64,000 nt of DNA from Limnobacter litoralis. Lineage in GTDB: Bacteria; Pseudomonadota; Gammaproteobacteria; Burkholderiales; Burkholderiaceae_B. Below, in pieces: positions 1 through 64,000 of the stretch. The position numbers were made by a program, and so were the translations under genes. The first letter of the stretch is position 1; the number at the start of each line of letters is the position of its first letter. The notes beneath the pieces were generated by a model that did not search any database, was not told the origin of the DNA, and saw only the letters and a program-made list of their open reading frames with translations. The DNA is taken from the NCBI RefSeq assembly GCF_030160455.1, contig NZ_BSOJ01000015.1:310001-374000 (forward strand), read 5' to 3'.

Positions 1-17
1 ACTTTGGCCATGCGGTT

Positions 18-1124
18 TCAACTTCCTATCAAACAGGGAACGCGCGGCGTGACCGCACAGAGCAACTCATAACCAATGGTGCCACTCGCACTGGCAATTT
101 CATCCACGGGCAAATGATTGCCCCACAATTCAACGGGTGCGCCGGGTTTGATTTCGCTTGCGGGCCCCAGGTCGACGGTCATCATGTCCATAGACACCCT
201 GCCGGCCAGCGGGTAACGACGACCTTGCACCCAGACAGGCGTACCGTCTGGCGCATGCCGAGGGTATCCATCGGCGTATCCGCACGCGATCACTCCAATA
301 ACCGTGTCTTGCCGGGCCTGCCAACGCGACCCGTAACCCGCATATTGACCCTTTTTGACCGATTGAACGGCGATCACCTCGCTCTTCAGTGACATGACAG
401 CACGCAAGCCGTAGTCAGCCGCTGAATGTGGACCACAGCTTGCCCCATAAATGGCAATGCCGGGCCGAACAATGTCGCCAGCCAGATCGGGGCAGTTCAG
501 GATGGCCGCCGAATTGCCAAGGCAGGCCTTCCAGTGCGGGGGCTTGGCGTCCATCAATCGTGCATGCTGATGCGCCGGAGAAACGGCAGTGTCATGAAGG
601 TCACTTGCGTCTGCATTGGCAAAGTGGGTCATCATGACAGGCGTGGGGGCTCCAATGGCCGCCACGATGTCTGTCAGTGACGCAATGGCGGCTTGGGTTT
701 GACCTTTGTCAAAGCCCAGTCGATTCATGCCGGTGTTCAATTTCAGATAGAAAGTTGGCTTGAATTCAGTGTGTCGCAGCAAAGGCAGTACGCTGTTCAA
801 TACCGCCAGCTGCTGCTGGTTGTGGATGACCCAGTCACAACGCAGGGCCAAGGCCTGCTCAATATCGGGTTTGTCGAAACAGCCCTCCAAGAGCAGTATC
901 GGCTTTGACCAACCCATCTCCCGAAGCCGACCCGCACGGTCCAGTTCCAGCAGGGCAAGTGCATCGGCATTGGCCAACCCTGTGAAAATTCGGGACAGCC
1001 CATGGCCATAGCCATCAGCCTTGACCACAGCCATGCAAGTCGCATCAGGCATGCGCTTTTTCAAGTTTTCGATATTGAATGATACGGCTTGAGGATCAAT
1101 GTGAGCGCGGATGGGGCGAGGCAT
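18..1124 (-). CDS. alr: Alanine racemase
   Basis: Cytoplasmic PLP enzyme that interconverts L- and D-alanine for peptidoglycan synthesis. The PLP-binding lysine lies in AVVKADGYGHG (about residue 35) and the second catalytic base, tyrosine, in YAGYGSRW in the C-terminal half; the Ala racemase C-domain motif AGRVSMDMM is present. At 368 residues it is the normal family length. An upstream in-frame TTG at 1136 would add four residues; I prefer the ATG at 1124 because it gives the usual N-terminus (MPRPIRAHID). It is divergent from lplT, an arrangement I recall from other Burkholderiales. Nothing is missing from the fold. Function is a confident family assignment; the start is less sure because no strong Shine-Dalgarno is visible. 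Confidence 0.95.
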   Translation of the reverse strand: MPRPIRAHIDPQAVSFNIENLKKRMPDATCMAVVKADGYGHGLSRIFTGLANADALALLELDRAGRLREMGWSKPILLLEGCFDKPDIEQALALRCDWVIHNQQQLAVLNSVLPLLRHTEFKPTFYLKLNTGMNRLGFDKGQTQAAIASLTDIVAAIGAPTPVMMTHFANADASDLHDTAVSPAHQHARLMDAKPPHWKACLGNSAAILNCPDLAGDIVRPGIAIYGASCGPHSAADYGLRAVMSLKSEVIAVQSVKKGQYAGYGSRWQARQDTVIGVIACGYADGYPRHAPDGTPVWVQGRRYPLAGRVSMDMMTVDLGPASEIKPGAPVELWGNHLPVDEIASASGTIGYELLCAVTPRVPCLIGS

Positions 1125-1241
1125 ATTTGGCAGCAAAGACGTCTTGGATCAGTCCGGATATGATATAACGCCACAACAACATTGAACGAGCAGCCAACCT
1201 GCGAGCCAGAATAAATTCAGGCTCGTGATATCTTCTGTTGA

Positions 1242-2513
1242 ATGAAACCGGGCTTTTACACCATCATGGCGGCGCAGTTTTTTTCGTCGCTGGCCGACAA
1301 TGCGCTGCTGATTGCAGCCATCGCTTTGCTGACGCAGATCCATTCTCCCGAGTGGATGACGCCGCTATTAAAATCCTTTTTTGTGTTGTCCTACGTCCTG
1401 CTGGCTCCTTTTGTGGGTGCCTTTGCAGACCGATTACCCAAAGGCAAGGTGATGCTGATCACCAACACCATCAAGGTGGCGGGCTGCGTTCTGATGTTCT
1501 ATGGCTTGCATCCCCTGCTTGCTTACGCTTTGGTGGGCCTGGGCGCCGCAGCTTATTCTCCGGCCAAATATGGCATTTTGACTGAACTGCTGCCCCATGA
1601 AAGACTGGTGGAGGCCAACGGCTGGATCGAAGGCCTAACCGTGTTGTCCATCATCCTGGGCACGGTGCTGGGCGGCTTGCTGATTACCCCGGAAGTCGCC
1701 GACTGGTTTTTACACACCAAACTGCCCGGTTATTTTGAACACATGGACACGCCTGCCGAGGTGGCCGTGTTTGTGATTGCCTTGGCTTATGTCATCGCCG
1801 GTCTTTTCAACATGAAAATTCCGGACACAGGCGCCCGCTACGTGTCTGAGCTACGCCACCCCGTTGAAATGACACGCCGATTTTTCGGCTGTTTTGCCGA
1901 ATTGTGGAAAGACAAGCTGGGGCAGATATCTCTGGCGGTGACCACCCTGTTTTGGGGCGCGGGCGCCACCCTGCAATTTATTGTGTTGAAATGGGCGCAA
2001 GTGGCACTGAATTTAAGCCTGAACAAAGGGGCCGTGCTGCAGGGCGTGTGCGCCTTTGGTGTGGCATTTGGTGCCGTGCTGGCGGCCAAGTATGTCCCCT
2101 TGAAAAAGTCGATGCGGGTGCTGCCCGTCGGTGTGGCAATGGGGTTGGTTTGCATGTCGATGGTGTTTGTCAACAAGCTGGGCACCGCCTATTTGCTGAT
2201 CATCATCATCGGGGCGCTCAGTGGTTTCTTTGTTGTACCCATGAATGCCATTTTGCAGCACCGCGGTCACATTCTCATGAGCGCAGGTCGCTCAATTGCC
2301 ATTCAAAACTTCAACGAAAACCTGTCTGTGCTGTTTATGCTGGGCCTGTATTCATTCCTGATCAAATTTGATGTGCACGTCAACACCGTCATCCTGATGT
2401 TCGGTGGCTTTGTGATGGGGTCAATGACCCTGGTGATTCTGCGGCATTACTATGCTCAAAAGCATTTCAATGTTGAGGCCTGCATCGGTGAAGAAAAGCC
2501 CATCGGCCCGTAA
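1242..2513 (+). CDS. lplT: Lysophospholipid transporter LplT (MFS)
   Basis: Inner-membrane major facilitator predicted to flip lysophospholipids inward for re-acylation. The protein is 423 residues with about twelve hydrophobic segments. It has an N-terminal MAAQFFSSLADNALLIAAI segment typical of LplT and the cytoplasmic loop motif GAFADRLPKGKVM, an MFS signature-A variant. The partner acyltransferase (Aas) is not fused here and not in the window. It is divergent from alr; the 117-bp gap between the two starts must carry both promoters. The gene ends 23 bp before the convergent serC-type gene. Substrate is inferred from family membership and context only. Confidence 0.88.
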   Translation: MKPGFYTIMAAQFFSSLADNALLIAAIALLTQIHSPEWMTPLLKSFFVLSYVLLAPFVGAFADRLPKGKVMLITNTIKVAGCVLMFYGLHPLLAYALVGLGAAAYSPAKYGILTELLPHERLVEANGWIEGLTVLSIILGTVLGGLLITPEVADWFLHTKLPGYFEHMDTPAEVAVFVIALAYVIAGLFNMKIPDTGARYVSELRHPVEMTRRFFGCFAELWKDKLGQISLAVTTLFWGAGATLQFIVLKWAQVALNLSLNKGAVLQGVCAFGVAFGAVLAAKYVPLKKSMRVLPVGVAMGLVCMSMVFVNKLGTAYLLIIIIGALSGFFVVPMNAILQHRGHILMSAGRSIAIQNFNENLSVLFMLGLYSFLIKFDVHVNTVILMFGGFVMGSMTLVILRHYYAQKHFNVEACIGEEKPIGP

Positions 2514-2536
2514 ACGCAAACTATTCTTACAAGATT

Positions 2537-3655
2537 TCAGCCGTTACGTTGCGCAAAGTCGCTCATAAATTCGGCCAGATGTTCTGCTGCAGCAAGCTCC
2601 AGCCCATTGTACAAAGATGCGCGCAACCCACCCACACTTCGATGACCAGCCAACCCTGAAAAACCCAATAAAGCAGACTCAGCCAAAAAATGGGCTTGCA
2701 AACCCGGATCAGGCAGTGAAAAGGCCACATTCATGATTGACCGATCATCATGCGCCACCCTGCATCTGTAAAAGCCGTCTGACTGGTCAATCACCCGGTA
2801 TAAACAAGCCGCTTTGGATTGGTTGATTTCACCCATTGCGTCTAGCCCTCCTATCGTTTGGCGAATCCATTGGGTAGCAAGCAGCACCACATAGATTGCA
2901 AACACGGGCGGTGTGTTCAGGATTGAATTGGCTCGGGCCTGCTCTCTGTAATCCAGAAAGCTGGGCAGTCCCTTGGGGACCTGCTCCAATAACTCCCGCT
3001 TGATCACAACCAAAGTGACGCCCGAAGGCCCCAGATTTTTTTGAGCATGGGCATACATCAAATCGAATTGATCGTATTGACCCGGTCTTGACAAAAAATC
3101 AGAAGACATGTCGCACACCCTGCGCACCCCAGGCAGCCCGATCACCCGGTTGAATTGCAGTCCTTCCACTGTCTCATTCGAACAATAATGCAGGTAGGAG
3201 GCCGAAGGTGACAAAAGCAACTCATGGTCTTCGGGCAAACGTGCGTAATTCTCAGAGCGACCACTCCAAGCCACTCGAATATCGCCCTGAATGCGGGCAT
3301 CTGGAAGCGCCTTGGCGCTCCAATAACCCGTGTCGAGATAGTCTGCATGTGCCCCGTCATGACGACCAAGAAAATTCATGGGCACCATCGTGAACTGCTG
3401 GGTCGCTCCACCCTGAAGCAGAAGCACCTTGTAGTCACTTCCCAGTCCCATCAAGCTCAGTACGTTGCGTTCCAGCTCAAATACGACCTGTTCAAACCAG
3501 TCTGAACGGTGGCTGATGCCCAGGATCGACAAACCGGTTTCAGGCACACACTGAATGCTTTGCTGCACTTCATCCAACACGGCTTGTGGCAAAGCCCCTG
3601 GACCCCCAGAAAAATTCAACTGATTGGCATGCAGTGTTTGATCAATCGCAATCAT
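2537..3655 (-). CDS. serC: Phosphoserine aminotransferase (SerC-type)
   Basis: PLP aminotransferase of the SerC family: 3-phosphohydroxypyruvate plus glutamate to phosphoserine plus 2-oxoglutarate, in serine (and often pyridoxine) synthesis. The N-terminal motif is NFSGGPGALP (usual form NFSAGPA.LP), the PLP lysine sits in AHAQKNLGPSG, and DMSSDFLSRP, LNTPPVFAIYV and SVGGLRASLYN are recognisable. Length 372 is slightly above the typical 360. The start codon overlaps the stop of the upstream ATP-grasp gene as ATGA, so the two are translationally coupled. In Burkholderiales serC more often sits with pheA, hisC and aroA, so this placement and the divergent N-terminus leave open that it is a paralogue with a different substrate. 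Confidence 0.85.
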   Translation of the reverse strand: MIAIDQTLHANQLNFSGGPGALPQAVLDEVQQSIQCVPETGLSILGISHRSDWFEQVVFELERNVLSLMGLGSDYKVLLLQGGATQQFTMVPMNFLGRHDGAHADYLDTGYWSAKALPDARIQGDIRVAWSGRSENYARLPEDHELLLSPSASYLHYCSNETVEGLQFNRVIGLPGVRRVCDMSSDFLSRPGQYDQFDLMYAHAQKNLGPSGVTLVVIKRELLEQVPKGLPSFLDYREQARANSILNTPPVFAIYVVLLATQWIRQTIGGLDAMGEINQSKAACLYRVIDQSDGFYRCRVAHDDRSIMNVAFSLPDPGLQAHFLAESALLGFSGLAGHRSVGGLRASLYNGLELAAAEHLAEFMSDFAQRNG

Positions 3656-5286
3656 GGCTTTAATCCTTTCACAAAGCGCTCAAATGCCACCCGCACATTC
3701 TTCATGTAGCGCTGCTTATAGGGGAATAATTCCAAGGGGTCTTTGGCGTGCACCACCATGGCGTGATCGACTTCAAAAACCAGCAGTTGGCCGTCAGGCG
3801 TTTCGGCGCAATCGATACAAATGTAGTCAAGGCCACAGCGCTCATAAATCGCACTCAATGCATGCTGGTGACGGGCGGCAAACTCATGGAAATTCTCGAA
3901 AAAAGCCCGCTCACACTCACGCTTTGCAGCACTTTCATACATGCCCGCATTGAGATAATGAATCATCCAATGCTCAGAAATGGCCAAGTGGCTGGGATAC
4001 GGCACACCGTCGACCAGTGCTACGCGCATCTTCGAATACAATCCATCCGAATTGCTGTAATCAATAAACCGGGACACGTAAAACGAGTCGTCGGCCACCT
4101 CAGCAAGATAGCCTGAGAGATCCTCTCGACTCACAATCTTCTCCAGCGATCGGCCTGCGTGAGACCCCACTGGCCGAACGATGAAGGGCAACTCGCAGTC
4201 ACCCACAAGCGCCGAGCCTGTTGCACTGGCAACAAATTGGGTCAGTACAGACCTGGCCACTTCATGGGTTGGTGGCATCAAGAGCCCATCGACCTGCTGT
4301 AACAATTCACTTGCCTTTACCCGCTCTACGTTCGGAATGAACTGTGGACGATTAATCACGGGTCGATCGAAATTGACTAGACTCTTCTCAATTGCCTTCA
4401 AAATCGGTCTGTTTTTATGGGTATCGGACAACCCAACCATCAACACATCAAAAGCCACGCCATCAACGGGAAGGGGCTGATCTACCGTTGAGTAAAAAAC
4501 CTCAATTCGACAGGGTCCCGAATCCAGCAGGCAGTCCAGCGGAGTATTCTCAGCCAGATCGCCATCCGCCATCAGCAGCAAAATCACTGGTCCGGTCGAA
4601 TGCTCACAGCATTGCAGCGTGTAATGCCGCGACATCTGTAATGCCTGGGACTGAATGGACAAACCCAGATCCCTCTGCCCGAGAGAAAACAGTGCTGTGC
4701 TCAAGTTCATCCAGGTCACAGCATTGTCCTGATGCGAATTAGCACTCGCGAGCAAGCCCTCCACAGCGAAAGACAGATCTCCACCATGAGTGCTTATTTC
4801 AAGAAAAGGGGCTAGCCCCAGATAGTGGCTATCTATCCGTTGTAGGACTGCTTCTACGACCTCTGAGGCGCGCTTGTGGCTGGACGATCGCATGACGGGT
4901 TCAAATCCGGTGTCAAGGATAGCAAGTAACAATGCAGTCTGGTCAATTCTGTCAGCGGCTAAAAAAACCACTGAACCCATCACATCACCATTCGGGTAGG
5001 CGATCGGCTCGATGTGATAACCGCTCTCAAGCCCCATCAACCATACAAAACCGAGGGTATTTGTGTTCAGTGTCTCGCCTTCGATGGCAGAAAGTTTCGC
5101 AAGCGCGTTTGTAAATGAAGTCAGTACTTCATCGGAGGGCCGCGCAAAATGCAGTTGATAATCGGTCTGTTCATTGACGGCCTCTAGGAAGCTTAGAATG
5201 TCTTGAGGCAGACTGACTGGAACCCTTGCGAACAAAGGCTTTGAATGGAGGCGCTCCCACAGGGTTGGTGCGCTGGAGTAAATCAT
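3652..5286 (-). CDS. TPR-like / ATP-grasp protein of unknown function
   Basis: A 544-residue protein that I recognise only by architecture. Residues about 1-170 are a mixed region without a clear match. Residues about 180-215 look like a TPR pair (NAVTWMNLSTALFSLGQRDLG). After a Rossmann-like segment (residues about 225-320) the C-terminal 230 residues resemble an ATP-grasp fold: a phosphate-binding RPVGSHAGRSLEKI, the strand-loop FYVSRFIDYSNSDGLYSKMR, and a metal-binding-type tail LDYICIDCAE followed by EVDHAMVVHA. Such enzymes form acyl-phosphates and ligate an amine or thiol. Its stop overlaps the start of the SerC-type gene, suggesting that the two act in one pathway. No signal peptide. 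The substrate is unknown; the coding call itself is safe. Confidence 0.8.
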   Translation of the reverse strand: MIYSSAPTLWERLHSKPLFARVPVSLPQDILSFLEAVNEQTDYQLHFARPSDEVLTSFTNALAKLSAIEGETLNTNTLGFVWLMGLESGYHIEPIAYPNGDVMGSVVFLAADRIDQTALLLAILDTGFEPVMRSSSHKRASEVVEAVLQRIDSHYLGLAPFLEISTHGGDLSFAVEGLLASANSHQDNAVTWMNLSTALFSLGQRDLGLSIQSQALQMSRHYTLQCCEHSTGPVILLLMADGDLAENTPLDCLLDSGPCRIEVFYSTVDQPLPVDGVAFDVLMVGLSDTHKNRPILKAIEKSLVNFDRPVINRPQFIPNVERVKASELLQQVDGLLMPPTHEVARSVLTQFVASATGSALVGDCELPFIVRPVGSHAGRSLEKIVSREDLSGYLAEVADDSFYVSRFIDYSNSDGLYSKMRVALVDGVPYPSHLAISEHWMIHYLNAGMYESAAKRECERAFFENFHEFAARHQHALSAIYERCGLDYICIDCAETPDGQLLVFEVDHAMVVHAKDPLELFPYKQRYMKNVRVAFERFVKGLKP

Positions 5287-5400
5287 GGTCTGGTCTCACT
5301 TGGTGTTGCATCTGCAATATCCCAAGGTAACACGGCCGATGATTGGGCAAACTGTTCAACTCACCCCCAAAAAGCCCACAATTCAGGACTAGAGACTGGA
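5287..5400. other. Spacer upstream of the ATP-grasp gene
   Basis: This 114-bp gap separates the end of the holD-like gene from the start of the ATP-grasp gene, both read leftwards. It should hold the promoter of the ATP-grasp/serC pair. I see no convincing -35/-10 pair and no hairpin followed by a T-run. Confidence 0.4.
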
Positions 5401-5802
5401 TTAGGGCTCAAGCAGGTGCATCAAATTCCGCCACGCCTGATATTTGGAACTGCCCGTTGTCAGCATGCTTTCAAGGGTGGGAAGCTGAATAAGACGCGAA
5501 TAAAGGGTCTCTGGCAATGAATCTGGAATCGGCGTGGCAAAAGCCAGTATTTGATTTGCAGAATGCACCCGAGAATCATCGAATGATTGGCAACAAATTA
5601 CCGGACGAGCTTTAAACATGGCCAGCACGTTAGACAACAACAGCCCAACGGCCGTTGTGGTGTCGGGTTCGGTGCCAAGCAATGGCACCCCAGGAGCCAC
5701 GGCCACGATACGCACCTCTTCTAAAGTCTGATTCTGAACATGTCGAAGTGTCCAGACAGGCCCCAGCCCCATGACCTCAAACAATTCTGACTTGTTCATC
5801 AT
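5401..5802 (-). CDS. HolD-like protein (candidate DNA polymerase III psi subunit)
   Basis: A 133-residue protein directly after rimI. Its N-terminus, ELFEVMGLGPVWTLR, resembles the start of E. coli HolD as I remember it (LQQLGITQWSLR). The C-terminal LPTLESMLTTGSSKYQAWRNL also resembles the HolD tail, and the lengths agree (133 against 137). In E. coli holD immediately precedes rimI, so the pairing of the two genes is conserved although the order is swapped. Psi links the clamp loader to SSB through chi. A competing reading is the isolated N-terminal segment of a family-4 uracil-DNA glycosylase, which in many Burkholderiales follows rimI and can carry a similar leader; no glycosylase motifs follow here. 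In-frame starts at 5805 (GTG), 5802 and 5799 are equally usable. Confidence 0.55.
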   Translation of the reverse strand: MMNKSELFEVMGLGPVWTLRHVQNQTLEEVRIVAVAPGVPLLGTEPDTTTAVGLLLSNVLAMFKARPVICCQSFDDSRVHSANQILAFATPIPDSLPETLYSRLIQLPTLESMLTTGSSKYQAWRNLMHLLEP

Positions 5803-6263
5803 CACATACCCATGTCTTGAAACCGTTTGAACAGGACCAAAGCGTCTTCCCGCCCCTCACGTGCAGGGTAATAATTTTTCCTCACACCAATCAACTTGAA
5901 CCCTTCAGTTTCGTAAAGTGTTTTGGCAGCGACGTTGCTGGGCCGCACTTCCAGCAACATGCCATCCATGCCGGCACCTTTTGCACGTCCAATGCCCCAC
6001 TGCAACAAGTGCCTGCCATAGCCATGCCCTTGAAGATCGGCCCGTACAGACAGATTCAACAAATGGTACTCGTCCACAACCCGCATCATCACAAGGTAGG
6101 CGGCCAACTGGTGATCAATCCACATGCAGTGTGCATCGTACCCCGCACGCAAAGAATCTCCGAAGTTGCGCTCGGTCCACGGGAATTCATAGATTACCTG
6201 TTCGACCTCTGCCACCGCCGCCAGGTCGGCCTCCGTCATGGCCTTGATGCTAAAGATTGACAT
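5802..6263 (-). CDS. rimI: Ribosomal protein S18 alanine N-acetyltransferase
   Basis: GNAT acetyltransferase that acetylates the N-terminal alanine of ribosomal protein S18. The acetyl-CoA loop appears as VRADLQGHGYGRHLLQ, preceded by EFPWTERNF and followed by LEVRPSNVAAKTLYETEGF and the RimI-type RKNYYPAREGREDAL near the end. Length 153 fits. The reading frame stays open upstream, but only this start ([14 protein letters not shown]) lines up with known RimI N-termini; the longer extension is antisense-like shadow over tsaB. The start overlaps the end of tsaB by 14 bp, so it is probably coupled. The stop touches the start of the holD-like gene. Order tsaB-rimI is widespread. Confidence 0.93.
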   Translation of the reverse strand: MSIFSIKAMTEADLAAVAEVEQVIYEFPWTERNFGDSLRAGYDAHCMWIDHQLAAYLVMMRVVDEYHLLNLSVRADLQGHGYGRHLLQWGIGRAKGAGMDGMLLEVRPSNVAAKTLYETEGFKLIGVRKNYYPAREGREDALVLFKRFQDMGM

Positions 6264-7017
6264 CTCGTGCAGCTCGCCTTTCCTGGGTGGTTTGTGCCAC
6301 CTTTTCACGCACATACAAGGGTTGACAGTCCAAGGGCGTGGCCACAACCCCGTGACTAAAACGCACATGCCCCAGTGCCGCCGTTCCCAAACCCAGGGAA
6401 ACATCCGAAGTACCCACAGCCAAGGCCTGCGGCAGCAAATCGGCTCGAATGGGTGCATCCGCAAGTGTATTGGTCGCCTCACGCGTGAACTCATGCAGCG
6501 CTGCGCTTGAGTAAGGCAGCAGGCCGGGCTGTTTGATCCACAAAGTGCGGTCGGCTTGCAAGACCAATTGGGCGGCATACACCTCCTGAAGACGCGCGTC
6601 CATTAGACAGGCTGCTTCTACCCCCTCCCCGCCCTTACTTGCATCCGGATCTTTCCGTGCTGCAAAGGTGGCGGCCATGCATTCAAAACTACTCAGTGGC
6701 ACGCAGGGCACCTGCCATGCTGTTGCAAGCCCCTGTGCAACACCACAAGCCGTGCGAAGGCTCGTAAAACCGCCTGGCCCAATGTCAACGGCAATCGCCA
6801 GACAATTCGCGCCAGTCAAGCCAGCTTGCACCATGCCTTGCCCCAAGCGGGGCAGCAGTTCGGCCGACTGGCTTCGGTATTCCGTGATTGAAAACTCGAA
6901 CAACACCTTGAACGCTGTACCGAGCAATAGGGCACCACCTGATCCTGCTTGAACTGCCGCCACATGGGCAGCACCCGAGCTCGTGGACAAACCCAACACA
7001 AAATCTGAATCACGCAT
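6250..7017 (-). CDS. tsaB: tRNA threonylcarbamoyladenosine synthesis protein TsaB
   Basis: Partner of TsaD and TsaE in forming the t6A37 modification of ANN-decoding tRNAs; it has an ASKHA fold but is not itself catalytic. Visible marks are the N-terminal [16 protein letters not shown] (usual form ILaIDTSt), the region [17 protein letters not shown], and the [19 protein letters not shown] loop characteristic of TsaB. The protein is 255 residues from the ATG at 7017; a GTG at 7026 would add three. It overlaps ispF by 8 bp and rimI by 14 bp, giving a tightly packed ispD-ispF-tsaB-rimI operon. Confidence 0.92.
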
Positions 7018-7522
7018 CGGACACACCCGTTTGAATCATCAGGACGACGGCTTGCGCCTCAATGGCCTCGGCACGCCCCAGATAACCCAACTTTTCATTG
7101 GTTTTCGCTTTGATGTTCACACTGTCGGTGGGCAAACCGCAGATTTCTGCAAGACGCCGATGCATGGCAGGCATATGAGCGGCCAGTTTGGGGCTCTGGC
7201 ATATCACGGTGCTGTCGACGTTGATCAATTCAAAACCGGCTACAGCGCATTTCTCAAGCGTGGCCTGCAGCAAAAGGGCGCTGTCTGCACCCGCGTATTG
7301 GGCATCCGTGTCTGAAAAGTGGCGACCAATATCACCCAATCCACAGGCACCAAGAACAGCGTCTGTAATGGCATGCAGCAAGGCGTCGGCGTCGGAGTGA
7401 CCCAACAGGCCCTTTTCACTGGGTATTTGAACGCCAGCCAGCACCAAGGGTCTGCCTGTTACCAGCTGATGCACGTCGTAACCCTGGCCCACACGCAATT
7501 TGCGAAAATCGTTCAAATTCAA
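7010..7522 (-). CDS. ispF: 2-C-methyl-D-erythritol 2,4-cyclodiphosphate synthase
   Basis: Fifth enzyme of the MEP isoprenoid pathway, forming MEcPP with release of CMP. The zinc ligands are in GYDVHQL and in [30 protein letters not shown] and [11 protein letters not shown] complete the family pattern. 170 residues against a usual 157-160, with a slightly longer N-terminus. The start is a TTG that overlaps the ispD stop (TTGA), so translation is probably coupled to ispD and inefficient on its own. No ATG is available close by. IspD and IspF are fused in some bacteria and adjacent here. Confidence 0.95.
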
Positions 7523-8256
7523 TTGGCTTCACCATCCAATGGCTGCAGGTTCAACAGGCAACGCACGTATTCAAGATCTTGGGCCTGGGTAATTTTCATG
7601 TTTTCAAGTCCGCCCATCACCAACAAAGGCGATATGCCCATGGTTTCAATGGCACTGGCTTCGTCAGTGACCTCAGCCCCCTGGTACAGGCATTCAGCCA
7701 AAGCCAGGCTAAGCGCCTGAGCGCGAAACATTTGTGGAGTCTGGGCGCACCACATGTTGGTGCGCGACACCGTTGTCTGGCTGCTGGTGTCGCCTTCCTC
7801 GCTGACAGACGCCTTTTTTAGCGTGTCTGCGACCGGCAGTGCCAACAACCCCCCTGCCACATGCTCACTGGCCTGGTCAATCAATCGGGCCAGCAGATGA
7901 CGGGTCAAACCGGGTCGCGCAGCGTCATGCACCAACACCCAGTCTGTTTCAAAGACCCACATGTTTTCAAGCAGATACTGCAATGCATTTAACACGGTGT
8001 TGACTCGTTCCCGGCCACCAAGTGGCAATACTTTAACCTTGGGCACCGATTCAAAAAGGCTCGCACAGCGCGTGTCATCTGGTGCGCAGACCACAAATAC
8101 CTTGTGAACGCGATCGTCGGCCAACAGCGCATTCACACTGCGCTCAAGCACGGTAAGGCCGCCCAAATCGGCGTATTGTTTGGGCGCATCTGCCCCGAAA
8201 CGCTTACCCTGCCCCGCGGCGGGCACCAATCCATAATATTTGGCAGATGTTGCCAT
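7519..8256 (-). CDS. ispD: 2-C-methyl-D-erythritol 4-phosphate cytidylyltransferase
   Basis: Third enzyme of the MEP pathway: MEP plus CTP to CDP-ME. The nucleotide-binding loop is [19 protein letters not shown] at the very N-terminus; [14 protein letters not shown] and the C-terminal [11 protein letters not shown] are typical. The frame is open further upstream, but the ATG at 8256 puts the CTP loop about 9 residues from the N-terminus as in known IspD proteins, giving 245 residues. First gene of the leftward operon; it is divergent from mfd, with about 100 bp between the starts for both promoters. Confidence 0.95.
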
Positions 8257-8355
8257 GCGTGTAGCGTCCTGAGCGGCAGTTTGCCGCCTTATAATACGGG
8301 TCAATTCAATACCGCCCACGCCCGCCAAAAACGGCCAGTGGGCTTAAGCTGTTTT

Positions 8356-11300
8356 ATGTTGTCACATTTTACTTCTTCTTTCGCGGTCGAACCTGGCCAC
8401 AGGCTCACCTTGGCGCATCCGCCCGGCAGTGCCGATTCTTTTTTGTTGGCGCAGCTTCTGCAAAGTACCACCACTGCAGGCAAGCTGAATGTGGTGGTCT
8501 GCGCAAAAACGCATGACGCCACCCGGCTACTGGAAGAAATCAAGCTGTTCGCCCCCGAACTGCGCGTGCATTACCTGCCCGATTGGGAAACCCTGCCTTA
8601 TGACAGCTTGTCGGCACACCAAGACCTCGTTTCTGAACGACTGGCCACGCTGTACCAACTTCAACAAGGCGATCTGGACGTGTTGCTGGTGGCAGCCAGC
8701 ACCGCCATTCAACGCCTGGCACCGCCCGCCTTTCTGGCAAGCACCACATTCTTCTTCAAAACCGGCGAAAAAATCAATGAAGCCAAGCTGCGCGAGCAGT
8801 TGACCACAGCGGGTTACAGCCATGTGTCACAGGTCATGAGCCCGGGTGAATACAGTGTTCGAGGCGGAATTATCGACCTGTTCCCGACGGGCACGGTTCT
8901 GCCCTTCAGACTCGATCTGTTCGACAATGAAATCGAATCCATCAAGACATTCGATGTGGATTCTCAACGAAGCCTCTACCCAGTGCGCGAGATGCGATTG
9001 TTGCCCGGCCGTGAATATCCACTGGACGAGCAAGCCCGCGCGCGCTTCCGAAGCGCCTGGCGAGAGCGCTTTGAAGGCGACCCATCCCGAGTCTCCATCT
9101 ATCGCGACATGGGCAACGGTGTGGCCAGCGCGGGCATTGAATACTACCTACCCCTGTTTTTTGAACAAACGGCCACGCTGGCCGACTACCTGCCCAAACG
9201 CGAAACGGTGCTGGTGCAACACGGTGCGGTCGATGACGCGCTGCAAACCTTCTGGGAAGAAACACGCCAGCGACACCAATTTCTCAGTAAGGACATTGAG
9301 CGCCCCATACTGAGCCCGGCTGAAATTTACCTGTCGGCTGAACTGTTTTTTTCCCTGTTCAATCAGGCTGCACGGGTCAACCTTTCAGGTGCCAAAAGCG
9401 CCATGGTGCCCGAGTATTGCGGCGTCGCATTGCCCGACCTGTCGGCTGAGCGCCGCGCAGAGAATCCGCTGCACAAGCTGAAATCCTTTCTGGAACAGAA
9501 GCCTGGCTACCAGCAAATCGTGATGCTTGCGCCCAGCGAAGGGCGCAAAGAAACGCTGCTGCAATACCTCAATGAACATGGTTTAAAGCCCGCGACTTAC
9601 GCCACATTACAAGAGGCCGTCAATTCGGGCGAAGCCTTTTGCATGGCCACTGCCACGCTGGACACAGGCTTTGGAATCCTCCACAAACACGACCCGCGAA
9701 TTGCGCTGATTACCGAATCAGAGCTGTTTGCCACGGCAGCACCACGCAGAAAGAACGGACGTCGCCAGGAACGGCAGAGCAATGTCGAATCCATGATTCG
9801 GGACCTGTCCGAGCTGAAGCCGGGCGACCCGGTTGTGCATCAGCAACATGGCATCGGGCGCTACCAGGGCCTGACCACGATGGATCTGGGTGAAGGCGCC
9901 TCTGAATTTCTGCACTTGAACTACGCCAACGGATCCAATCTATTCGTTCCGGTGTCCCAATTGCACGTCATTTCCCGCTACAGCGGCGCTGACCCCGACA
10001 ATGCACCACTGCACGCATTGGGTTCCGGCCAATGGGAAAAAGCGCGAAACAAAGCGGCCAAGATGGTGCGTGACACGGCGGCTGAATTGCTCAACCTGTA
10101 TGCGCGACGTGCATTGCGCAAAGGCCATGAATTCAAGCTCAACGCCAACCACTACGAGGCCTTTGTTGAAAAATTTGGCTTTGAAGAAACAGCCGATCAG
10201 GCCGCAGCCATCAATGCCGTGATCGGCGACATGCTGTCACCCCGCCCCATGGACCGGCTTGTCTGTGGTGACGTCGGTTTTGGAAAAACAGAGGTTGCCT
10301 TGCGCGCCGCATTTGTCAGTGTGATGGATGGCAAACAGGTCGTTTTACTGTCACCCACTACCTTGTTGGCTGAACAGCACTTTCAGACCTTCTCCGACCG
10401 TTTTTCTGATTGGCCGGTCAAAGTGGTTGAATTGTCGCGATTCAAGTCGCCCAAGGAAATTCGCGAAGCCATCGACCTGATCAACTCAGGAAAAGCGGAC
10501 ATCATCATCGGCACGCACAAGGTGCTGTCATCCGACATCGAGTTTTCACGACTGGGTCTGGTCATTATCGACGAGGAGCACCGCTTTGGCGTGCGCCAGA
10601 AAGAGGCCCTGAAAAACCTGCGCGCCGAGGTGGACGTGCTGGCCTTGACCGCGACCCCCATTCCGCGAACCCTGGCCATGAGCATGGAAGGCATACGCGA
10701 CTTTTCAGTGATCGCCACCGCGCCACAGCGGCGCTTGTCCATCAAAACCTTCGTACGCCGTGAAACGGACAGCGTGATCCGTGAGGCCATTTTGCGCGAG
10801 CTGAAGCGCGGCGGGCAGGTTTACTACCTGCACAACGAGGTGGACACCATCGAAAACCGCAAGGAAGCACTCGAGAAAATTCTGCCTGAAGCCCGAATTG
10901 CAATCGCCCACGGCCAAATGCCTGAGCGCGATCTTGAGCGGGTGATGCGCGATTTTTATCACCAGCGCTTCAATGTTTTGTTGTGCACCACCATCATCGA
11001 AACCGGCATCGACGTACCCACGGCCAACACCATCGTGATCCATCGGGCCGACAAGTTTGGTTTGGCACAGTTGCATCAATTGCGGGGCCGTGTGGGTCGC
11101 TCCCATCATCAGGCCTACGCCTACCTGATGGTCAACAATGAAGAGGGGCTCACCAAAAATGCGGGCCGTCGCCTGGAGGCGATCACCATGATGGAAGACC
11201 TTGGCAGCGGCTTCTACCTGGCCATGCATGACCTGGAAATCCGGGGTGCGGGTGAAGTGCTGGGTGCCAACCAAAGCGGCAATGTGCATGAAGTGGGCTT

Positions 11301-11826
11301 TCAAATGTACACCGACATGCTGAACCACGCCGTGCGCAGCTTGAAGTCTGGAAAGGAACCCGACCTGACTGCACCACTGAACGCCACCGTTGAAATCAAT
11401 TTGCACACCCCCGCCTTATTGCCCGAAAGCTATTGCACCGACGTGCACGAAAGGCTTACGCTGTACAAAAGGCTGGCCAGCACCGAAACAATGGATGACA
11501 TCAGCGACATGCAAGAGGCCCTGATCGACCGGTTCGGCAAGCTGCCCGAAGAAACCAAAGCCCTGCTGGAAACACATCGCATCCGGATACTGGCAAAGCC
11601 GTTGGGTGTACAAAAGATTGACAGCTCCACAGAGGCCACGGTCGTTCAGTTTGAGCCCAATGCCAATGTTGATGCTGCAAAAATCATTCAATTGATCCAG
11701 AAAGAGCGCGACTACAAACTGGCAGGCCCTGACAAACTGCGCATCAACAAGCGCATTGAAAATCTGAGTGATCGGGTCACCATGATGAAAAACCTGATCA
11801 AGCAACTGGCAGGCCAGCCTGCCTGA
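8356..11826 (+). CDS. mfd: Transcription-repair coupling factor Mfd
   Basis: DNA translocase that removes stalled RNA polymerase at lesions and recruits UvrA. Order of parts: UvrB-like N-terminal domains (LPDWETLPYD; SPGEYSVRGGIIDLFP), the RNA-polymerase-interacting domain around PGDPVVHQQHGIGRYQGL, then RecG-like helicase lobes with Walker A in GDVGFGKTEVA (about residue 638) and DEEH (about 739), ATPIPRTLAMS, and the RRVGRS-type box GRVGRSHHQAYAYL, followed by the C-terminal D7 domain. The ATG at 8356 gives 1156 residues, close to E. coli (1148). The open frame extends 84 codons further upstream over ispD, but those codons have no family counterpart. serB follows 25 bp downstream. Confidence 0.97.
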   Translation: MLSHFTSSFAVEPGHRLTLAHPPGSADSFLLAQLLQSTTTAGKLNVVVCAKTHDATRLLEEIKLFAPELRVHYLPDWETLPYDSLSAHQDLVSERLATLYQLQQGDLDVLLVAASTAIQRLAPPAFLASTTFFFKTGEKINEAKLREQLTTAGYSHVSQVMSPGEYSVRGGIIDLFPTGTVLPFRLDLFDNEIESIKTFDVDSQRSLYPVREMRLLPGREYPLDEQARARFRSAWRERFEGDPSRVSIYRDMGNGVASAGIEYYLPLFFEQTATLADYLPKRETVLVQHGAVDDALQTFWEETRQRHQFLSKDIERPILSPAEIYLSAELFFSLFNQAARVNLSGAKSAMVPEYCGVALPDLSAERRAENPLHKLKSFLEQKPGYQQIVMLAPSEGRKETLLQYLNEHGLKPATYATLQEAVNSGEAFCMATATLDTGFGILHKHDPRIALITESELFATAAPRRKNGRRQERQSNVESMIRDLSELKPGDPVVHQQHGIGRYQGLTTMDLGEGASEFLHLNYANGSNLFVPVSQLHVISRYSGADPDNAPLHALGSGQWEKARNKAAKMVRDTAAELLNLYARRALRKGHEFKLNANHYEAFVEKFGFEETADQAAAINAVIGDMLSPRPMDRLVCGDVGFGKTEVALRAAFVSVMDGKQVVLLSPTTLLAEQHFQTFSDRFSDWPVKVVELSRFKSPKEIREAIDLINSGKADIIIGTHKVLSSDIEFSRLGLVIIDEEHRFGVRQKEALKNLRAEVDVLALTATPIPRTLAMSMEGIRDFSVIATAPQRRLSIKTFVRRETDSVIREAILRELKRGGQVYYLHNEVDTIENRKEALEKILPEARIAIAHGQMPERDLERVMRDFYHQRFNVLLCTTIIETGIDVPTANTIVIHRADKFGLAQLHQLRGRVGRSHHQAYAYLMVNNEEGLTKNAGRRLEAITMMEDLGSGFYLAMHDLEIRGAGEVLGANQSGNVHEVGFQMYTDMLNHAVRSLKSGKEPDLTAPLNATVEINLHTPALLPESYCTDVHERLTLYKRLASTETMDDISDMQEALIDRFGKLPEETKALLETHRIRILAKPLGVQKIDSSTEATVVQFEPNANVDAAKIIQLIQKERDYKLAGPDKLRINKRIENLSDRVTMMKNLIKQLAGQPA

Positions 11827-11851
11827 ACCCACACACGCCGGAGAATCTGCC

Positions 11852-12715
11852 ATGAGCCGACTCGTTTTAACCTCACCACGACTGGAAAAACACAGCGTGT
11901 TGGAGGCACTGGAAGCCCTTCAATTGCCCACGCTTGGCGTTGAAGTCAAACACAACCGATACGTCTGCGAACTCCCAGAGGCCGTTACGCTGACCGCCAC
12001 TTTGTTGCAAGAGGTGCTCAAGCCCGTCGCAATGACTCACGAGTTTGATTACGCGCTGCTTGAATCGCAAGTGAATGCTGACCAGTTCAAGTTGCTCGCC
12101 ATGGACATGGACAGCACGCTGATTACCATTGAATGCATCGACGAGATTGCCGATTTCGTGGGCAAGAAAAAGGAAGTGTCCGAAATCACTGAGGCTGCCA
12201 TGCGCGGTGAAATTGCAGACTTTACAGAAAGTCTGACCCGCCGGGTCGCCTTGTTGCGGGGTGTACCGGAAAGTGCATTGGACGCTGTTTACAACGAACG
12301 ACTGCGCCTTTCACCCGGTGCAGAAAACCTGCTGGCTTTCGCCCGAACAAACGGATGGAAGACCTTGCTCGTGTCGGGTGGATTCACTTTTTTCACAGAC
12401 AAGCTGAAAGCACGGCTTGGGCTGGACTACACCCGCGCCAACACACTCGAGATTGTGGATGGTCACCTGACCGGCAAGGTGCTAGGCCCCATCATCGACG
12501 GGCAAGCCAAAATGGAAACCGTGCAAGAAACCTGCACGCAGATGGGCATTGACAGCCGCCGGTCCATTGTGATGGGCGACGGTGCCAACGATCTGAAAAT
12601 GATGTCTATTTCAGGCGCCAGCGTGGCATTCAGGGCCAAGCCCGCGGTGCAGCTGCAGACTGATTACTGCATCAACTTCGGTGGGCTTGACACTGTTTGC
12701 CAGTGGCTGATTTGA
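11852..12715 (+). CDS. serB: Phosphoserine phosphatase
   Basis: HAD-family phosphatase completing serine synthesis. The nucleophile motif is AMDMDSTLITIECIDEIAD (HAD motif I, DxDxT/S; about residue 88), SGGFTFFTDKLKARLG is motif II, and VMGDGANDLKM carries motifs III/IV. It is 287 residues with a short N-terminal ACT-like segment, slightly shorter than E. coli SerB. A GGAGA ribosome-binding site precedes the ATG. It is read with mfd. Its stop lies one base from the end of the convergent bktB gene, so there is no room for a separate terminator between the two. Confidence 0.95.
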   Translation: MSRLVLTSPRLEKHSVLEALEALQLPTLGVEVKHNRYVCELPEAVTLTATLLQEVLKPVAMTHEFDYALLESQVNADQFKLLAMDMDSTLITIECIDEIADFVGKKKEVSEITEAAMRGEIADFTESLTRRVALLRGVPESALDAVYNERLRLSPGAENLLAFARTNGWKTLLVSGGFTFFTDKLKARLGLDYTRANTLEIVDGHLTGKVLGPIIDGQAKMETVQETCTQMGIDSRRSIVMGDGANDLKMMSISGASVAFRAKPAVQLQTDYCINFGGLDTVCQWLI

Positions 12716-12716
12716 A

Positions 12717-13898
12717 TTACATCCGCTCAAAAATGGCGGCAATGCCCTGACCACCACCAATGCACATGGTAACCAGCGCATAACGGCCCTGAATGCGCTG
12801 CAATTCATAAAGCGCCTTAACTGTGATGATGGCACCCGTGGCACCAATGGGGTGACCAATTGAAATGCCCGAGCCATTGGGGTTTACCTTGGCAGGGTCA
12901 AGGCCCAGCGTCTTGGTCACTGCGCAGGCCTGCGCCGCAAAGGCTTCATTGGCTTCGATCACATCCATGTCGGCAACGGTCAACCCAGCCTTGGCCAGTG
13001 CCTTTTGCGTGGCTGACACCGGGCCAATGCCCATCAGTGTGGGTTCAACACCTGTGTTGGCGTAGGCCACCAAACGGGCCAGTGGCTTTGCACCTGCCTT
13101 GGCAGCGGCTTCTTTTTCCATCAACACCACGGCGCCTGCACCATCGTTCAAGCCAGATGCGTTACCCGCAGTCACAGTACCTTCTTTCTGGAACACGGCG
13201 CGCAGCTTGGCCATGCCTTCCAGGGTTGCGTCACCACGCACATGTTCATCGGTGTCAAACACGGCCACGCCTTTGCGGGTTTTCACCTCGATCGGCAGAA
13301 TCTGGCTCTTGAAATAGCCCTGTGCGATCGCATTGGCAGCGCGCTTGTGGCTTTCAACCGCCAAAGCGTCCTGGTCTTCACGGGTAATGCCGTATTCTTT
13401 GGCCACGTTTTCAGCGGTCACACCCATGTGGATGGTGTGGAACGGGTCATGCAATGCACCCACCATCATGTCGATGCCCTTCATGTCACCCATGCGCGCA
13501 CCCCAACGGGCGCTGGGCAGAATGTAGGGCGCACGGCTCATGCTTTCAGCGCCACCACCCACAGCCACATCGCAATCGCCCAGCATAATCGCCTGTGCTG
13601 CGGTCACAATGGCTTGCAAGCCAGAACCGCACAGGCGGTTCAATGTGAGTGCAGGCGTCGTCTTGTCCAGACCGCCTTCAATGGCTGCCACTCGGGCCAG
13701 ATACATGTCACGCGGCTCTGAGTTCACCACATGACCAAACACCACATGCCCTACGGATTCAGGGGCCACATTTGCACGGGCTACCGCTTCTTTCAGCACC
13801 ATGGCGCCCATCTGGGTTGGTGAAAAATCTTTCAGGCTTCCACCAAAATCACCCACGGCGGTTCTCACACCGCTTACTACCACCACTTCACGTGTCAT
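12717..13898 (-). CDS. bktB: Beta-ketothiolase, BktB type
   Basis: Thiolase that condenses acetyl-CoA with acetyl- or propionyl-CoA. The nucleophilic cysteine lies in LNRLCGSGLQAI, the catalytic histidine in SIGHPIGATGA and the second cysteine in TMCIGGGQGIAAIF. The sequence matches my memory of Cupriavidus BktB far better than that of PhaA, including MTREVVVVSGVRTA at the start, EPRDMYLARVAA and GALHDPFHTIHMGVTAENVAKEYGI. BktB provides C5 monomers for copolymer PHA in that organism. The ATG at 13898 has AGGAG upstream; a TTG at 13904 would add two residues. It stands alone upstream of serB, separated from phaCAB by rimO and phaR. Confidence 0.9.
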   Translation of the reverse strand: MTREVVVVSGVRTAVGDFGGSLKDFSPTQMGAMVLKEAVARANVAPESVGHVVFGHVVNSEPRDMYLARVAAIEGGLDKTTPALTLNRLCGSGLQAIVTAAQAIMLGDCDVAVGGGAESMSRAPYILPSARWGARMGDMKGIDMMVGALHDPFHTIHMGVTAENVAKEYGITREDQDALAVESHKRAANAIAQGYFKSQILPIEVKTRKGVAVFDTDEHVRGDATLEGMAKLRAVFQKEGTVTAGNASGLNDGAGAVVLMEKEAAAKAGAKPLARLVAYANTGVEPTLMGIGPVSATQKALAKAGLTVADMDVIEANEAFAAQACAVTKTLGLDPAKVNPNGSGISIGHPIGATGAIITVKALYELQRIQGRYALVTMCIGGGQGIAAIFERM

Positions 13899-13971
13899 TT
13901 TCAATCTCCTTCAAGTCAAATCAATCCAGTCGGACGCATTCCAATTGCGCCTCTGTTTGCTTGTTTACCCC

Positions 13972-15336
13972 TCAACCTTGCAATTGGCCCCACAAATCGT
14001 GCTCGTCACAATCGTCGATCACAACCGAAACAAAATCGCCCACCTTAGGGCGCTTAGCGGAATCTTCTGGCATGGGAACAAACACATTGCCGTCGATTTC
14101 AGGTGCGTCAGCAGCGCTACGCGCCACGATACCTTCGTCGTCGGTTTCGTCCACCAACACCTGCAACACCTTGCCCAGTTTGGCCTGATTCCGCTTCAGG
14201 CTGATTTCTTCCTGAAGGGCCATCAGTCGTGCCCGGCGCTCTTCTTTGACCTCTTCCGGCACAGGGTCGGGCAAATTGTTGGCCACGGCCCCCTCCACGG
14301 GTGAATACGCAAAAACGCCGACTCGGTCCAGTTCCGCTTCAGCGATGAAATCCAACAGGTGCTCGAACTCAGCCTCTGTTTCACCCGGGAAGCCTGTGAT
14401 AAACGTGCTGCGCAAGGTAATGTCTGGGCAAATTGCACGCCACGCGCGAATGCGTTCGATGTTGCGCTCGCCGCTGGCGGGGCGCTTCATGCGTTTTAGT
14501 ACATCCGGGTGCGAATGCTGAAACGGGATGTCCAGATACGGCAAAACCTTGCCTTCTGCCATCAATGGCACCACATGATCCACATGCGGATAAGGGTACA
14601 CATAGTGCATGCGCACCCAAATGCCCAAATCGCCCAGTTCACGGGCCAGTTCCAGAAACTGGGTCTTGACTGGCCGTCCATTGACAAAATCAGTGCGGTA
14701 TTTGAGGTCAACCCCGTAGGCCGAGGTGTCCTGGCTGACCACCAGCAATTCTTTTACACCGCTTTTCTTGAGGCTTTCGGCCTCGCGCATGACCTCACCG
14801 ATTGGCCGCGACACCAGGTCGCCGCGCATACCCGGAATAATGCAGAACGTGCAACGGTGGTTACAACCTTCAGAAATCTTCAAATACGCGTAATGCTTGG
14901 GTGTCAATTTGACACCGTGGTCCGGCACCAGGTCGATAAATGGATCATGCGGCTTCGGCAAGTGTGTGTGAACCGCCTGCATCACTTCTTCCGTGGCGTG
15001 TGGCCCTGTCACTGCCAGCACCTTGGGATGCAGGGTCGTGATCAGGTTTTTGCCCTCGTCACCGTTTTTCGCCCCCAAACAACCCGTCACAATCACTTTG
15101 CCATTTTCAGCGATGGCCTCTCCAATGGCGTCCAGACTTTCCTGAACCGCGCTGTCAATAAAGCCACAGGTGTTGACCACGATCAGGTCAGCCCCCTGAT
15201 ATTCGGGCGCCACCTCATAGCCCTCCACCTTGAGTTGGGTCAAGATCCGCTCGGAGTCAACCAGGGCTTTGGGGCATCCCAAAGAAACAAAGCCCACACT
15301 GGGTGGGCGCTTGGTGGCGTTTGCGTTGTTTTGCAT
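13972..15336 (-). CDS. rimO: Ribosomal protein S12 methylthiotransferase
   Basis: Radical-SAM enzyme that methylthiolates Asp88 (E. coli numbering) of ribosomal protein S12. The N-terminal UPF0004 domain holds three cysteines for one cluster ([29 protein letters not shown]); the radical-SAM cluster is [11 protein letters not shown] at about residue 158. The C-terminal TRAM domain (about the last 65 residues) ends with the family-typical HDLWG. Length 454. It begins 9 bp after phaR and is probably co-transcribed, although its function is unrelated to PHB. Confidence 0.95.
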
Positions 15337-15345
15337 GTTGGCCTG

Positions 15346-15918
15346 TTACTTTTTTGTAGGGTCGGGTTTGTTTTTGGATGAGGGATCTGTACCGGGAAAC
15401 CCGAAATTGCCAAACAAGCTGCGCGTCTGCTCCTGGAACTGGTCCTGCATCTGCACAAACATGTTTTTGCTTTGATCGATGTAATTGCTCATCATGGACT
15501 GAATGACGGGCGTCTGAACGCTCATGAACTGTGACCACAGTTCGGGGTTGGCAAATTGCTTGCCATCCACCATGTTTTTGCCCTGATCCTGAAAACTGCC
15601 CTGGATGTCCATGAAGGCCTGCAGGTTTTTCTCAAGAAAAGTGCCCATGATGCTTTGCATGGCATTGCCATAGAATCGAATGATCTGCGACAACATGCTG
15701 GAAGTGAAAATGGGCGAACCCGCCGTTTCTTCTTCAAGGATGATCTGCAACAAAATGCTGCGGGTCAGGTCTTCACCGCTTTTGGCGTCCAACACTTGAA
15801 AGGCTTCATTGTCGAGAACCAACTGCTTGACGTCGCCCAAGGTGATGTAGCTGCTGGTTTGGGTGTCGTAAAGTCGGCGGTTTGGGTATTTTTTAATGAG
15901 TCGGTTCGCGTCTGTCAT
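15346..15918 (-). CDS. phaR: Polyhydroxyalkanoate synthesis repressor PhaR
   Basis: DNA-binding repressor that also binds PHB granules and controls phasin and PHA genes. The N-terminal PHB/PHA accumulation regulator domain is RLIKKYPNRRLYDTQTSSY followed by ITLGDVKQLV, then two repeats of the PHB_acc region with LLQIILEEE and SQIIRFYGNAMQ. The tail is rich in glutamine and phenylalanine and probably binds granules. 190 residues. Two inverted copies of a TGTTGC-N3-GCAC motif lie 26-65 bp upstream of the start (15944-15983), suggesting autoregulation. Confidence 0.95.
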   Translation of the reverse strand: MTDANRLIKKYPNRRLYDTQTSSYITLGDVKQLVLDNEAFQVLDAKSGEDLTRSILLQIILEEETAGSPIFTSSMLSQIIRFYGNAMQSIMGTFLEKNLQAFMDIQGSFQDQGKNMVDGKQFANPELWSQFMSVQTPVIQSMMSNYIDQSKNMFVQMQDQFQEQTRSLFGNFGFPGTDPSSKNKPDPTKK

Positions 15919-15943
15919 GCCTCTTCTTCTCTTTTACAAGTCG

Positions 15944-15983
15944 TTGTTGCACCGCACATGAAATTCACGTGCAGTGCAACATC
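15944..15983. promoter_or_regulatory. Probable PhaR operator, double inverted site
   Basis: Two copies of one motif lie head to head: TTGTTGCACCGCACATGAAA at 15944-15963 and, on the minus strand, GATGTTGCACTGCACGTGAA at 15964-15983. They form an inverted repeat of 17-bp arms with two mismatches (15946-15980). The same motif occurs upstream of phaC (19891-19910). TGC-rich operators are known for PhaR. A terminator for phaB is less likely since no T-run follows on the minus strand. Confidence 0.6.
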
Positions 15984-16028
15984 ATACCGCCTTTTTCGAA
16001 CTTGTTCGCGCAAATGGAATTTGCACGC

Positions 16029-16772
16029 TCAACCCATGTGCAAACCACCATTGACCGAGAAGTCTGCACCTGTCGAGAAACCGGACTCTTCAGAGGCCAG
16101 CCAGGCGCAAATGGATGCAATTTCCTCAGGCGTACCCAAGCGTTTCACAGGAATGGTTGCGACAATTTTTTCGAGCACTTCAGGGCGAATGGCCCGAACC
16201 ATGTCAGTCCCAATGTAGCCGGGCGACACGGTGTTCACAGTCACTCCTTTTGAGGCGACTTCTTGTGCCAAAGCCATCGTGAAACCATGCAGGCCGGCCT
16301 TGGCAGTTGAGTAGTTGGTTTGACCAAACTGGCCCTTCTGACCATTCACTGAGGAAATGTTGATGATTCGGCCAAAACCCTGTTCAACCATGCCATCGAT
16401 CACCTGCTTGGTGACGTTGAACAGCGAGTTCAGATTGGTGTCGATGACCGCTTTCCAGTCATCAAGGCTCATTTTGCGGAACATGCCGTCGCGCGTAATA
16501 CCTGCGTTGTTGACCAGCACAGAAATGGTGCCGTGCTCAGCTTTCACTTTGTCAAAAGCGGCCTTGGTGCTCTCCCAATCGCCCACATTGCCTTCGCTGG
16601 CAAACACCTCGTAACCGGCGTTGCGCATTTCACCCAGCCAAGTGTCTTTGCGGGGTGAATTGGGGCCGCAGCCCGCCACCACTTTAAAGCCGTCTTCGCA
16701 CAGTCGTTTACAGATTGAGGTTCCGATGCCACCCATGCCACCGGTGACGTATGCTATTTTTTGAGTACTCAT
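16029..16772 (-). CDS. phaB: Acetoacetyl-CoA reductase
   Basis: NADPH-dependent short-chain dehydrogenase that reduces acetoacetyl-CoA to (R)-3-hydroxybutyryl-CoA. The cofactor loop TGGMGGIGTSI is at residues about 10-20, NNAGITRD follows, and the catalytic Ser-Tyr-Lys set is in NISSVNGQKGQFGQTNYSTAK. The end, GADFSVNGGLHMG, is characteristic of PhaB. 247 residues from the ATG at 16772, which has AGGGA seven bases upstream; a GTG two codons earlier is less likely. Lies 35 bp after phaA in the phaC-phaA-phaB series. Confidence 0.95.
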   Translation of the reverse strand: MSTQKIAYVTGGMGGIGTSICKRLCEDGFKVVAGCGPNSPRKDTWLGEMRNAGYEVFASEGNVGDWESTKAAFDKVKAEHGTISVLVNNAGITRDGMFRKMSLDDWKAVIDTNLNSLFNVTKQVIDGMVEQGFGRIINISSVNGQKGQFGQTNYSTAKAGLHGFTMALAQEVASKGVTVNTVSPGYIGTDMVRAIRPEVLEKIVATIPVKRLGTPEEIASICAWLASEESGFSTGADFSVNGGLHMG

Positions 16773-16807
16773 GTTCACATCCCTATTTTGTTTATGTATT
16801 TAAAAAC

Positions 16808-17986
16808 TTAGCGTGAAACAGCCAAGGCAACACCCATACCGCCGCCAATGCACAAAGAGGCCAGGCCTTTCTTGGCATCGCGCTTGTTCATTTCGTGAAT
16901 CAGGCTGACCAACACGCGGCAACCTGAAGCGCCGATGGGGTGACCCAAAGCAATGGCGCCGCCATTGACGTTGATCTTGCTGGTGTCCCAACCCATTTCC
17001 TTGTTCACTGCACAAGCCTGCGCAGCAAATGCTTCATTGATTTCCATCAGATCCAATTCCGCGGGAGTCCAGCCTGCTTTCTCAAGGCACTTTTTGGAGG
17101 CCGGCACGGGGCCCATTCCCATGATGGTGGGGTCAAGTCCAGCACTGGCATACGCCTGAATCTTGGCCAGAACCGGCAGCCCCAGTTCCTTGGCTTTGGC
17201 GGCACTCATCAACATCACTGCCGCGGCACCGTCATTCAGGCCAGACGCGTTGGCGGCAGTCACCGAGCCATCTTTCTTGAATGCAGGCTTCAGCGCGGTC
17301 ATTTGATCCAGCGTGGCGCCCAACCTTGGAAATTCGTCTGTATCGAACACAACTGGGTCGCCCTTGCGCTGTGGAATGCTCAGCGGAATGATTTCATCCT
17401 TGAATTTCCCCGCCTTGATGGCGGCTTCGGCCTTGTTCTGTGATTTCACCGCAAATTCGTCTTGCTCAGCACGATTCACGCTGTATTTCTCGGCCACGTT
17501 TTCAGCGGTAATACCCATGTGGTACTGGTTGTAGACATCCCACAGACCATCCACGATCATGGTGTCCACCAACTTGGCGTCACCCATGCGGAAGCCATCG
17601 CGGCTGCCCAACATCACATGTGGGGCTGCACTCATGTTTTCCTGACCACCGGCGATCACAATTTCAGCGTCGCCGCAGGCGATGGCTTGCGCGGCCAACA
17701 TCACTGCCTTCAAGCCGGAGCCGCACACCTTGTTGATGGTCAAGGCAGGCACGGAAACAGGCAAACCCGCTTTGATGACCGCCTGACGGGCCGGGTTCTG
17801 GCCAGATCCTGCCGCCAACACTTGACCAAGAATTACTTCAGAAATTTGTTCACCCTTGACGCCGGTTTTCTCCAGCAGGCCTTTGATCACATGCGCACCC
17901 AGTTCAGGTGCTGAAATTTTGGCCAGTGAACCGCCAAACTTGCCAATTGCCGTGCGGCCTGCGGCCACGATTACCACTTCAGTCAT
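16808..17986 (-). CDS. phaA: Acetyl-CoA acetyltransferase
   Basis: Biosynthetic thiolase that condenses two acetyl-CoA into acetoacetyl-CoA, the first step to PHB. The active cysteine is in [12 protein letters not shown] (about residue 89), histidine in [12 protein letters not shown], second cysteine in [12 protein letters not shown]. 392 residues, family length. Located between phaC and phaB on the minus strand with gaps of about 25 and 35 bp, so a phaCAB operon is very likely. The second thiolase at 12717-13898 is a clearly different subfamily. Confidence 0.95.
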
Positions 17987-18011
17987 TTTGTTTTCTCCGT
18001 GTACAGGTTAA

Positions 18012-19826
18012 TCAGATACGCGCTTTCACGTAACGCCCGGGGGCTTGCTCCACGGGCTTGTAGGTCGGGTTGCCAGCCTTGGCCGGTGCCTTCACCAGTT
18101 TGCCCTTCTTGTCTTCCAGCCAGGCAGCCCAGTCATTCCACCAACTGCCGGGCACCTCTGTCGCCTCGACCAGCCATTGCTGTGCGCTGTCAGGCAGGTT
18201 GTCATTGCGCCAGAAGCTGCGCTTGTTTTTCGCGGCTGGGTTGATCACCCCGGCAATGTGGCCGCTTGCGCCCAATACAAAACGCACGTCACCACTGACG
18301 TATTGAGTAGTGCGGTAAGCAGTTTGCCAAGGCACGATGTGATCTTCGCGGGTGGCCAGCACGTACACCGGCATGTCGATCAAGCCGAGGTCGACCGGTT
18401 CGCCACACACTTCGACCTTGCCGGGTTCGCACAAATTGTTTTCGAGGTAGGTGTTTCTCAGGTACCAGCAGAACATCGGGCCCGGCAAATTGGTGCTGTC
18501 GCTGTTCCAGTACAGCAAATCAAACGCGGTTGGCTTCTCGCCTTTCAGGTAATTGCTGACCACATAATTCCAGATCAAATCGGTGGGCCGAAGACTTGAA
18601 AATGCGCTCGCCAAGTCCTTTCCCAACATCAATCCGCCGTTGCCGATGGTTTCCTCGCGGGCGCGCACCTGTTCTTCATCCACAAACACGCCCAAAGCGC
18701 CCGTGTCCTCAAAGTCCAGCAAGGTGGTTAAGAATGTCACGCTGTTGACGCTGTCGTCTCCCCTGTTGGCCAGTACCGACAAGGCGGTGGCCAGCAAAGT
18801 ACCGCCCACACAAAAGCCCAACACGTTTAAACGGGGCTGTTTGCGAATCTTCTTGACGACGTCCATGGCTTTGATTACACCGTGCTCGATGTAATCGTCC
18901 CAAGTCAGCGCCTGCTCCTCTTGGGTCGGATTTTTCCAGGACACCAAAAACAGCGTGTGCCCCTGCTCAACCACGTAACGAACCAAAGAATTGGCGGGTT
19001 GCAGGTCAAGAATGTAAAACTTGTTGATGCAAGGCGGAACAAACAGCATGGGTATCTGCCCGACCTGCTCGGTCAGTGGCTTGTATTGAATGAGCTGAAA
19101 CAGCGCGTTTTCAAACACCACCTCGCCCTCGGAACGGGCCACATTGACGCCCACTTCGAAAGCCGATTCATCGGTTTGGGAAATTCGGCCCTTCTGAAGG
19201 TCACCCAACAGGTTTTGAATGGCCAAAGTCAGGCTTTCACCCTTGGTTTCAAGCAATCTCTTTTGTGCTTCAGGGTTAGAAACGAAAAAATTCGATGGGC
19301 TCATGGCGTCGACAAACTGCTCAATGGCGTAATCGATCTGTCGCTTCTCGCGGCCCTCTGCAGGCATGAGTTCGGCCACTTTTCGGGTGTACTTCGCATT
19401 CAACGAGTACAGGGCAGCGGTTAACTCATAGATACCGTGATCCCGCCAGTCTGTGGATGCAAACCGTTTGTCGTCGCTGATCCATTCATCAAGCGACACA
19501 TGCTTGCCAGTTTCCTCGCCCACATTGGGCATCGATGAAAACGCGGAGGACAACAAAGCTGAAAACTCAGTGGCGTACTCGGATTGCAACTGACTCAAGC
19601 TGTTCAAGGGAACTTTGCCCAAAGAATGCTGGAATGCGCTCATGACCGAGGTCATGAAAGGCCCGACAGACCCCAACAGATTGGGCGTGTGCTCGGAAAC
19701 AGGAAGGCTCGGAATGGCGCCGGAGAAGAGCTGTTGAACCTGTTCCTGAAACTGGGTCTGCATTTGCTTGGCAACAGGCAACAGTTGACCGAACACTTCC
19801 TCGAAGCTCGGAATTTGCTTATTCAC
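18012..19826 (-). CDS. phaC: Class I poly(R)-hydroxyalkanoic acid synthase
   Basis: Polymerises (R)-3-hydroxyacyl-CoA on the surface of PHB granules. The lipase-like box with the catalytic cysteine is LGFCVGGTLLATAL (about residue 336); the aspartate lies in TREDHIVPWQTAY and the histidine in LGASGHIAGVINP. The poorly conserved N-terminal 100 residues and the 604-residue length are typical of class I. The start codon is a GTG preceded by AAGGAGAGG. First gene of phaCAB. A PhaR-type motif (19891-19910) lies 65-84 bp upstream. Confidence 0.96.
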   Translation of the reverse strand: MNKQIPSFEEVFGQLLPVAKQMQTQFQEQVQQLFSGAIPSLPVSEHTPNLLGSVGPFMTSVMSAFQHSLGKVPLNSLSQLQSEYATEFSALLSSAFSSMPNVGEETGKHVSLDEWISDDKRFASTDWRDHGIYELTAALYSLNAKYTRKVAELMPAEGREKRQIDYAIEQFVDAMSPSNFFVSNPEAQKRLLETKGESLTLAIQNLLGDLQKGRISQTDESAFEVGVNVARSEGEVVFENALFQLIQYKPLTEQVGQIPMLFVPPCINKFYILDLQPANSLVRYVVEQGHTLFLVSWKNPTQEEQALTWDDYIEHGVIKAMDVVKKIRKQPRLNVLGFCVGGTLLATALSVLANRGDDSVNSVTFLTTLLDFEDTGALGVFVDEEQVRAREETIGNGGLMLGKDLASAFSSLRPTDLIWNYVVSNYLKGEKPTAFDLLYWNSDSTNLPGPMFCWYLRNTYLENNLCEPGKVEVCGEPVDLGLIDMPVYVLATREDHIVPWQTAYRTTQYVSGDVRFVLGASGHIAGVINPAAKNKRSFWRNDNLPDSAQQWLVEATEVPGSWWNDWAAWLEDKKGKLVKAPAKAGNPTYKPVEQAPGRYVKARI

Positions 19827-19890
19827 AATCCTCTCCTTTGCGGATGCACCTCATGACGGGTGCGCAGGCTGGTTTTTATGGTGTATTCCC

Positions 19891-19936
19891 TTATTGTGCA
19901 TCGCAACATTTTGTCTTGTCAAATAAATGTCTTGTC
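19891..19936. promoter_or_regulatory. phaC upstream region: PhaR-type site and TGTCTTGTC repeats
   Basis: At 19891-19910 the minus strand reads AATGTTGCGATGCACAATAA, matching TGTTGC-N3-GCAC found twice upstream of phaR. Next to it TGTCTTGTC occurs twice as a direct repeat with 16-bp spacing (19912-19920 and 19928-19936). Both are upstream of the leftward phaC start, at a distance suited to operator control of the phaCAB promoter. I could not fix a -35/-10 pair. Confidence 0.5.
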
Positions 19937-20007
19937 CTGGGTTACTCTTGTCAGCCTGTTCACTTTACTGCACCATCAACGCGTCGAGTACTTTGAACGC
20001 ATCACCC

Positions 20008-20262
20008 ATGTATATCGTAGGCATCGGCTGGATGTACGTCGTCACCCTGATGGCAGCCACCGAAACGAATTTTGCCGCGGGCGCAGCCACGTTTCTGTTT
20101 TATGGGCTCTTGCCCTGCTCGGTGCTGATGTATTTGTTGGGCACCAAAAGCCGTCGGCTTAAGCGCCAGGCACAGGAAGAAGCCGAACAAAAGTTGCAAT
20201 TCGCCCAGCCGGAAGAGATTGCACCTGAGCGCGTCGGTGAGAAAACCAACGTGGATCAGTGA
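20008..20262 (+). CDS. Small two-segment membrane protein, unknown function
   Basis: An 84-residue product starting MYIVGIGWMYVV, with two hydrophobic stretches (about residues 2-17 and 27-46) and a charged tail that starts at KSRRLKRQAQEEAEQ. Similar tiny membrane proteins sit near pha or pgeF genes in other Burkholderiales as far as I recall. The frame is open from 19927, but the ATG at 20008 directly precedes the first membrane segment. The last 104 bp overlap the 3' end of the convergent pgeF gene. Both proteins look complete, so the overlap is probably real. No function can be assigned. Confidence 0.6.
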   Translation: MYIVGIGWMYVVTLMAATETNFAAGAATFLFYGLLPCSVLMYLLGTKSRRLKRQAQEEAEQKLQFAQPEEIAPERVGEKTNVDQ

Positions 20263-20944
20263 AGGTGTCAAAATCTCCACCCACCGTCGTTTCCAAACCC
20301 ACACTGTGTAATCTTTGCTTGGCAAGGGTGTAGAGGTCGGCCATCCAGCGACCTTGCCTTTGAGAAGGATGAAACGCCGTGGCTGCCTGGGGGTCTTGGT
20401 CCACGAATGCACTGCGCACCTCAGCCCCAACCTCATAGGACTGAGGTCCAATGGCTGGCCCCATCCAGGCGTAACACTGTTCAGATTTCACCTGCGCAAC
20501 ATCCATCAGTGCGTTCAAACAGCTTTCGAGAACACCCCCATGAAGTCCGCGCCAGCCCGCGTGAGCAACACCCACCGCGATGGCCTGGTTCCGCGAATCA
20601 CGCGCCACCATGACCACAGGCAGACAATCCGCCGTCATCACAGCCAAGGCGATGTCGGTGCGGCGCGTCACACTGGCGTCGGCATCGGCAGGGGCGCACA
20701 AGTGTGTGTCTGCGCGGGCTGACACCTGAAGGGTATCGGCCCCGTGAACCTGATTCAACCAGACCAGGGGTGCCCCCACCTCACCTTCAAGCAAAGCCCG
20801 CCGACCTTGCACCTCAGACAATTCATCGCCCACGTGCGTTGCCAGATTAAAGCCGCGACCAGGGGCCTGACCACGCGTGGTCACACCCACCAAAACACCA
20901 CTGAATTCTGGTCCTAGCGTTGGCCAACAAATCGGAGCAGCCAC
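20159..20944 (-). CDS. pgeF: Purine nucleoside phosphorylase YfiH/LACC1 family (PgeF)
   Basis: Laccase-domain protein of the YfiH family; family members act on purine nucleosides, and E. coli PgeF edits wrongly incorporated L-Ser in UDP-MurNAc peptides. Metal-site motifs are visible: VMTADCLPVVMV, VGVAHAGWRGLHGGVLE (Cys and His ligands) and WMGPAIGPQSYEVG; the upstream histidine is in LNQVHGAD. The 261-residue reading starts at a GTG that overlaps rluD by 31 bp and follows a GGAGGTGGAGG stretch. The C-terminus overlaps the small convergent membrane-protein gene. rluD-pgeF order is as in E. coli. Confidence 0.9.
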   Translation of the reverse strand: MAAPICWPTLGPEFSGVLVGVTTRGQAPGRGFNLATHVGDELSEVQGRRALLEGEVGAPLVWLNQVHGADTLQVSARADTHLCAPADADASVTRRTDIALAVMTADCLPVVMVARDSRNQAIAVGVAHAGWRGLHGGVLESCLNALMDVAQVKSEQCYAWMGPAIGPQSYEVGAEVRSAFVDQDPQAATAFHPSQRQGRWMADLYTLAKQRLHSVGLETTVGGDFDTFTDPRWFSHRRAQVQSLPAGRIATFVRLLPVPGA

Positions 20945-22104
20945 TCCTCCACCTCCGGATCTTCTTCCTCTTCGGTCTCGAAACGCACCAGCACCGAAGC
21001 ACGGTGCGCCAAAGCCGCCTCATCAATGGCAGCGGCGATCTCATCCGAGTGCATATCAATACCGGCCATTTCACCGAGCAAGCGCATGTCTTCAGGCACG
21101 GGCGCCCGGAACTCAGGCCATTCATGCCCTTCCAGTTGCAAATCCCAATCCTCGACGCTGAGATCTTCGTCGCGAACCTCAAAATGGGAAGGGTCTGGAA
21201 AACTCAGATGTGCCGCGTGCAGTGCCTGCCGCTCGAACAAGGACCCATCCGTCAACTGAATTTGTTGGATGCGTGCTGCTGAATGACTGCCTGCACCCTT
21301 CAATTTGTAAATGGGGTCGCCCACCAAGGCAAATCCTGCATGCTGGCCATGCACGCGAATCTGGTGTGTCCGGCCTGTTTCAAGCCGGCAAACCATCAAA
21401 GTCACCGGTACATCCATGAACTCACCCATGGCCACCGGTTGAAAATGGGTCACAGCCGGCTTTCCGTAGTCGAGAACCGCCATGCGAAGGCGGCTTTTCG
21501 GATCTCGCCCGATGGGCTTGTTCACCACAAACGACCGGGTAACCCGCCCCCACACCAAGGCAAGGTAAACACGCTTGACGATTCGGGCCTGCAACATTTG
21601 AACGAGTTTGATCTGTGTTTTCTCGGTGCGCGCAACCACCATCAACCCGGTGGTGTCCTGGTCAAGACGGTGAACAATTCCAGCCCTGGGCACATCGATC
21701 AAACCAGGGTCCAGATGGTACAAACCGTTCATCAGCGTACCAGTCCAGTGGCCAGGGGCTGGATGCACCACCAAACCCGCCTGTTTGTTCACCACCGTGT
21801 ACTCGTCAGTTTGCGCCACCACATTGAGATTCATGTCCTCAGGCACCAAAGCCTGCATGTGCTCCAGTACACCTGGGCTAAGCGTCAACTCATCATGGGC
21901 CTTCACCTTTTGATTGCCCTTTCCACAGGCTTCTCCGTTCAGGAGCAGGCGATCCTGCTTCATCCAGGTTTGCAAGCGGGAACGGGAGTACTGCGGGAAC
22001 AGTTCGGCCATGACCTTGTCGAGTCGCTGCCCGGCCATTTCTACAGGCACTTTGGTGGTCATCGCTTCGGTTAGCGATTCGTTGTCATTCTCAGGGGAAC
22101 TCAT
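20914..22104 (-). CDS. rluD: 23S rRNA pseudouridine(1911/1915/1917) synthase
   Basis: RluA-family pseudouridine synthase acting on helix 69 of 23S rRNA. An N-terminal S4-type domain (GQRLDKVMAELFPQYSRSRL) precedes the catalytic domain with the active aspartate in IVHRLDQDTTGLMVVAR; LETGRTHQIRVH and HAAHLSFPDP are also family motifs. At 396 residues it is about 70 longer than E. coli RluD. The excess is a C-terminal tail after the normal end APVPEDMRLL, including FETEEEEDPEVEEW, whose coding DNA also serves as start region of pgeF. It is divergent from bamD, which is conserved synteny. Confidence 0.94.
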   Translation of the reverse strand: MSSPENDNESLTEAMTTKVPVEMAGQRLDKVMAELFPQYSRSRLQTWMKQDRLLLNGEACGKGNQKVKAHDELTLSPGVLEHMQALVPEDMNLNVVAQTDEYTVVNKQAGLVVHPAPGHWTGTLMNGLYHLDPGLIDVPRAGIVHRLDQDTTGLMVVARTEKTQIKLVQMLQARIVKRVYLALVWGRVTRSFVVNKPIGRDPKSRLRMAVLDYGKPAVTHFQPVAMGEFMDVPVTLMVCRLETGRTHQIRVHGQHAGFALVGDPIYKLKGAGSHSAARIQQIQLTDGSLFERQALHAAHLSFPDPSHFEVRDEDLSVEDWDLQLEGHEWPEFRAPVPEDMRLLGEMAGIDMHSDEIAAAIDEAALAHRASVLVRFETEEEEDPEVEEWLLRFVGQR

Positions 22105-22217
22105 AAACTTGTATCGAATCTTTCAATTGAGTGGGTCAGATGGATGCCGAGCGCAGATGACCGATATAATGGGCATCCAATATTGATCGTTTTGAAACAC
22201 GCAGGTTTCGCACACAC

Positions 22218-23066
22218 ATGAACAAAACAGCATTTGCAGCCCGCAAAACATGGGCACCCGTATTATGGCAGTTATTCATGCTACCCGTGCTGATTTTAGC
22301 GCTGGCCTCGTGTGGAACCTCCAAGCCCTACGATGAAACCGAGAGTTGGAGCCCAGCACGCATTTACGAAGAAGCCAAAGACGAGATGGCCAGCGCCAAC
22401 TACGACAGGGCTATTTCACTTTATGAAAAACTGGAATCGCGCTACCCGTATGGCCGTTACGCCCAACAGGCGCAGATGGACACTGCCTATGCCTATTACA
22501 AAAGCGGTGACAACGTGCAGGCATTGGCCGCAACAGATCGATTCATCAAGCTCTACCCCAACCACCGCGATTTGGACTACATCTATTATTTGCGTGGCTT
22601 GATCAACTTCAATGAAAACCGCGGCATCATCTCCCTCATTTCCGGTGAAGATCTCAGCGAACGTGACCCCAAGGGCACACGTGCCGCATTCGACGCCTTC
22701 AAAGAGGTCGTGACACGCTTTCCCAACAGCAAATACGCAGAGGACAGCAAAGCGCGCCTACAGTATCTCGTGAACTCACTGGCCCAAAACGAACTGGCCG
22801 CAGCGCGTTATTACTATCGCAGGGGTGCCTATCTCGCCTCCTTGAACCGCTCACAAGAGGTCATCAAGCGGTTTGAACAGACGCCCTCGGTCGAAGAGGC
22901 CCTGTTTTTAAGCTACCGTTGCTACCAAAAGCTGAACATGGCCCAGCTTGCCCAAGACACCAAGCGCGTGATCGACAAAAACTTCCCGAACAGCCCTTAC
23001 TGGAACATGGAAGTGCCCGAGAAACAAAACATCAAGACGCACTGGTGGCAAGTCTGGAAGGACTGA
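22218..23066 (+). CDS. bamD: Outer membrane assembly lipoprotein BamD
   Basis: Essential lipoprotein of the BAM complex that inserts beta-barrel proteins into the outer membrane. The signal peptide ends at a lipobox LALASC (Cys at about residue 32), then five TPR-like units follow, for example ASANYDRAISLYEKLESRYPYG, with VTRFPNSKYAEDSKARL later. 282 residues, normal size. Divergent from rluD. The last 35 bp overlap the convergent helicase gene, and its own terminator hairpin (23069-23103) lies inside that gene. Confidence 0.95.
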   Translation: MNKTAFAARKTWAPVLWQLFMLPVLILALASCGTSKPYDETESWSPARIYEEAKDEMASANYDRAISLYEKLESRYPYGRYAQQAQMDTAYAYYKSGDNVQALAATDRFIKLYPNHRDLDYIYYLRGLINFNENRGIISLISGEDLSERDPKGTRAAFDAFKEVVTRFPNSKYAEDSKARLQYLVNSLAQNELAAARYYYRRGAYLASLNRSQEVIKRFEQTPSVEEALFLSYRCYQKLNMAQLAQDTKRVIDKNFPNSPYWNMEVPEKQNIKTHWWQVWKD

Positions 23067-25017
23067 GAAAGGACACCGCGACCGCAAGGTCGCGTGTTCT
23101 TTTGAAGGGTGGCAAACTACGCCACAGCATTTTGCCGTAGCCTTTTTCAACCAAGCGGCGATCACCAATCAACAGCACTCCACGATCCGATTCATCACGA
23201 ATCAACCTGCCCGCACCCTGCTTTAGAGCGATGGCAGCATCGGGCAAAGAAAGATCCTGGAATGGACTTCCACCCCGGCTTTTCACCCAATCGCTTTTGG
23301 CTTGAAACACCGGGTCATCAGGGGGTGCAAAAGGCAGCCTGTCAATGATCACCAGGCGCAACTGGTCGCCGCGAATGTCGACACCCTCCCAGAAGCTGGC
23401 AGCCCCCACCAACACAGGTTTGTCTGCAGCTCGAAACTGTTCAAGCAATTCAGCTCTGGATGCATCGCCCTGAACAAGAATCTGCCAGCCGAGGCTTTGC
23501 TCTTCAATGCGTTGGCGCAGAAAGTCGCCGACCAGGCGAACTGCCCTCAGGCTGGTACACAAGAAGAACACCCCACCATCACTTGCACGCAGCACAGGCC
23601 AGATGGTTTCACACAGCTTTTCACTGAAGCCCGATTCATTGGGAAACGGCAGATTTTCTGGTACACAGAGCAAGGCCTGATTTTCGTAATCAAATGGGCT
23701 GGGCAGGAGCAGATCAACCGATTCATCCAGCCCCATGCTCAGCGTGAAGTGTGAAAGCGAATTTTTAACGCTCAGGGTTGCACTGGTGAACACCCATGCC
23801 TTGGGCTGCTCTGCATACAGCTTGGCAAACGCATCAGACACATCCAGCGGAGAATCGCAAAACTGCACGGTGTGCGCGGTCACATTCACCCAGCGCACTG
23901 ATTGGGTGTCCTTTTCCGACTGGGAACCCAGCAAATCAAAAAACCAGGCCTGCCAACGCGTGGTCAGCTCGACCGCCCTGTTTTGAAGTTTGACCCAGGA
24001 TTCTGAACGCGGCGCCAAAGGCGCCAGGAAATCGATGAGCTGCTCCATTCCGAGTTCGAACTGCTCACAGGCCGCAAGCACCCCCGGAATGGCGGCGAAT
24101 TGTGTTTTTGTCAGGCGCGCTGCATCAATTTCAACACCCACCAAACGCCGAATGTCCTTCAAACGGGTTTCAAGCGGGCGAATGACCCCATCCCAATCAC
24201 CCGCATCGGCACTGGAGGCACGCCCTTCGATCAAGACATCGCGCAAAAACTCCTGGCATTGCGCGGTCGAAATGCTCTGGCCCAACAAGTGGGTCGCAAT
24301 TTCGGGCAACTGATGCGCTTCGTCAAATACCACCAAATCACAGGCTGGCAACAACTCCGCCACACCTTCCTCTTTCAGCGCCAGATCAGCCATAAAAAGA
24401 TGATGATTAATCACCACCACCTCGGCATCGAGCGCGTCTCTCCTGGCCTTGTTCACAAAACACTCGGACGCGTTTGGACATTCACCCCCCAAGCAATTGT
24501 CCTTGTTGGAGGTCACCCAGCTCCAGACTGGCGAATTTTCCGGAACGCCTGAACAATCCGCCTTGTCGCCGCGGTCGGTGCCCATGGCAAATTGCTTCAC
24601 CCGGTGTAAATGTTCGACGTCTCTGGGCGTGGGCAGGCGCGCCTCACGAAGTGCCCGCTCAAGATGAAAATGACAAATGTAATTTTGTCGGCCTTTCAGC
24701 AGTGCAACCTGAACAGGCACACCCAACGCCTTGCGAACCATGGGAATGTCTTTGGCAAACAGCTGATCCTGAAGGGTTTTGGTCGCAGTGGAAACCAACA
24801 CCCGTTTTCCCGACAGCAGCGCGGGTACTAGATAAGCATAGGTTTTACCAGTGCCCGTTCCCGCCTCAACCACCAAGGCTTGCGTGGACTCAATGGCCTC
24901 AGCAACACGGCGGGACATCTCCAGCTGGGCCTGCCTGGGCGAAAAGCCGGGGATTGCTGTGGCAAGCAAGCCGTCTGGTGATAGGGCCTGTTCAACTTGC
25001 CTGCTTAAATCGTTCAT
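23032..25017 (-). CDS. ATP-dependent DNA helicase, DinG/YoaA (XPD-like) family
   Basis: Superfamily-2 iron-sulphur helicase, 5' to 3' polarity in the family. Walker A is in VEAGTGTGKTYAYLV (about residue 52) and the DEAH box in VFDEAHQLPE (about 231). The four cluster cysteines are likely YICHFH, ADCSGV and the pair in NCLGGECPNASEC. C-terminal helicase motifs are WEGVDIRGDQL and KQGAGRLIRDESDRGVLLIGD. The length, 661, and the lack of an exonuclease domain favour YoaA over Gram-positive DinG. The C-terminal 22 codons overlap bamD's 3' end and its terminator. Confidence 0.92.
   Translation of the reverse strand: MNDLSRQVEQALSPDGLLATAIPGFSPRQAQLEMSRRVAEAIESTQALVVEAGTGTGKTYAYLVPALLSGKRVLVSTATKTLQDQLFAKDIPMVRKALGVPVQVALLKGRQNYICHFHLERALREARLPTPRDVEHLHRVKQFAMGTDRGDKADCSGVPENSPVWSWVTSNKDNCLGGECPNASECFVNKARRDALDAEVVVINHHLFMADLALKEEGVAELLPACDLVVFDEAHQLPEIATHLLGQSISTAQCQEFLRDVLIEGRASSADAGDWDGVIRPLETRLKDIRRLVGVEIDAARLTKTQFAAIPGVLAACEQFELGMEQLIDFLAPLAPRSESWVKLQNRAVELTTRWQAWFFDLLGSQSEKDTQSVRWVNVTAHTVQFCDSPLDVSDAFAKLYAEQPKAWVFTSATLSVKNSLSHFTLSMGLDESVDLLLPSPFDYENQALLCVPENLPFPNESGFSEKLCETIWPVLRASDGGVFFLCTSLRAVRLVGDFLRQRIEEQSLGWQILVQGDASRAELLEQFRAADKPVLVGAASFWEGVDIRGDQLRLVIIDRLPFAPPDDPVFQAKSDWVKSRGGSPFQDLSLPDAAIALKQGAGRLIRDESDRGVLLIGDRRLVEKGYGKMLWRSLPPFKRTRDLAVAVSFLSPSRLATSAS
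23069..23103 (+). terminator. bamD terminator inside the helicase gene
   Basis: Stem AGGACA-(C)-CGCGACC, loop GCAA, then GGTCGCG-TGTTCT followed by TTT: about 13 base pairs with a one-base bulge and a G.T pair, starting three bases after the bamD stop codon. On the opposite strand the same bases encode the conserved RTRDLAVAVSFL segment of the helicase. Confidence 0.75.
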
Positions 25018-25026
25018 GCGTTGTGT

Positions 25027-25236
25027 TCAGGCTGGAATGTCGGGCTCCAGCTGGATTTGTAAAAGGGTTATTGAGTCTTTGATTTGCAGCTTTCGCTTTT
25101 TGAGCCTTCGAATCTGCAATTGATCAAATGTGGGTTGTGCCATCAGCAAATCAATAATCTGGTCCAGATCACGATGTTCGACCTGAAGCTCGACAATTCG
25201 CCTGCGAATGGCATCTGCGTCTAGGGTAGTCACCAT
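25027..25236 (-). CDS. DUF465 (YdcH-like) small protein
   Basis: A 69-residue charged, coiled-coil protein of the DUF465/YdcH group. The C-terminal half has the group's RRLKKRKLQIKDSI pattern; the N-terminal half DADAIRRRIVELQVEHRDLDQII is a heptad-type helix. The ATG at 25236 is preferred to one nine codons earlier because the longer form begins with residues foreign to the family. It lies 10 bp before the helicase start on the same strand. Function unknown for the family. Confidence 0.8.
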   Translation of the reverse strand: MVTTLDADAIRRRIVELQVEHRDLDQIIDLLMAQPTFDQLQIRRLKKRKLQIKDSITLLQIQLEPDIPA

Positions 25237-25338
25237 ATAAGCCCAAGGTTGTCTAATGGACACTTTTTTAGAATGTATTTCAAGATTCTATCGTGTCTTG
25301 ACACCGGGTGATGCACTCAGGGCGCTGCAGGCCCGGCA

Positions 25339-25767
25339 TTATTGATGAACCTCGGCACCCGACTTGCCCCTTGAATCCCTTTGACGATCTGAATAATCGT
25401 GCATGCGAATCAAATCCATGGCGCGGTCTGCGGCTTCGGCGTGAGCACGGCGCAACTCAGCCTTCTCGGCTCGTACATCGTCCAGACAACTGGCCACAAA
25501 AAAGCGTTTGTAGCAAGCACGGGTTTGTTCATTCAATTCATAGTCAAGAATTGCAAGTTGCTGCTCACGACCCGCCATGTAGCTTTGAGCCTGCTCGTAA
25601 TTCTGAGGCATTTCAGGCTTGCGGGACTTCATGGGTGGTAGGCTGGTACAGGCCGACAAGACCACAAGAGAAAGGACTCCACAGCAGACCTTGGCCCTGT
25701 ACGGAAGTAGTTCGCCAAAAACAGCCCAGTAGTGTGGCAAAATTTCCAGCCTCTTTTGCAAACGCAT
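25339..25767 (-). CDS. Putative lipoprotein, unknown function
   Basis: A 142-residue product with a hydrophobic segment CCGVLSLVVLSAC ending in a lipobox (LSAC, Cys at about residue 40) and a soluble, charged rest that contains YKRFFVASCLDDVRAEK and repeated Arg/Glu/Ala helices. The 39 residues before the lipid-modified cysteine are more than usual, so the true start could be an internal TTG (about residue 10). The ATG at 25767 lies only 12 bases from the start codon of the divergent tex gene, so the two promoters must reach into each other's coding sequence. I do not recognise the family with certainty. Confidence 0.6.
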   Translation of the reverse strand: MRLQKRLEILPHYWAVFGELLPYRAKVCCGVLSLVVLSACTSLPPMKSRKPEMPQNYEQAQSYMAGREQQLAILDYELNEQTRACYKRFFVASCLDDVRAEKAELRRAHAEAADRAMDLIRMHDYSDRQRDSRGKSGAEVHQ

Positions 25768-25779
25768 TGAAACCCACCC

Positions 25780-28110
25780 ATGACACAAGTTCAAACTCGA
25801 ATTATCACCCAGTTGGCCACAGAATTGGGCGCAAGACCCGCACAAATACAGGCCGCGGTGGAATTGCTCGACGACGGAGCCACAGTGCCGTTCATCGCAC
25901 GGTACCGCAAAGAGGCCACTGGTGGACTGGACGATGCCGTATTGCGTGACCTCCTGGATCGCTTGCACTATCTGCGTGAACTGGAAGACCGGCGGGCAAC
26001 CGTTCTGGAGTCCATTCTTTCACAAGGCAAGTTGACCGATGAACTTCGCCTTGCGATTGAAAAGGCTGACAACAAACAGCTTCTGGAAGACCTCTACCTG
26101 CCCTACAAACCCAAGCGCCGCACCAGAGCACAGATCGCCCGTGAAGCGGGATTGCAAGGCTTGGCTGATGAAATTTTGAACAACCCCGAATGCCAACCAG
26201 AGCAGGAGGCCGCCAAATACCTGAATGCAGATCTGGGTGTTGCTGACATCAAGGCCGCCCTGGAAGGCGCCAGAGATATTCTCGCTGAACAGTTTTCAGA
26301 AAACGCCGAGTTACTGGCCCACATCCGAAAAACCCTGCTAGAGCGCGGTGCCGTTCGATCTCAGGTCGTCGAGGGTCAAGAAAACGAAGGAGCCAAGTTC
26401 CGAGATTATTTCAACCATCAGGAACCCTTGTCTCAGGTGGCATCACATCGGATGCTGGCCATGCTCCGTGGCCGTGATCAGGGTTATTTGACACTTAAAA
26501 TTGATCTGCCCGAGTTCTGGTCACTCGAAAATCCGCGGGCGCCCCACCCTTTTGAAGCCACTGTGGCCTCCTTGTCACGCATCCAGTTGTCTGACGCGCC
26601 GAGGGGAAACTTCCTGGCGGATGTTTGTCGCTGGACCTGGCGCGTCAAGCTCGCCAGCTCCATGGAAAGTGAAATGCTGTCACACCTGCGCGACCAGGCT
26701 CAAAACGAAGCCATTCTTGTTTTTGGGCGCAATTTGAAAGACCTGTTGCTGGCTGCACCAGCCGGCGCGAAAGCCACGATGGGCCTTGACCCAGGCATTC
26801 GGACGGGTGTAAAAGTGGCCGTGGTAGACAGCACAGGCCAAGTGTTGGAAACCACCACCGTGTACCCACACGAGCCCCGAAAGCAATGGAACGAATCCAT
26901 CGCCGTGCTGGCAGCACTGTGCAACAAGCACCAGGTGGCACTGATTGCAATCGGCAATGGCACGGCCAGCCGCGAGACCGACCAATTGGTGACCGACATG
27001 CTGCAGCAGTTTAAAAACCTGAACGCCACCAAAGTCATGGTGTCTGAAGCAGGTGCCTCCGTGTATTCTGCTTCTGCACTGGCCTCCAGCGAGCTTCCAG
27101 AGCTCGACGTCAGCCTGCGTGGCGCAGTGTCGATTGCTCGACGTCTTCAGGACCCACTGGCCGAGCTCGTAAAAATCGACCCGAAATCAATCGGTGTCGG
27201 TCAATATCAGCACGACGTGGATCAACGTCAGTTGTCGGGCCGCCTGGACGCGGTGGTAGAGGACTGTGTGAACGCAGTGGGTGTAGAACTGAACACCGCA
27301 TCAGAGGCACTGCTTGCCAGAGTCTCCGGACTCAACAGCACAGTGGCCCGATCTGTGGTCGCCTACCGCAACAGCAATGGCCGTTTCAATAGCAGAGCCG
27401 ACCTGAAAAAGGTGCCTCGCCTTGGCGACAAAACCTTTGAGCAAGCAGCTGGCTTTCTTCGAATTCATGGTGCAAGCAACCCCTTGGATGCCTCAGCCGT
27501 TCACCCTGAGGCCTATGGAATCGTCGAAAAAATTGCAGTGAAAGTGGGGCAACCTGTCGACAAACTCATTGGCAACAGCCAAGTGTTGAAAGGCTTGAAA
27601 CCCGAAGAGTTCGTCGATGAGCGATTTGGCTTACCCACCATCAAAGACATTCTGGGCGAAATTGAAAAGCCAGGCCGCGACCCACGGCCCAGTTTCAAAA
27701 CAGCCAAGTTTGATGACAAAGTGCACACGCTTCAAGACCTGAAGCCAGGCATGATGCTCGAAGGCGTGGTCACCAACGTTGCCAACTTTGGCGCTTTCGT
27801 AGACATTGGTGTTCATCAGGACGGCTTGGTGCATATTTCCGCACTGGCCAATACGTTTGTGAAAGATCCACACAGCGTGGTCAAGGCTGGGGATGTGGTC
27901 AAGGTCAAAGTGCTGGAAGTGGACATTCCACGAAAGCGGATTGCCTTGACCATGCGGCTCGGCGACGAAGCGCCCCGGGCATCAGCATCAGCTCCAAAAC
28001 ACAGATCGGCAGATCAAGCCAGACCGAGCTCAGCACCTCGATCTGATCGCAACTCGGCGCCTGCAAACAACGCGTTTGCAGCGGCGTTTGCAAAGGCGAG
28101 GCAGAAGTAA
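25780..28110 (+). CDS. tex: Transcription accessory protein Tex
   Basis: Conserved RNA-binding protein that helps transcription at stressful loci. N-terminal HTH-like helices ([26 protein letters not shown]), an RNase-H-like YqgF domain ([17 protein letters not shown], about residue 333), a helix-hairpin-helix region ([19 protein letters not shown]) and a C-terminal S1 domain ([20 protein letters not shown], about 660-730) are all present. 776 residues, normal length. The tail after the S1 domain is rich in Ser, Ala and Arg. Downstream lies the palindromic repeat region. Confidence 0.96.
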
Positions 28111-28118
28111 GGCCTTGG

Positions 28119-28185
28119 TTGCTGAGTCGGCTGTTGCTGGGTCGGCTTTTGCTGGGTCGGCTTTTGCAGGGTTGGCTATTGCAGG
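28119..28185. repeat. 15-bp tandem repeat, about 4.5 copies
   Basis: Units at 28119-28133, 28134-28148, 28149-28163 and 28164-28178, followed by a partial unit to 28185. The repeat is close to TTGCTGGGTCGGCTT; units 2 and 3 are identical, units 1 and 4 differ by two and four bases. The tract begins 8 bp after the tex stop and its last partial unit runs into the outer arm of the first palindrome. Confidence 0.9.
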
Positions 28186-28371
28186 TGTACATGTCACTTG
28201 CGCTTGGTTTGCCCGAAATGACGCTGTTCCGAACCCTGGCTTTGGAAGCCCGAGCGACAACTCGTGGCTTTGCAAGCCACTCAGACATGTCGCAGGTCGG
28301 GCATGTTCCAAAGCTGCGGATTCCGAGCAGCCGGGCAACCCTGAATCGCGCTGCGTGACACACCCACCTGC
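28181..28371. repeat. Large concentric palindrome, copy 1
   Basis: About 190 bp that is self-complementary around a centre near 28276. The outer arm GCAGGTG-N4-TGTCAC (28181-28197) pairs with GTGACA-N4-CACCTGC (28355-28371). Intermediate arms around TTTGCCCG (28208-28215) and CGGGCAA (28332-28338) pair next, with mismatches. The core at 28240-28313 is the conserved part. It has no open frame with family similarity. In RNA from either strand it would fold into one long interrupted hairpin. Confidence 0.75.
28240..28313 (-). repeat. Conserved palindromic core, copy 1 (inverted)
   Basis: Plus-strand pairing arms: CTTTGGAA (28240-28247) with TTCCAAAG (28306-28313), GCCCGA (28248-28253) with TCGGGC (28297-28302), GCGAC (28254-28258) with GTCGC (28289-28293), and an inner hairpin GTGGCTT-TGC-AAGCCAC (28264-28280). 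Read on the minus strand it aligns base by base with copy 2 at 28572-28647. The two inner hairpins have different stem sequences, and one outer pair is exchanged. Confidence 0.85.
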
Positions 28372-28506
28372 AAAGCCTGACCACGCGGAACACTGGTAGA
28401 GGGATTCAAACCAATCTGCTGACCTGCTGACCTGCTGACCTGCTGACCAACTCAGCTTGACCCTCATTGCACTGTTCACCAACTTTGACCGACGCCTCGG
28501 TCTGCT
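28372..28506. other. Spacer between the palindromes, with an 8-bp tandem repeat
   Basis: 135 bp of non-coding DNA joining the two large palindromes. The only structure I see is TGCTGACC repeated four times without a break at 28417-28448. No promoter or gene could be supported. Confidence 0.7.
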
Positions 28507-28710
28507 CCAAGCGCACTGCCCGGTCTGTCGCAGCCCAATTCAAGAATTGCCCCACCTATGTTGACTCGCAGCCTTGGAATATGCCCGACCTGCGACTTGT
28601 CTGAGCCCCGGCTTTACCGGGGCGAGTTGTCGCTCGGGCTTCCAAGGCCAGAGGCAATTACAAGTTGAATGGGCAATTCAAGGGAAAGACAGACCGGGCA
28701 GTGCGCTTGG
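28507..28710. repeat. Large concentric palindrome, copy 2 (MITE-like)
   Basis: A 204-bp element bounded by perfect 23-bp inverted repeats: 28507-28529 (begins CCAAGCGCACTGCCC) and 28688-28710 (ends GGGCAGTGCGCTTGG). Inside, GAATTGCCC (28544-28552) pairs with GGGCAATTC (28671-28679), and the core at 28572-28647 sits at the centre. All layers have nearly the same centre (28608-28612). The size and terminal inverted repeats recall a non-autonomous mobile element, but I see no target-site duplication. Confidence 0.8.
28572..28647 (+). repeat. Conserved palindromic core, copy 2
   Basis: Arms CCTTGGAA (28572-28579) with TTCCAAGG (28640-28647), GCCCGA (28583-28588) with TCGGGC (28634-28639), GCGAC (28592-28596) with GTCGC (28629-28633), and inner hairpin CCCCGG-CTTTA-CCGGGG (28606-28622). 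It aligns with the reverse complement of 28240-28313 at about 80 percent identity or better; differences in the stems keep base pairing. Confidence 0.85.
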
Positions 28711-28810
28711 GGTAATCTAAGCAGTGCGCTTGGGGCAATCTAAGCAGTGCGATTGGGGCAATCTAAGCAGTGCGATTGGGGCAATCTAAGCAGTGCGATT
28801 GGGGCAATTT
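28698..28810. repeat. 23-bp tandem repeat, about 4.9 copies
   Basis: Units start at 28698, 28721, 28744, 28767 and 28790 (the last one partial). Unit GCAGTGCGATTGGGGCAATC plus TAA; units 1 and 2 have C for A at position 9, and unit 1 has T at position 16. The first unit includes the end of the right arm of palindrome 2 and the tract ends 10 bp before the zapE stop codon. Confidence 0.92.
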
Positions 28811-28820
28811 GGACAGCAGT

Positions 28821-29912
28821 CTAAAGCCGCACTGCACTGCGCTTCGGCGAATCCAGATATTCCTGACTCTGCATTTCCACGATGCGACTCACCGTGCGAA
28901 CAAACTCGTGTGCCATGGCCCCTTCAACATAGAGTTCTTCCGGCTCAACTTCAGCCGACATGATCAGCTTAAGCTTGTGATCGTAAAAAACATCGATGAG
29001 CCACGTAAATCGGCGTGCCTCGGAAGCCATACCTGCGCCCATTTTAGGCACACCGGACAAAATAACGGTTTGGAATTGACTTGCAATTTCAAGGTAGTCA
29101 TTCTGTGAACGAGGCCCGCCACACAGCGTCGGAAAATCAAACCAGATGACGCTACCCGCTCGCTTGACAGCACGAATCTTTCGCGACTCAATTTCCAGAA
29201 CTGGGTCTTCCTCTTCAGTTTCCGCCAGCTGCTTGAAAGCGCCAATCACAAGACGGTCCGTCTCGTCATTCAAGGGGGTCAGGTAGGTGTGTAATTTGGA
29301 CAGGGTACGACGACGATAATCAGTGCCCACATCCACATTGATCACATCGAGGTTGCTGTTCAACAATTCAATGGCTGGCAGCAGGCGGTCACGATGCAGG
29401 CCATCCGGGTACAAATCGTCCGGCTTGTAATTCGAGGTCATCAAAAAAGTGACACCGTTGGCGAACAGGCGATCAAGCAGACGGTACAGGATCATCGCAT
29501 CGGCGATGTCTGACACGTGAAACTCGTCAAAGCAGATCAGCCTATATCTTTTGGCAATTCGGTTCGCGACCTCGTCCAAGGGGTCTTTGATGCCTTTCAG
29601 ATCATCCAGTTCGGCGTGTACGCCACGCATAAACTCATGAAAATGCAGGCGCACCTTTCGTTTAACCTTGACGCTGTTGTAGAAGCAATCCATCAAAAAG
29701 CTTTTACCGCGCCCCACGCCACCCCACAAATAGAGCCCCTTGGGCACTGCTGGCCGATTGATCAGCTTTTTAATGACACTGCTGCGTGCTTTTTTATACA
29801 CGACAAATTCGTCATAAAAAATCTGCATGCGATCGACTGCTGCCTGTTGAGCGGCGTCGGCGGTGTAACCGCGGTCTTTTAACGCTTGTGCGTAATATTC
29901 TTGTACGTTCAC
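28821..29912 (-). CDS. zapE: Cell division protein ZapE (AFG1-like ATPase)
   Basis: P-loop ATPase that associates with the Z-ring in E. coli. Walker A is in YLWGGVGRGKSFLMD (about residues 62-72), Walker B in LICFDEFHVSDIADAMIL, and LTSNYKPDDLYPDGLHRDRLLPAI is typical of the AFG1 family. 363 residues, usual length. The start is GTG (29912); the following NVQEYYAQAL matches family N-termini, so I kept it despite a poor ribosome-binding site. In Burkholderiales zapE commonly follows odhA-odhB-lpdA, as here. Its 3' end borders the repeat region. Confidence 0.94.
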   Translation of the reverse strand: MNVQEYYAQALKDRGYTADAAQQAAVDRMQIFYDEFVVYKKARSSVIKKLINRPAVPKGLYLWGGVGRGKSFLMDCFYNSVKVKRKVRLHFHEFMRGVHAELDDLKGIKDPLDEVANRIAKRYRLICFDEFHVSDIADAMILYRLLDRLFANGVTFLMTSNYKPDDLYPDGLHRDRLLPAIELLNSNLDVINVDVGTDYRRRTLSKLHTYLTPLNDETDRLVIGAFKQLAETEEEDPVLEIESRKIRAVKRAGSVIWFDFPTLCGGPRSQNDYLEIASQFQTVILSGVPKMGAGMASEARRFTWLIDVFYDHKLKLIMSAEVEPEELYVEGAMAHEFVRTVSRIVEMQSQEYLDSPKRSAVRL

Positions 29913-29931
29913 GATGAATTTGCCGATACAT

Positions 29932-29971
29932 CAAAAGAATCGGCTGAGAATCCTTTGGATTCCCAGCCGAT
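29932..29971 (-). terminator. Rho-independent terminator after lpdA
   Basis: On the minus strand ATCGGCTGGGAATCC, a short loop AAA, and GGATTCTCAGCCGAT form a 15-bp stem with one mismatch, followed by TCTTTT. It lies 28 bp after the lpdA stop codon and just before zapE, so it separates the two transcripts. Confidence 0.85.
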
Positions 29972-29998
29972 AGCCGTCGTTGCTTCAACCAAACACGA

Positions 29999-31435
29999 TT
30001 ACATGTTCAGTTGACGCTTGTCGCAAGCCAGGGCAGCCTCTTTCACCACTTCGGACAAACTCGGATGTGCATGGCAAATGCGCCCAATGTCCTCAGAAGC
30101 CGCCTTGAACTCCATGGCCATCACCGCCTCAGCAATGAGATCAGAGGCATGCGAGTTGATAATGTGCACACCCAGAACTTCATCGGTGGTGGCATCCGCC
30201 AACACTTTGACAAAGCCCTGTGAGTCGCCCTGCCCCAGCGCACGGCCGTTGGCCATAAACGGAAACTGACCCGCCTTGTACTGGCGTCCTTCGGCTTTCA
30301 ATTGCTGTTCAGTCTTACCCACCCAAGCCACTTCGGGCGACGTATAAATCACCCAGGGCACGGTGTCGTAGTTGCAATGGCCTGCTTGACCTGCCAATAT
30401 TTCAGCCACCATGACGCCCTCTTCTTCGGCCTTGTGAGCCAACATGGCACCACGAATAACGTCGCCGATGGCATAGACGCCTGCCGTCAAGGTCTGACAG
30501 TGCGCATCCACATCGATCTGACCACGCTCATTGGTTTTCAAGCCAATGGCTTCAAGGTTCAGGCCATCCGTGTTTGGAATGCGCCCAACAGAGACGATCA
30601 GCTTGTCACAAACCATTTGCTGGTCTTTGCCATCCGCGTCTTTGTACTTGACGGTTACCTGCTTCTTGGTGGTTTTGACCTCTTCAATTTTCACACCGAG
30701 GTTGAACTTCAGACCTTGCTTGGTGAAAATCTTTTGCATTTCCTTGGCAACGCCTTCATCGGCTGCAGCCAGAAACTGCGGCATGGCTTCGAGTACGGTG
30801 ACGTCTGAACCCAAACGACGCCAGACAGAACCCAGCTCCAGCCCAATCACACCGGCACCAATGACACCCAACTTCTTGGGAACAGCACCAAATTTCAGTG
30901 CACCTTCATTGTCGCAAATCATGTCATTGTCGACAGGAACACCCGGCAAATGGCGCGCTTTGGAGCCAGTGGCTATGATCACGTTTTTCGCAGTGATCAC
31001 CTCTTCACCCTTGGCACCCGTCACCTTGACCTGCACACCCGCGTCGGTTTTACCCACAAAGCTGGCCCAGCCATTCACCAAAGTCACCTTGTTCTTCTTG
31101 AACAGGAACTTGATGCCACCGGTCATCTTGTCGACGATAGAATCTTTGCGGGCGATCATTTTGGCCACATCCATCTTCGCACCAGTCACAGAAATGCCAT
31201 GGTCTTCGGCATGGTGACTGATTTTTTCGAATTCTTCAGATGAGGCCAGCAGGGCCTTGGACGGGATGCAACCCACGTTCAGGCAGGTACCGCCCAGACG
31301 TGGTTCACCCTTGGGATCATCATAGGGATTGCCTTCCACGCAAGCCACTTTCATACCCAATTGACCAGCCCGAATTGCCGCTATGTAGCCCCCAGGGCCG
31401 GCACCAATCACCAACACATCGTAATCTGCACTCAT
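29999..31435 (-). CDS. lpdA: Dihydrolipoyl dehydrogenase (E3) of 2-oxoglutarate dehydrogenase
   Basis: FAD enzyme that reoxidises the dihydrolipoyl arm using NAD+. FAD-binding [21 protein letters not shown] at the N-terminus, the redox disulfide in [13 protein letters not shown], an NAD-binding [18 protein letters not shown], and the C-terminal dimer interface with the catalytic His-Glu pair in [16 protein letters not shown]. 478 residues. It has no fused lipoyl domain, unlike the pyruvate-complex E3 of several Burkholderiales. Follows odhB by 12 bp; last gene of odhA-odhB-lpdA and followed by a terminator. Confidence 0.95.
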
Positions 31436-31447
31436 GTCAAAAACTCC

Positions 31448-32716
31448 TTACAGATCAAGCAGCAAGCGGGCTGGATCTTCCAGGGCTTCCTTCATGGCAA
31501 CAAGACCCAGTACAGCTTCACGACCATCGATGATTCGGTGGTCGTAGCTCATGGCCAAGTAGTTCATCGGACGAATCACGATCTCGCCGTTTTCAACAAC
31601 TGCGCGATCTTTCGTGGCGTGAATGCCCAGAATGGCGGACTGGGGCGGGTTGATAATGGGCGTCGACAACATGGAGCCAAATACGCCACCGTTGGAAATG
31701 GAGAAGGTACCGCCAGTCAGCTCATCGAGTGTCAACTTGCCGTCTTTGGCCTTCTGGCCAAACTCAGCGATTTTTTGCTCGATGTCGGCCAAGCTCATTT
31801 GATCCGCGTTGCGCAGAATGGGCACCACCAGTCCACGGGGAGAACCCACTGCGATACCGATGTCGAAGTAGCCGTGATACACGATGTCGCTGCCATCTAC
31901 CGAAGCATTCAACACAGGGTACTTTTTCAGCGCAGCCACTGCGGCCTTGACAAAGAAGCTCATGAAGCCAAGCTTGACACCGTGCTCTTTCTCGAACTTG
32001 TCTTTGTACTTGTTACGAAGATCCATGACTGGCTTCATATTGACTTCGTTGAAGGTGGTCAGAATCGCGTTGGTTTGCTGAGATTGCACCAGACGCTCAG
32101 CGACTCGGGCACGCAGACGGCTCATTGGCACACGCTGCTCAGGACGACCATCGATCAGTGTTGAAAGGTCGAGTGGTGCCTTGACTTCCGGCAACAATGA
32201 AACTGGCTTGGCGGCAGGTGCAGGTGCAGCGGCGGGCTTTGCAGCAGGCGCATTCATGGCACCGATAACGTCACCCTTGGTGATACGGCCATCTTTGCCA
32301 GTGCCTGAGACCTGTCCGGCTGACAGATTGTTTTCTGCCATCATCTTGGCGGCAGATGGCATGGCCACCGCGCCAGAAGCTGGTGCAGCAGGCGCTGCGG
32401 CAGGCGCTGCAGCAGCAACGGGAGCCTCTGCTGGAGCGGCAGGCGCCGCAGCCGGTGCAGATGCACCTGCAGTGGCCTCAGTGTCAATTTTCGCGAGCAG
32501 CTGACCCGCCACCACGGTGGCACCATCGGCTTGCAGAATTTCCACGATCACACCAGCTGAGGGTGCGGGCACTTCCAGCACCACTTTGTCAGTTTCAATG
32601 TCGATGATGTTTTCATCGCGCTTGACCGCGTCACCGACTTTCTTGTTCCAGGTTAACAGCGTTGCCTCAGCGACAGATTCGGACAATTGAGGAACAACGA
32701 CTTCTACGATAGCCAT
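31448..32716 (-). CDS. odhB: 2-oxoglutarate dehydrogenase E2, dihydrolipoyl succinyltransferase
   Basis: Core of the complex that makes succinyl-CoA. One lipoyl domain (residues 1-76, lipoyl lysine in [14 protein letters not shown]), then a flexible Ala/Pro linker (about residues 80-120), a peripheral-subunit-binding domain ([20 protein letters not shown]), a second linker and the catalytic domain with [17 protein letters not shown] near the C-terminus. 422 residues. The low-complexity linker DNA produces long spurious frames on both strands. Between odhA and lpdA. Confidence 0.96.
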
Positions 32717-32743
32717 TTGATTTTTTCCTTTTGAATTCTTCGA

Positions 32744-35599
32744 TTATTTGGTGATCACAAAACCCTTGAGCTTGCCGAACGCCGCATCCAGCAGCGCTTT
32801 CTGCTGCTCGTTGTGCTTGGCATAATAGCCGACCGCTGGCGACGCTGACGCAGGGCGTCCAGCATAGCCAAGGCGCTGGCCTTCGCTCAGGTTCTCAAGA
32901 ATGTTGTGCTGAATCTGGAACCAGGGACCCTGGTTTTGTGGTTCGTCTTGACACCACACCACCTCGGTCAGGTTCGGATACTTTCTCAGTTCGGCACCCA
33001 ATGACTTGTGTGGGAACGGATAAAGCTGCTCGACTCGAATAATCGCAACGTCTTTGAGGTTTCTCTCACGGCGGCTTGCCACCAGGTCGTAATACACCCG
33101 ACCAGAACACAGCACCGCACGCTTGATTTTGGCTGTATCCACTTCTTGTGTTTCACCGATGACGGTGTGGAAGTGGCCACGAGACAGGTCTTGCAGCGTA
33201 GAAACAGCCTCTTTGTGACGCAACAGAGACTTCGGCGTGAAGATGACCAATGGCTTGCGGAACAAGCGGATCATCTGGCGACGAAGCAAATGGAAAATCT
33301 GCGCAGGTGTTGTCGGCTGACACACCTGGATATTGTTTTCAGCGCAAAGCTGCAAATAACGTTCAATGCGTGCAGAGGAGTGCTCAGGGCCCTGGCCTTC
33401 GTAGCCGTGTGGCAACATCATGGTCAAGCCAGAGGCACGGCCCCACTTCACTTCGCCAGAGGAAATGAACTGATCGATTACCACTTGCGCGCCGTTGGCG
33501 AAGTCACCAAACTGGGCTTCCCAAATCACCAGCGCATTGGGCTCTGCAGTGGAGTAACCGTATTCGAAACCAAGCACTGCCTCTTCAGACAATACAGAAT
33601 CGATCACAGTGAATGGCCCCTGCCCTTCAGCCACATTCTCCAGCGGAATGTAGGTGCCTTCGTTCCATTTTTCGCGACCTTGGTGGTGCAGCACCGCATG
33701 ACGGTGTGTGAAAGTACCACGACCACAGTCCTGACCGGTGATTCGAACGGCGTAACCAGACGACACCAGTGACGCAAAGGCCAGGTGTTCGCCCATACCC
33801 CAGTCCAGCGGTGTTTCACCACGGCCCATGGCTGCGCGGTCAGCCACCACTTTTTGAACCAGTGGATGCAGCTTGAAGTTTTCAGGAATGGAGGTAATAC
33901 GCTCGGACAAACGACGCAACTCGGCAGAAGGCACTGAGGTGTCTGCCGCATCCGTCCATTTCTTGCCCAGGTAGGGAGACCAGTCTACTGCGAACTTGCT
34001 TTTGTAATTGGTGAGCACAGGATCACGACTGTGCTTGCCGGAGTCCATGGCTGCACGGAAGTCGGCAATCATTTTCTCGGCGTCGTCTGCTGTGATGACC
34101 TTTTGCATGGCCAGACGCTCAGCGTACAGCGCGCGAGTGCCTGGGTGCTGTGCAATTTTTTTGTACATCAGAGGCTGAGTAACAGCCGGTGTGTCTTGCT
34201 CGTTGTGACCCAGTTTGCGGAAACACACGATGTCGATCACGATGTCTTGCTGGAACGTCATCCGGAAATCCAGCGCCAGCTGGGTTGCGAAGATGACCGC
34301 CTCGGGATCGTCGCCATTGACGTGAAACACGGGGGCCTCAATCATCTTGACCACATCAGTACAGTACAGCGTTGAACGGCTGTCACGAGGATCCGATGTT
34401 GTAAACCCGATCTGGTTGTTGATCACGATGTGCACTGTGCCGCCCGTGCCATAACCGCGCGTGTGAACCAGGTTCAAGGTTTCCATGATGACACCCTGAC
34501 CAGCGAAAGCCGCATCGCCGTGCACCAGCACTGGCAACACTTGCTTGCCTTCTTTGTCGCCGCGTCGTTCCTGACGCGCTTTTACCGAACCTTCAACCAC
34601 GGGGTTGACGATTTCAAGGTGAGAGGGGTTAAAAGCCAGCGAGAGGTGAACGGGGCCGCCAGGGGTGCTGACATCTGACGAGAAACCTTGGTGATACTTG
34701 ACGTCACCCGCAGGCAAATCATCAGCGTGCTTGCCTTCGAATTCTTCAAAAAGCTGGCTTGGGCTTTTACCCAGTGTGTTGACCAACACGTTCAAACGAC
34801 CACGGTGGGCCATACCGATCACGATTTCCTGAATGCCTTCGGTGCCGGCGCGCTGGATGATCTCGTCGATCGAAGCGATGAAGGATTCACCCCCTTCCAG
34901 AGAGAAACGCTTTTGACCCACGTAACGGGTATGCAGATAGCGCTCAAGACCTTCAGCGGCGGTCAAACGATCGAGAATACGAAGCTTCTGGTCAGCAGTC
35001 AGGCTGGCTGTGCCCAGTGAGCCTTCGATGCGCTCTTGAATCCAGCGCTTCTGAGCCGGATCGTTGATGTGCATGTATTCAACGCCGATGGATCGACAAT
35101 AGGTGTCACGCAACGCCTTCACGATTTCGCGAAGGGTCATTTGATCCTGGCCAAAATAGGTGTTGGTGGCTGAGAACGTGATGTCCATGTCGGCCTCGGT
35201 AAGGCCGTAAAAAGCGGGATCAAGCTCTGGAATTTCAGGGCGTTCCTGACGCTTCAATGGATCAAGATCGGCGAACCGTGAGCCCAAAAAGCGGTAGGCC
35301 GCGATGATGGACTGCACGTGCACCTGCTTTTTGGCGACTTCGAGGTCAGCGGACTGAACCTGAGGCTGAATGAAGCCTTTTTTGGCACGCTGGGCAAACG
35401 ACTGCACCACGGGCGCATGGGCCACGTCACGCTCGTTGACTTCACCATGCGATGAAGGCACCAACTGCATTTGGTCAAAGTAGGCCCGCCATTTTTCTGG
35501 CACGGAACCGGGGTTGTCTAAATAGGCCTCGTACAGTTCTTCAACGTAGGGCGCATTGCCCCCGAACAAATACGAGTTTTGCTGAAAAGATCGCATCAT
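32744..35599 (-). CDS. odhA: 2-oxoglutarate dehydrogenase E1
   Basis: Thiamine-diphosphate enzyme decarboxylating 2-oxoglutarate. The N-terminal E2-binding segment is YLFGGNAPYVEELYEAYLDNP, followed by EYMHINDPAQKRWIQERIE, MAHRGRLNVLVNTLGKSP, the ThDP-binding HGDAAFAGQGVIMETLNL, and NGDDPEAVIFATQLALDFR. The C-terminal part has CQDEPQNQGPWFQIQ. 951 residues against about 933 in E. coli. The ATG pair at 35599/35596 follows AAGGTGAAG. First gene of odhA-odhB-lpdA. Confidence 0.97.
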   Translation of the reverse strand: MMRSFQQNSYLFGGNAPYVEELYEAYLDNPGSVPEKWRAYFDQMQLVPSSHGEVNERDVAHAPVVQSFAQRAKKGFIQPQVQSADLEVAKKQVHVQSIIAAYRFLGSRFADLDPLKRQERPEIPELDPAFYGLTEADMDITFSATNTYFGQDQMTLREIVKALRDTYCRSIGVEYMHINDPAQKRWIQERIEGSLGTASLTADQKLRILDRLTAAEGLERYLHTRYVGQKRFSLEGGESFIASIDEIIQRAGTEGIQEIVIGMAHRGRLNVLVNTLGKSPSQLFEEFEGKHADDLPAGDVKYHQGFSSDVSTPGGPVHLSLAFNPSHLEIVNPVVEGSVKARQERRGDKEGKQVLPVLVHGDAAFAGQGVIMETLNLVHTRGYGTGGTVHIVINNQIGFTTSDPRDSRSTLYCTDVVKMIEAPVFHVNGDDPEAVIFATQLALDFRMTFQQDIVIDIVCFRKLGHNEQDTPAVTQPLMYKKIAQHPGTRALYAERLAMQKVITADDAEKMIADFRAAMDSGKHSRDPVLTNYKSKFAVDWSPYLGKKWTDAADTSVPSAELRRLSERITSIPENFKLHPLVQKVVADRAAMGRGETPLDWGMGEHLAFASLVSSGYAVRITGQDCGRGTFTHRHAVLHHQGREKWNEGTYIPLENVAEGQGPFTVIDSVLSEEAVLGFEYGYSTAEPNALVIWEAQFGDFANGAQVVIDQFISSGEVKWGRASGLTMMLPHGYEGQGPEHSSARIERYLQLCAENNIQVCQPTTPAQIFHLLRRQMIRLFRKPLVIFTPKSLLRHKEAVSTLQDLSRGHFHTVIGETQEVDTAKIKRAVLCSGRVYYDLVASRRERNLKDVAIIRVEQLYPFPHKSLGAELRKYPNLTEVVWCQDEPQNQGPWFQIQHNILENLSEGQRLGYAGRPASASPAVGYYAKHNEQQKALLDAAFGKLKGFVITK

Positions 35600-35916
35600 T
35601 GGCGCTTCACCTTTTTCCGAGTTTCTCGTTCAAGATGTGGGGTTCGGACTCGACCGCAGCTATCGCTGTTCGGACCGAATCCACACACACGTGGGTTTAA
35701 CCGCACTCCCCTTCCAACCGCTGGGCTCCTTGCCCTTGGTTAGATAGCAAAAGCCAGAAAAGTTCTGACTTAAGAGTTAATGAAAGGATAGCAGGATTAG
35801 AGGCACCGATCTAAACACTGTTTCAAGCGATGTCTTTTTTTGTGGTTTGAATGAAACGGGGTCTGCAACTGCGATTCAGACCCTAAGTAGAAGCACGTAG
35901 AAGACGCTTGCCAAAT
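35600..35916. other. Leader and promoter region of odhA
   Basis: About 320 bp with no gene. On the minus strand it must carry the odhA promoter. I see two GCTATC-type -10 candidates near 35745 and 35790 but no -35 box that I would defend. An inverted repeat GGGTCTG-N11-CAGACCC lies at 35859-35883. GTTCGGAC is repeated as a near-inverted pair around 35642-35676. No GTCTTATATAAGAC-like operator is visible here. Confidence 0.5.
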
Positions 35917-35948
35917 AAAAAAGCCGCCTTAAAAGGCGGCCTTTTTTA
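35917..35948 (-). terminator. Rho-independent terminator after gltA
   Basis: GCCGCCTT-AA-AAGGCGGC (35923-35940) flanked by A-runs on the left and a T-run on the right, so it works for gltA on the minus strand and is symmetric enough to stop transcription from the other side too. It starts about 20 bp after the gltA stop codon. Confidence 0.92.
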
Positions 35949-35961
35949 AAGCAACGTACGC

Positions 35962-37269
35962 TTATCGTGAAGAGATAGGCTTGACGTCGCGGTGAACTGC
36001 GCCGTTGAACAATTGTCGTGGACGGCCAATCTTGTACTCGGGATCGGCAATCATTTCGTTCAGCTGGGCGATCCAGCCTACGGTGCGTGCCAGCGCAAAA
36101 ATGGCGGTGAACAACGGCACTGGGATACCAATGGCCTTCTGAACGATACCAGAGTAGAAGTCGACGTTTGGATACAGCTTGCGTGAAACAAAATATTCGT
36201 CTTCCAGCGCAATCTTTTCCAGTGCCATCGCGATCTTGAACAGTGGGTCGTCGTGCAAGCCCAGTTCGTTCAGCACTTCATGACAGGTTTCACGCATCAA
36301 CTTGGCGCGTGGGTCGTAGTTTTTGTAAACACGGTGACCGAAGCCCATCAAGCGAACGCCAGATTCCTTGTCTTTCACCTTGTTGATGAAGTCGCCGATT
36401 TTCTCGACGCCACCATTGGCCTGAATCTCGCTCAGCATGTTCAGGCAGGCCTCGTTGGCACCACCATGCGATGGACCCCACAGACAAGCCACACCGGCAG
36501 CGATGGCAGCGAATGGGTTTGTGCCTGAAGAGGCACACAGACGCACGGTTGAAGTGGAAGCGTTTTGTTCGTGATCTGCGTGCAGAATGAAAATGCGGTC
36601 CATGGCGCGAACGAGCACGTCATTGACTTCATATTCTTCGCAAGGGTTTCCGAACATCATGCGCATGAAGTTGGCGGTGTAGCTCAGCTTGTTTTGCGGA
36701 TAAATGTTGGGGGAACCCACGCCATATTTGTAGGCCATGGCAACCAAGGTTGGCATCTTGGCGATCAGACGAATGGCAGAAATTTCGCGCTGTGCAGGAT
36801 CCATCAGGTTCATGGAGTCTGGGTAGAAAGCGGACAAACCACCAACCAGACCGGTCATCACGGCCATTGGGTGGGCGTCGCGTCGGAAACCGCGCAGGAA
36901 GAAATTCATCTGCTCGTTGACCATGGTGTGCTTGGTCACACGGCTGTCGAACTCCGTTTTCTGTGCCTGATTTGGCAGCTCGCCGTTCAGCAGCAGGTAA
37001 CACACTTCCATGAAGTCACAGTTTTGGGCCAATTGCTCGATGGGATATCCACGGTACAGCAGTTCGCCTTTGTCACCGTCAATGTAGGTGATGGCTGAAT
37101 TGCAGGACGCGGTCGACAGGAAGCCTGGGTCATAGGTGAACTTTCCTGTGGAGGCATACAATTTCCGGATATCGATCACGTCAGGGCCAATAGTGCCCTT
37201 GTGAATGGGAAATTCAACCGAGGGGGTACCGTCCGTAAAGGACAGCGTGGCCTTGTTTTCTGTGCTCAT
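35962..37269 (-). CDS. gltA: Citrate synthase (type I/II hexameric form)
   Basis: Condenses oxaloacetate and acetyl-CoA. The N-terminal beta domain (residues 1-60) marks the Gram-negative large-form enzyme. Catalytic residues are in [27 protein letters not shown] and [27 protein letters not shown] is also a signature. 435 residues. Clearly distinct from prpC at 49033. Follows sdhE by 27 bp, and ends with a strong terminator. Confidence 0.96.
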
Positions 37270-37296
37270 CGGGTTTCCTTTTAGTGATTTAATGGC

Positions 37297-37569
37297 TTAT
37301 AGGCTTTGCATCATCTGAACGATCTTGCGCACACCGGGCTGATCGTATTCTTCCTCTGGAGCCCTGCGTCCCAGAAGTACATCAAGAAGATCATTATCGG
37401 TCATCTCGAGCAACAGGGTCAAAGACTCCACGTCTTCGTCACTTAGCTCAAGCTCATGATTATCCAGAAATTTTTGGACAATCAAATCGTTTTCCAAAAG
37501 ACCCCTGCGGGCCCTCCAGCGAAGGCGCGCCCTTTGGGCAGGATCGGATTGATGATTTGAATTATTCAT
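37297..37569 (-). CDS. sdhE: Succinate dehydrogenase assembly factor SdhE
   Basis: Small DUF339 protein needed for FAD attachment to SdhA. The RGxxE motif appears as RARRGLLENDL (about residues 18-28), followed by the acidic helix LSDEDVESLTLLLEMTDNDLLDVLLGR. 90 residues, normal size. Between sdhB and gltA; a terminator hairpin (37577-37615) lies just before it, so part of its transcription probably comes from read-through. Confidence 0.93.
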   Translation of the reverse strand: MNNSNHQSDPAQRARLRWRARRGLLENDLIVQKFLDNHELELSDEDVESLTLLLEMTDNDLLDVLLGRRAPEEEYDQPGVRKIVQMMQSL

Positions 37570-37576
37570 AAACTAC

Positions 37577-37615
37577 ACAAAAAGATCGGGGTATGACAGA
37601 TGACATCCCCGATCT
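37577..37615 (-). terminator. Terminator or attenuator between sdhB and sdhE
   Basis: On the minus strand AGATCGGGG, a 15-base loop, CCCCGATCT and then TTTTTGTG. A 9-bp GC-containing stem with a T-run starts about 26 bp after the sdhB stop codon. It would make expression of sdhE-gltA depend on read-through or a promoter of its own. Confidence 0.75.
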
Positions 37616-37640
37616 GGACTGTCTTCAATAGAAGCAAACC

Positions 37641-38357
37641 TCAAACAGCGCGGCGTACCATCAATTCCTTGATTTTGCCAATCGCTTTTGTCGGATTCAA
37701 ACCTTTTGGACACACATCCACGCAGTTCATGATGGTGTGGCACCTGAACAGACGGTAAGGGTCTTCCAGGTTGTCCAGACGCTCACTGGTGGTTTGGTCG
37801 CGGCTGTCTGCGATGAAACGGTAGGCTTGAAGCAAGCCAGCAGGGCCGACGAACTTGTCTGGGTTCCACCAGAAAGACGGGCAGCTGGTTGAGCAACAGG
37901 CGCACAGAATACACTCATACAGGCCATCCAGCTCTTCACGTTCTTCTGGGGACTGCAGACGCTCCTTTTCGGGAGGCGGTGTTTCATTGACCAAAAAGGG
38001 CTTGATGCTGTGGTACTGCTTGAAGAACTGGGTCATGTCCACAATCAAATCGCGCACCACTGGCAAACCTGGCAGCGGCTTTAACACGATAGGTTGCTTC
38101 AGATCGCGCAGGTTGGTGATACACGCCAGCCCGTTCTTTCCGTTGATGTTCATGGCGTCTGATCCACAGACGCCTTCACGGCATGAACGGCGGATTGACA
38201 GTGAGTCATCCACGTCACTCTTGATGCGCAACAGCGCGTCAAGCAGCATCTTGTCGTTGGGGTGCAACTCCACTTCCAGCTTTTGCATGTAAGGTGCTTT
38301 GCCGGTGTCTGGGTCGTAGCGGTAAATCTCAAACTTTACAATTCGTTTTTCGCTCAT
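37641..38357 (-). CDS. sdhB: Succinate dehydrogenase iron-sulfur subunit
   Basis: Transfers electrons from SdhA to quinone. The [2Fe-2S] ligands are in [21 protein letters not shown]; the [4Fe-4S] and [3Fe-4S] clusters are bound by [17 protein letters not shown] and [20 protein letters not shown]. 238 residues. Note that the spacing and all cysteines are intact. 16 bp after sdhA in the sdhCDAB order. Confidence 0.96.
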
Positions 38358-38373
38358 TTCTGATACCTCTGAA

Positions 38374-40155
38374 TTAGAAAGTGCGCTTCTTGGGCTGGAA
38401 TGTTTCGACGGTCAAAGGCTTCGTGTTGACGGCCTTGTAGTCGAGACGATTGCCCTCGGAATACCAGAGGGTGTGCTTCATCCAGTTGCTGTCATCGCGC
38501 TCTGGGAAATCGCGGTGGGCGTGCGCACCACGACTTTCCTTGCGGGCTGCCGCAGACACCATGGTGGCCTTGGCAGTTTCAGTGAGGTTGGCCAACTCAA
38601 GGGCCTCCACCAGTGCTGTGTTAAACACTTTCGACTTGTCTTTGATGAACACGTCTTCAGCACGTTTGGCGAGCTTGTTGATGACTTCCACGCCCTCATC
38701 CATCAATTCTGTGGTGCGGAATACGCCACAGTGTTGCTGCATGTTGGACCGGATGTCATCGGCCACGCCACGGACTGATTCGCCGTCTTTGCTGTCCATC
38801 AGCTTGGCAACGCGAGCTGCTGAGAAGTCGCCAGCGTCCGCAGGCAGATCTTTGTGGGTTTTGGCCTTGAAGTTCTGCTCAACAATGTGGTTGCCTGCCG
38901 CACGGCCAAACACCACCAGGTCAAGCAGAGAGTTCGTGCCCAAACGGTTTGCACCGTGTACTGACACGCAAGCGCATTCACCGATGGCATACATGCCGTT
39001 GACGATCTCGCTGGGGCCACCGGGTGATTTGGGAGCAACCACTTGACCGTAGAAGTTCGTCGGAATACCGCCCATCTGATAGTGAATGGTTGGAACCACT
39101 GGAATCGGCTCTTTGATTGGATCAACGTTGGCAAACTTCATCGCGATTTCACGGATGGAGGGCAAACGCTTCAGGATGGTGTCGGCACCCAGGTGATCCA
39201 GCTTCAGCAGCACGTGATCTTTGTTGGGTCCACAACCACGACCTTCCTTGATTTCCTGGTCCATTGAGCGTGACACAAAGTCACGTGGTGCCAAGTCTTT
39301 CAGCGTGGGGGCATAACGTTCCATGAAACGCTCACCCTCAGAGTTCAGCAGAATACCGCCCTCACCACGAACACCCTCAGTAATAAGCACACCAGCACCG
39401 GCTACACCAGTGGGGTGGAATTGCCAGAATTCCATGTCTTCTAGCGGAATGCCTGCGCGTGCAGCCATGCCCATGCCGTCACCCGTGTTGATGAAGGCAT
39501 TGGTGGACGCGGCCCAGATACGGCCAGCACCACCCGTGGCAAACACAGTGACCTTGGCTTCAAGGATCATGATTTCGCCGGTTTCCATCTCGAGGGCCAC
39601 AACGCCCACCACATCACCCTCGGCATCGCGAATGACATCCAATGCCATCCATTCCACGAAGAATTGAGTGCGGGCCTTGACGTTGCGCTGGTACAGCGTA
39701 TGAAGCAAAGCGTGACCGGTACGGTCAGCCGCAGCACAAGCACGCTGAACAGGCTTTTCACCAAAGTTGGCGGTGTGACCGCCAAAGGGCCGCTGATAGA
39801 TGGTGCCGTCTGGGTTGCGGTCAAAAGGCATGCCGAAGTGTTCGAGCTCGTACACGACCTTGGGCGCTTCGCGACACATGAACTCAATGGCATCCTGGTC
39901 GCCCAGGTAGTCAGAACCCTTCACGGTGTCAAACATGTGCCAGTACCAGCTGTCTTCGGACATGTTGCCCAGAGAAGCACCGATACCACCTTGCGCGGCC
40001 ACGGTGTGTGAGCGAGTCGGGAAAACTTTCGAAAGAACTGCCACGTTCAAGCCCGCTTCGGCGAGCTGAAGTGAACATCGCATACCGGCGCCACCAGCGC
40101 CCACAATTACCGCGTCGAATTTGCGACGTGGAAGGGAAGTTTTAACTGCAGTCAC
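38374..40155 (-). CDS. sdhA: Succinate dehydrogenase flavoprotein subunit
   Basis: Oxidises succinate to fumarate. FAD-binding [20 protein letters not shown], the flavin-linking histidine in [11 protein letters not shown], active-site [21 protein letters not shown], and [19 protein letters not shown]. 593 residues. The start codon is GTG, with GGAGGG about nine bases upstream; four bases after the sdhD stop. Attachment of FAD probably uses the SdhE encoded downstream. Confidence 0.96.
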
Positions 40156-40158
40156 TTT

Positions 40159-40536
40159 TTAGACCCTCCAGAGAATTTCAGCCGCATACCCTGCGGCACC
40201 AAGCAGCCACAAGGCTGTGAATACTTGCAACGCCAAACGAATGCCTGTTGGTTTGACATAGTCCATCCAGATGTCACGGATACCGATGTAGGCGTGATAG
40301 CAGAGGGAAAAGAAGGCCAACAGGGCCAAAATCTTGCCCATGGGGAAGGCAAACAATTCAAAATTGAAAAAGCCGACCCATTTTTGATAGTTCAAACCTG
40401 GGGTGAACAGCACCGCCAAAAACAAGCCAATGGTGTACAGGGCCATGATGACTGCGGTGATACGCTGCACCATCCATTCTTTCAGGCCGTAGTGCGCGCC
40501 CACGACCAGGCGCTTTGGTCCAATATTGCTAGCCAT
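40159..40536 (-). CDS. sdhD: Succinate dehydrogenase membrane anchor subunit
   Basis: Membrane anchor for haem b and the quinone site. 125 residues with three membrane segments (from about residues 28-50, 62-82 and 98-118). The haem-binding region includes LCYHAYIGIRDIWMDYVKP. The ATG overlaps the sdhC stop codon (TAATG), so the two anchors are translationally coupled. Confidence 0.93.
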   Translation of the reverse strand: MASNIGPKRLVVGAHYGLKEWMVQRITAVIMALYTIGLFLAVLFTPGLNYQKWVGFFNFELFAFPMGKILALLAFFSLCYHAYIGIRDIWMDYVKPTGIRLALQVFTALWLLGAAGYAAEILWRV

Positions 40537-40949
40537 TAAAACACTCCGAATAATTTAAGACCGAACAGGGCTGTCAGGCTGAGACTGACCGCGAACACAA
40601 CGCCTGCGCTTTTCTGGGCGGCGTATTTGTCGGTGCCCATGTGTGCATCCAGCATCAGGTAGCGAATGCCAGCGCAGAAGTGATGCATGTAGGACCAGAT
40701 CAGGCCAAGCAAAACAATTTTCACCAAGGGGTTGCTAACCAGGCCTTGCATATCCTGGAAGGACAACTCGGAGGTGAGGCTTTTGTCGAAAAGCGGCAGC
40801 AGTACGACAGGCAAAGCCAGAAAGAGAATTGCCCCGCTGACACGGTGCAAAATCGACAGTTTGCCGGCCAGTGGCAAGCGATACTTTAAGATCTGGGTAA
40901 CGTGAATGTTCCGATATTCGGGACGTTTTTTGGTGACGGTGTTTGACAT
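40536..40949 (-). CDS. sdhC: Succinate dehydrogenase cytochrome b556 subunit
   Basis: Second membrane anchor. 137 residues with three hydrophobic segments; the N-terminal signature is KLSILHRVSGAILFLALPV and the haem ligand region YMHHFCAGIRYLMLD. The ATG at 40949 is preferred; a GTG two codons upstream (40955) is possible. First gene of sdhCDAB; its upstream region carries a GTCTTATATAAGAC-like site over the probable -10 box. Confidence 0.93.
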   Translation of the reverse strand: MSNTVTKKRPEYRNIHVTQILKYRLPLAGKLSILHRVSGAILFLALPVVLLPLFDKSLTSELSFQDMQGLVSNPLVKIVLLGLIWSYMHHFCAGIRYLMLDAHMGTDKYAAQKSAGVVFAVSLSLTALFGLKLFGVF

Positions 40950-40975
40950 GCGCACAGTTCTTTATAAAAAGATGG

Positions 40976-41010
40976 GTTTTATATAAGACTCAACCTTTAT
41001 TTTGAACCAA
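40976..41010 (-). promoter_or_regulatory. sdhC promoter with GntR-type operator
   Basis: Minus-strand TTGGTT (41005-41010), 17-bp spacer, CTTATA (40982-40987). The -10 box is inside the palindrome GTCTTATATAAAAC (40976-40989), one mismatch from a perfect GTCTTATATAAGAC. A repressor bound there would block polymerase. Related sites lie upstream of acnB and between the GntR gene and mdh. Confidence 0.6.
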
Positions 41011-41099
41011 ATCACTGACTTTTTACAGGACCGCAATCCTGAATTCCCTGTGATTTGCTTCAAAAACAAGGGTTTTACCTCATAAAGTCTTGAATCAAT

Positions 41100-41819
41100 T
41101 CAATACAATTCATTTCGATAAGAAAATCCGTCGGTGACATACCAACCACGCCGCAACTCAACCGGCTTTTCGGCGTAGGTAATGGACAGTCTTTCAACAT
41201 ACAGCAAAGGTGTGCCCAAGGGCACCATCAAGCGTTCGGCCTGCTCAGGCAGGGCGCTCACCGCTTTGAGACTCTCAACAGCCTTCAGCATTCGCACGCC
41301 AAATTCAGCCTCAAGAAAACCGTAGAGGGTTGAGCCCCAATTTTGCAGCTTTTCCAGTGTAAGCCCTTTGTATTGCACACCGGGAAGCCAAATTTCATCA
41401 AAAATCAGAGGTTTGCCCTCGAAATCCAGAATTCGCTTTACCACATAAACCAGCTCGCTGGGCTTGATGTCCAACTGCTTGGCAACCGAAGTGCTGGCGC
41501 GTACTTTTTCAACGCTTATGTATCGGGACTTCGGATGTCCTGATTCGTTCACATCATTTCGCAATCTGAGAAAACGATACTGTGAACGCGCCTCGTTGTG
41601 CGTGGCCACAAAGGTGCCCCGCCCTTGCCGGCGAACCACCAGGTTTTCTGCAGCCAACTCGTCAATCGCCTTGCGAACGGTGCCCTGACTGACGCCATAA
41701 CGGGCCGCAAGCTCGGTTTCCGATGGAATGCCCTCGCCGGGTTTCCATTCGCCATTTTGCAGGCTTTGCATCAGCAAGCTCTTGATTTGCAAATAAAGTG
41801 GACTGAATGTTGGATTCAT
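41100..41819 (-). CDS. GntR/HutC-family transcriptional regulator
   Basis: 239 residues: winged HTH (LAARYGVSQGTVRKAIDELAAENLV, about residues 35-60; RRQGRGTFVA wing) and a UTRA ligand-binding domain (about 90-232) ending VELRRGWYVTDGFSYRNEL. HutC-type UTRA domains bind small organic ligands. The gene lies between sdhC and mdh, divergent from mdh, with operator-like half-sites in front of its own start. This suggests it is a TCA-cycle repressor that also controls itself; the ligand is unknown. Confidence 0.9.
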   Translation of the reverse strand: MNPTFSPLYLQIKSLLMQSLQNGEWKPGEGIPSETELAARYGVSQGTVRKAIDELAAENLVVRRQGRGTFVATHNEARSQYRFLRLRNDVNESGHPKSRYISVEKVRASTSVAKQLDIKPSELVYVVKRILDFEGKPLIFDEIWLPGVQYKGLTLEKLQNWGSTLYGFLEAEFGVRMLKAVESLKAVSALPEQAERLMVPLGTPLLYVERLSITYAEKPVELRRGWYVTDGFSYRNELY

Positions 41820-41846
41820 GCAGAAAAGGTTATTCGTGAACGAGCT

Positions 41847-41869
41847 GTATCTTATATCTTATAGAGGAC
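41847..41869. promoter_or_regulatory. Operator-like site between the GntR gene and mdh
   Basis: The plus strand reads ATCTTATAGAGGAC at 41856-41869, matching GTCTTATATAAGAC at 11 of 14 positions. Just before it, GTATCTTATAT (41847-41857) gives a second, overlapping half-site. On the minus strand TTTCAA-N17-TAAGAT is a possible promoter for the GntR gene that overlaps the site. Confidence 0.45.
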
Positions 41870-41972
41870 TTTTGAAAGTTTATCGAAGCGGAATCGACCT
41901 TCCTCTGCGCTTTTGAAGGTGGATTAGAGCTAGAATGTGGCCTTCGATTTTCAATCAATTGGAGTGATACAC

Positions 41973-42959
41973 ATGACCAAACCCGCGATGCGCGTAGCAG
42001 TCACTGGCGCTGCAGGCCAAATTGGCTACAGCTTGTTGTTCCGTATTGCAAACGGCGACATGCTTGGCAAAGACCAGCCAGTCATTTTGCAACTGTTGGA
42101 CATTACGCCTGCCCTGCCCGCTGTGAAGGGTGTGGTCATGGAATTGGAAGATTGCGCATTCCCACTGCTTCAGGGTGTGGTGGTAACCGACGATCCCAAT
42201 GTGGCATTCAAAGACGTAGACTGCGCATTGCTGGTTGGCGCTCGCCCCCGCAGCAAAGGCATGGAGCGCAAAGACCTGCTGGAAGCAAACGGCGCGATCT
42301 TCACGGTACAGGGCAAGGCCCTGAACGACCACGCCAAGCGCGACGTCAAAGTATTGGTGGTCGGCAACCCAGCCAACACCAACGCCTACATTGCGCAGCA
42401 GTCTGCTCCAGATCTCGATCCAAATTGCTTCACCTCCATGTTGCGCCTGGATCACAACCGCGCGCTGAGCCAGATCGCCGCGAAAACTGGCAAGCCAGTG
42501 TCATCCATCGAGAAGCTGTGCGTGTGGGGCAATCACTCACCCACCATGTACGCTGACTACCGCTTCGCCACCATCGACGGCAAGTCTGTCAAAGACATGA
42601 TCAACGACCACGACTGGAATGCGAACACATTCCTGCCGACTGTGGGCAAGCGCGGTGCCGCCATCATTGAAGCACGCGGACTGTCTTCAGCCGCGTCGGC
42701 TGCAAACGCGGCAATCGACCACGTTCGTGACTGGGTGCTGGGCACCAACGGCAAGTGGGTCACCATGGGTATTCCATCCGACGGTTCTTACGGCATCCCC
42801 GAGAAGACCCAGTTTGGCTTCCCGGTAACCTGTGCCAACGGCAAGTTCGAGATCGTGAAGGGCCTCGAAATTGACGCATTCAGCCAAGAACGCATCAACG
42901 TCACGCTTGACGAACTGATGGGCGAGCGCGAAGGTGTTAAACACCTGTTGGGCAAGTAA
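41973..42959 (+). CDS. mdh: Malate dehydrogenase
   Basis: NAD-dependent oxidation of malate to oxaloacetate. N-terminal NAD loop [40 protein letters not shown] (substrate arginines), [11 protein letters not shown], the catalytic dyad region [16 protein letters not shown] and [11 protein letters not shown]. 328 residues. The ATG at 41973 has GGAG eight bases upstream; the open frame extends 12 codons further, but without a ribosome site. Followed by a strong terminator. Confidence 0.97.
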
Positions 42960-42985
42960 TCAGTCAACACCTTGGTGTTGTCAGA

Positions 42986-43015
42986 AAAGGCCGGCAAACA
43001 TGCTGGCCTTTTTTT
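42986..43015 (+). terminator. Rho-independent terminator after mdh
   Basis: AAAGGCCGGCA, loop AACA, TGCTGGCCTTT with one G.T pair, continuing into TTTTT. Begins about 26 bp after the mdh stop codon; a smaller hairpin AACACC-TT-GGTGTT (42966-42979) precedes it. Confidence 0.92.
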
Positions 43016-43047
43016 ATGGATGCCCTTTGCATTGCGCGGATTAAACA

Positions 43048-44022
43048 ATGAACAACAAAAGACAGACTTTGGACCTGCAGCACATCGCAACGGTGCTTTA
43101 CAGCGAGGAAGACACACCAAGAAGCCTGCCCGTGTGCGACCACTATGCTGGCAAGCCCCGCTTTTTCGACAAGGCACTGGAGGTCAGGGATTCCATCGGC
43201 GCATGTTTCGACATCACGCTGGATCTGGAAGACGGCGCAGAGCACGGACAGGTGGATGCCTTGGTGCAATGGGCTGGTGCATCACTGCAACTTTTTCAAG
43301 CCCGATATGGCCCGGAGGCACGCAGGCCTGGCGTACGGGTGCACCCTTTTAGAGACAAGGCATTCGAACCTGAAATCGAGGCTTTGCTGAGTCCTGAAGT
43401 TCCCTCACCTGCTTATCTGATGATTCCAAAGCCCGAATGTGCCGGTGACATCAAAGAAGCCATCAACCACATTCAAGGGGTTTGCCAGACGCGAGGTCTT
43501 GATATGCCGCCTATTCATGCACTGATTGAAACCCACGGCGCATTGGCAGAAGTTCAGGAGATCGCAAGTTTGGTGGAGGTGGAATCGCTGTCTTTTGGAA
43601 TCATGGATTTCGTGTCGGGCCACCGCAGTGCCATTCCGAAATCGGCTTTGAATTCTCCGGGTCAATTCGAAAATCCGCTGGTTCGCAGGGCGAAGCTGGA
43701 AATTTCTGCCGCCTGCCACCGCTTTGGCAAGGTGCCCTCTCACAACGTGAGCCGCCAGATTTCGCAGCCGGAGGTGGCCGGTGAGGACGCGGCCAGAGCC
43801 AAGCGAGACTTCGGTTATACGCGCATGTGGAGCATTCATCCAGCGCAGATTGTTCACATTGTGTCTGCCATGCTGCCCAGCGACAGTGAAGTCGATGAAG
43901 CGGTGCAAGTGCTGACCGAGGCCGAGAAAGCCAACTGGGGTCCGATTCAGCTCAAAAGCGAACTGCACGACCGGGCCAGCTACCGATACTTTTTTGAAGT
44001 GCTCAAACAGCGCAACCGCTGA
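43048..44022 (+). CDS. CitE-like CoA ester lyase (HpcH/HpaI aldolase family)
   Basis: 324-residue TIM-barrel protein related to citrate lyase beta subunit and malyl-CoA / beta-methylmalyl-CoA lyases. The metal-binding acidic group is ITLDLEDGAEHGQ and the conserved basic/acidic sites are RVHPF, LMIPKPEC and LIETHGALAEVQEI; GYTRMWSIHPAQIVHIVSAM is a family C-terminal mark. No CitD or CitF subunits are nearby, so it is not classical citrate lyase. Location after mdh suggests a C4/C5-acyl-CoA substrate, but the mdh terminator separates the two transcripts. The ribosome-binding site is weak. Confidence 0.8.
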   Translation: MNNKRQTLDLQHIATVLYSEEDTPRSLPVCDHYAGKPRFFDKALEVRDSIGACFDITLDLEDGAEHGQVDALVQWAGASLQLFQARYGPEARRPGVRVHPFRDKAFEPEIEALLSPEVPSPAYLMIPKPECAGDIKEAINHIQGVCQTRGLDMPPIHALIETHGALAEVQEIASLVEVESLSFGIMDFVSGHRSAIPKSALNSPGQFENPLVRRAKLEISAACHRFGKVPSHNVSRQISQPEVAGEDAARAKRDFGYTRMWSIHPAQIVHIVSAMLPSDSEVDEAVQVLTEAEKANWGPIQLKSELHDRASYRYFFEVLKQRNR

Positions 44023-44034
44023 ATACAAAGCCTA

Positions 44035-44508
44035 TCAAGCGGCCCAACGCTGACCGGGCTGGGCAGACCGGTACCATTGCATCAACTCGACCGCCTTCGG
44101 ATCTTCAGCCTTGGGAGACCAGGGAGCAAAATCCTTGTCTTCAAAAGGCGCATAGGGGCCATGCTTGACTTCAAAGATGACCCCGCCTTCGTCGAGCGAA
44201 AGTACGGCATGCCAGCCTTGCTTGGGCGTTTCGATGACGCTCTCACTGTCCCCAAGCACTGCACGGTGGGTTACCACGCCTGCGTCATCAAAAGTAAGCA
44301 CCACGAAGCGACCTTTCAGTGCAGTCAGCAATTCCCAAGTGTTTTCATGGCGATGGGGGCGAATGTATGTGCCAGGCTCCATGGCAATGGCGAGACGTTG
44401 AATGGGATCGGTCAAGTCATTGTGCAGATTCTGGTTCATGCGCAATCTTGGTGAGGCCGCAGCCGCCTGAGCGAGGTCGCGCAGACCTTGGGCGCTGATT
44501 CGTTTCAT
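44035..44508 (-). CDS. WbuC-family cupin
   Basis: 157-residue single-domain cupin with the metal ligands in YIRPHRHENTWELLTAL followed by KGRFVVLTFDDAG and the distal GWHAVLSLDEGGVIFEVKHGPY. WbuC-type cupins are found in O-antigen clusters and elsewhere; their reaction is not settled. Third gene of the leftward perM-dsrE-cupin set, 15 bp after dsrE. There are no sugar genes in the window, so a surface polysaccharide role is not supported here. Confidence 0.8.
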   Translation of the reverse strand: MKRISAQGLRDLAQAAAASPRLRMNQNLHNDLTDPIQRLAIAMEPGTYIRPHRHENTWELLTALKGRFVVLTFDDAGVVTHRAVLGDSESVIETPKQGWHAVLSLDEGGVIFEVKHGPYAPFEDKDFAPWSPKAEDPKAVELMQWYRSAQPGQRWAA

Positions 44509-44523
44509 GAAAAATGGGTCCTT

Positions 44524-44871
44524 TTATGGTTTGATGTAAGCAAAACCCTGGCTTTGCCTGTCAATGAGTGTCAACACACCCACGGGAACAATGGTCATCC
44601 ATTCAGGCACCTTATCGTGACTGATGCCATGCCCCTTCAGCGAGTTGGCGCACACCAAAAACCGGGCGCCGAGCTCGGTCAAATTGTGCATGCGTTGCAG
44701 CTGCTCCTGGTTGCTTGCCTGGTTCAGAAAAGCCACAGCGCCCGAGTTGGCGAGCAGATGCACATCGGACGATGCATCGGATGCTGCGTGCAAGAGATTC
44801 TGAACATTGGCCAATGCAACTGGCCACTTGTCAGCGTCGCTGACATGAAAAATCACACGAATGACATTCAC
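44524..44871 (-). CDS. DsrE-family protein
   Basis: 115-residue protein with the DsrE-like fold: IRVIFHVSDADKWPVALANVQNL, VHLLANSGAVAFLN, then ARFLVCANSLKGHGI with a cysteine at the position used in sulfur-relay relatives, and the end VGVLTLIDRQSQGFAYIKP. It belongs to the YchN/YrkE-type group rather than TusBCD, since no partners are near. The GTG start overlaps the PerM stop codon (GTGA), hence coupled translation. Function unknown. Confidence 0.8.
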   Translation of the reverse strand: MNVIRVIFHVSDADKWPVALANVQNLLHAASDASSDVHLLANSGAVAFLNQASNQEQLQRMHNLTELGARFLVCANSLKGHGISHDKVPEWMTIVPVGVLTLIDRQSQGFAYIKP

Positions 44872-46004
44872 GATGACTCGCCCTGCCGGTAATAGGCACT
44901 GTTCTGAAAACGATTGAACAAGTAGACGTAGGCCACCTTGAAAATGGCCGCCAAGGGCAAGGCCAGAAACACGCCTGCGAATCCAAATACTGCACCGAAA
45001 AAGGCCAGCGCAAACACCACAGCAAGGGCTGACAGACCAATTTTGTCACCCACAACCATCGGTGTCAGCACAAAACCTTCAATGATTTGCCCAAGCACAA
45101 AAACCAGCAACACCAGCAAGACGGGCAAGAACCCCTGTAGCTCCAATGAAGCTGTGAGCAGTGCAATCAGCAAGGCAGTGGCAAATCCCAAATACGGCAC
45201 GATAGACAGCAGGCCAGCCAGAACGCCGATGGCCCAACCGCTCTGAACCCCGACCAGGCTAAGCCCTACCGCATAAAAGGTACCCAGAAACAGCATGACG
45301 GTAAGAACACCCTTCATGTATTGGGACATCACCGTGTCAATCTCAAGCGCAAGGGGATGCACCCTCTTCCAGACATGGGGCGGAAACACTTGGCGCACCT
45401 GTCGATTGATTTGCTGCCAACCCGGCAAAATAAACAGGGTCGCCACTGTCATCAGTGAGACGAAACCTGTGACACCAAGCACTGATTGCGAGCCAGACCG
45501 CAACAAGCGACTGCTGAGGGAAGCCAGTACCCCCCGATTGTCGCTGATGTAGTGCGCCACGGTGTCGCGAAGCGCATTGCTGTCCACTGACAAGGAGACG
45601 CCGAACAAGCTGTTGATTCTGGGCAGCAAGTTGGCTTTGAAATTCACAAGCAATTGCGGCAGGTTGGACTGAATCAATTCGAGCTGGGTGCCCACCACGG
45701 GAATAAACAGCATCGCGAGCGAGGACAGCAGCAATAGCAAAATACCGAAAGCCAGCAATGCGCACACGGGAAGCGGTACTTTTTGCCGCAATTTGCCATA
45801 CAACCATAGGCTGGGCTTCGAAAGCACATAGGCAATCGCAAAAGCTGCAACGAAGGGCGCCAGCACGGACCACAAGCTGACCAGCAGGGCAAAGATCAGA
45901 AAAACACTGAGCAGAAGCCCCCAGTGATCCAGATAAAATCGCTTGGCCAGTGTGGACAGGCGAAGCTCGTCCCGGGCTGGCGAATTCAGGTTGTCACTTG
46001 GCAA
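44868..46004 (-). CDS. AI-2E family (PerM) membrane transporter
   Basis: 378-residue inner-membrane protein with about seven or eight hydrophobic segments, including LLLSVFLIFALLVSLWSVLAPF at the start and the conserved C-terminal part with GFVLTPMVVGDKIGLSALAVV. The family exports autoinducer-2 or other solutes in different bacteria; the substrate cannot be assigned. The start is TTG (46004) with GGAGA upstream. First gene of the perM-dsrE-cupin operon. Confidence 0.87.
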   Translation of the reverse strand: MPSDNLNSPARDELRLSTLAKRFYLDHWGLLLSVFLIFALLVSLWSVLAPFVAAFAIAYVLSKPSLWLYGKLRQKVPLPVCALLAFGILLLLLSSLAMLFIPVVGTQLELIQSNLPQLLVNFKANLLPRINSLFGVSLSVDSNALRDTVAHYISDNRGVLASLSSRLLRSGSQSVLGVTGFVSLMTVATLFILPGWQQINRQVRQVFPPHVWKRVHPLALEIDTVMSQYMKGVLTVMLFLGTFYAVGLSLVGVQSGWAIGVLAGLLSIVPYLGFATALLIALLTASLELQGFLPVLLVLLVFVLGQIIEGFVLTPMVVGDKIGLSALAVVFALAFFGAVFGFAGVFLALPLAAIFKVAYVYLFNRFQNSAYYRQGESS

Positions 46005-46034
46005 ACAGAGATCTCCAAATCGGCCGAGGCCCGA

Positions 46035-46193
46035 TTAACAGTTGCCTTTCTTGGCCTGACCGGGCGGGCAGAAATTGCCATCACCGTGCCCGCCGGTGCC
46101 AGCGGGGTCGACGACCACCGACCCGGCAGGGGTGTACACCGCACATCCGTGCATCAAAGCCGATGCAATCATCAAAGCCAGTATTTTTTTCAT
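46035..46193 (-). CDS. Very small lipoprotein with C-terminal cysteine motif
   Basis: 52-residue product: signal peptide MKKILALMIASALMHGC with lipobox (Cys at residue 17), then a short Gly/Pro-rich chain VVDPAGTGGHGDG and the end FCPPGQAKKGNC. The CPPGQAKKG-C ending occurs in small proteins of other proteobacteria as I recall and may bind metal or form a disulfide. Position M17 of a longer frame is used as start because it begins the signal peptide. Between perM and prpR, leftward like both. Confidence 0.65.
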   Translation of the reverse strand: MKKILALMIASALMHGCAVYTPAGSVVVDPAGTGGHGDGNFCPPGQAKKGNC

Positions 46194-46250
46194 GGGTGTG
46201 CGCCTATTTGTGTCAAATTCAGTGAACTGATTGTATATCAAGGCGATGAT

Positions 46251-47861
46251 TTAAACAGTGGATTGGTCGGCTGCAGCGGCGGCTTTCATCAATCTCCAGA
46301 CGGTGGAGCGCGAGACCCCCAGTGCAGCGGCCACTTTTTGTACCTCCCCGCCACTCATTGCCAACGCTTTTCGAATCAAATCGGGCCTCTGATGGGCCTT
46401 GGCCTGCGCGTATTGAAGCGCAAGCAATTCAAAACCCTGCAACCTGGTGTCAGCAAAGTTCTGCAGTGGAGCCTGATTCACTGGTGTTTGAAGCAGATCC
46501 GGAAACCAGCTTTGCCATTGCTGAATGTCTGCATTTTGAGTCAACAACACTGCCGCTCGTTTGCAGACGTTTTTTAATTGCCGAATATTTCCAGGCCATG
46601 CAAGTGTGACGAACACCGGCAAAGCAAGGCTCAAAAACGCCTCAAACTTTGCGTTAGAAACCCTCACTGGAGTGGTGCGCAAAAAATGACCCGCAAGCGA
46701 GGCAATGTCCTCAGGACGTTCACGCAGCGGCGGTATCAGGATCAGCATTTCATTGAGTCGGTAGTACAAATCCTCCCGAAACCGGCCCTGTTCAACCGCT
46801 TTTTGCAAATCGACGTGACTGGCAGCCAGCAAGCGAAAGTCCACTTTACGCGCAGACACTGAGCCAATGCGCCTCACACTGCCATCCTCAAGAATTCTGA
46901 GCAGCCGGGTCTGAAAGGCCAGGGGCATGTCGCCGATCTCGTCCAGAAAGACCGTACCGCCCTGTGCACTTTCAAACATGCCGGCACGCCCCCCTTTAAC
47001 AGCACCTGAAAAGGCACCCTCTTCATAACCGAACAGTTCGCTTTCGAGCAAGGTTTCAGTCAATGAGGCGCAGTTAATTGCCACGAACGGTTTGCCCGCC
47101 CGAGAACCTGCAGTGTGTATGGATTGCGCCACCAACTCCTTCCCCACCCCGGTCTCACCTTGTATCAGGACAGAGAAATCCACCGCCCCGCACACACGGA
47201 TGGTGTTGCGCAAGGCCAAGACAGCCTGACTGTCGCCAAGAATGTCTTGCTCAGTGTGATAAGTGTAGGTTTGGCGATTGGAGCGTGGTGTACCGCCTGC
47301 CTTGGCCGAGGCCAGGCGAATCGCCTCGTCAAAGGCTTTCATGACACCCTGACGGGAATAGATCAACACACTTTCAAGTCCCATCTCGCTGGCAATCTGA
47401 TTCACGAGACCCGGCCCCACAATTACCTCAGCACCCAACTGCGCCAGTTCGCGAACAGATTGCCTTGCGTCCTCGGGTGTTCTGTAGGTGCGCGTGTAAA
47501 TTGGAAGGTCAAATGCGCGGGTCAAGTTCGCCAACTCATCAAATGCCGTTTCATAGGTCACCAGACCCACGTGACTAGAACCTTTTCGGGCAACCGCCAG
47601 GGCTTGCATGACGTCAAACCCGTCAGGCCGGATTACGACCAGCGGCGCCTCTAGCTGGTTTTGCAGGAATGCACCATTGGAGCCAGCGGCAACAAACACA
47701 TCCACTGTGTCGGTGTAATAGCGGTTTCGTGCAAACTCCAGTGCGTCCTCGTAAGCTCGAGGCACCAGTTCAATATTGGCCTGACTTGAATAGTCCCGTG
47801 AGATCTCCCGCAAGGTGTAAGCCAATGCACTAATACTGAACACTACAATGCGGGGTTTCAT
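46251..47861 (-). CDS. prpR: Propionate catabolism activator PrpR (sigma-54 dependent)
   Basis: 536-residue enhancer-binding protein. The N-terminal PrpR_N domain (about 1-190), which senses 2-methylcitrate, is followed by an AAA+ domain with Walker A GETGVGKELVAQSIH, the sigma-54 contact loop written as GAFSGA instead of GAFTGA, and Walker B GGTVFLDEIGDMP, then a C-terminal Fis-type HTH (VAAALGVSRSTVWRLMK). Divergent from prpBC-acnD-prpF; the 225-bp gap carries a sigma-54 promoter facing prpB. Confidence 0.94.
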   Translation of the reverse strand: MKPRIVVFSISALAYTLREISRDYSSQANIELVPRAYEDALEFARNRYYTDTVDVFVAAGSNGAFLQNQLEAPLVVIRPDGFDVMQALAVARKGSSHVGLVTYETAFDELANLTRAFDLPIYTRTYRTPEDARQSVRELAQLGAEVIVGPGLVNQIASEMGLESVLIYSRQGVMKAFDEAIRLASAKAGGTPRSNRQTYTYHTEQDILGDSQAVLALRNTIRVCGAVDFSVLIQGETGVGKELVAQSIHTAGSRAGKPFVAINCASLTETLLESELFGYEEGAFSGAVKGGRAGMFESAQGGTVFLDEIGDMPLAFQTRLLRILEDGSVRRIGSVSARKVDFRLLAASHVDLQKAVEQGRFREDLYYRLNEMLILIPPLRERPEDIASLAGHFLRTTPVRVSNAKFEAFLSLALPVFVTLAWPGNIRQLKNVCKRAAVLLTQNADIQQWQSWFPDLLQTPVNQAPLQNFADTRLQGFELLALQYAQAKAHQRPDLIRKALAMSGGEVQKVAAALGVSRSTVWRLMKAAAAADQSTV

Positions 47862-48018
47862 ACACCAGCGCTTGTCGTATTTAAAACATCATAATGTATT
47901 AAATGCAACATAAAAACAAGACATAGAACAATCAAGAAACTACAAAATTGTTTCAAATAATTTTCCATATATCTGTTTATAAAAGATTTTATTGAAATTT
48001 TTTTACAGAACGCCTATC

Positions 48019-48034
48019 TGGCACATACCCTGCA
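48019..48034 (+). promoter_or_regulatory. Sigma-54 promoter of prpBC-acnD-prpF
   Basis: TGGCAC-N5-CTGCA: GG at -24 (48020-48021) and GC at -12 (48032-48033), exactly 12 bp apart, in close agreement with TGGCAC-N5-TTGC. Expected transcription start is about 48045, some 40 bp before prpB. An AT-rich stretch upstream (47880-48000), with ACAT-CATA-ATGT at 47887-47898, is a possible PrpR and IHF region. Confidence 0.85.
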
Positions 48035-48086
48035 GTAGCCACTCCAAATGGCATTTCAAGTCAAACAATCAAAACAGGAGTGATTC

Positions 48087-48980
48087 ATGTCTCATGCCTC
48101 AGCAGGTGCTCGTTTTCGTCAGGCTGTTCGCGAAGAACAACCCTTGCAGGTGATCGGTGCCATCAACGCCAATCACGCTTTGTTGGCCAAACGGGCCGGC
48201 TTTAAAGCCATTTACCTCAGTGGTGGCGGCGTGGCTGCCGGCTCACTGGGCTTGCCAGACCTTGGTATTTCCGGGCTGGACGATGTACTGACTGACGTGC
48301 GACGCATCACCGACGTGTGCGACACGCCCCTGCTGGTGGATGTTGACACCGGATTCGGTTCCTCATTCTTCAACATTGCGCGCACCACCAAAAGCATGAT
48401 CAAGGCGGGTGCTGCCGCCATGCACATTGAAGATCAGGTGGGCGCAAAGCGTTGTGGCCACCGCCCCAACAAGGCCATTGTCAGCCAGGGCGAAATGGTT
48501 GATCGAATCAAAGCCGCAGTGGATGCGCGGGGTTCGGACGAATTTGTGATCATGGCCCGCACGGACGCGCTTGCGGTTGAAGGATTGCAATCGGCCATCG
48601 ACCGCGCCTGCGCCTGCGTGGAAGAGGGTGCAGACATGATCTTCCCGGAAGCGATCACCGATCTGCAGATGTACAAGCAGTTTGTAGAGGCAGTCAAAGT
48701 GCCGGTTCTGGCCAACATCACTGAGTTCGGCTCCACGCCTCTTTTCACCACCGAAGAACTGAAAAGCGTTGGAATCAGTTTGGTGCTGTACCCGCTGTCG
48801 GCATTCCGCGCCATGAACAAGGCCGCCCAGAATGTCTACGAGGCTGTGCGCCGTGACGGCACCCAGAAAAACGTGCTGGACACCATGCAGACTCGCATGG
48901 AGCTGTACGACAGCATCGGCTACCACACATTTGAACAAAAACTGGATGCCGTTTTTGCAGAAAGCAAAAATCAGAAATAA
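48087..48980 (+). CDS. prpB: 2-methylisocitrate lyase
   Basis: Splits 2-methylisocitrate to pyruvate and succinate. The catalytic-loop motif is [10 protein letters not shown], with cysteine as base, in the PrpB form rather than the isocitrate-lyase form KKCGH; the metal/substrate region [10 protein letters not shown] and [12 protein letters not shown] also fit. 297 residues. First gene behind the sigma-54 promoter; AACAGGAG ribosome site. Confidence 0.96.
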
Positions 48981-49032
48981 CTTTATTAATTAAATACAAA
49001 CTATTGTTTTTGAAAGATTTAGGAGATTAAAA

Positions 49033-50190
49033 ATGTCTGAGCAAACCACTACACCAGGCTTCAAGCCGAAGAAATCCGTTGCCCTGTCTGGCACTGCCGC
49101 AGGCAACACCGCACTGTGCACGGTCGGGCGTACAGGCAACGATTTGGCCTATCGCGGCTACGACATTCTGGACCTGGCCACCACCAGTGAATTTGAAGAA
49201 ATCGCCCACCTGCTGGTGCACGGCAAGCTGCCTACTGTGGCTGAGCTGGCCAGCTACAAAACCAAATTGAAATCGCTGCGTGGCTTACCTGCTGCGGTCA
49301 AAGTGGCTTTGGAGCAGCTGCCACCCTCTTCACACCCCATGGATGTGATGCGCACTGGCGTAAGCGTGCTGGGTTGCGTCAAACCCGAAAAGGAAGACCA
49401 CAACCACCCCGGTGCCCGCGACATTGCGGACAAACTGATGGCCAGTTTGGGCAGCATGCTGCTGTACTGGTACCACTTTGCCTACAACGGCAAGCGCATT
49501 GAGGTGGAAACGGATGACGATTCCATCGGTGGGCACTTCTTGCACCTGTTGCACGGCGAGAAGCCCCGTGACAGCTGGGTTCGCGCCATGCACACCTCTT
49601 TGATTCTGTATGCAGAACATGAATTCAACGCCTCCACATTCACCAGCCGTGTGGTCGCCGGTACAGGTTCCGACATGTACTCCGCCATTTGCGGCGGCAT
49701 CGGAGCCTTGCGTGGGCCAAAGCACGGGGGTGCCAATGAAGTGGCCTTCGAAATTCAAAAGCGCTATGACAACCCCGATGAAGCGGAAGCGGATATCCGC
49801 GCCCGCGTGGAACGCAAGGAAGTGGTGATTGGCTTTGGTCACCCCGTGTACACCGTCAGCGACCCTCGCAACGTGGTCATCAAAAAAGTGGCTGAAGACC
49901 TGTCCAAGGAACAGAACAACCTGAAGATGTACAACATCGCCGAGCGCCTGGAAAGTGTGATGTGGGAAATCAAGAAGATGTTCCCCAACCTGGACTGGTT
50001 CAGTGCGGTCAGCTACCACATGATGGGTGTGCCAACCGACATGTTCACCCCATTGTTTGTGATTGCACGCACATCCGGATGGTCTGCCCACATCATTGAG
50101 CAGCGTATTGACGGCAAGATCATTCGCCCAAGCGCGAACTACACTGGACCAGAAGACCAGGCCTTTGTACCCTTGAAAGACCGCAAGTGA
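49033..50190 (+). CDS. prpC: 2-methylcitrate synthase
   Basis: Condenses propionyl-CoA with oxaloacetate. 385 residues, shorter than gltA because the N-terminal beta domain is absent. Catalytic motifs are [32 protein letters not shown] and the aspartate of [31 protein letters not shown] precedes the ATG. Follows prpB by 52 bp. Confidence 0.96.
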
Positions 50191-50203
50191 GCGAGTGACC
50201 ACC

Positions 50204-52822
50204 ATGAACACTCAATTCAGAAAAAAACTGCCCGGCACATCGCTGGACTTTTACGACACCCGCGAAGCGGTTGAAGCGATTCAACCCGGCAGTTACGACG
50301 GCCTGCCCTACACCAGTAAAATTCTGGCTGAACAACTGGTGCGCCGCTGCGAGCCTTCCGCATTGACCGACAGCTTGAAGCAGCTCATTTACCGCAAGCG
50401 CGACCTGGACTTTCCCTGGTACCCGGCCCGCGTGGTGTGCCATGACATTTTGGGCCAGACCGCCTTGGTGGACCTGGCTGGCTTGCGCGACGCCATTGCG
50501 AAAGAAGGTGGCGACCCATCCAAGATCAACCCGGTGGTGCCCACGCAGTTGATTGTCGACCACTCGCTGGCCGTAGAATGCGGCGGTTTTGACCCCGATG
50601 CATTCCGCAAAAACCGCGAAATCGAAGAACGCCGAAACGAAGACCGTTTCCACTTCATCAACTGGACCCGCACTGCGTTCGAGAACGTGGATGTCATTCC
50701 GGCGGGCAACGGCATCATGCACCAGATCAATCTGGAGAAAATGTCGCCTGTGGTGCAAGTGCGCGATGGCGTCGCATTCCCGGACACCTGCGTTGGCACC
50801 GACAGCCACACGCCACACGTCGACGCGCTGGGCGTGATTTCTGTGGGTGTGGGTGGTCTGGAAGCTGAAACCGTGATGCTGGGCCGTGCGTCCATGATGC
50901 GCCTGCCCGACATTGTGGGTGTAGAGCTGATCGGAAAACGCCAACCCGGCATCACCGCCACAGACATCGTGCTGGAACTGACGGCATTTCTGCGCAAAGA
51001 GCGCGTGGTGGGTGCCTATGTGGAGTTTTATGGCGAAGGCGCACGCAGCCTGACCATTGGCGACCGCGCCACCATTTCAAACATGACGCCTGAATATGGG
51101 GCCACCGCCGCGATGTTCTACATCGACGAACAGACCATTGACTACCTGAAGCTGACTGGCCGAGAAAGCGAGCAAGTGGCGCTGGTGGAACACTATGCCA
51201 AGCACACAGGCCTGTGGGCCGATGGCATGGCCAAGGCCGAATACGAGCGCGTGCTGAAGTTCGACCTGAGCAAGGTCACCCGCAGCATGGCTGGCCCTTC
51301 CAACCCACACGCGCACATGCCCACCACCGAGTTGGCCAAGCGTGGCATCGCTGTGAACCTGGACCAGGCCAAAGCCGAAGAACAGCAAGGCCTGATGCCC
51401 GATGGTGCGGTGATTATTGCTGCCATTACCAGCTGCACCAACACCAGCAACCCCCGCAACGTGGTGGCTGCTGGCTTGCTGGCCAAGAAAGCCAATGACT
51501 TGGGCTTGGTGCGCAAGCAGTGGGTCAAAAGCTCGTTTGCACCCGGCTCGAAAGTGGCCGAGTTGTATCTGAAAGAAGCAGGCTTGCTGACCGAGCTGGA
51601 AAAGCTGGGCTTTGGCATTGTGGCCTTTGCTTGCACCACCTGCAACGGCATGAGCGGCGCACTTGACCCCAAAATTCAGCAGGAAATCATCGACCGCGAT
51701 TTGTACGCCACTGCTGTATTGAGCGGCAACCGCAACTTCGATGGCCGCATTCACCCGTACGCCAAGCAGGCCTTCCTGGCCAGCCCACCGCTGGTAGTGG
51801 CCTACGCCATTGCAGGCACGGTGCGTTTTGACATTGAACAAGACGTGTTTGGTGTGGTAAACGGCAAAGAAATTCGCCTGAAAGACTTGTGGCCCAGCGA
51901 CGAGGAAATCGACGCGATTGTGAACCAACACGTCAAACCCGAGCAGTTCCGCCAAATCTATATCCCGATGTTCGACCTGGGCGCAGTGGAAAAGGCCCCC
52001 AGCCCGCTGTACGACTGGCGCCCACAGTCCACCTACATTCGCCGACCACCCTACTGGGACACCGAAGGCCAGGGTGCATTGGCTGCGCGCCCAAGAACGC
52101 TGAAAAACATGCGTCCGCTGGCAGTGCTCGGTGACAACATCACCACAGACCATCTGAGCCCATCGAACGCGATTTTGATGAACAGCGCGGCCGGTGAATA
52201 CCTGCACAAAATGGGTTTGCCCGAAGAAGACTTCAACAGCTACGCCACCCACCGCGGTGACCACTTGACTGCACAGCGCGCCACATTTGCCAACCCCACC
52301 CTGCAAAACGAGATGGTTCGCGATGCGGACGGCAAGGTGAAAAAGGGCTCGCTGGCGCGCATTGAGCCGGAGGGCAAAGTGACCCGCATGTGGGAAGCCA
52401 TTGAAACCTACATGGACCGTGCACAACCGTTGATCATTGTCGCAGGTGCAGATTACGGGCAGGGTTCTTCCCGCGACTGGGCGGCCAAGGGCGTGCGGCT
52501 GGCTGGTGTTGAAGCGATTATTGCCGAAGGCTTTGAGCGCATTCACCGCACCAACCTGATTGGCATGGGTACCCTGCCCCTGGAGTTCAAGGCGGGCGAA
52601 ACACGTCACACCTACGGCATTGAGGGCAGCGAAGTGTTTGAGGTGGTAGGCGAACGCACACCGCGCGGTACCCTAACTGTAATCATGACCCGCAAGAATG
52701 GCGAGCGCGTGGAATTCCCCGTGACCTGTCGTTTGGATACTGCCGAAGAAGTGTCCATTTACGAAGCGGGCGGCGTTCTGCAACGTTTTGCGCAAGACTT
52801 TCTGGAAGGGGCTGAAGCATGA
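50204..52822 (+). CDS. acnD: 2-methylcitrate dehydratase (2-methyl-trans-aconitate forming)
   Basis: Aconitase-A-type iron-sulfur enzyme that makes 2-methyl-trans-aconitate, used together with PrpF instead of PrpD. Cluster cysteines lie in ITSCTNTSNPRN and FACTTCNGMSG; other motifs are VCHDILGQTALVDL and ADYGQGSSRDWAAKG. 872 residues from the ATG at 50204; a GTG at 50195 would add three. Ends with a 4-bp overlap with prpF. An antisense frame of 510 codons over this gene is a codon-bias artefact. Confidence 0.95.
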   Translation: MNTQFRKKLPGTSLDFYDTREAVEAIQPGSYDGLPYTSKILAEQLVRRCEPSALTDSLKQLIYRKRDLDFPWYPARVVCHDILGQTALVDLAGLRDAIAKEGGDPSKINPVVPTQLIVDHSLAVECGGFDPDAFRKNREIEERRNEDRFHFINWTRTAFENVDVIPAGNGIMHQINLEKMSPVVQVRDGVAFPDTCVGTDSHTPHVDALGVISVGVGGLEAETVMLGRASMMRLPDIVGVELIGKRQPGITATDIVLELTAFLRKERVVGAYVEFYGEGARSLTIGDRATISNMTPEYGATAAMFYIDEQTIDYLKLTGRESEQVALVEHYAKHTGLWADGMAKAEYERVLKFDLSKVTRSMAGPSNPHAHMPTTELAKRGIAVNLDQAKAEEQQGLMPDGAVIIAAITSCTNTSNPRNVVAAGLLAKKANDLGLVRKQWVKSSFAPGSKVAELYLKEAGLLTELEKLGFGIVAFACTTCNGMSGALDPKIQQEIIDRDLYATAVLSGNRNFDGRIHPYAKQAFLASPPLVVAYAIAGTVRFDIEQDVFGVVNGKEIRLKDLWPSDEEIDAIVNQHVKPEQFRQIYIPMFDLGAVEKAPSPLYDWRPQSTYIRRPPYWDTEGQGALAARPRTLKNMRPLAVLGDNITTDHLSPSNAILMNSAAGEYLHKMGLPEEDFNSYATHRGDHLTAQRATFANPTLQNEMVRDADGKVKKGSLARIEPEGKVTRMWEAIETYMDRAQPLIIVAGADYGQGSSRDWAAKGVRLAGVEAIIAEGFERIHRTNLIGMGTLPLEFKAGETRHTYGIEGSEVFEVVGERTPRGTLTVIMTRKNGERVEFPVTCRLDTAEEVSIYEAGGVLQRFAQDFLEGAEA

Positions 52823-54012
52823 GCAACAAGCCTAGCCAGCAGCTGAAGGTACCCGCCACCTACATGCGTGGCGGCACCAGCAAGGGTGTGTTTTTCCGCC
52901 TGCAAGACCTGCCGGAAGCCTGCCAAAAGCCGGGCGCTGCGCGTGACAAGCTGCTGTTGCGCGTCATCGGCAGCCCCGACCCCTACGGCAAACAGATCGA
53001 CGGCATGGGCGGCGCAACATCTTCCACCAGCAAAACCGTGATTTTGAGCAAAAGCAGCAAGCCTGACCACGACGTGGACTACCTGTTTGGCCAAGTCAGC
53101 ATCGACAAGGCCTTTGTAGACTGGAGCGGCAACTGCGGCAACCTGTCTTCAGCGGTGGGTTCGTTTGCGGTGGCCAGCGGGCTGGTGGACGCTGCCCGTG
53201 TGCCCCAGAACGGCACCTGCACCGTGCGAATTTGGCAAGCCAACATCGGCAAAACCATTGTTGCGCACGTACCCATCACCGATGGACAAGTGCAGGAAAC
53301 CGGCGACTTCGAACTTGACGGAGTGACCTTCCCAGCAGCGGAAGTTCAACTGGAATTTCTGGACCCTGCCGATGAAGGGGAAGATGGCGCGGGTGGTTCC
53401 ATGTTTCCAACTGGCAACTTGATTGATGACCTGGAAGTGCCCGGTGTGGGTACACTCAAAGCCACGTTGATCAATGCCGGCATTCCCACCATTTTTGTGA
53501 ATGCCGAAGCCATCGGGTACACGGGCACTGAACTTCAAGACCACATCAACAGCGACGCGGAGGCCTTGAAAAAGTTTGAGACCATTCGCGCCTACGGTGC
53601 AGTCAAAATGGGCTTGATCAAGCATGTGGATGAAGCCGCCACCCGCCAGCACACACCCAAAGTGGCCTTCGTGGCTCCGCCCAAAACCTACACCAGTTCC
53701 AGCGGCAAAGTGGTTGAGGCCAGTGGCATCGACCTGCTGGTGCGCGCCATGAGCATGGGCAAACTGCACCACGCCATGATGGGCACCGCTGCAGTGGCCA
53801 TCGGTACGGCGGCCGCAGTACCCGGCACACTGGTCAACCTTGCTGCTGGCGGCACTGAACGTGAGGCCGTGCGCTTTGGCCACCCCAGTGGCACTTTGCG
53901 CGTGGGTGCGCAAGCCGTGCAGGAAAACGGGCAATGGGTGGTGAAAAAAGCAATCATGAGCCGCAGTGCACGGGTGTTGATGGAAGGTTGGGTTCGAGTG
54001 CCTGCAGAATAA
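52819..54012 (+). CDS. prpF: 2-methylaconitate cis-trans isomerase
   Basis: Converts 2-methyl-trans-aconitate to the cis form, which an aconitase then hydrates. PrpF_like fold with ATYMRGGTSKGVFFRLQDLP, GGATSSTSKTVILS (lysine and threonine near the active site), GNCGNLSSAVGSFA and the C-terminal GTAAVAIGTAAAVPGTLV. 397 residues. The start overlaps the end of acnD (ATGA). The final hydratase step is probably AcnB (59132-61714). Confidence 0.95.
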   Translation: MSNKPSQQLKVPATYMRGGTSKGVFFRLQDLPEACQKPGAARDKLLLRVIGSPDPYGKQIDGMGGATSSTSKTVILSKSSKPDHDVDYLFGQVSIDKAFVDWSGNCGNLSSAVGSFAVASGLVDAARVPQNGTCTVRIWQANIGKTIVAHVPITDGQVQETGDFELDGVTFPAAEVQLEFLDPADEGEDGAGGSMFPTGNLIDDLEVPGVGTLKATLINAGIPTIFVNAEAIGYTGTELQDHINSDAEALKKFETIRAYGAVKMGLIKHVDEAATRQHTPKVAFVAPPKTYTSSSGKVVEASGIDLLVRAMSMGKLHHAMMGTAAVAIGTAAAVPGTLVNLAAGGTEREAVRFGHPSGTLRVGAQAVQENGQWVVKKAIMSRSARVLMEGWVRVPAE

Positions 54013-54227
54013 ACCCCAATGGAACCTGAAACTGTATTGCTGACACTAAACGCTGTTCAGTGATTCGGTCTTCAGGTTTCAATTGATATAAGACTGCGAT
54101 CTACCCCGAAGATCCTAAGCGAAAGCCACCGAGGTAGCACGACAATCGTCCGCCCTATCCCCCTTCACAGCTAACCATTCCGCTTACATCTTACGCTTTA
54201 GACCCCTTCACCAATGGAGTCAAAGCG
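54013..54227. other. Spacer between prpF and the PEPC-like gene
   Basis: 215 bp without a gene. A loose inverted repeat AACCTGAA (54023-54030) / TTCAGGTT with a loop of about 45 bases is the only secondary structure seen. GGAG nine bases before the ATG at 54228 gives a good ribosome site for the downstream gene. No clear terminator for prp and no firm promoter. Confidence 0.4.
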
Positions 54228-56948
54228 ATGTTCCGTGCCACAGCCCTGTCCAGCAAAATTCCATCACTCAACCACAGTGGAATATGCACTCGTGCCTTAG
54301 CAGGCTCACATTCAGAGCATGGACCTAACATCCGTCCATTGGGGCCCATTGCCAGAAAATTGCAGCACCTCAAACAGGCCAACCATCGAGTTCTGCAAAA
54401 CAAGTTGCGTCAAAGTCTTTCGGCAGAGCACGCAGCCCAGATTGAAAAGCTGATTGAACCGCTGATTCATGACAGCACTGAATCAGACGACACCCCTTCA
54501 ATGATCGAGAATTTTGTGCAATCCAACTTGCACCACCCGGAACTGATTTCCACAACCCTGAAATACCTGAATAGCCAACTGACGATACTGAGCGGCGCAG
54601 AAAGACACGGGCGCGTGAAACAGTTCAATCAGGACGAAAGCCTGAAGGACGGTTTGACAACGCTGTTCGAAAACTCGGGAAGAAGCCCACAACGATTCAC
54701 CCAGCAATTGGCCAAAGCCAAGGTGTCTCCGGTATTTACAGCGCACCCCACACATTTCAACCGACCTGAGGCAAGCAAAGCCTTGTTGGATAACCTTTCA
54801 ATGGTAGATACACCAGCATCGCATGCTCAACTGTGCGATGAAGTGTGGGCAAACCAAGGCGTTCGAGAACAGAAACCCAGTGTTCAGGATGAAGCCCGAT
54901 TGTTTGCCAATTATGTTCGAAACTTACACCAGTCATCCCATCAAATCCATCAAAAACTACAAGCACAAGTCAGCCTTTTACCAGGGAAGCCCAAACTGGA
55001 AAATGCCTTGATTGAAGCAGGAAACTGGGTGGGAGGCGATCGGGATGGTAATCCATTCATTAATGCCAAAGTGTTGACTGAAGTTGTTAAAACCATGAGC
55101 ACTGCAGCATTTGATTATTATCAGAACCGCCTGAACAGCCATCCAGCAAATGGCAAACTGGCCGCATTTCTACGCACGAAGGGCAGGGAAAGTGACTTGC
55201 AAGACTGTTTGGAAAAATTGGCGAGAACGCGGGCACATCTGCTTGGCGAGTCAGCCCTGCCCATTCAAGGCGACCTGTATCAGAGTGCCAGCGAGTTCGT
55301 GGATGACCTTGAGCACATGGCGAGAGACGCATCAACTGCCCACAGCAAATCTCCTGAATTACCGACGGACATCCAATCGGAACTTGATCTACTACGACTG
55401 GATGCACAGGCCATTGGTTTTCATGGTGCTTCCACGGACATCCGTCAAAACAGTGCAATGAATGAAAAAACTGTGGGGGAACTGCTACGAAAGGCAAATG
55501 TGCACACGGATTATGAAAACTTGAGTGAAGAAGATCGGCAAGCCATTCTCACTTCAGTGCTGATAAATGACACACCCATTGAGAAGTCAGACCTGATATT
55601 CGAAAAATCCAGTGCGAACTCGGATCTTGAACGCGAAATTGACCTGATCAGCAATTACAAAACCATTCAAGACACCTATGGCCAAAAGGCCCTACCCAAC
55701 TGCATTACAGCCAATACAGAAACGCTGAGTGACATGCTGGAAGTGATGGTTCTGCTGAAATTTGCAGGACTTGCCGATAGCAACACACTAAAAATGAATG
55801 TCATTCCCCTGATAGAAACCGTGAATGACCTGCACAATGCACCCAAAATATTGACAGGCATGCTTGAACACCCCTGGTACAACCGAATACTGACCAACAG
55901 CGCAAACCCCCAACAAGTCATGGTTGGTTACTCGGACAGCAACAAACTGGATGGGCCACTGGCCTCCAGTTGGGCGGTTTATGAAGGTACGGCGAAGATG
56001 CTGGACATTGCAAAGGCACACGGTTTGGATCTGATGATTTTTCACGGCCGAGGAGGAACGGAAGCAAGGGGGTCTGGCGACAGCTACAGCCAGGAAATAC
56101 GCTCAGGCAACCCGGCAGCCCTGATGCAAGGGTTCCGCCAAACGGAGCAAGGTGAAGAGGTGCCCGCAAAATTCGGCACACCGGAAATCAGTACGGGAAA
56201 CCTGGGCGACATGCTTGCATCGACGCTGGCAACCATGCATGAGAAACCGGATCCGATGCTCTCCAAACATGGACACTTGATGGACAAACTGGCCAATCAG
56301 GCCAGGGCACACTACAACGCGCTGTACAAACACCCTCAACTGCCGACCTTCTTTGAGCACAGCACGCCGATCGGATTTGTTGGTCATTCCAATGCAGGCA
56401 GCAGACCCGCATCAAGACCTTCAGCATCAGGCGAGGGGCTCAAGCTGGAAAAACTGCGGGCGATTCCGTGGGTTGGATCATGGTATCAGGCAGGAATGGC
56501 AACACCGGCTTTCTACGGCACGGGCACTGCCCTGCACGATCACGGCAATGTCACTGAGTTGATTAAGGTTTACAAAGAGTGGCCGTTTTTCAAATCGTTC
56601 ATCGATCGAACGGCAGCAGCTTTGGACAAGACAGACATGACCATGGCTGAGCAATATGCCAAGTTGGCACCCGCCAACTCGCAAGCTGTATTTGACGCAA
56701 TTCGCAAAGAACATGCACTGACTGACCAGATGATTCGTAGCATTCAAGGCGGTCTATCGGAAAATGACAATCTTTCCGATGTAAGCCAATCAATGTCGGT
56801 CAAACGTCCATTGCTGAAAGCCGCCCAATCCATGCAGGCCAGTTTGATGAAAGCGCACAGACAGGCGGGCCCGCACGTTCAAGAACGATTGATCAATCCA
56901 ATCGTGCTAAGCATGCAGGCCATTTCAAGCGCAAACCGGTTTGGTTAA
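54228..56948 (+). CDS. Divergent phosphoenolpyruvate-carboxylase-like protein
   Basis: 906 residues with the full PEPC order of motifs: TAHPT (H173, E. coli H138), GNWVGGDRDGNPF (about 264), GFHGASTDIRQNS (about 396), IPLIETVNDL (metal Glu), GYSDSNKLDG (D570, K573), FHGRGGTEARGSG (H606, R608, R614), TEQGEE, LRAIPW (about 742). Residue numbers are offset by a constant 27 from E. coli in the catalytic centre, so the PEP and metal ligands look preserved. Unusual: TAHPTE has become TAHPTH; the glycine loop GRGGSIGRGG reads GRGGTEARGS; the C-terminus is NRFG instead of RNTG, removing the aspartate-inhibitor asparagine. The first 50 residues are unlike PEPC. By eye it is more AT-rich than its neighbours. 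It may be an unregulated or repurposed PEPC, or a non-carboxylating relative. Confidence 0.8.
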   Translation: MFRATALSSKIPSLNHSGICTRALAGSHSEHGPNIRPLGPIARKLQHLKQANHRVLQNKLRQSLSAEHAAQIEKLIEPLIHDSTESDDTPSMIENFVQSNLHHPELISTTLKYLNSQLTILSGAERHGRVKQFNQDESLKDGLTTLFENSGRSPQRFTQQLAKAKVSPVFTAHPTHFNRPEASKALLDNLSMVDTPASHAQLCDEVWANQGVREQKPSVQDEARLFANYVRNLHQSSHQIHQKLQAQVSLLPGKPKLENALIEAGNWVGGDRDGNPFINAKVLTEVVKTMSTAAFDYYQNRLNSHPANGKLAAFLRTKGRESDLQDCLEKLARTRAHLLGESALPIQGDLYQSASEFVDDLEHMARDASTAHSKSPELPTDIQSELDLLRLDAQAIGFHGASTDIRQNSAMNEKTVGELLRKANVHTDYENLSEEDRQAILTSVLINDTPIEKSDLIFEKSSANSDLEREIDLISNYKTIQDTYGQKALPNCITANTETLSDMLEVMVLLKFAGLADSNTLKMNVIPLIETVNDLHNAPKILTGMLEHPWYNRILTNSANPQQVMVGYSDSNKLDGPLASSWAVYEGTAKMLDIAKAHGLDLMIFHGRGGTEARGSGDSYSQEIRSGNPAALMQGFRQTEQGEEVPAKFGTPEISTGNLGDMLASTLATMHEKPDPMLSKHGHLMDKLANQARAHYNALYKHPQLPTFFEHSTPIGFVGHSNAGSRPASRPSASGEGLKLEKLRAIPWVGSWYQAGMATPAFYGTGTALHDHGNVTELIKVYKEWPFFKSFIDRTAAALDKTDMTMAEQYAKLAPANSQAVFDAIRKEHALTDQMIRSIQGGLSENDNLSDVSQSMSVKRPLLKAAQSMQASLMKAHRQAGPHVQERLINPIVLSMQAISSANRFG

Positions 56949-58450
56949 ACGCCAGCATAGATGCCTGGACGCTTGTCGGCCCAAGGCTTCGCCTCTTCCA
57001 GTTGCGAAGCCAGATTCAACAGCACATCCTCTTCACCAAATCGACCGGTGAACATCATGCCAATCGGCAGATTCTGGGCATTCCAGTGCAAAGGCACACT
57101 CATGGAGGGCTGGCCAGTCACGTTGGCGGGCATGGTTTGCGAACAGTATTGGTACACCCGGTGACCAGCCTTTAGCACAAAGTCTTTTTGCTTGGCGATG
57201 AATCCAATCGGAAGGTGGCTAAGCGCCTTTAACTGAACAAGTTCGGAAGGTGTTGGACGCAGACCACCGACTTCAATGGGAGGCGTGCCAAGCGTGCTGG
57301 TCAACAAACAATCGTAGGGCTGGAAATAGGTCATCCATTGCCTAGAGAACATGTTCATGTAGCGAAATGCAGCCGCAACGTCACCACCGTGGAAACTTCG
57401 ACCCAACTTCATCAAGGCCCAGGTTCTGGGTTCGAAATCAGACGATGTGCCTTTGCGCCCCAGAATCTTTTCACCTTCCATCAAGGTGGCAGACATTTCT
57501 GCACACACCAACACGGTGTAGGCGTAGATAAAGTCCTCCTTGTTCAGCGGCAGGCGAACCTCTTCGCATTTGTGACCGAGTTCTTCAAGCAGCTTGACGG
57601 TTTGCAGCACACCCTCGCGGCAATCACTGTGCAAGGAGTCCCCCAAAGCCGGATCTGTTGAATAGGCAATTTTCAGCTTTTTGGGCTTGCGCGCAATCGC
57701 ACTGGCGTACGATTTATCGGGCGGCGCGATGCGAAGCACCTGCCCTGGGTAATCGCCCTGCAGACAGTCCAGCATCACCGCACTGTCTTGCACGGTGCGA
57801 GACACCACATGTTCAGCGATAAAGTTGAACCAACCGTCAGCCTGATCTGGCCCGGAAGGCACCCTGCCCCTGGTCGGCTTGATGCCAAACAGACCGCAAC
57901 AAGCAGCGGGAATACGGATGGAGCCACCGCCGTCACTGGCGCTGGCCATTGGCACAATACCCGCTGCCACAGCTGCGGCAGCGCCACCGCTGGATCCACC
58001 CGGACTTCTCAAGGGGTCCCATGGGTTTCGGCTTGCCCCGGTGTAATCTGGTTCAGTGGAAGGTGTAATGCCAAATTCCGGCGTGTTTGTCTTTCCGAAA
58101 ATGTTCAAACCGGCCTGTTTGAAGCGTTTCACGTATTCAGAGTCTTCACGGGGTACAAAGCCGCGGTAGAAGCGGCTTCCGTTGGTCATTTCAACGCCCG
58201 CAAAACTCGCGATCAGGTCTTTCAACAAAAAAGGCACTCCGGCAAACGGGCCTTCAAATGATTCTTTGGCACGCGCTCTTGCGAGTTCGTACATGGGTCT
58301 GATCACGGCGTTGATCCTGGAGTTGACTTTCTCAGTACGGGCAATGCCCTCCTCCAGCAACTCCTCGGCGGACACCTCACCCTTGGTGACCAACTCCCCC
58401 AAACCCAGGGCGTCGTACTTGTCGTACTCTCCAAAACCAGCCATGAACAC
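56945..58450 (-). CDS. Amidase-signature family hydrolase
   Basis: 501 residues. The Ser-cisSer-Lys triad is visible: Lys in [12 protein letters not shown], cis-Ser in [17 protein letters not shown], nucleophile Ser in [18 protein letters not shown]. The family also includes 6-aminohexanoate-cyclic-dimer hydrolase and aryl-acylamidases; GatA is unlikely because gatB/gatC are absent and the C-terminus differs. No signal peptide. Its 3' end overlaps that of the convergent PEPC-like gene by 4 bp. Substrate unknown. Confidence 0.87.
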
Positions 58451-58629
58451 TGTCTCCTTTCATTGTTCTTTGAGCTCTTAATCGTACCCGAAAACCGCGC
58501 CACAAAACGCACAGGTAACATCGCAGGTAACATTCATAGTAGAAAGAACTAACCCGGATTGGGAATAAACAATCCGGGGGGTTCGTGACATGATGATGGC
58601 CATCTCATGAATCTTTTTTTGCAGTACAC
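58451..58629. promoter_or_regulatory. Divergent intergenic region with direct repeat and hairpin
   Basis: 179 bp between the starts of the amidase and the receiver-like gene. CAGGTAACATCG occurs as a direct 12-bp repeat (58512-58523, and 58524-58533 for its first ten bases), and CCCGGATTG-N8-CAATCCGGG is an inverted repeat at 58553-58578. Either could be an operator. No T-run follows the hairpin, so it is not a standard terminator. Confidence 0.5.
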
Positions 58630-59052
58630 ATGAACCTCAACTCTCAACCCAGTCTGGTTTTCAGCGACTACCCACTGAAAAGCATGTTGTATTGCAACAT
58701 GCTCGCCGAGATGGGCGTGAACCTGATCGAGACACTGGACTGGATTCCGGATCCCGACGATTTTAGAATGCCCCAGGTGCCCCTTGTCGTGGTCGACATG
58801 AACCTGCCTCGGGACGAAGAAAGCTCACATCTTGATGAGTTGAAAATCGTATTTCCGAATGCACAAATTGTATTTTTTGAAGAAGACCACAAGGGTGCAT
58901 TTCTGCAGCACACGGATGGTCGGGATGTGGCCCGGATCGGAAAGCTGATGGACCTTGCAGAGGTGCGCCCTCTGTTACACAGCATGATTGAAGCCTGTCG
59001 CGCAAGCTTGTTGAGCAGCACCGGTTTGAACAAGAAAGCCGTCAACGAGTGA
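58630..59052 (+). CDS. Receiver-like protein of unknown function
   Basis: 140 residues with a flavodoxin-like pattern: strand LVFSDYPLKSMLYCNMLAEMG, then VPLVVVDMNLPRDEESSHLDE where the aspartate of DMNLP matches the phosphorylation site of response-regulator receivers, strand NAQIVFF, and a C-terminal helix. The usual lysine after strand 5 and the threonine/serine after strand 4 are not evident, so it may be a pseudo-receiver. No output domain. A terminator follows at 59085. No clear Shine-Dalgarno. I do not recognise a named family. Confidence 0.65.
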   Translation: MNLNSQPSLVFSDYPLKSMLYCNMLAEMGVNLIETLDWIPDPDDFRMPQVPLVVVDMNLPRDEESSHLDELKIVFPNAQIVFFEEDHKGAFLQHTDGRDVARIGKLMDLAEVRPLLHSMIEACRASLLSSTGLNKKAVNE

Positions 59053-59084
59053 TTGAACAATCATCAACGGGCAAGTTATTCGAT

Positions 59085-59115
59085 AAAAAAAGGCCACCTT
59101 TCGGTGGCCTTTTTC
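59085..59115. terminator. Bidirectional terminator between receiver-like gene and acnB
   Basis: AAAAAAAGGCCACC-TTTC-GGTGGCCTTTTT: a 9-bp GC-rich stem with A- and T-runs on both sides, lying about 33 bp after one gene and 17 bp after the convergent acnB gene, so it can serve both. Confidence 0.93.
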
Positions 59116-59131
59116 GGATCAACAACCGACT

Positions 59132-61714
59132 TTAAGCAGCCAGTTGCGCCTTGTTGGCAATTTCCACAAACTCTGGAATCTGATCAAAGTTCATGTAGCG
59201 GTACACGTCGCCAGACACTGTGCCCAGCATTTTGACCTGCTCCATGTACTCTTCCACGGTCGGGATCTTGCCCATCAATGCACACACTGCCGCCAGTTCG
59301 GCTGAGCTGAGGTACACGCGGGTGTCGATGCCCAAACGGTTCGGGAAGTTGCGTGTAGAAGTGGACACGGCGGTGGAACCCTTGCGGATTTGCGCCTGGT
59401 TACCCATACACAGTGAACAGCCTGGCAATTCCATGCGCGCACCTGTGCGGCCCAAAATGCCGTAGTAGCCTTCCTCAGTGAGGATGTGCTGGTCCATCTT
59501 CGTGGGTGGCGCAATCCACAAACGCGTTGGAATGTCGCTCTTGCCCTCAAGCACCTTACCGGCCGCGCGGAAGTGGCCAATGTTGGTCATGCAGGAACCA
59601 ATGAACACTTCGTCGATCTTGTCGCCAGCCACTTCAGACAGGAACTTCACGTCATCAGGGTCGTTCGGGCAAGCCAGGATAGGTTCCTTGATGTCTTTCA
59701 GGTCGATTTCAATGACCGCAGCGTATTCTGCGTCGGCATCGCCCTTCAACAGTTCAGGGTTGGCAATCCAGTCTTCCATCGCCTTGATGCGGCGGGTCAG
59801 CGTGCGTGCATCCTGATAACCCTGAGCAATCATCCACTTCATCAAAGTGATGTTGGAGCGCATGTACTCAATGATGGGCTCTTTGTCCAGATGCACGGTG
59901 CAACCTGCAGCGGAACGCTCTGCAGAGGCGTCTGACAATTCGAAAGCCTGCTCAACTTTCAGTTGTGGCAAACCTTCAATTTCCAGAATGCGACCAGAGA
60001 AAATGTTCTTCTTGCCTTTCTTTTCAACAGTCAGCAAACCGGCCTTGATGGCGTACAGGGGAATGGCGTTAACCAGGTCACGCAGGGTAACACCGGGCTG
60101 CATTTCGCCCTTGAAGCGCACCAGCACGGATTCGGGCATGTCCAGAGGCATCACGCCTGTGGCAGCAGCAAAAGCCACCAAACCAGAACCAGCCGGGAAG
60201 GAAATGCCAATCGGGAAACGGGTGTGTGAATCACCACCAGTGCCCACTGTGTCGGGCATCAACAGGCGGTTCAACCAGCTGTGAATGACGCCATCACCTG
60301 GACGCAAGGCCACGCCACCGCGGTTCTCGATGAAGTCGGGCAACTCGTGGTGCATTTTCACGTCCACGGGCTTGGGGTAAGCCGCAGTGTGGCAGAAGGA
60401 CTGCATCACGAGGTCAGCCGAGAAGCCCAGACAGGCCAGATCTTTCAACTCGTCGCGTGTCATTGGGCCAGTGGTGTCCTGAGAACCCACAGTGGTCATC
60501 TTGGGTTCGCAGTATGTGCCGGGGCGAACACCTTCCACGCCGCAGGCCTTGCCCACCATTTTCTGCGCAAGGCTGTAACCCTTGCTGGAAGCAGCTTGTG
60601 AAGAAGGACGACGGAACACGGGGCTAGGGCCTTGACCCAAAGCGGCGCGCGCACGGTCAGTCAAACCACGACCAATAATCAAGGGGATACGGCCACCGGC
60701 GCGCACTTCATCAAACAGAACGTCGGTTTTGACGCTGAATTCAGCAATGACTGCACCATTTTTCAGGGCCTTGCCTTCGAAGGGGCGCAGTTCAATTTCG
60801 TCGCCCATTTCCATCTGGCTGACATCCAGCTCGATAGGCAGTGCACCGGCATCTTCCATGGTGTTGAAGAAAATAGGCGCAATCTTGTTGCCCAGGCAAT
60901 AACCGCCGAAGCGTTTGTTGGGAATGAAAGGAATGTCATCGCCGGTGAACCACAACACGCTGTTGGTGGCTGACTTGCGTGATGAACCAGTACCCACCAC
61001 GTCGCCTACGTAGGCGATGGGGTTGCCTTTGGCTTTCAGGGCTTCCACTTGCTTGATGGGGCCAACCTTGCCGGGTTCGTCGGCTTCAATGCCGGGGCGT
61101 GGGTTTTTCAACATGGCCAACGCGTGCAATGGAATGTCGGGGCGGCTCCAGGCGTCAGGTGCCGGCGACAAGTCGTCGGTGTTGGTTTCACCACTGACCT
61201 TGAAAACGGTCAGCTTGATGCTGGCAGGCACTTCAGGACGGCTGGTAAACCACTCGGCGTCGGCCCAGCTTTGCATCACTTTCTTGGCGGTTGCACTGCC
61301 CTTGTCGGCCAATTCCTTAACGTCGTGGAAGTAATCGAACATCAACAGGGTTTTCGACAGGGCTTCAGCGGCAATTTCACCCACTTCGGCGTCGTTCAGC
61401 GCGTCAATCAATGGCTTGATGTTGAAACCGCCGAGCATGGTGCCCAACAGGAAAGTGGCCTTTTTGCGGTCGATCAGCTTGCAGCTGTCAGATCCATTGA
61501 CCAGTGCTGCCAAAAAGGCGGACTTGACCTTGGCCGCATCGTCTACGCCGGCAGGAACGCGATTGGTGATCAAATCAAGCAGAAACTCTTCCTCGCCTGC
61601 GGGCGGGTTTTTAATGAGTTGCACCAGATCAGCAGTTTGCTGTGCGGACAAAGGCAATGGGGGGATGCCCAACGCTGCGCGTTCGGCAACGTGTTGGCGA
61701 TAAGACTCAAGCAT
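59132..61714 (-). CDS. acnB: Aconitate hydratase B (2-methylisocitrate dehydratase)
   Basis: Main TCA aconitase, and the likely enzyme hydrating 2-methyl-cis-aconitate made by AcnD/PrpF. Cluster cysteines are in [16 protein letters not shown] and [15 protein letters not shown]; an N-terminal HEAT-like domain (residues 1-160) and a swivelling domain precede them, in the AcnB order. 860 residues, as in E. coli (865). The promoter overlaps a GTCTTATATA palindrome. Confidence 0.97.
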
Positions 61715-61821
61715 GAGTAAGCTCCCTAGATTGGGTGAAGTAAATGAAAACCTGTCGATTTTGGGGCAATTCCGCCCGGCTTACAAGCGCGTAAAATGGC
61801 AGCGAGCAAGGTGCCCCACAA

Positions 61822-61856
61822 GTCTTATATATGATATAGGACAAAGGCCCTTTAAA
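61822..61856 (-). promoter_or_regulatory. acnB promoter with GntR-type operator
   Basis: Minus-strand TTTAAA (61851-61856), 17-bp spacer, CATATA (61828-61833). Over it lies the 21-bp imperfect palindrome GTCTTATATATGATATAGGA plus C (61822-61842), whose first 14 bases match GTCTTATATAAGAC at 12 positions. The arrangement mirrors the sdhC promoter. Confidence 0.6.
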
Positions 61857-61870
61857 GTAGGCGATCCGGT

Positions 61871-62887
61871 CTATTCTGAGCCGAATTGTTGAACCGATTT
61901 CCGGTATCTGGCTGGCGTCACACCCACCGTTCGTTTGAATGCGTGAGTAAAGGCAGCCTGATCGTTGTACGCCAAAAAACTGGCCAGATCGATCAGGGTC
62001 ATTTCGCCCTGCTTCAGCATGTTTTTGGCCATCCCGATACGCACACGCTCCAACTCCAGCCTGAAATGGCTCCCCAACTCACCCAACCTGCGTTGCAAAG
62101 TGCGTGTCGACAGGTTCAATCTGCTGGCCACATCCACGATGTTTGCACTGCCTGAGGCCAAAGTCTCCTGAATCGCCCGGTCCAGTTGCGGCCATGGCGA
62201 GGCGGCCTCGCTGACTTTCCGCAGCAGCAGTTCGGCTTGCTGGTCCAGAATCTGTCGCATCACGGCATCAGGCGCGCGCAACGGCCAGCTCAAGGCCTCA
62301 GCAGGAAATACCACCTCGGTCCACTTGGCTTCAAAATAAACGGGACAGTGAAAAAACCGGGTGTAGGGTTCAATGGAGGCCACCATGGGATTGATGAACT
62401 GAACACGCAAGGGGTTCAAAGGCTTGTCCGTCAAGGTTCGGCTGAACGCCACCAAAACGCCAATGGCTGTTGTGTCCACCAAATGGCCGGGCCTGCCGTG
62501 TTCGTCACCCCATCTCAAAATGACGGTGTCCTTGTCCAGTACAACGCTCAACTGATTAACCGCGTAAATCAAGTGCTCGAACTGCTGCAATCGTGCAAAC
62601 GCCTCGCCCAGCGTGCCACAGCAAGAGGCGATGTAGCCCAAAAGCCCTGTGTTTGAGGGTTTCACCATGGAAGCAAGCTGAAGTGGCAAATCAGGCTGCC
62701 CAAGTGCCTGATCCACCCAACCCAGCATACCTGCCCATTGGTCTACCGTGATTCGGTTCAATTCACCGGGCGATGGCCTCTCAAATGGCATCCGGCCGGT
62801 TAGCGCTGGATGAACAGCCTCCAGCCAGTCAAACAGAAGATTGACATAGCTTGCTGAAACATGACCTTGGCGCACGAGTTGATTCAT
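61871..62887 (-). CDS. AraC-family transcriptional regulator
   Basis: 338 residues: an N-terminal arabinose_bd-type (PF12625-like) domain, then two HTH motifs in the C-terminal 100 residues, NIVDVASRLNLSTRTLQRRLG and LIDLASFLAYNDQAAFTHAF ending with GVTPARYRK. Such regulators often control lipid, choline or amino-acid catabolism and are activated by small ligands. Divergent from the alpha/beta hydrolase gene, which is the most probable target. Shares the acnB upstream side but reads towards it, ending 29 bp from the acnB operator. Confidence 0.88.
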   Translation of the reverse strand: MNQLVRQGHVSASYVNLLFDWLEAVHPALTGRMPFERPSPGELNRITVDQWAGMLGWVDQALGQPDLPLQLASMVKPSNTGLLGYIASCCGTLGEAFARLQQFEHLIYAVNQLSVVLDKDTVILRWGDEHGRPGHLVDTTAIGVLVAFSRTLTDKPLNPLRVQFINPMVASIEPYTRFFHCPVYFEAKWTEVVFPAEALSWPLRAPDAVMRQILDQQAELLLRKVSEAASPWPQLDRAIQETLASGSANIVDVASRLNLSTRTLQRRLGELGSHFRLELERVRIGMAKNMLKQGEMTLIDLASFLAYNDQAAFTHAFKRTVGVTPARYRKSVQQFGSE

Positions 62888-62973
62888 TATTTGACAATAA
62901 TCGTTGTCAGAGTTGATGAAATTTGATTATTCTATGGCGATTAACCAATCATACTAAAACCCGGAGACCCGCC

Positions 62974-63915
62974 ATGACCGCCACCTTTGCACAACGACTT
63001 TTCAGCCAGACCCGCCGTAAAAATCCGTTCTGTCTGCCAGAAGGCGAAATTCAAGGTCTGGCTGGCTGGCTGATTGCGCTGGAAAGATCTGCCTGTGGAT
63101 TGAGCAGACATGAGACGCGGATCGAGGGGTTCACCATACCCTATCTGAAAGGCGGACAAGGCGAGCCTTTGGTGCTGGTGCATGGCTTCGGAGGATCCAA
63201 AGACAACTTCAATCGCTTTGCCGCCAAACTCACCCAACATTTCACGGTGTACGCCATTGATGTACCCGGTTTTGGTGGCAGTACCCGCAACCTGCAGGCG
63301 GAGTACGACATTCCGACGCAAACCCGCCGTTTGCATCAAATCATTCAAAGCCTTGGATTGAGCAAGCCGCACCTGGCCGGCAATTCCATGGGTGGCTGGA
63401 TTTCAGGCCTGTATGCAGCCACCTACCCCGATGAAACAGGTTCCGTGTTGTTTTTGGCCCCCGCAGGGATGAAGGCCTCCTGGAAATCCGAGGCGCTACG
63501 CCTTTACACAGAGACCGGAGAAATTTTGCTAACCCCCTCAAACCTGGCGGAGTATGAACGATTCATCGACCTCGTGATGTACAAACGACCCGCTTTTGCA
63601 CCCAAGGTGGTCATCAAAGCCATGGCGGCGCGGGCGGCGAAAGACCTCGAACTGAACCAGCGAATCTACAAAACGTTCAAATCGGGTGAATCGGATCTGG
63701 CCAGCCAATTGCAGGCCTCAGGCTTCAAGGGGCCGGCCATGATTGTATGGGGTGAAAACGATCGGGTGCTTGATGTGGCAGGCGCTGACGAACTGAAGCA
63801 GGCTCTGCCAGAGGCCGAGTTGATGCGTCTGAAAAAGACTGGGCATGCACCCATGATGGAGAAGCCGGCAGAAGTGGCCCAAGCGTATGTGGCCTGGCGA
63901 AAAGTCTTGCGCTAA
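62974..63915 (+). CDS. Alpha/beta hydrolase (lipase/esterase type)
   Basis: 313 residues. Oxyanion motif VLVHGFGGSKDNF, nucleophile elbow LAGNSMGGWISG, acid in VWGENDRVLDVAG, histidine in KTGHAPMMEKP: a complete catalytic triad. ATG at 62974 has CGGAGA upstream; the frame is open for 17 more codons without a ribosome site. No signal peptide, so cytoplasmic. Probably controlled by the divergent AraC regulator. Substrate unknown; an esterase or intracellular lipid/PHB oligomer hydrolase are both possible. Confidence 0.87.
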   Translation: MTATFAQRLFSQTRRKNPFCLPEGEIQGLAGWLIALERSACGLSRHETRIEGFTIPYLKGGQGEPLVLVHGFGGSKDNFNRFAAKLTQHFTVYAIDVPGFGGSTRNLQAEYDIPTQTRRLHQIIQSLGLSKPHLAGNSMGGWISGLYAATYPDETGSVLFLAPAGMKASWKSEALRLYTETGEILLTPSNLAEYERFIDLVMYKRPAFAPKVVIKAMAARAAKDLELNQRIYKTFKSGESDLASQLQASGFKGPAMIVWGENDRVLDVAGADELKQALPEAELMRLKKTGHAPMMEKPAEVAQAYVAWRKVLR

Positions 63916-64000
63916 GAATGGCGCGAATTCACAAAAAATTGTCTTGTAAAGACAAGATTGTGATTCGAAAACTGATCAAACTGTTTCCATACACTCACAA
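63916..64000. promoter_or_regulatory. End of window: TCTTGT palindrome
   Basis: TCTTGT-AAAG-ACAAGA at 63942-63957 lies 27 bp after the hydrolase stop codon. The half-site TCTTGT also occurs twice upstream of phaC. Too weak a T-run for a terminator; it may belong to the promoter of the next gene outside the window. Confidence 0.35.

Follow-up and report, generated by a model that had tools for sequence, protein, structure and literature searches.

The attC sites of integrons are recognized as folded single strands, through their unpaired bases more than through their sequence. REP sequences and REPINs are dispersed, extragenic, non-coding imperfect hairpins that often occur as inverted pairs, the REPs being 20-40 bp long according to the parts of PMC3733652 drawn on here, and bacterial MITEs (RUP, NEMIS/Correia, and ERIC) are small non-coding repeats that fold, some of them with terminal inverted repeats (partly from the same source, partly general background). 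Repeated, foldable stem-loop families have been surveyed across bacteria, Bordetella and Neisseria included (PMC2267715, in part). Here, we describe an insert between tex and zapE of Limnobacter litoralis that is, by a narrow balance, probably a copy of a dispersed, non-autonomous DNA element that consists of two large imperfect hairpins, set head to head, and would be recognized as folded DNA. As shown below, copies lie at scattered sites, their sequences group into families, each confined to a species or genus, and the same facing layout and tip recur in many genera.

Two facing palindromes between tex and zapE

In the window, by which we mean the whole 64,000-nt stretch of L. litoralis DNA that was analyzed, tex (25780-28110, + strand) and zapE (28821-29912, - strand) are separated by 710 nt between their stop codons, as determined by ORF calling; the gene names are taken over from an earlier sequence-only reading, and the ORF coordinates were computed here. 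That reading had described two large palindromes in the gap, and both are real: module A (28179-28373) folds at -100.3 kcal/mol compared with a mean of -65.87 for 200 shuffles (z = -8.40, 0 as good), module B (28503-28714) folds at -131 kcal/mol compared with a shuffle mean of -74.94 (z = -12.43, 0 as good), and the full interval 28111-28820, which it had proposed to fold, does better than shuffled sequence (z = -11.70 against 20 shuffles). Within the 64-kb window, perfect inverted repeats of ≥13 nt with arms ≤450 nt apart are found only in the tex-zapE region. The outer arms of A (28179-28197/28355-28373, 19 nt) are 79% complementary, and those of B (28507-28529/28688-28710, 23 nt) are perfect complements. 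It had also been claimed that the arms of the two modules differ in sequence and still pair; this holds for the outer arms, which are unrelated, but the difference is limited to them, the cores of A and B being inverted copies of each other (28236-28264/28623-28651, 29 nt, 97%; 28280-28318/28567-28605, 39 nt, 92%). The earlier reading made no mention of three tandem arrays, with units of 15, 8, and 23 bp, that lie within or next to the element. The parts are listed here, with R1 denoting a covariance model of the cores and R3 the model by which the tips were scored, the latter built without rows from L. litoralis's own genome.

28111-28820, no strand: whole tex-zapE gap, (nearly) all element and tandem arrays, ends approximate (ORFs, gaps of 6-32 nt in eight relatives, BLAST-aligned copies)
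28118-28182, + strand: 15-bp tandem array, 4.3 copies, at the left edge (tandem-repeat scan)
28179-28373, + strand: module A, multilayer palindrome (fold z, outer-arm inverted repeat)
28232-28321, + strand: core of A, with stem, 3'-side bulges, and apical hairpin (folds of cores; model R1, 106.7 bits, the window belonging to the R1 training set)
28254-28300, + strand: tip of A, ACTC-[hairpin]-TCARACA (model R3, 38.8 bits, E = 3.8e-08)
28416-28448, no strand: 8-bp tandem array, 4.1 copies, between the modules, copy number varying among element copies (tandem-repeat scan)
28503-28714, + strand: module B, multilayer palindrome with perfect 23-bp outer arms (fold z, inverted-repeat arms)
28564-28655, - strand: core of B, an inverted copy of the A core with a different apical hairpin (inverted match to the A core, folds, model R1)
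28585-28633, - strand: tip of B, facing the tip of A (model R3, 49.4 bits, E = 4.8e-11)
28698-28808, + strand: 23-bp tandem array, 4.8 copies, built on B's outer arm (tandem-repeat scan, inverted-repeat matches)

At the left-edge position of the 15-bp array, other copies have longer repeats of A's outer arm, and no gene was seen inside the element. Each of the two tips in the window is in sense orientation to the gene reading into it, as would suit a bidirectional 3'-end RNA, in which the hairpin would be transcribed from the gene reading in and would end transcription, block exonucleases, or be cut by RNase III, its spread being secondary. We consider such a role rather unlikely. Between 27900 and 29000, one terminator-like site (a hairpin and then a T run) was found compared with a shuffle mean of 1.4, which gives no sign of an intrinsic terminator, no promoter-like site was found in the element region, and the best Rfam 15 match to 27900-29000 had E = 1.5, below gathering score.

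Copies in L. litoralis and the same site in relatives

A BLAST search of the L. litoralis genome (3,012,031 bases, 47 contigs) with a 530-nt query returned nine near-full copies (the query itself and eight others), one of which is split in two pieces and lacks the 8-bp array. It also returned a copy with one core, on contig C30, two inverted copies on C17, and fragments. Among the roles offered by the sequence-only reading, a repeat family or non-autonomous element is thereby borne out, and a single-copy functional RNA is rejected because the element is multi-copy. The core has no DNA-level match in 59 other genomes, 15 of them Limnobacter, and an exact 21-mer of the core is present in none of the named genomes, a set that possibly left L. 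litoralis itself outside the search. A phage origin was rejected, as the match of three viral contigs to the core is a 17-mer that does not continue beyond 17-18 nt of exact core, and a longer tip pattern gave 0 matches; so was a plasmid origin, as the 10-kb surroundings match plasmids only outside the element and the element of one relative has no plasmid match.

On C17 (L040:2194-3184, at about 10.7-11.7 kb), the inverted pair consists of two 279-bp copies of a divergent core, 96.8% identical, around a small ORF, and sits between flhB-like and flhA-like ORFs (names by eye). At L320 (C2:25275-25627), two more tips, on the same strand and missed by the DNA search, lie inside a larger repeat.

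zapE is present in 16 Limnobacter genomes, L. litoralis included, and tex adjoins it, within the fetched stretch, in 11 of the 16. In eight relatives the tex and zapE stops are 6-32 nt apart (read by eye), versus the 710 nt of L. litoralis, and two others, G009 and G006 (L. parvus), have about 500-650 nt, with two adjacent multilayer palindromes that show no BLAST match to the L. litoralis element (for the element folds at L057 and L062, energies were taken without shuffle comparison). The earlier reading had counted absence of the pairing arms in syntenic relatives against itself; the arms are indeed absent in 8 of the 10 relatives in which tex adjoins zapE, and we read this as an insertion in L. 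litoralis, not as a lack of reality. The same eight relatives speak against a DNA topology or nucleoid site, that is, selectively maintained cruciforms between convergent genes that would take up supercoils or be bound by a nucleoid protein, as do the widely varying numbers per genome; large near-perfect palindromes, many of them between convergent genes, are in keeping with such a site, which we nevertheless hold to be highly improbable.

A second family, with modules m1 and m2, has matches in 12 of the 16 Limnobacter genomes, in 2 to 58 BLAST pieces each. In alignments drawn from the loci fetched, both-side changes are seen in at least one sequence at 14 of 30 predicted pairs for m1 (34 sequences) and at 14 of 39 for m2 (29 sequences). 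A lone m1/m2-type element is found in L. litoralis itself (L160:1265-1587, on C30 at about 57.6 kb), its spacer being a CATCAG tandem array, and an m2 remnant lies beside the zapE stop in G003 (L053:2646-2676), where tex does not adjoin zapE in the fetched stretch. Two Limnobacter genomes also contain a different palindrome (L042:2956-3040 and L212:1721-1830), its arms built around words resembling GGAATGGATT/AATCCATTCC.

Tip, arms, and layout across the order

All 21 L. litoralis cores adopt a similar fold, in which the 3' arm of the stem carries additional bases; they are 90-116 nt long, in whole modules of about 195 and 212 nt. Both-side-changed cells number 42 compared with 18.0 in shuffles (0 of 500), with no excess in pairs with both-side change (7 versus 5.8) or in further pair types (10 versus 14.2), and the asymmetric tip is unchanged in all 21, which were picked by other letters. 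Model R1 found 21 places in L. litoralis, 14 in G014 (L. humi), and one each in G006 and G008; all 16 matches outside L. litoralis carry 5'-AACTCG-[hairpin]-CTCANACA-3', in stems of different sequence. Among 26 tips from four Limnobacter species (alignment A6), 91.6% of cells pair versus 28.0-40.9% when slid, and both-side changes number 47 versus 14.2 in shuffles (0 of 500), with no excess of further pair types (10 versus 9.9). It should be noted that the 26 rows of A6 were chosen by a regular expression requiring the tip letters, so that tip invariance in A6 is by construction and its pairing test bears on the stems only. Each half of the element has an asymmetric tip, 5'-ACTC-[hairpin]-TCARACA-3', enclosed by stems whose sequence varies from family to family without loss of pairing.

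When the nine copies of L. litoralis are compared, compensated pairs number 0 of 71 in A and 2 of 79 in B, and 13 and 19 pairs, respectively, are broken in at least one copy. One copy is common to G006, G008, and G009, apparently at the same place (judged by ORF sizes), with neighbors that in G009, the only genome of the three with Pfam assignments here, are a glycosyltransferase 2 and an ABC transporter. Its tip is unchanged; 45 of its 64 pairs do not vary, and the others comprise 12 that are broken in one species or more, 2 that are compensated, 2 that change to G-U, and 3 that are gapped. The sequence-only reading had proposed that the ability to fold is kept, or renewed, independently of sequence. 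Between families this stands, their stems differing yet pairing, but within families few pairs are compensated and many are broken, so that pairing looks renewed between families and not kept pair by pair. This pattern argues against steady selection on every pair and for an origin of new families with fresh arms that pair, the tip being retained.

Arms that are renewed between families and drift within them, and tandem arrays built on outer arms, are also what mutation alone could produce, if replication template switching perfected near-palindromes that have no function and no recognizer. Template switching brings two arms into agreement, whereas the asymmetric tip stays the same in the own cores, in 16/16 divergent matches, and in the three-species copy with its changed stems; copies at scattered sites are left unexplained as well, and we regard mutation alone as an improbable source of the element. 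The mismatches bear on the 3'-end role too. Outside the models, A-C mismatches on the tip strand outnumber G-U (68 versus 41, p = 0.012), and therefore RNA-type wobble tolerance is not seen on that strand; a strand comparison of the alignments gave no consistently better strand. Both results count against a transcribed hairpin.

Beyond the genus, genome counts are lower bounds, because only the best 16-21 candidates per genome were scored, under strict filters, and the covariance-model E-values, from whose cut-offs the chance numbers follow, are rough by the tool's own warning. Read in this way, a tip model matched 19 of 268 genomes of the family at E ≤ 0.01 (about 3 expected by chance), namely five Limnobacter, L. 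litoralis included, and 14 others from ten further genera. Model R3 was trained on 30 family-level rows that cover 28 separate places (L262 overlaps L269), with three Limnobacter and one weak match among them. It matched 83 of 399 genomes in an order sample at E ≤ 0.01 (about 4 by chance), in 42 of 158 genera, and 12 of 369 genomes of the class at E ≤ 0.001 (about 0.4 expected), L. litoralis being included in each of these counts. The 45-nt flanks outside the models pair with z < -2 at 17 of 23 family, 21 of 40 order, and 4 of 15 class matches (and fail to do so at 6, 19, and 11, respectively), which makes the class matches the least certain; the 40-nt flanks of 24 family matches pair with a mean of -39.1 kcal/mol compared with -25.6 for mismatched partners. 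Rfam 15 gave no match at E ≤ 1 for 5 loci and, for 19 loci, four matches with E of 0.45-0.79, all below gathering score. Where several loci were fetched from one genome, they BLAST-match one another within that genome (12/12 genomes). L282 and L293, from two genera of one family, have the same 28-bp perfect palindrome at the element center.

A second tip is present at 11 of 29 order-level loci, and the tips face each other in 11/11. Forty further order loci, chosen as apparent singles, gave 13 facing pairs and one same-strand pair within 1 kb, and eight more facing and four same-strand pairs within 1 kb are found among the order matches listed, which brings the order total among these matches to at least 31 facing, at least 5 same-strand, and 0 outward (one facing locus occurs in two sets and is counted once; L292 and L332 are one locus). 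At the family level, L250, L254, and L266 are facing, L262 is outward, and L249 is same-strand. Units are about 0.45-0.7 kb. Inverted-repeat ends are seen in G565, G527, and G301, and by eye no target-site duplication was seen at the element ends examined in these three.

Neighboring genes are clearly convergent at 6 of 11 L. litoralis sites (ORF calls, with gene names read by eye) and, where Pfam matches are available on both sides, at 7 of 14 L. humi sites and 6 of 18 family loci. Across the order, where orientation comes from GC-position heuristic gene calls that conflict with Pfam at least once (L296), the 24 two-tip loci divide into 12 convergent, 8 tandem, and 4 divergent (one locus counted twice), compared with 21 convergent among 127 background gene pairs. 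This excess of convergent neighbors is a tendency. It would fit the bidirectional 3'-end structure that the sequence-only reading had listed, but single tips in tandem gaps, by the same heuristic calls, are 15 sense and 14 antisense, and facing pairs occur in tandem and divergent gaps as well, which makes facing a property of the element and not of gene direction. A sense-strand rule, which fitted the first verified loci save L262 and L218, failed in the larger set of single tips and was rejected.

Proposed recognition and comparison with known systems

In favor of a dispersed DNA element at tex-zapE, we count its multiple copies, the loci that match one another within each of 12 genomes, the insert compared with gaps of 6-32 nt, the double palindrome of unrelated sequence that fills this gap in G009 and G006, the tip in 16/16 divergent Limnobacter matches, the tips in genomes of the order, the flank pairing, the facing layout, and the lack of a G-U excess on the tip strand; against it, we count that a search for a mobilizing enzyme, covering Y1_Tnp, found none, that by eye no target-site duplication was seen, that the class matches are weak, and that the convergent excess also fits a 3'-end role. 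Each hairpin might form as single-stranded DNA or as a cruciform, and a putative enzyme or binding protein would recognize the folded shape together with the unpaired tip ACTC/TCARACA. Recognition by shape and tip would leave the arms free to take any pairing sequence as the element spreads. After spreading, copies would drift and lose pairs, for which rare compensation within families is the expectation, and insertion or survival may favor gaps between gene ends. A broader proposal, which we put forward tentatively and hold to be possible but somewhat less than probable, is that the tips belong to a shape-recognized class of mobile DNA spanning lineages, built as two facing giant hairpins with free arms and the tip 5'-ACTC-hairpin-TCARACA-3', for which a non-RAYT enzyme would have repeatedly founded families in the Burkholderiales and in some other members of the class.

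If this is right, bacteria harbor a widespread kind of repeat that can easily go unnoticed, since what it conserves is its shape and about a dozen tip bases, not its sequence, and ordinary similarity searches pick up a single family each time. The tip would then be a concrete target for finding the protein that reads it, and the question would be raised of how genomes tolerate paired near-perfect palindromes of 100-200 nt. In the open-licence literature, titles and abstract starts report no such repeats in Limnobacter and name no element with such a layout or tip, and the tip 19-mers and A/T-rich end words that were tried do not occur in the open-licence papers searched.

Compared with attC sites as generally described, no cassette array is seen here, and the tip is not at the stem end, unlike the attC core site. 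MITEs differ from the present element in that it has two tips with a conserved asymmetric loop. No source IS was seen with it and, by eye, no target-site duplication. The surveyed stem-loop families are alike in being repeated and foldable, and a facing pair or a tip of this kind is not described in the part of that survey considered here (PMC2267715). In layout the element resembles REPINs, both having two inverted hairpins and being dispersed outside genes. Here, however, cores are about 90 nt and units 0.45-0.7 kb, in contrast to short REPs, and the carrier genome has no RAYT: Y1_Tnp has 0 matches in the L. litoralis genome, one of 16 Limnobacter genomes has a match, and, among 22 tip carriers tested, it is present in 12 and absent in 10. 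A RAYT-driven REPIN was rejected for L. litoralis, the own genome having no RAYT match. Our best reading is that the element is REPIN-like in layout and, given its size and a carrier genome without RAYT, a thing distinct from a REPIN.
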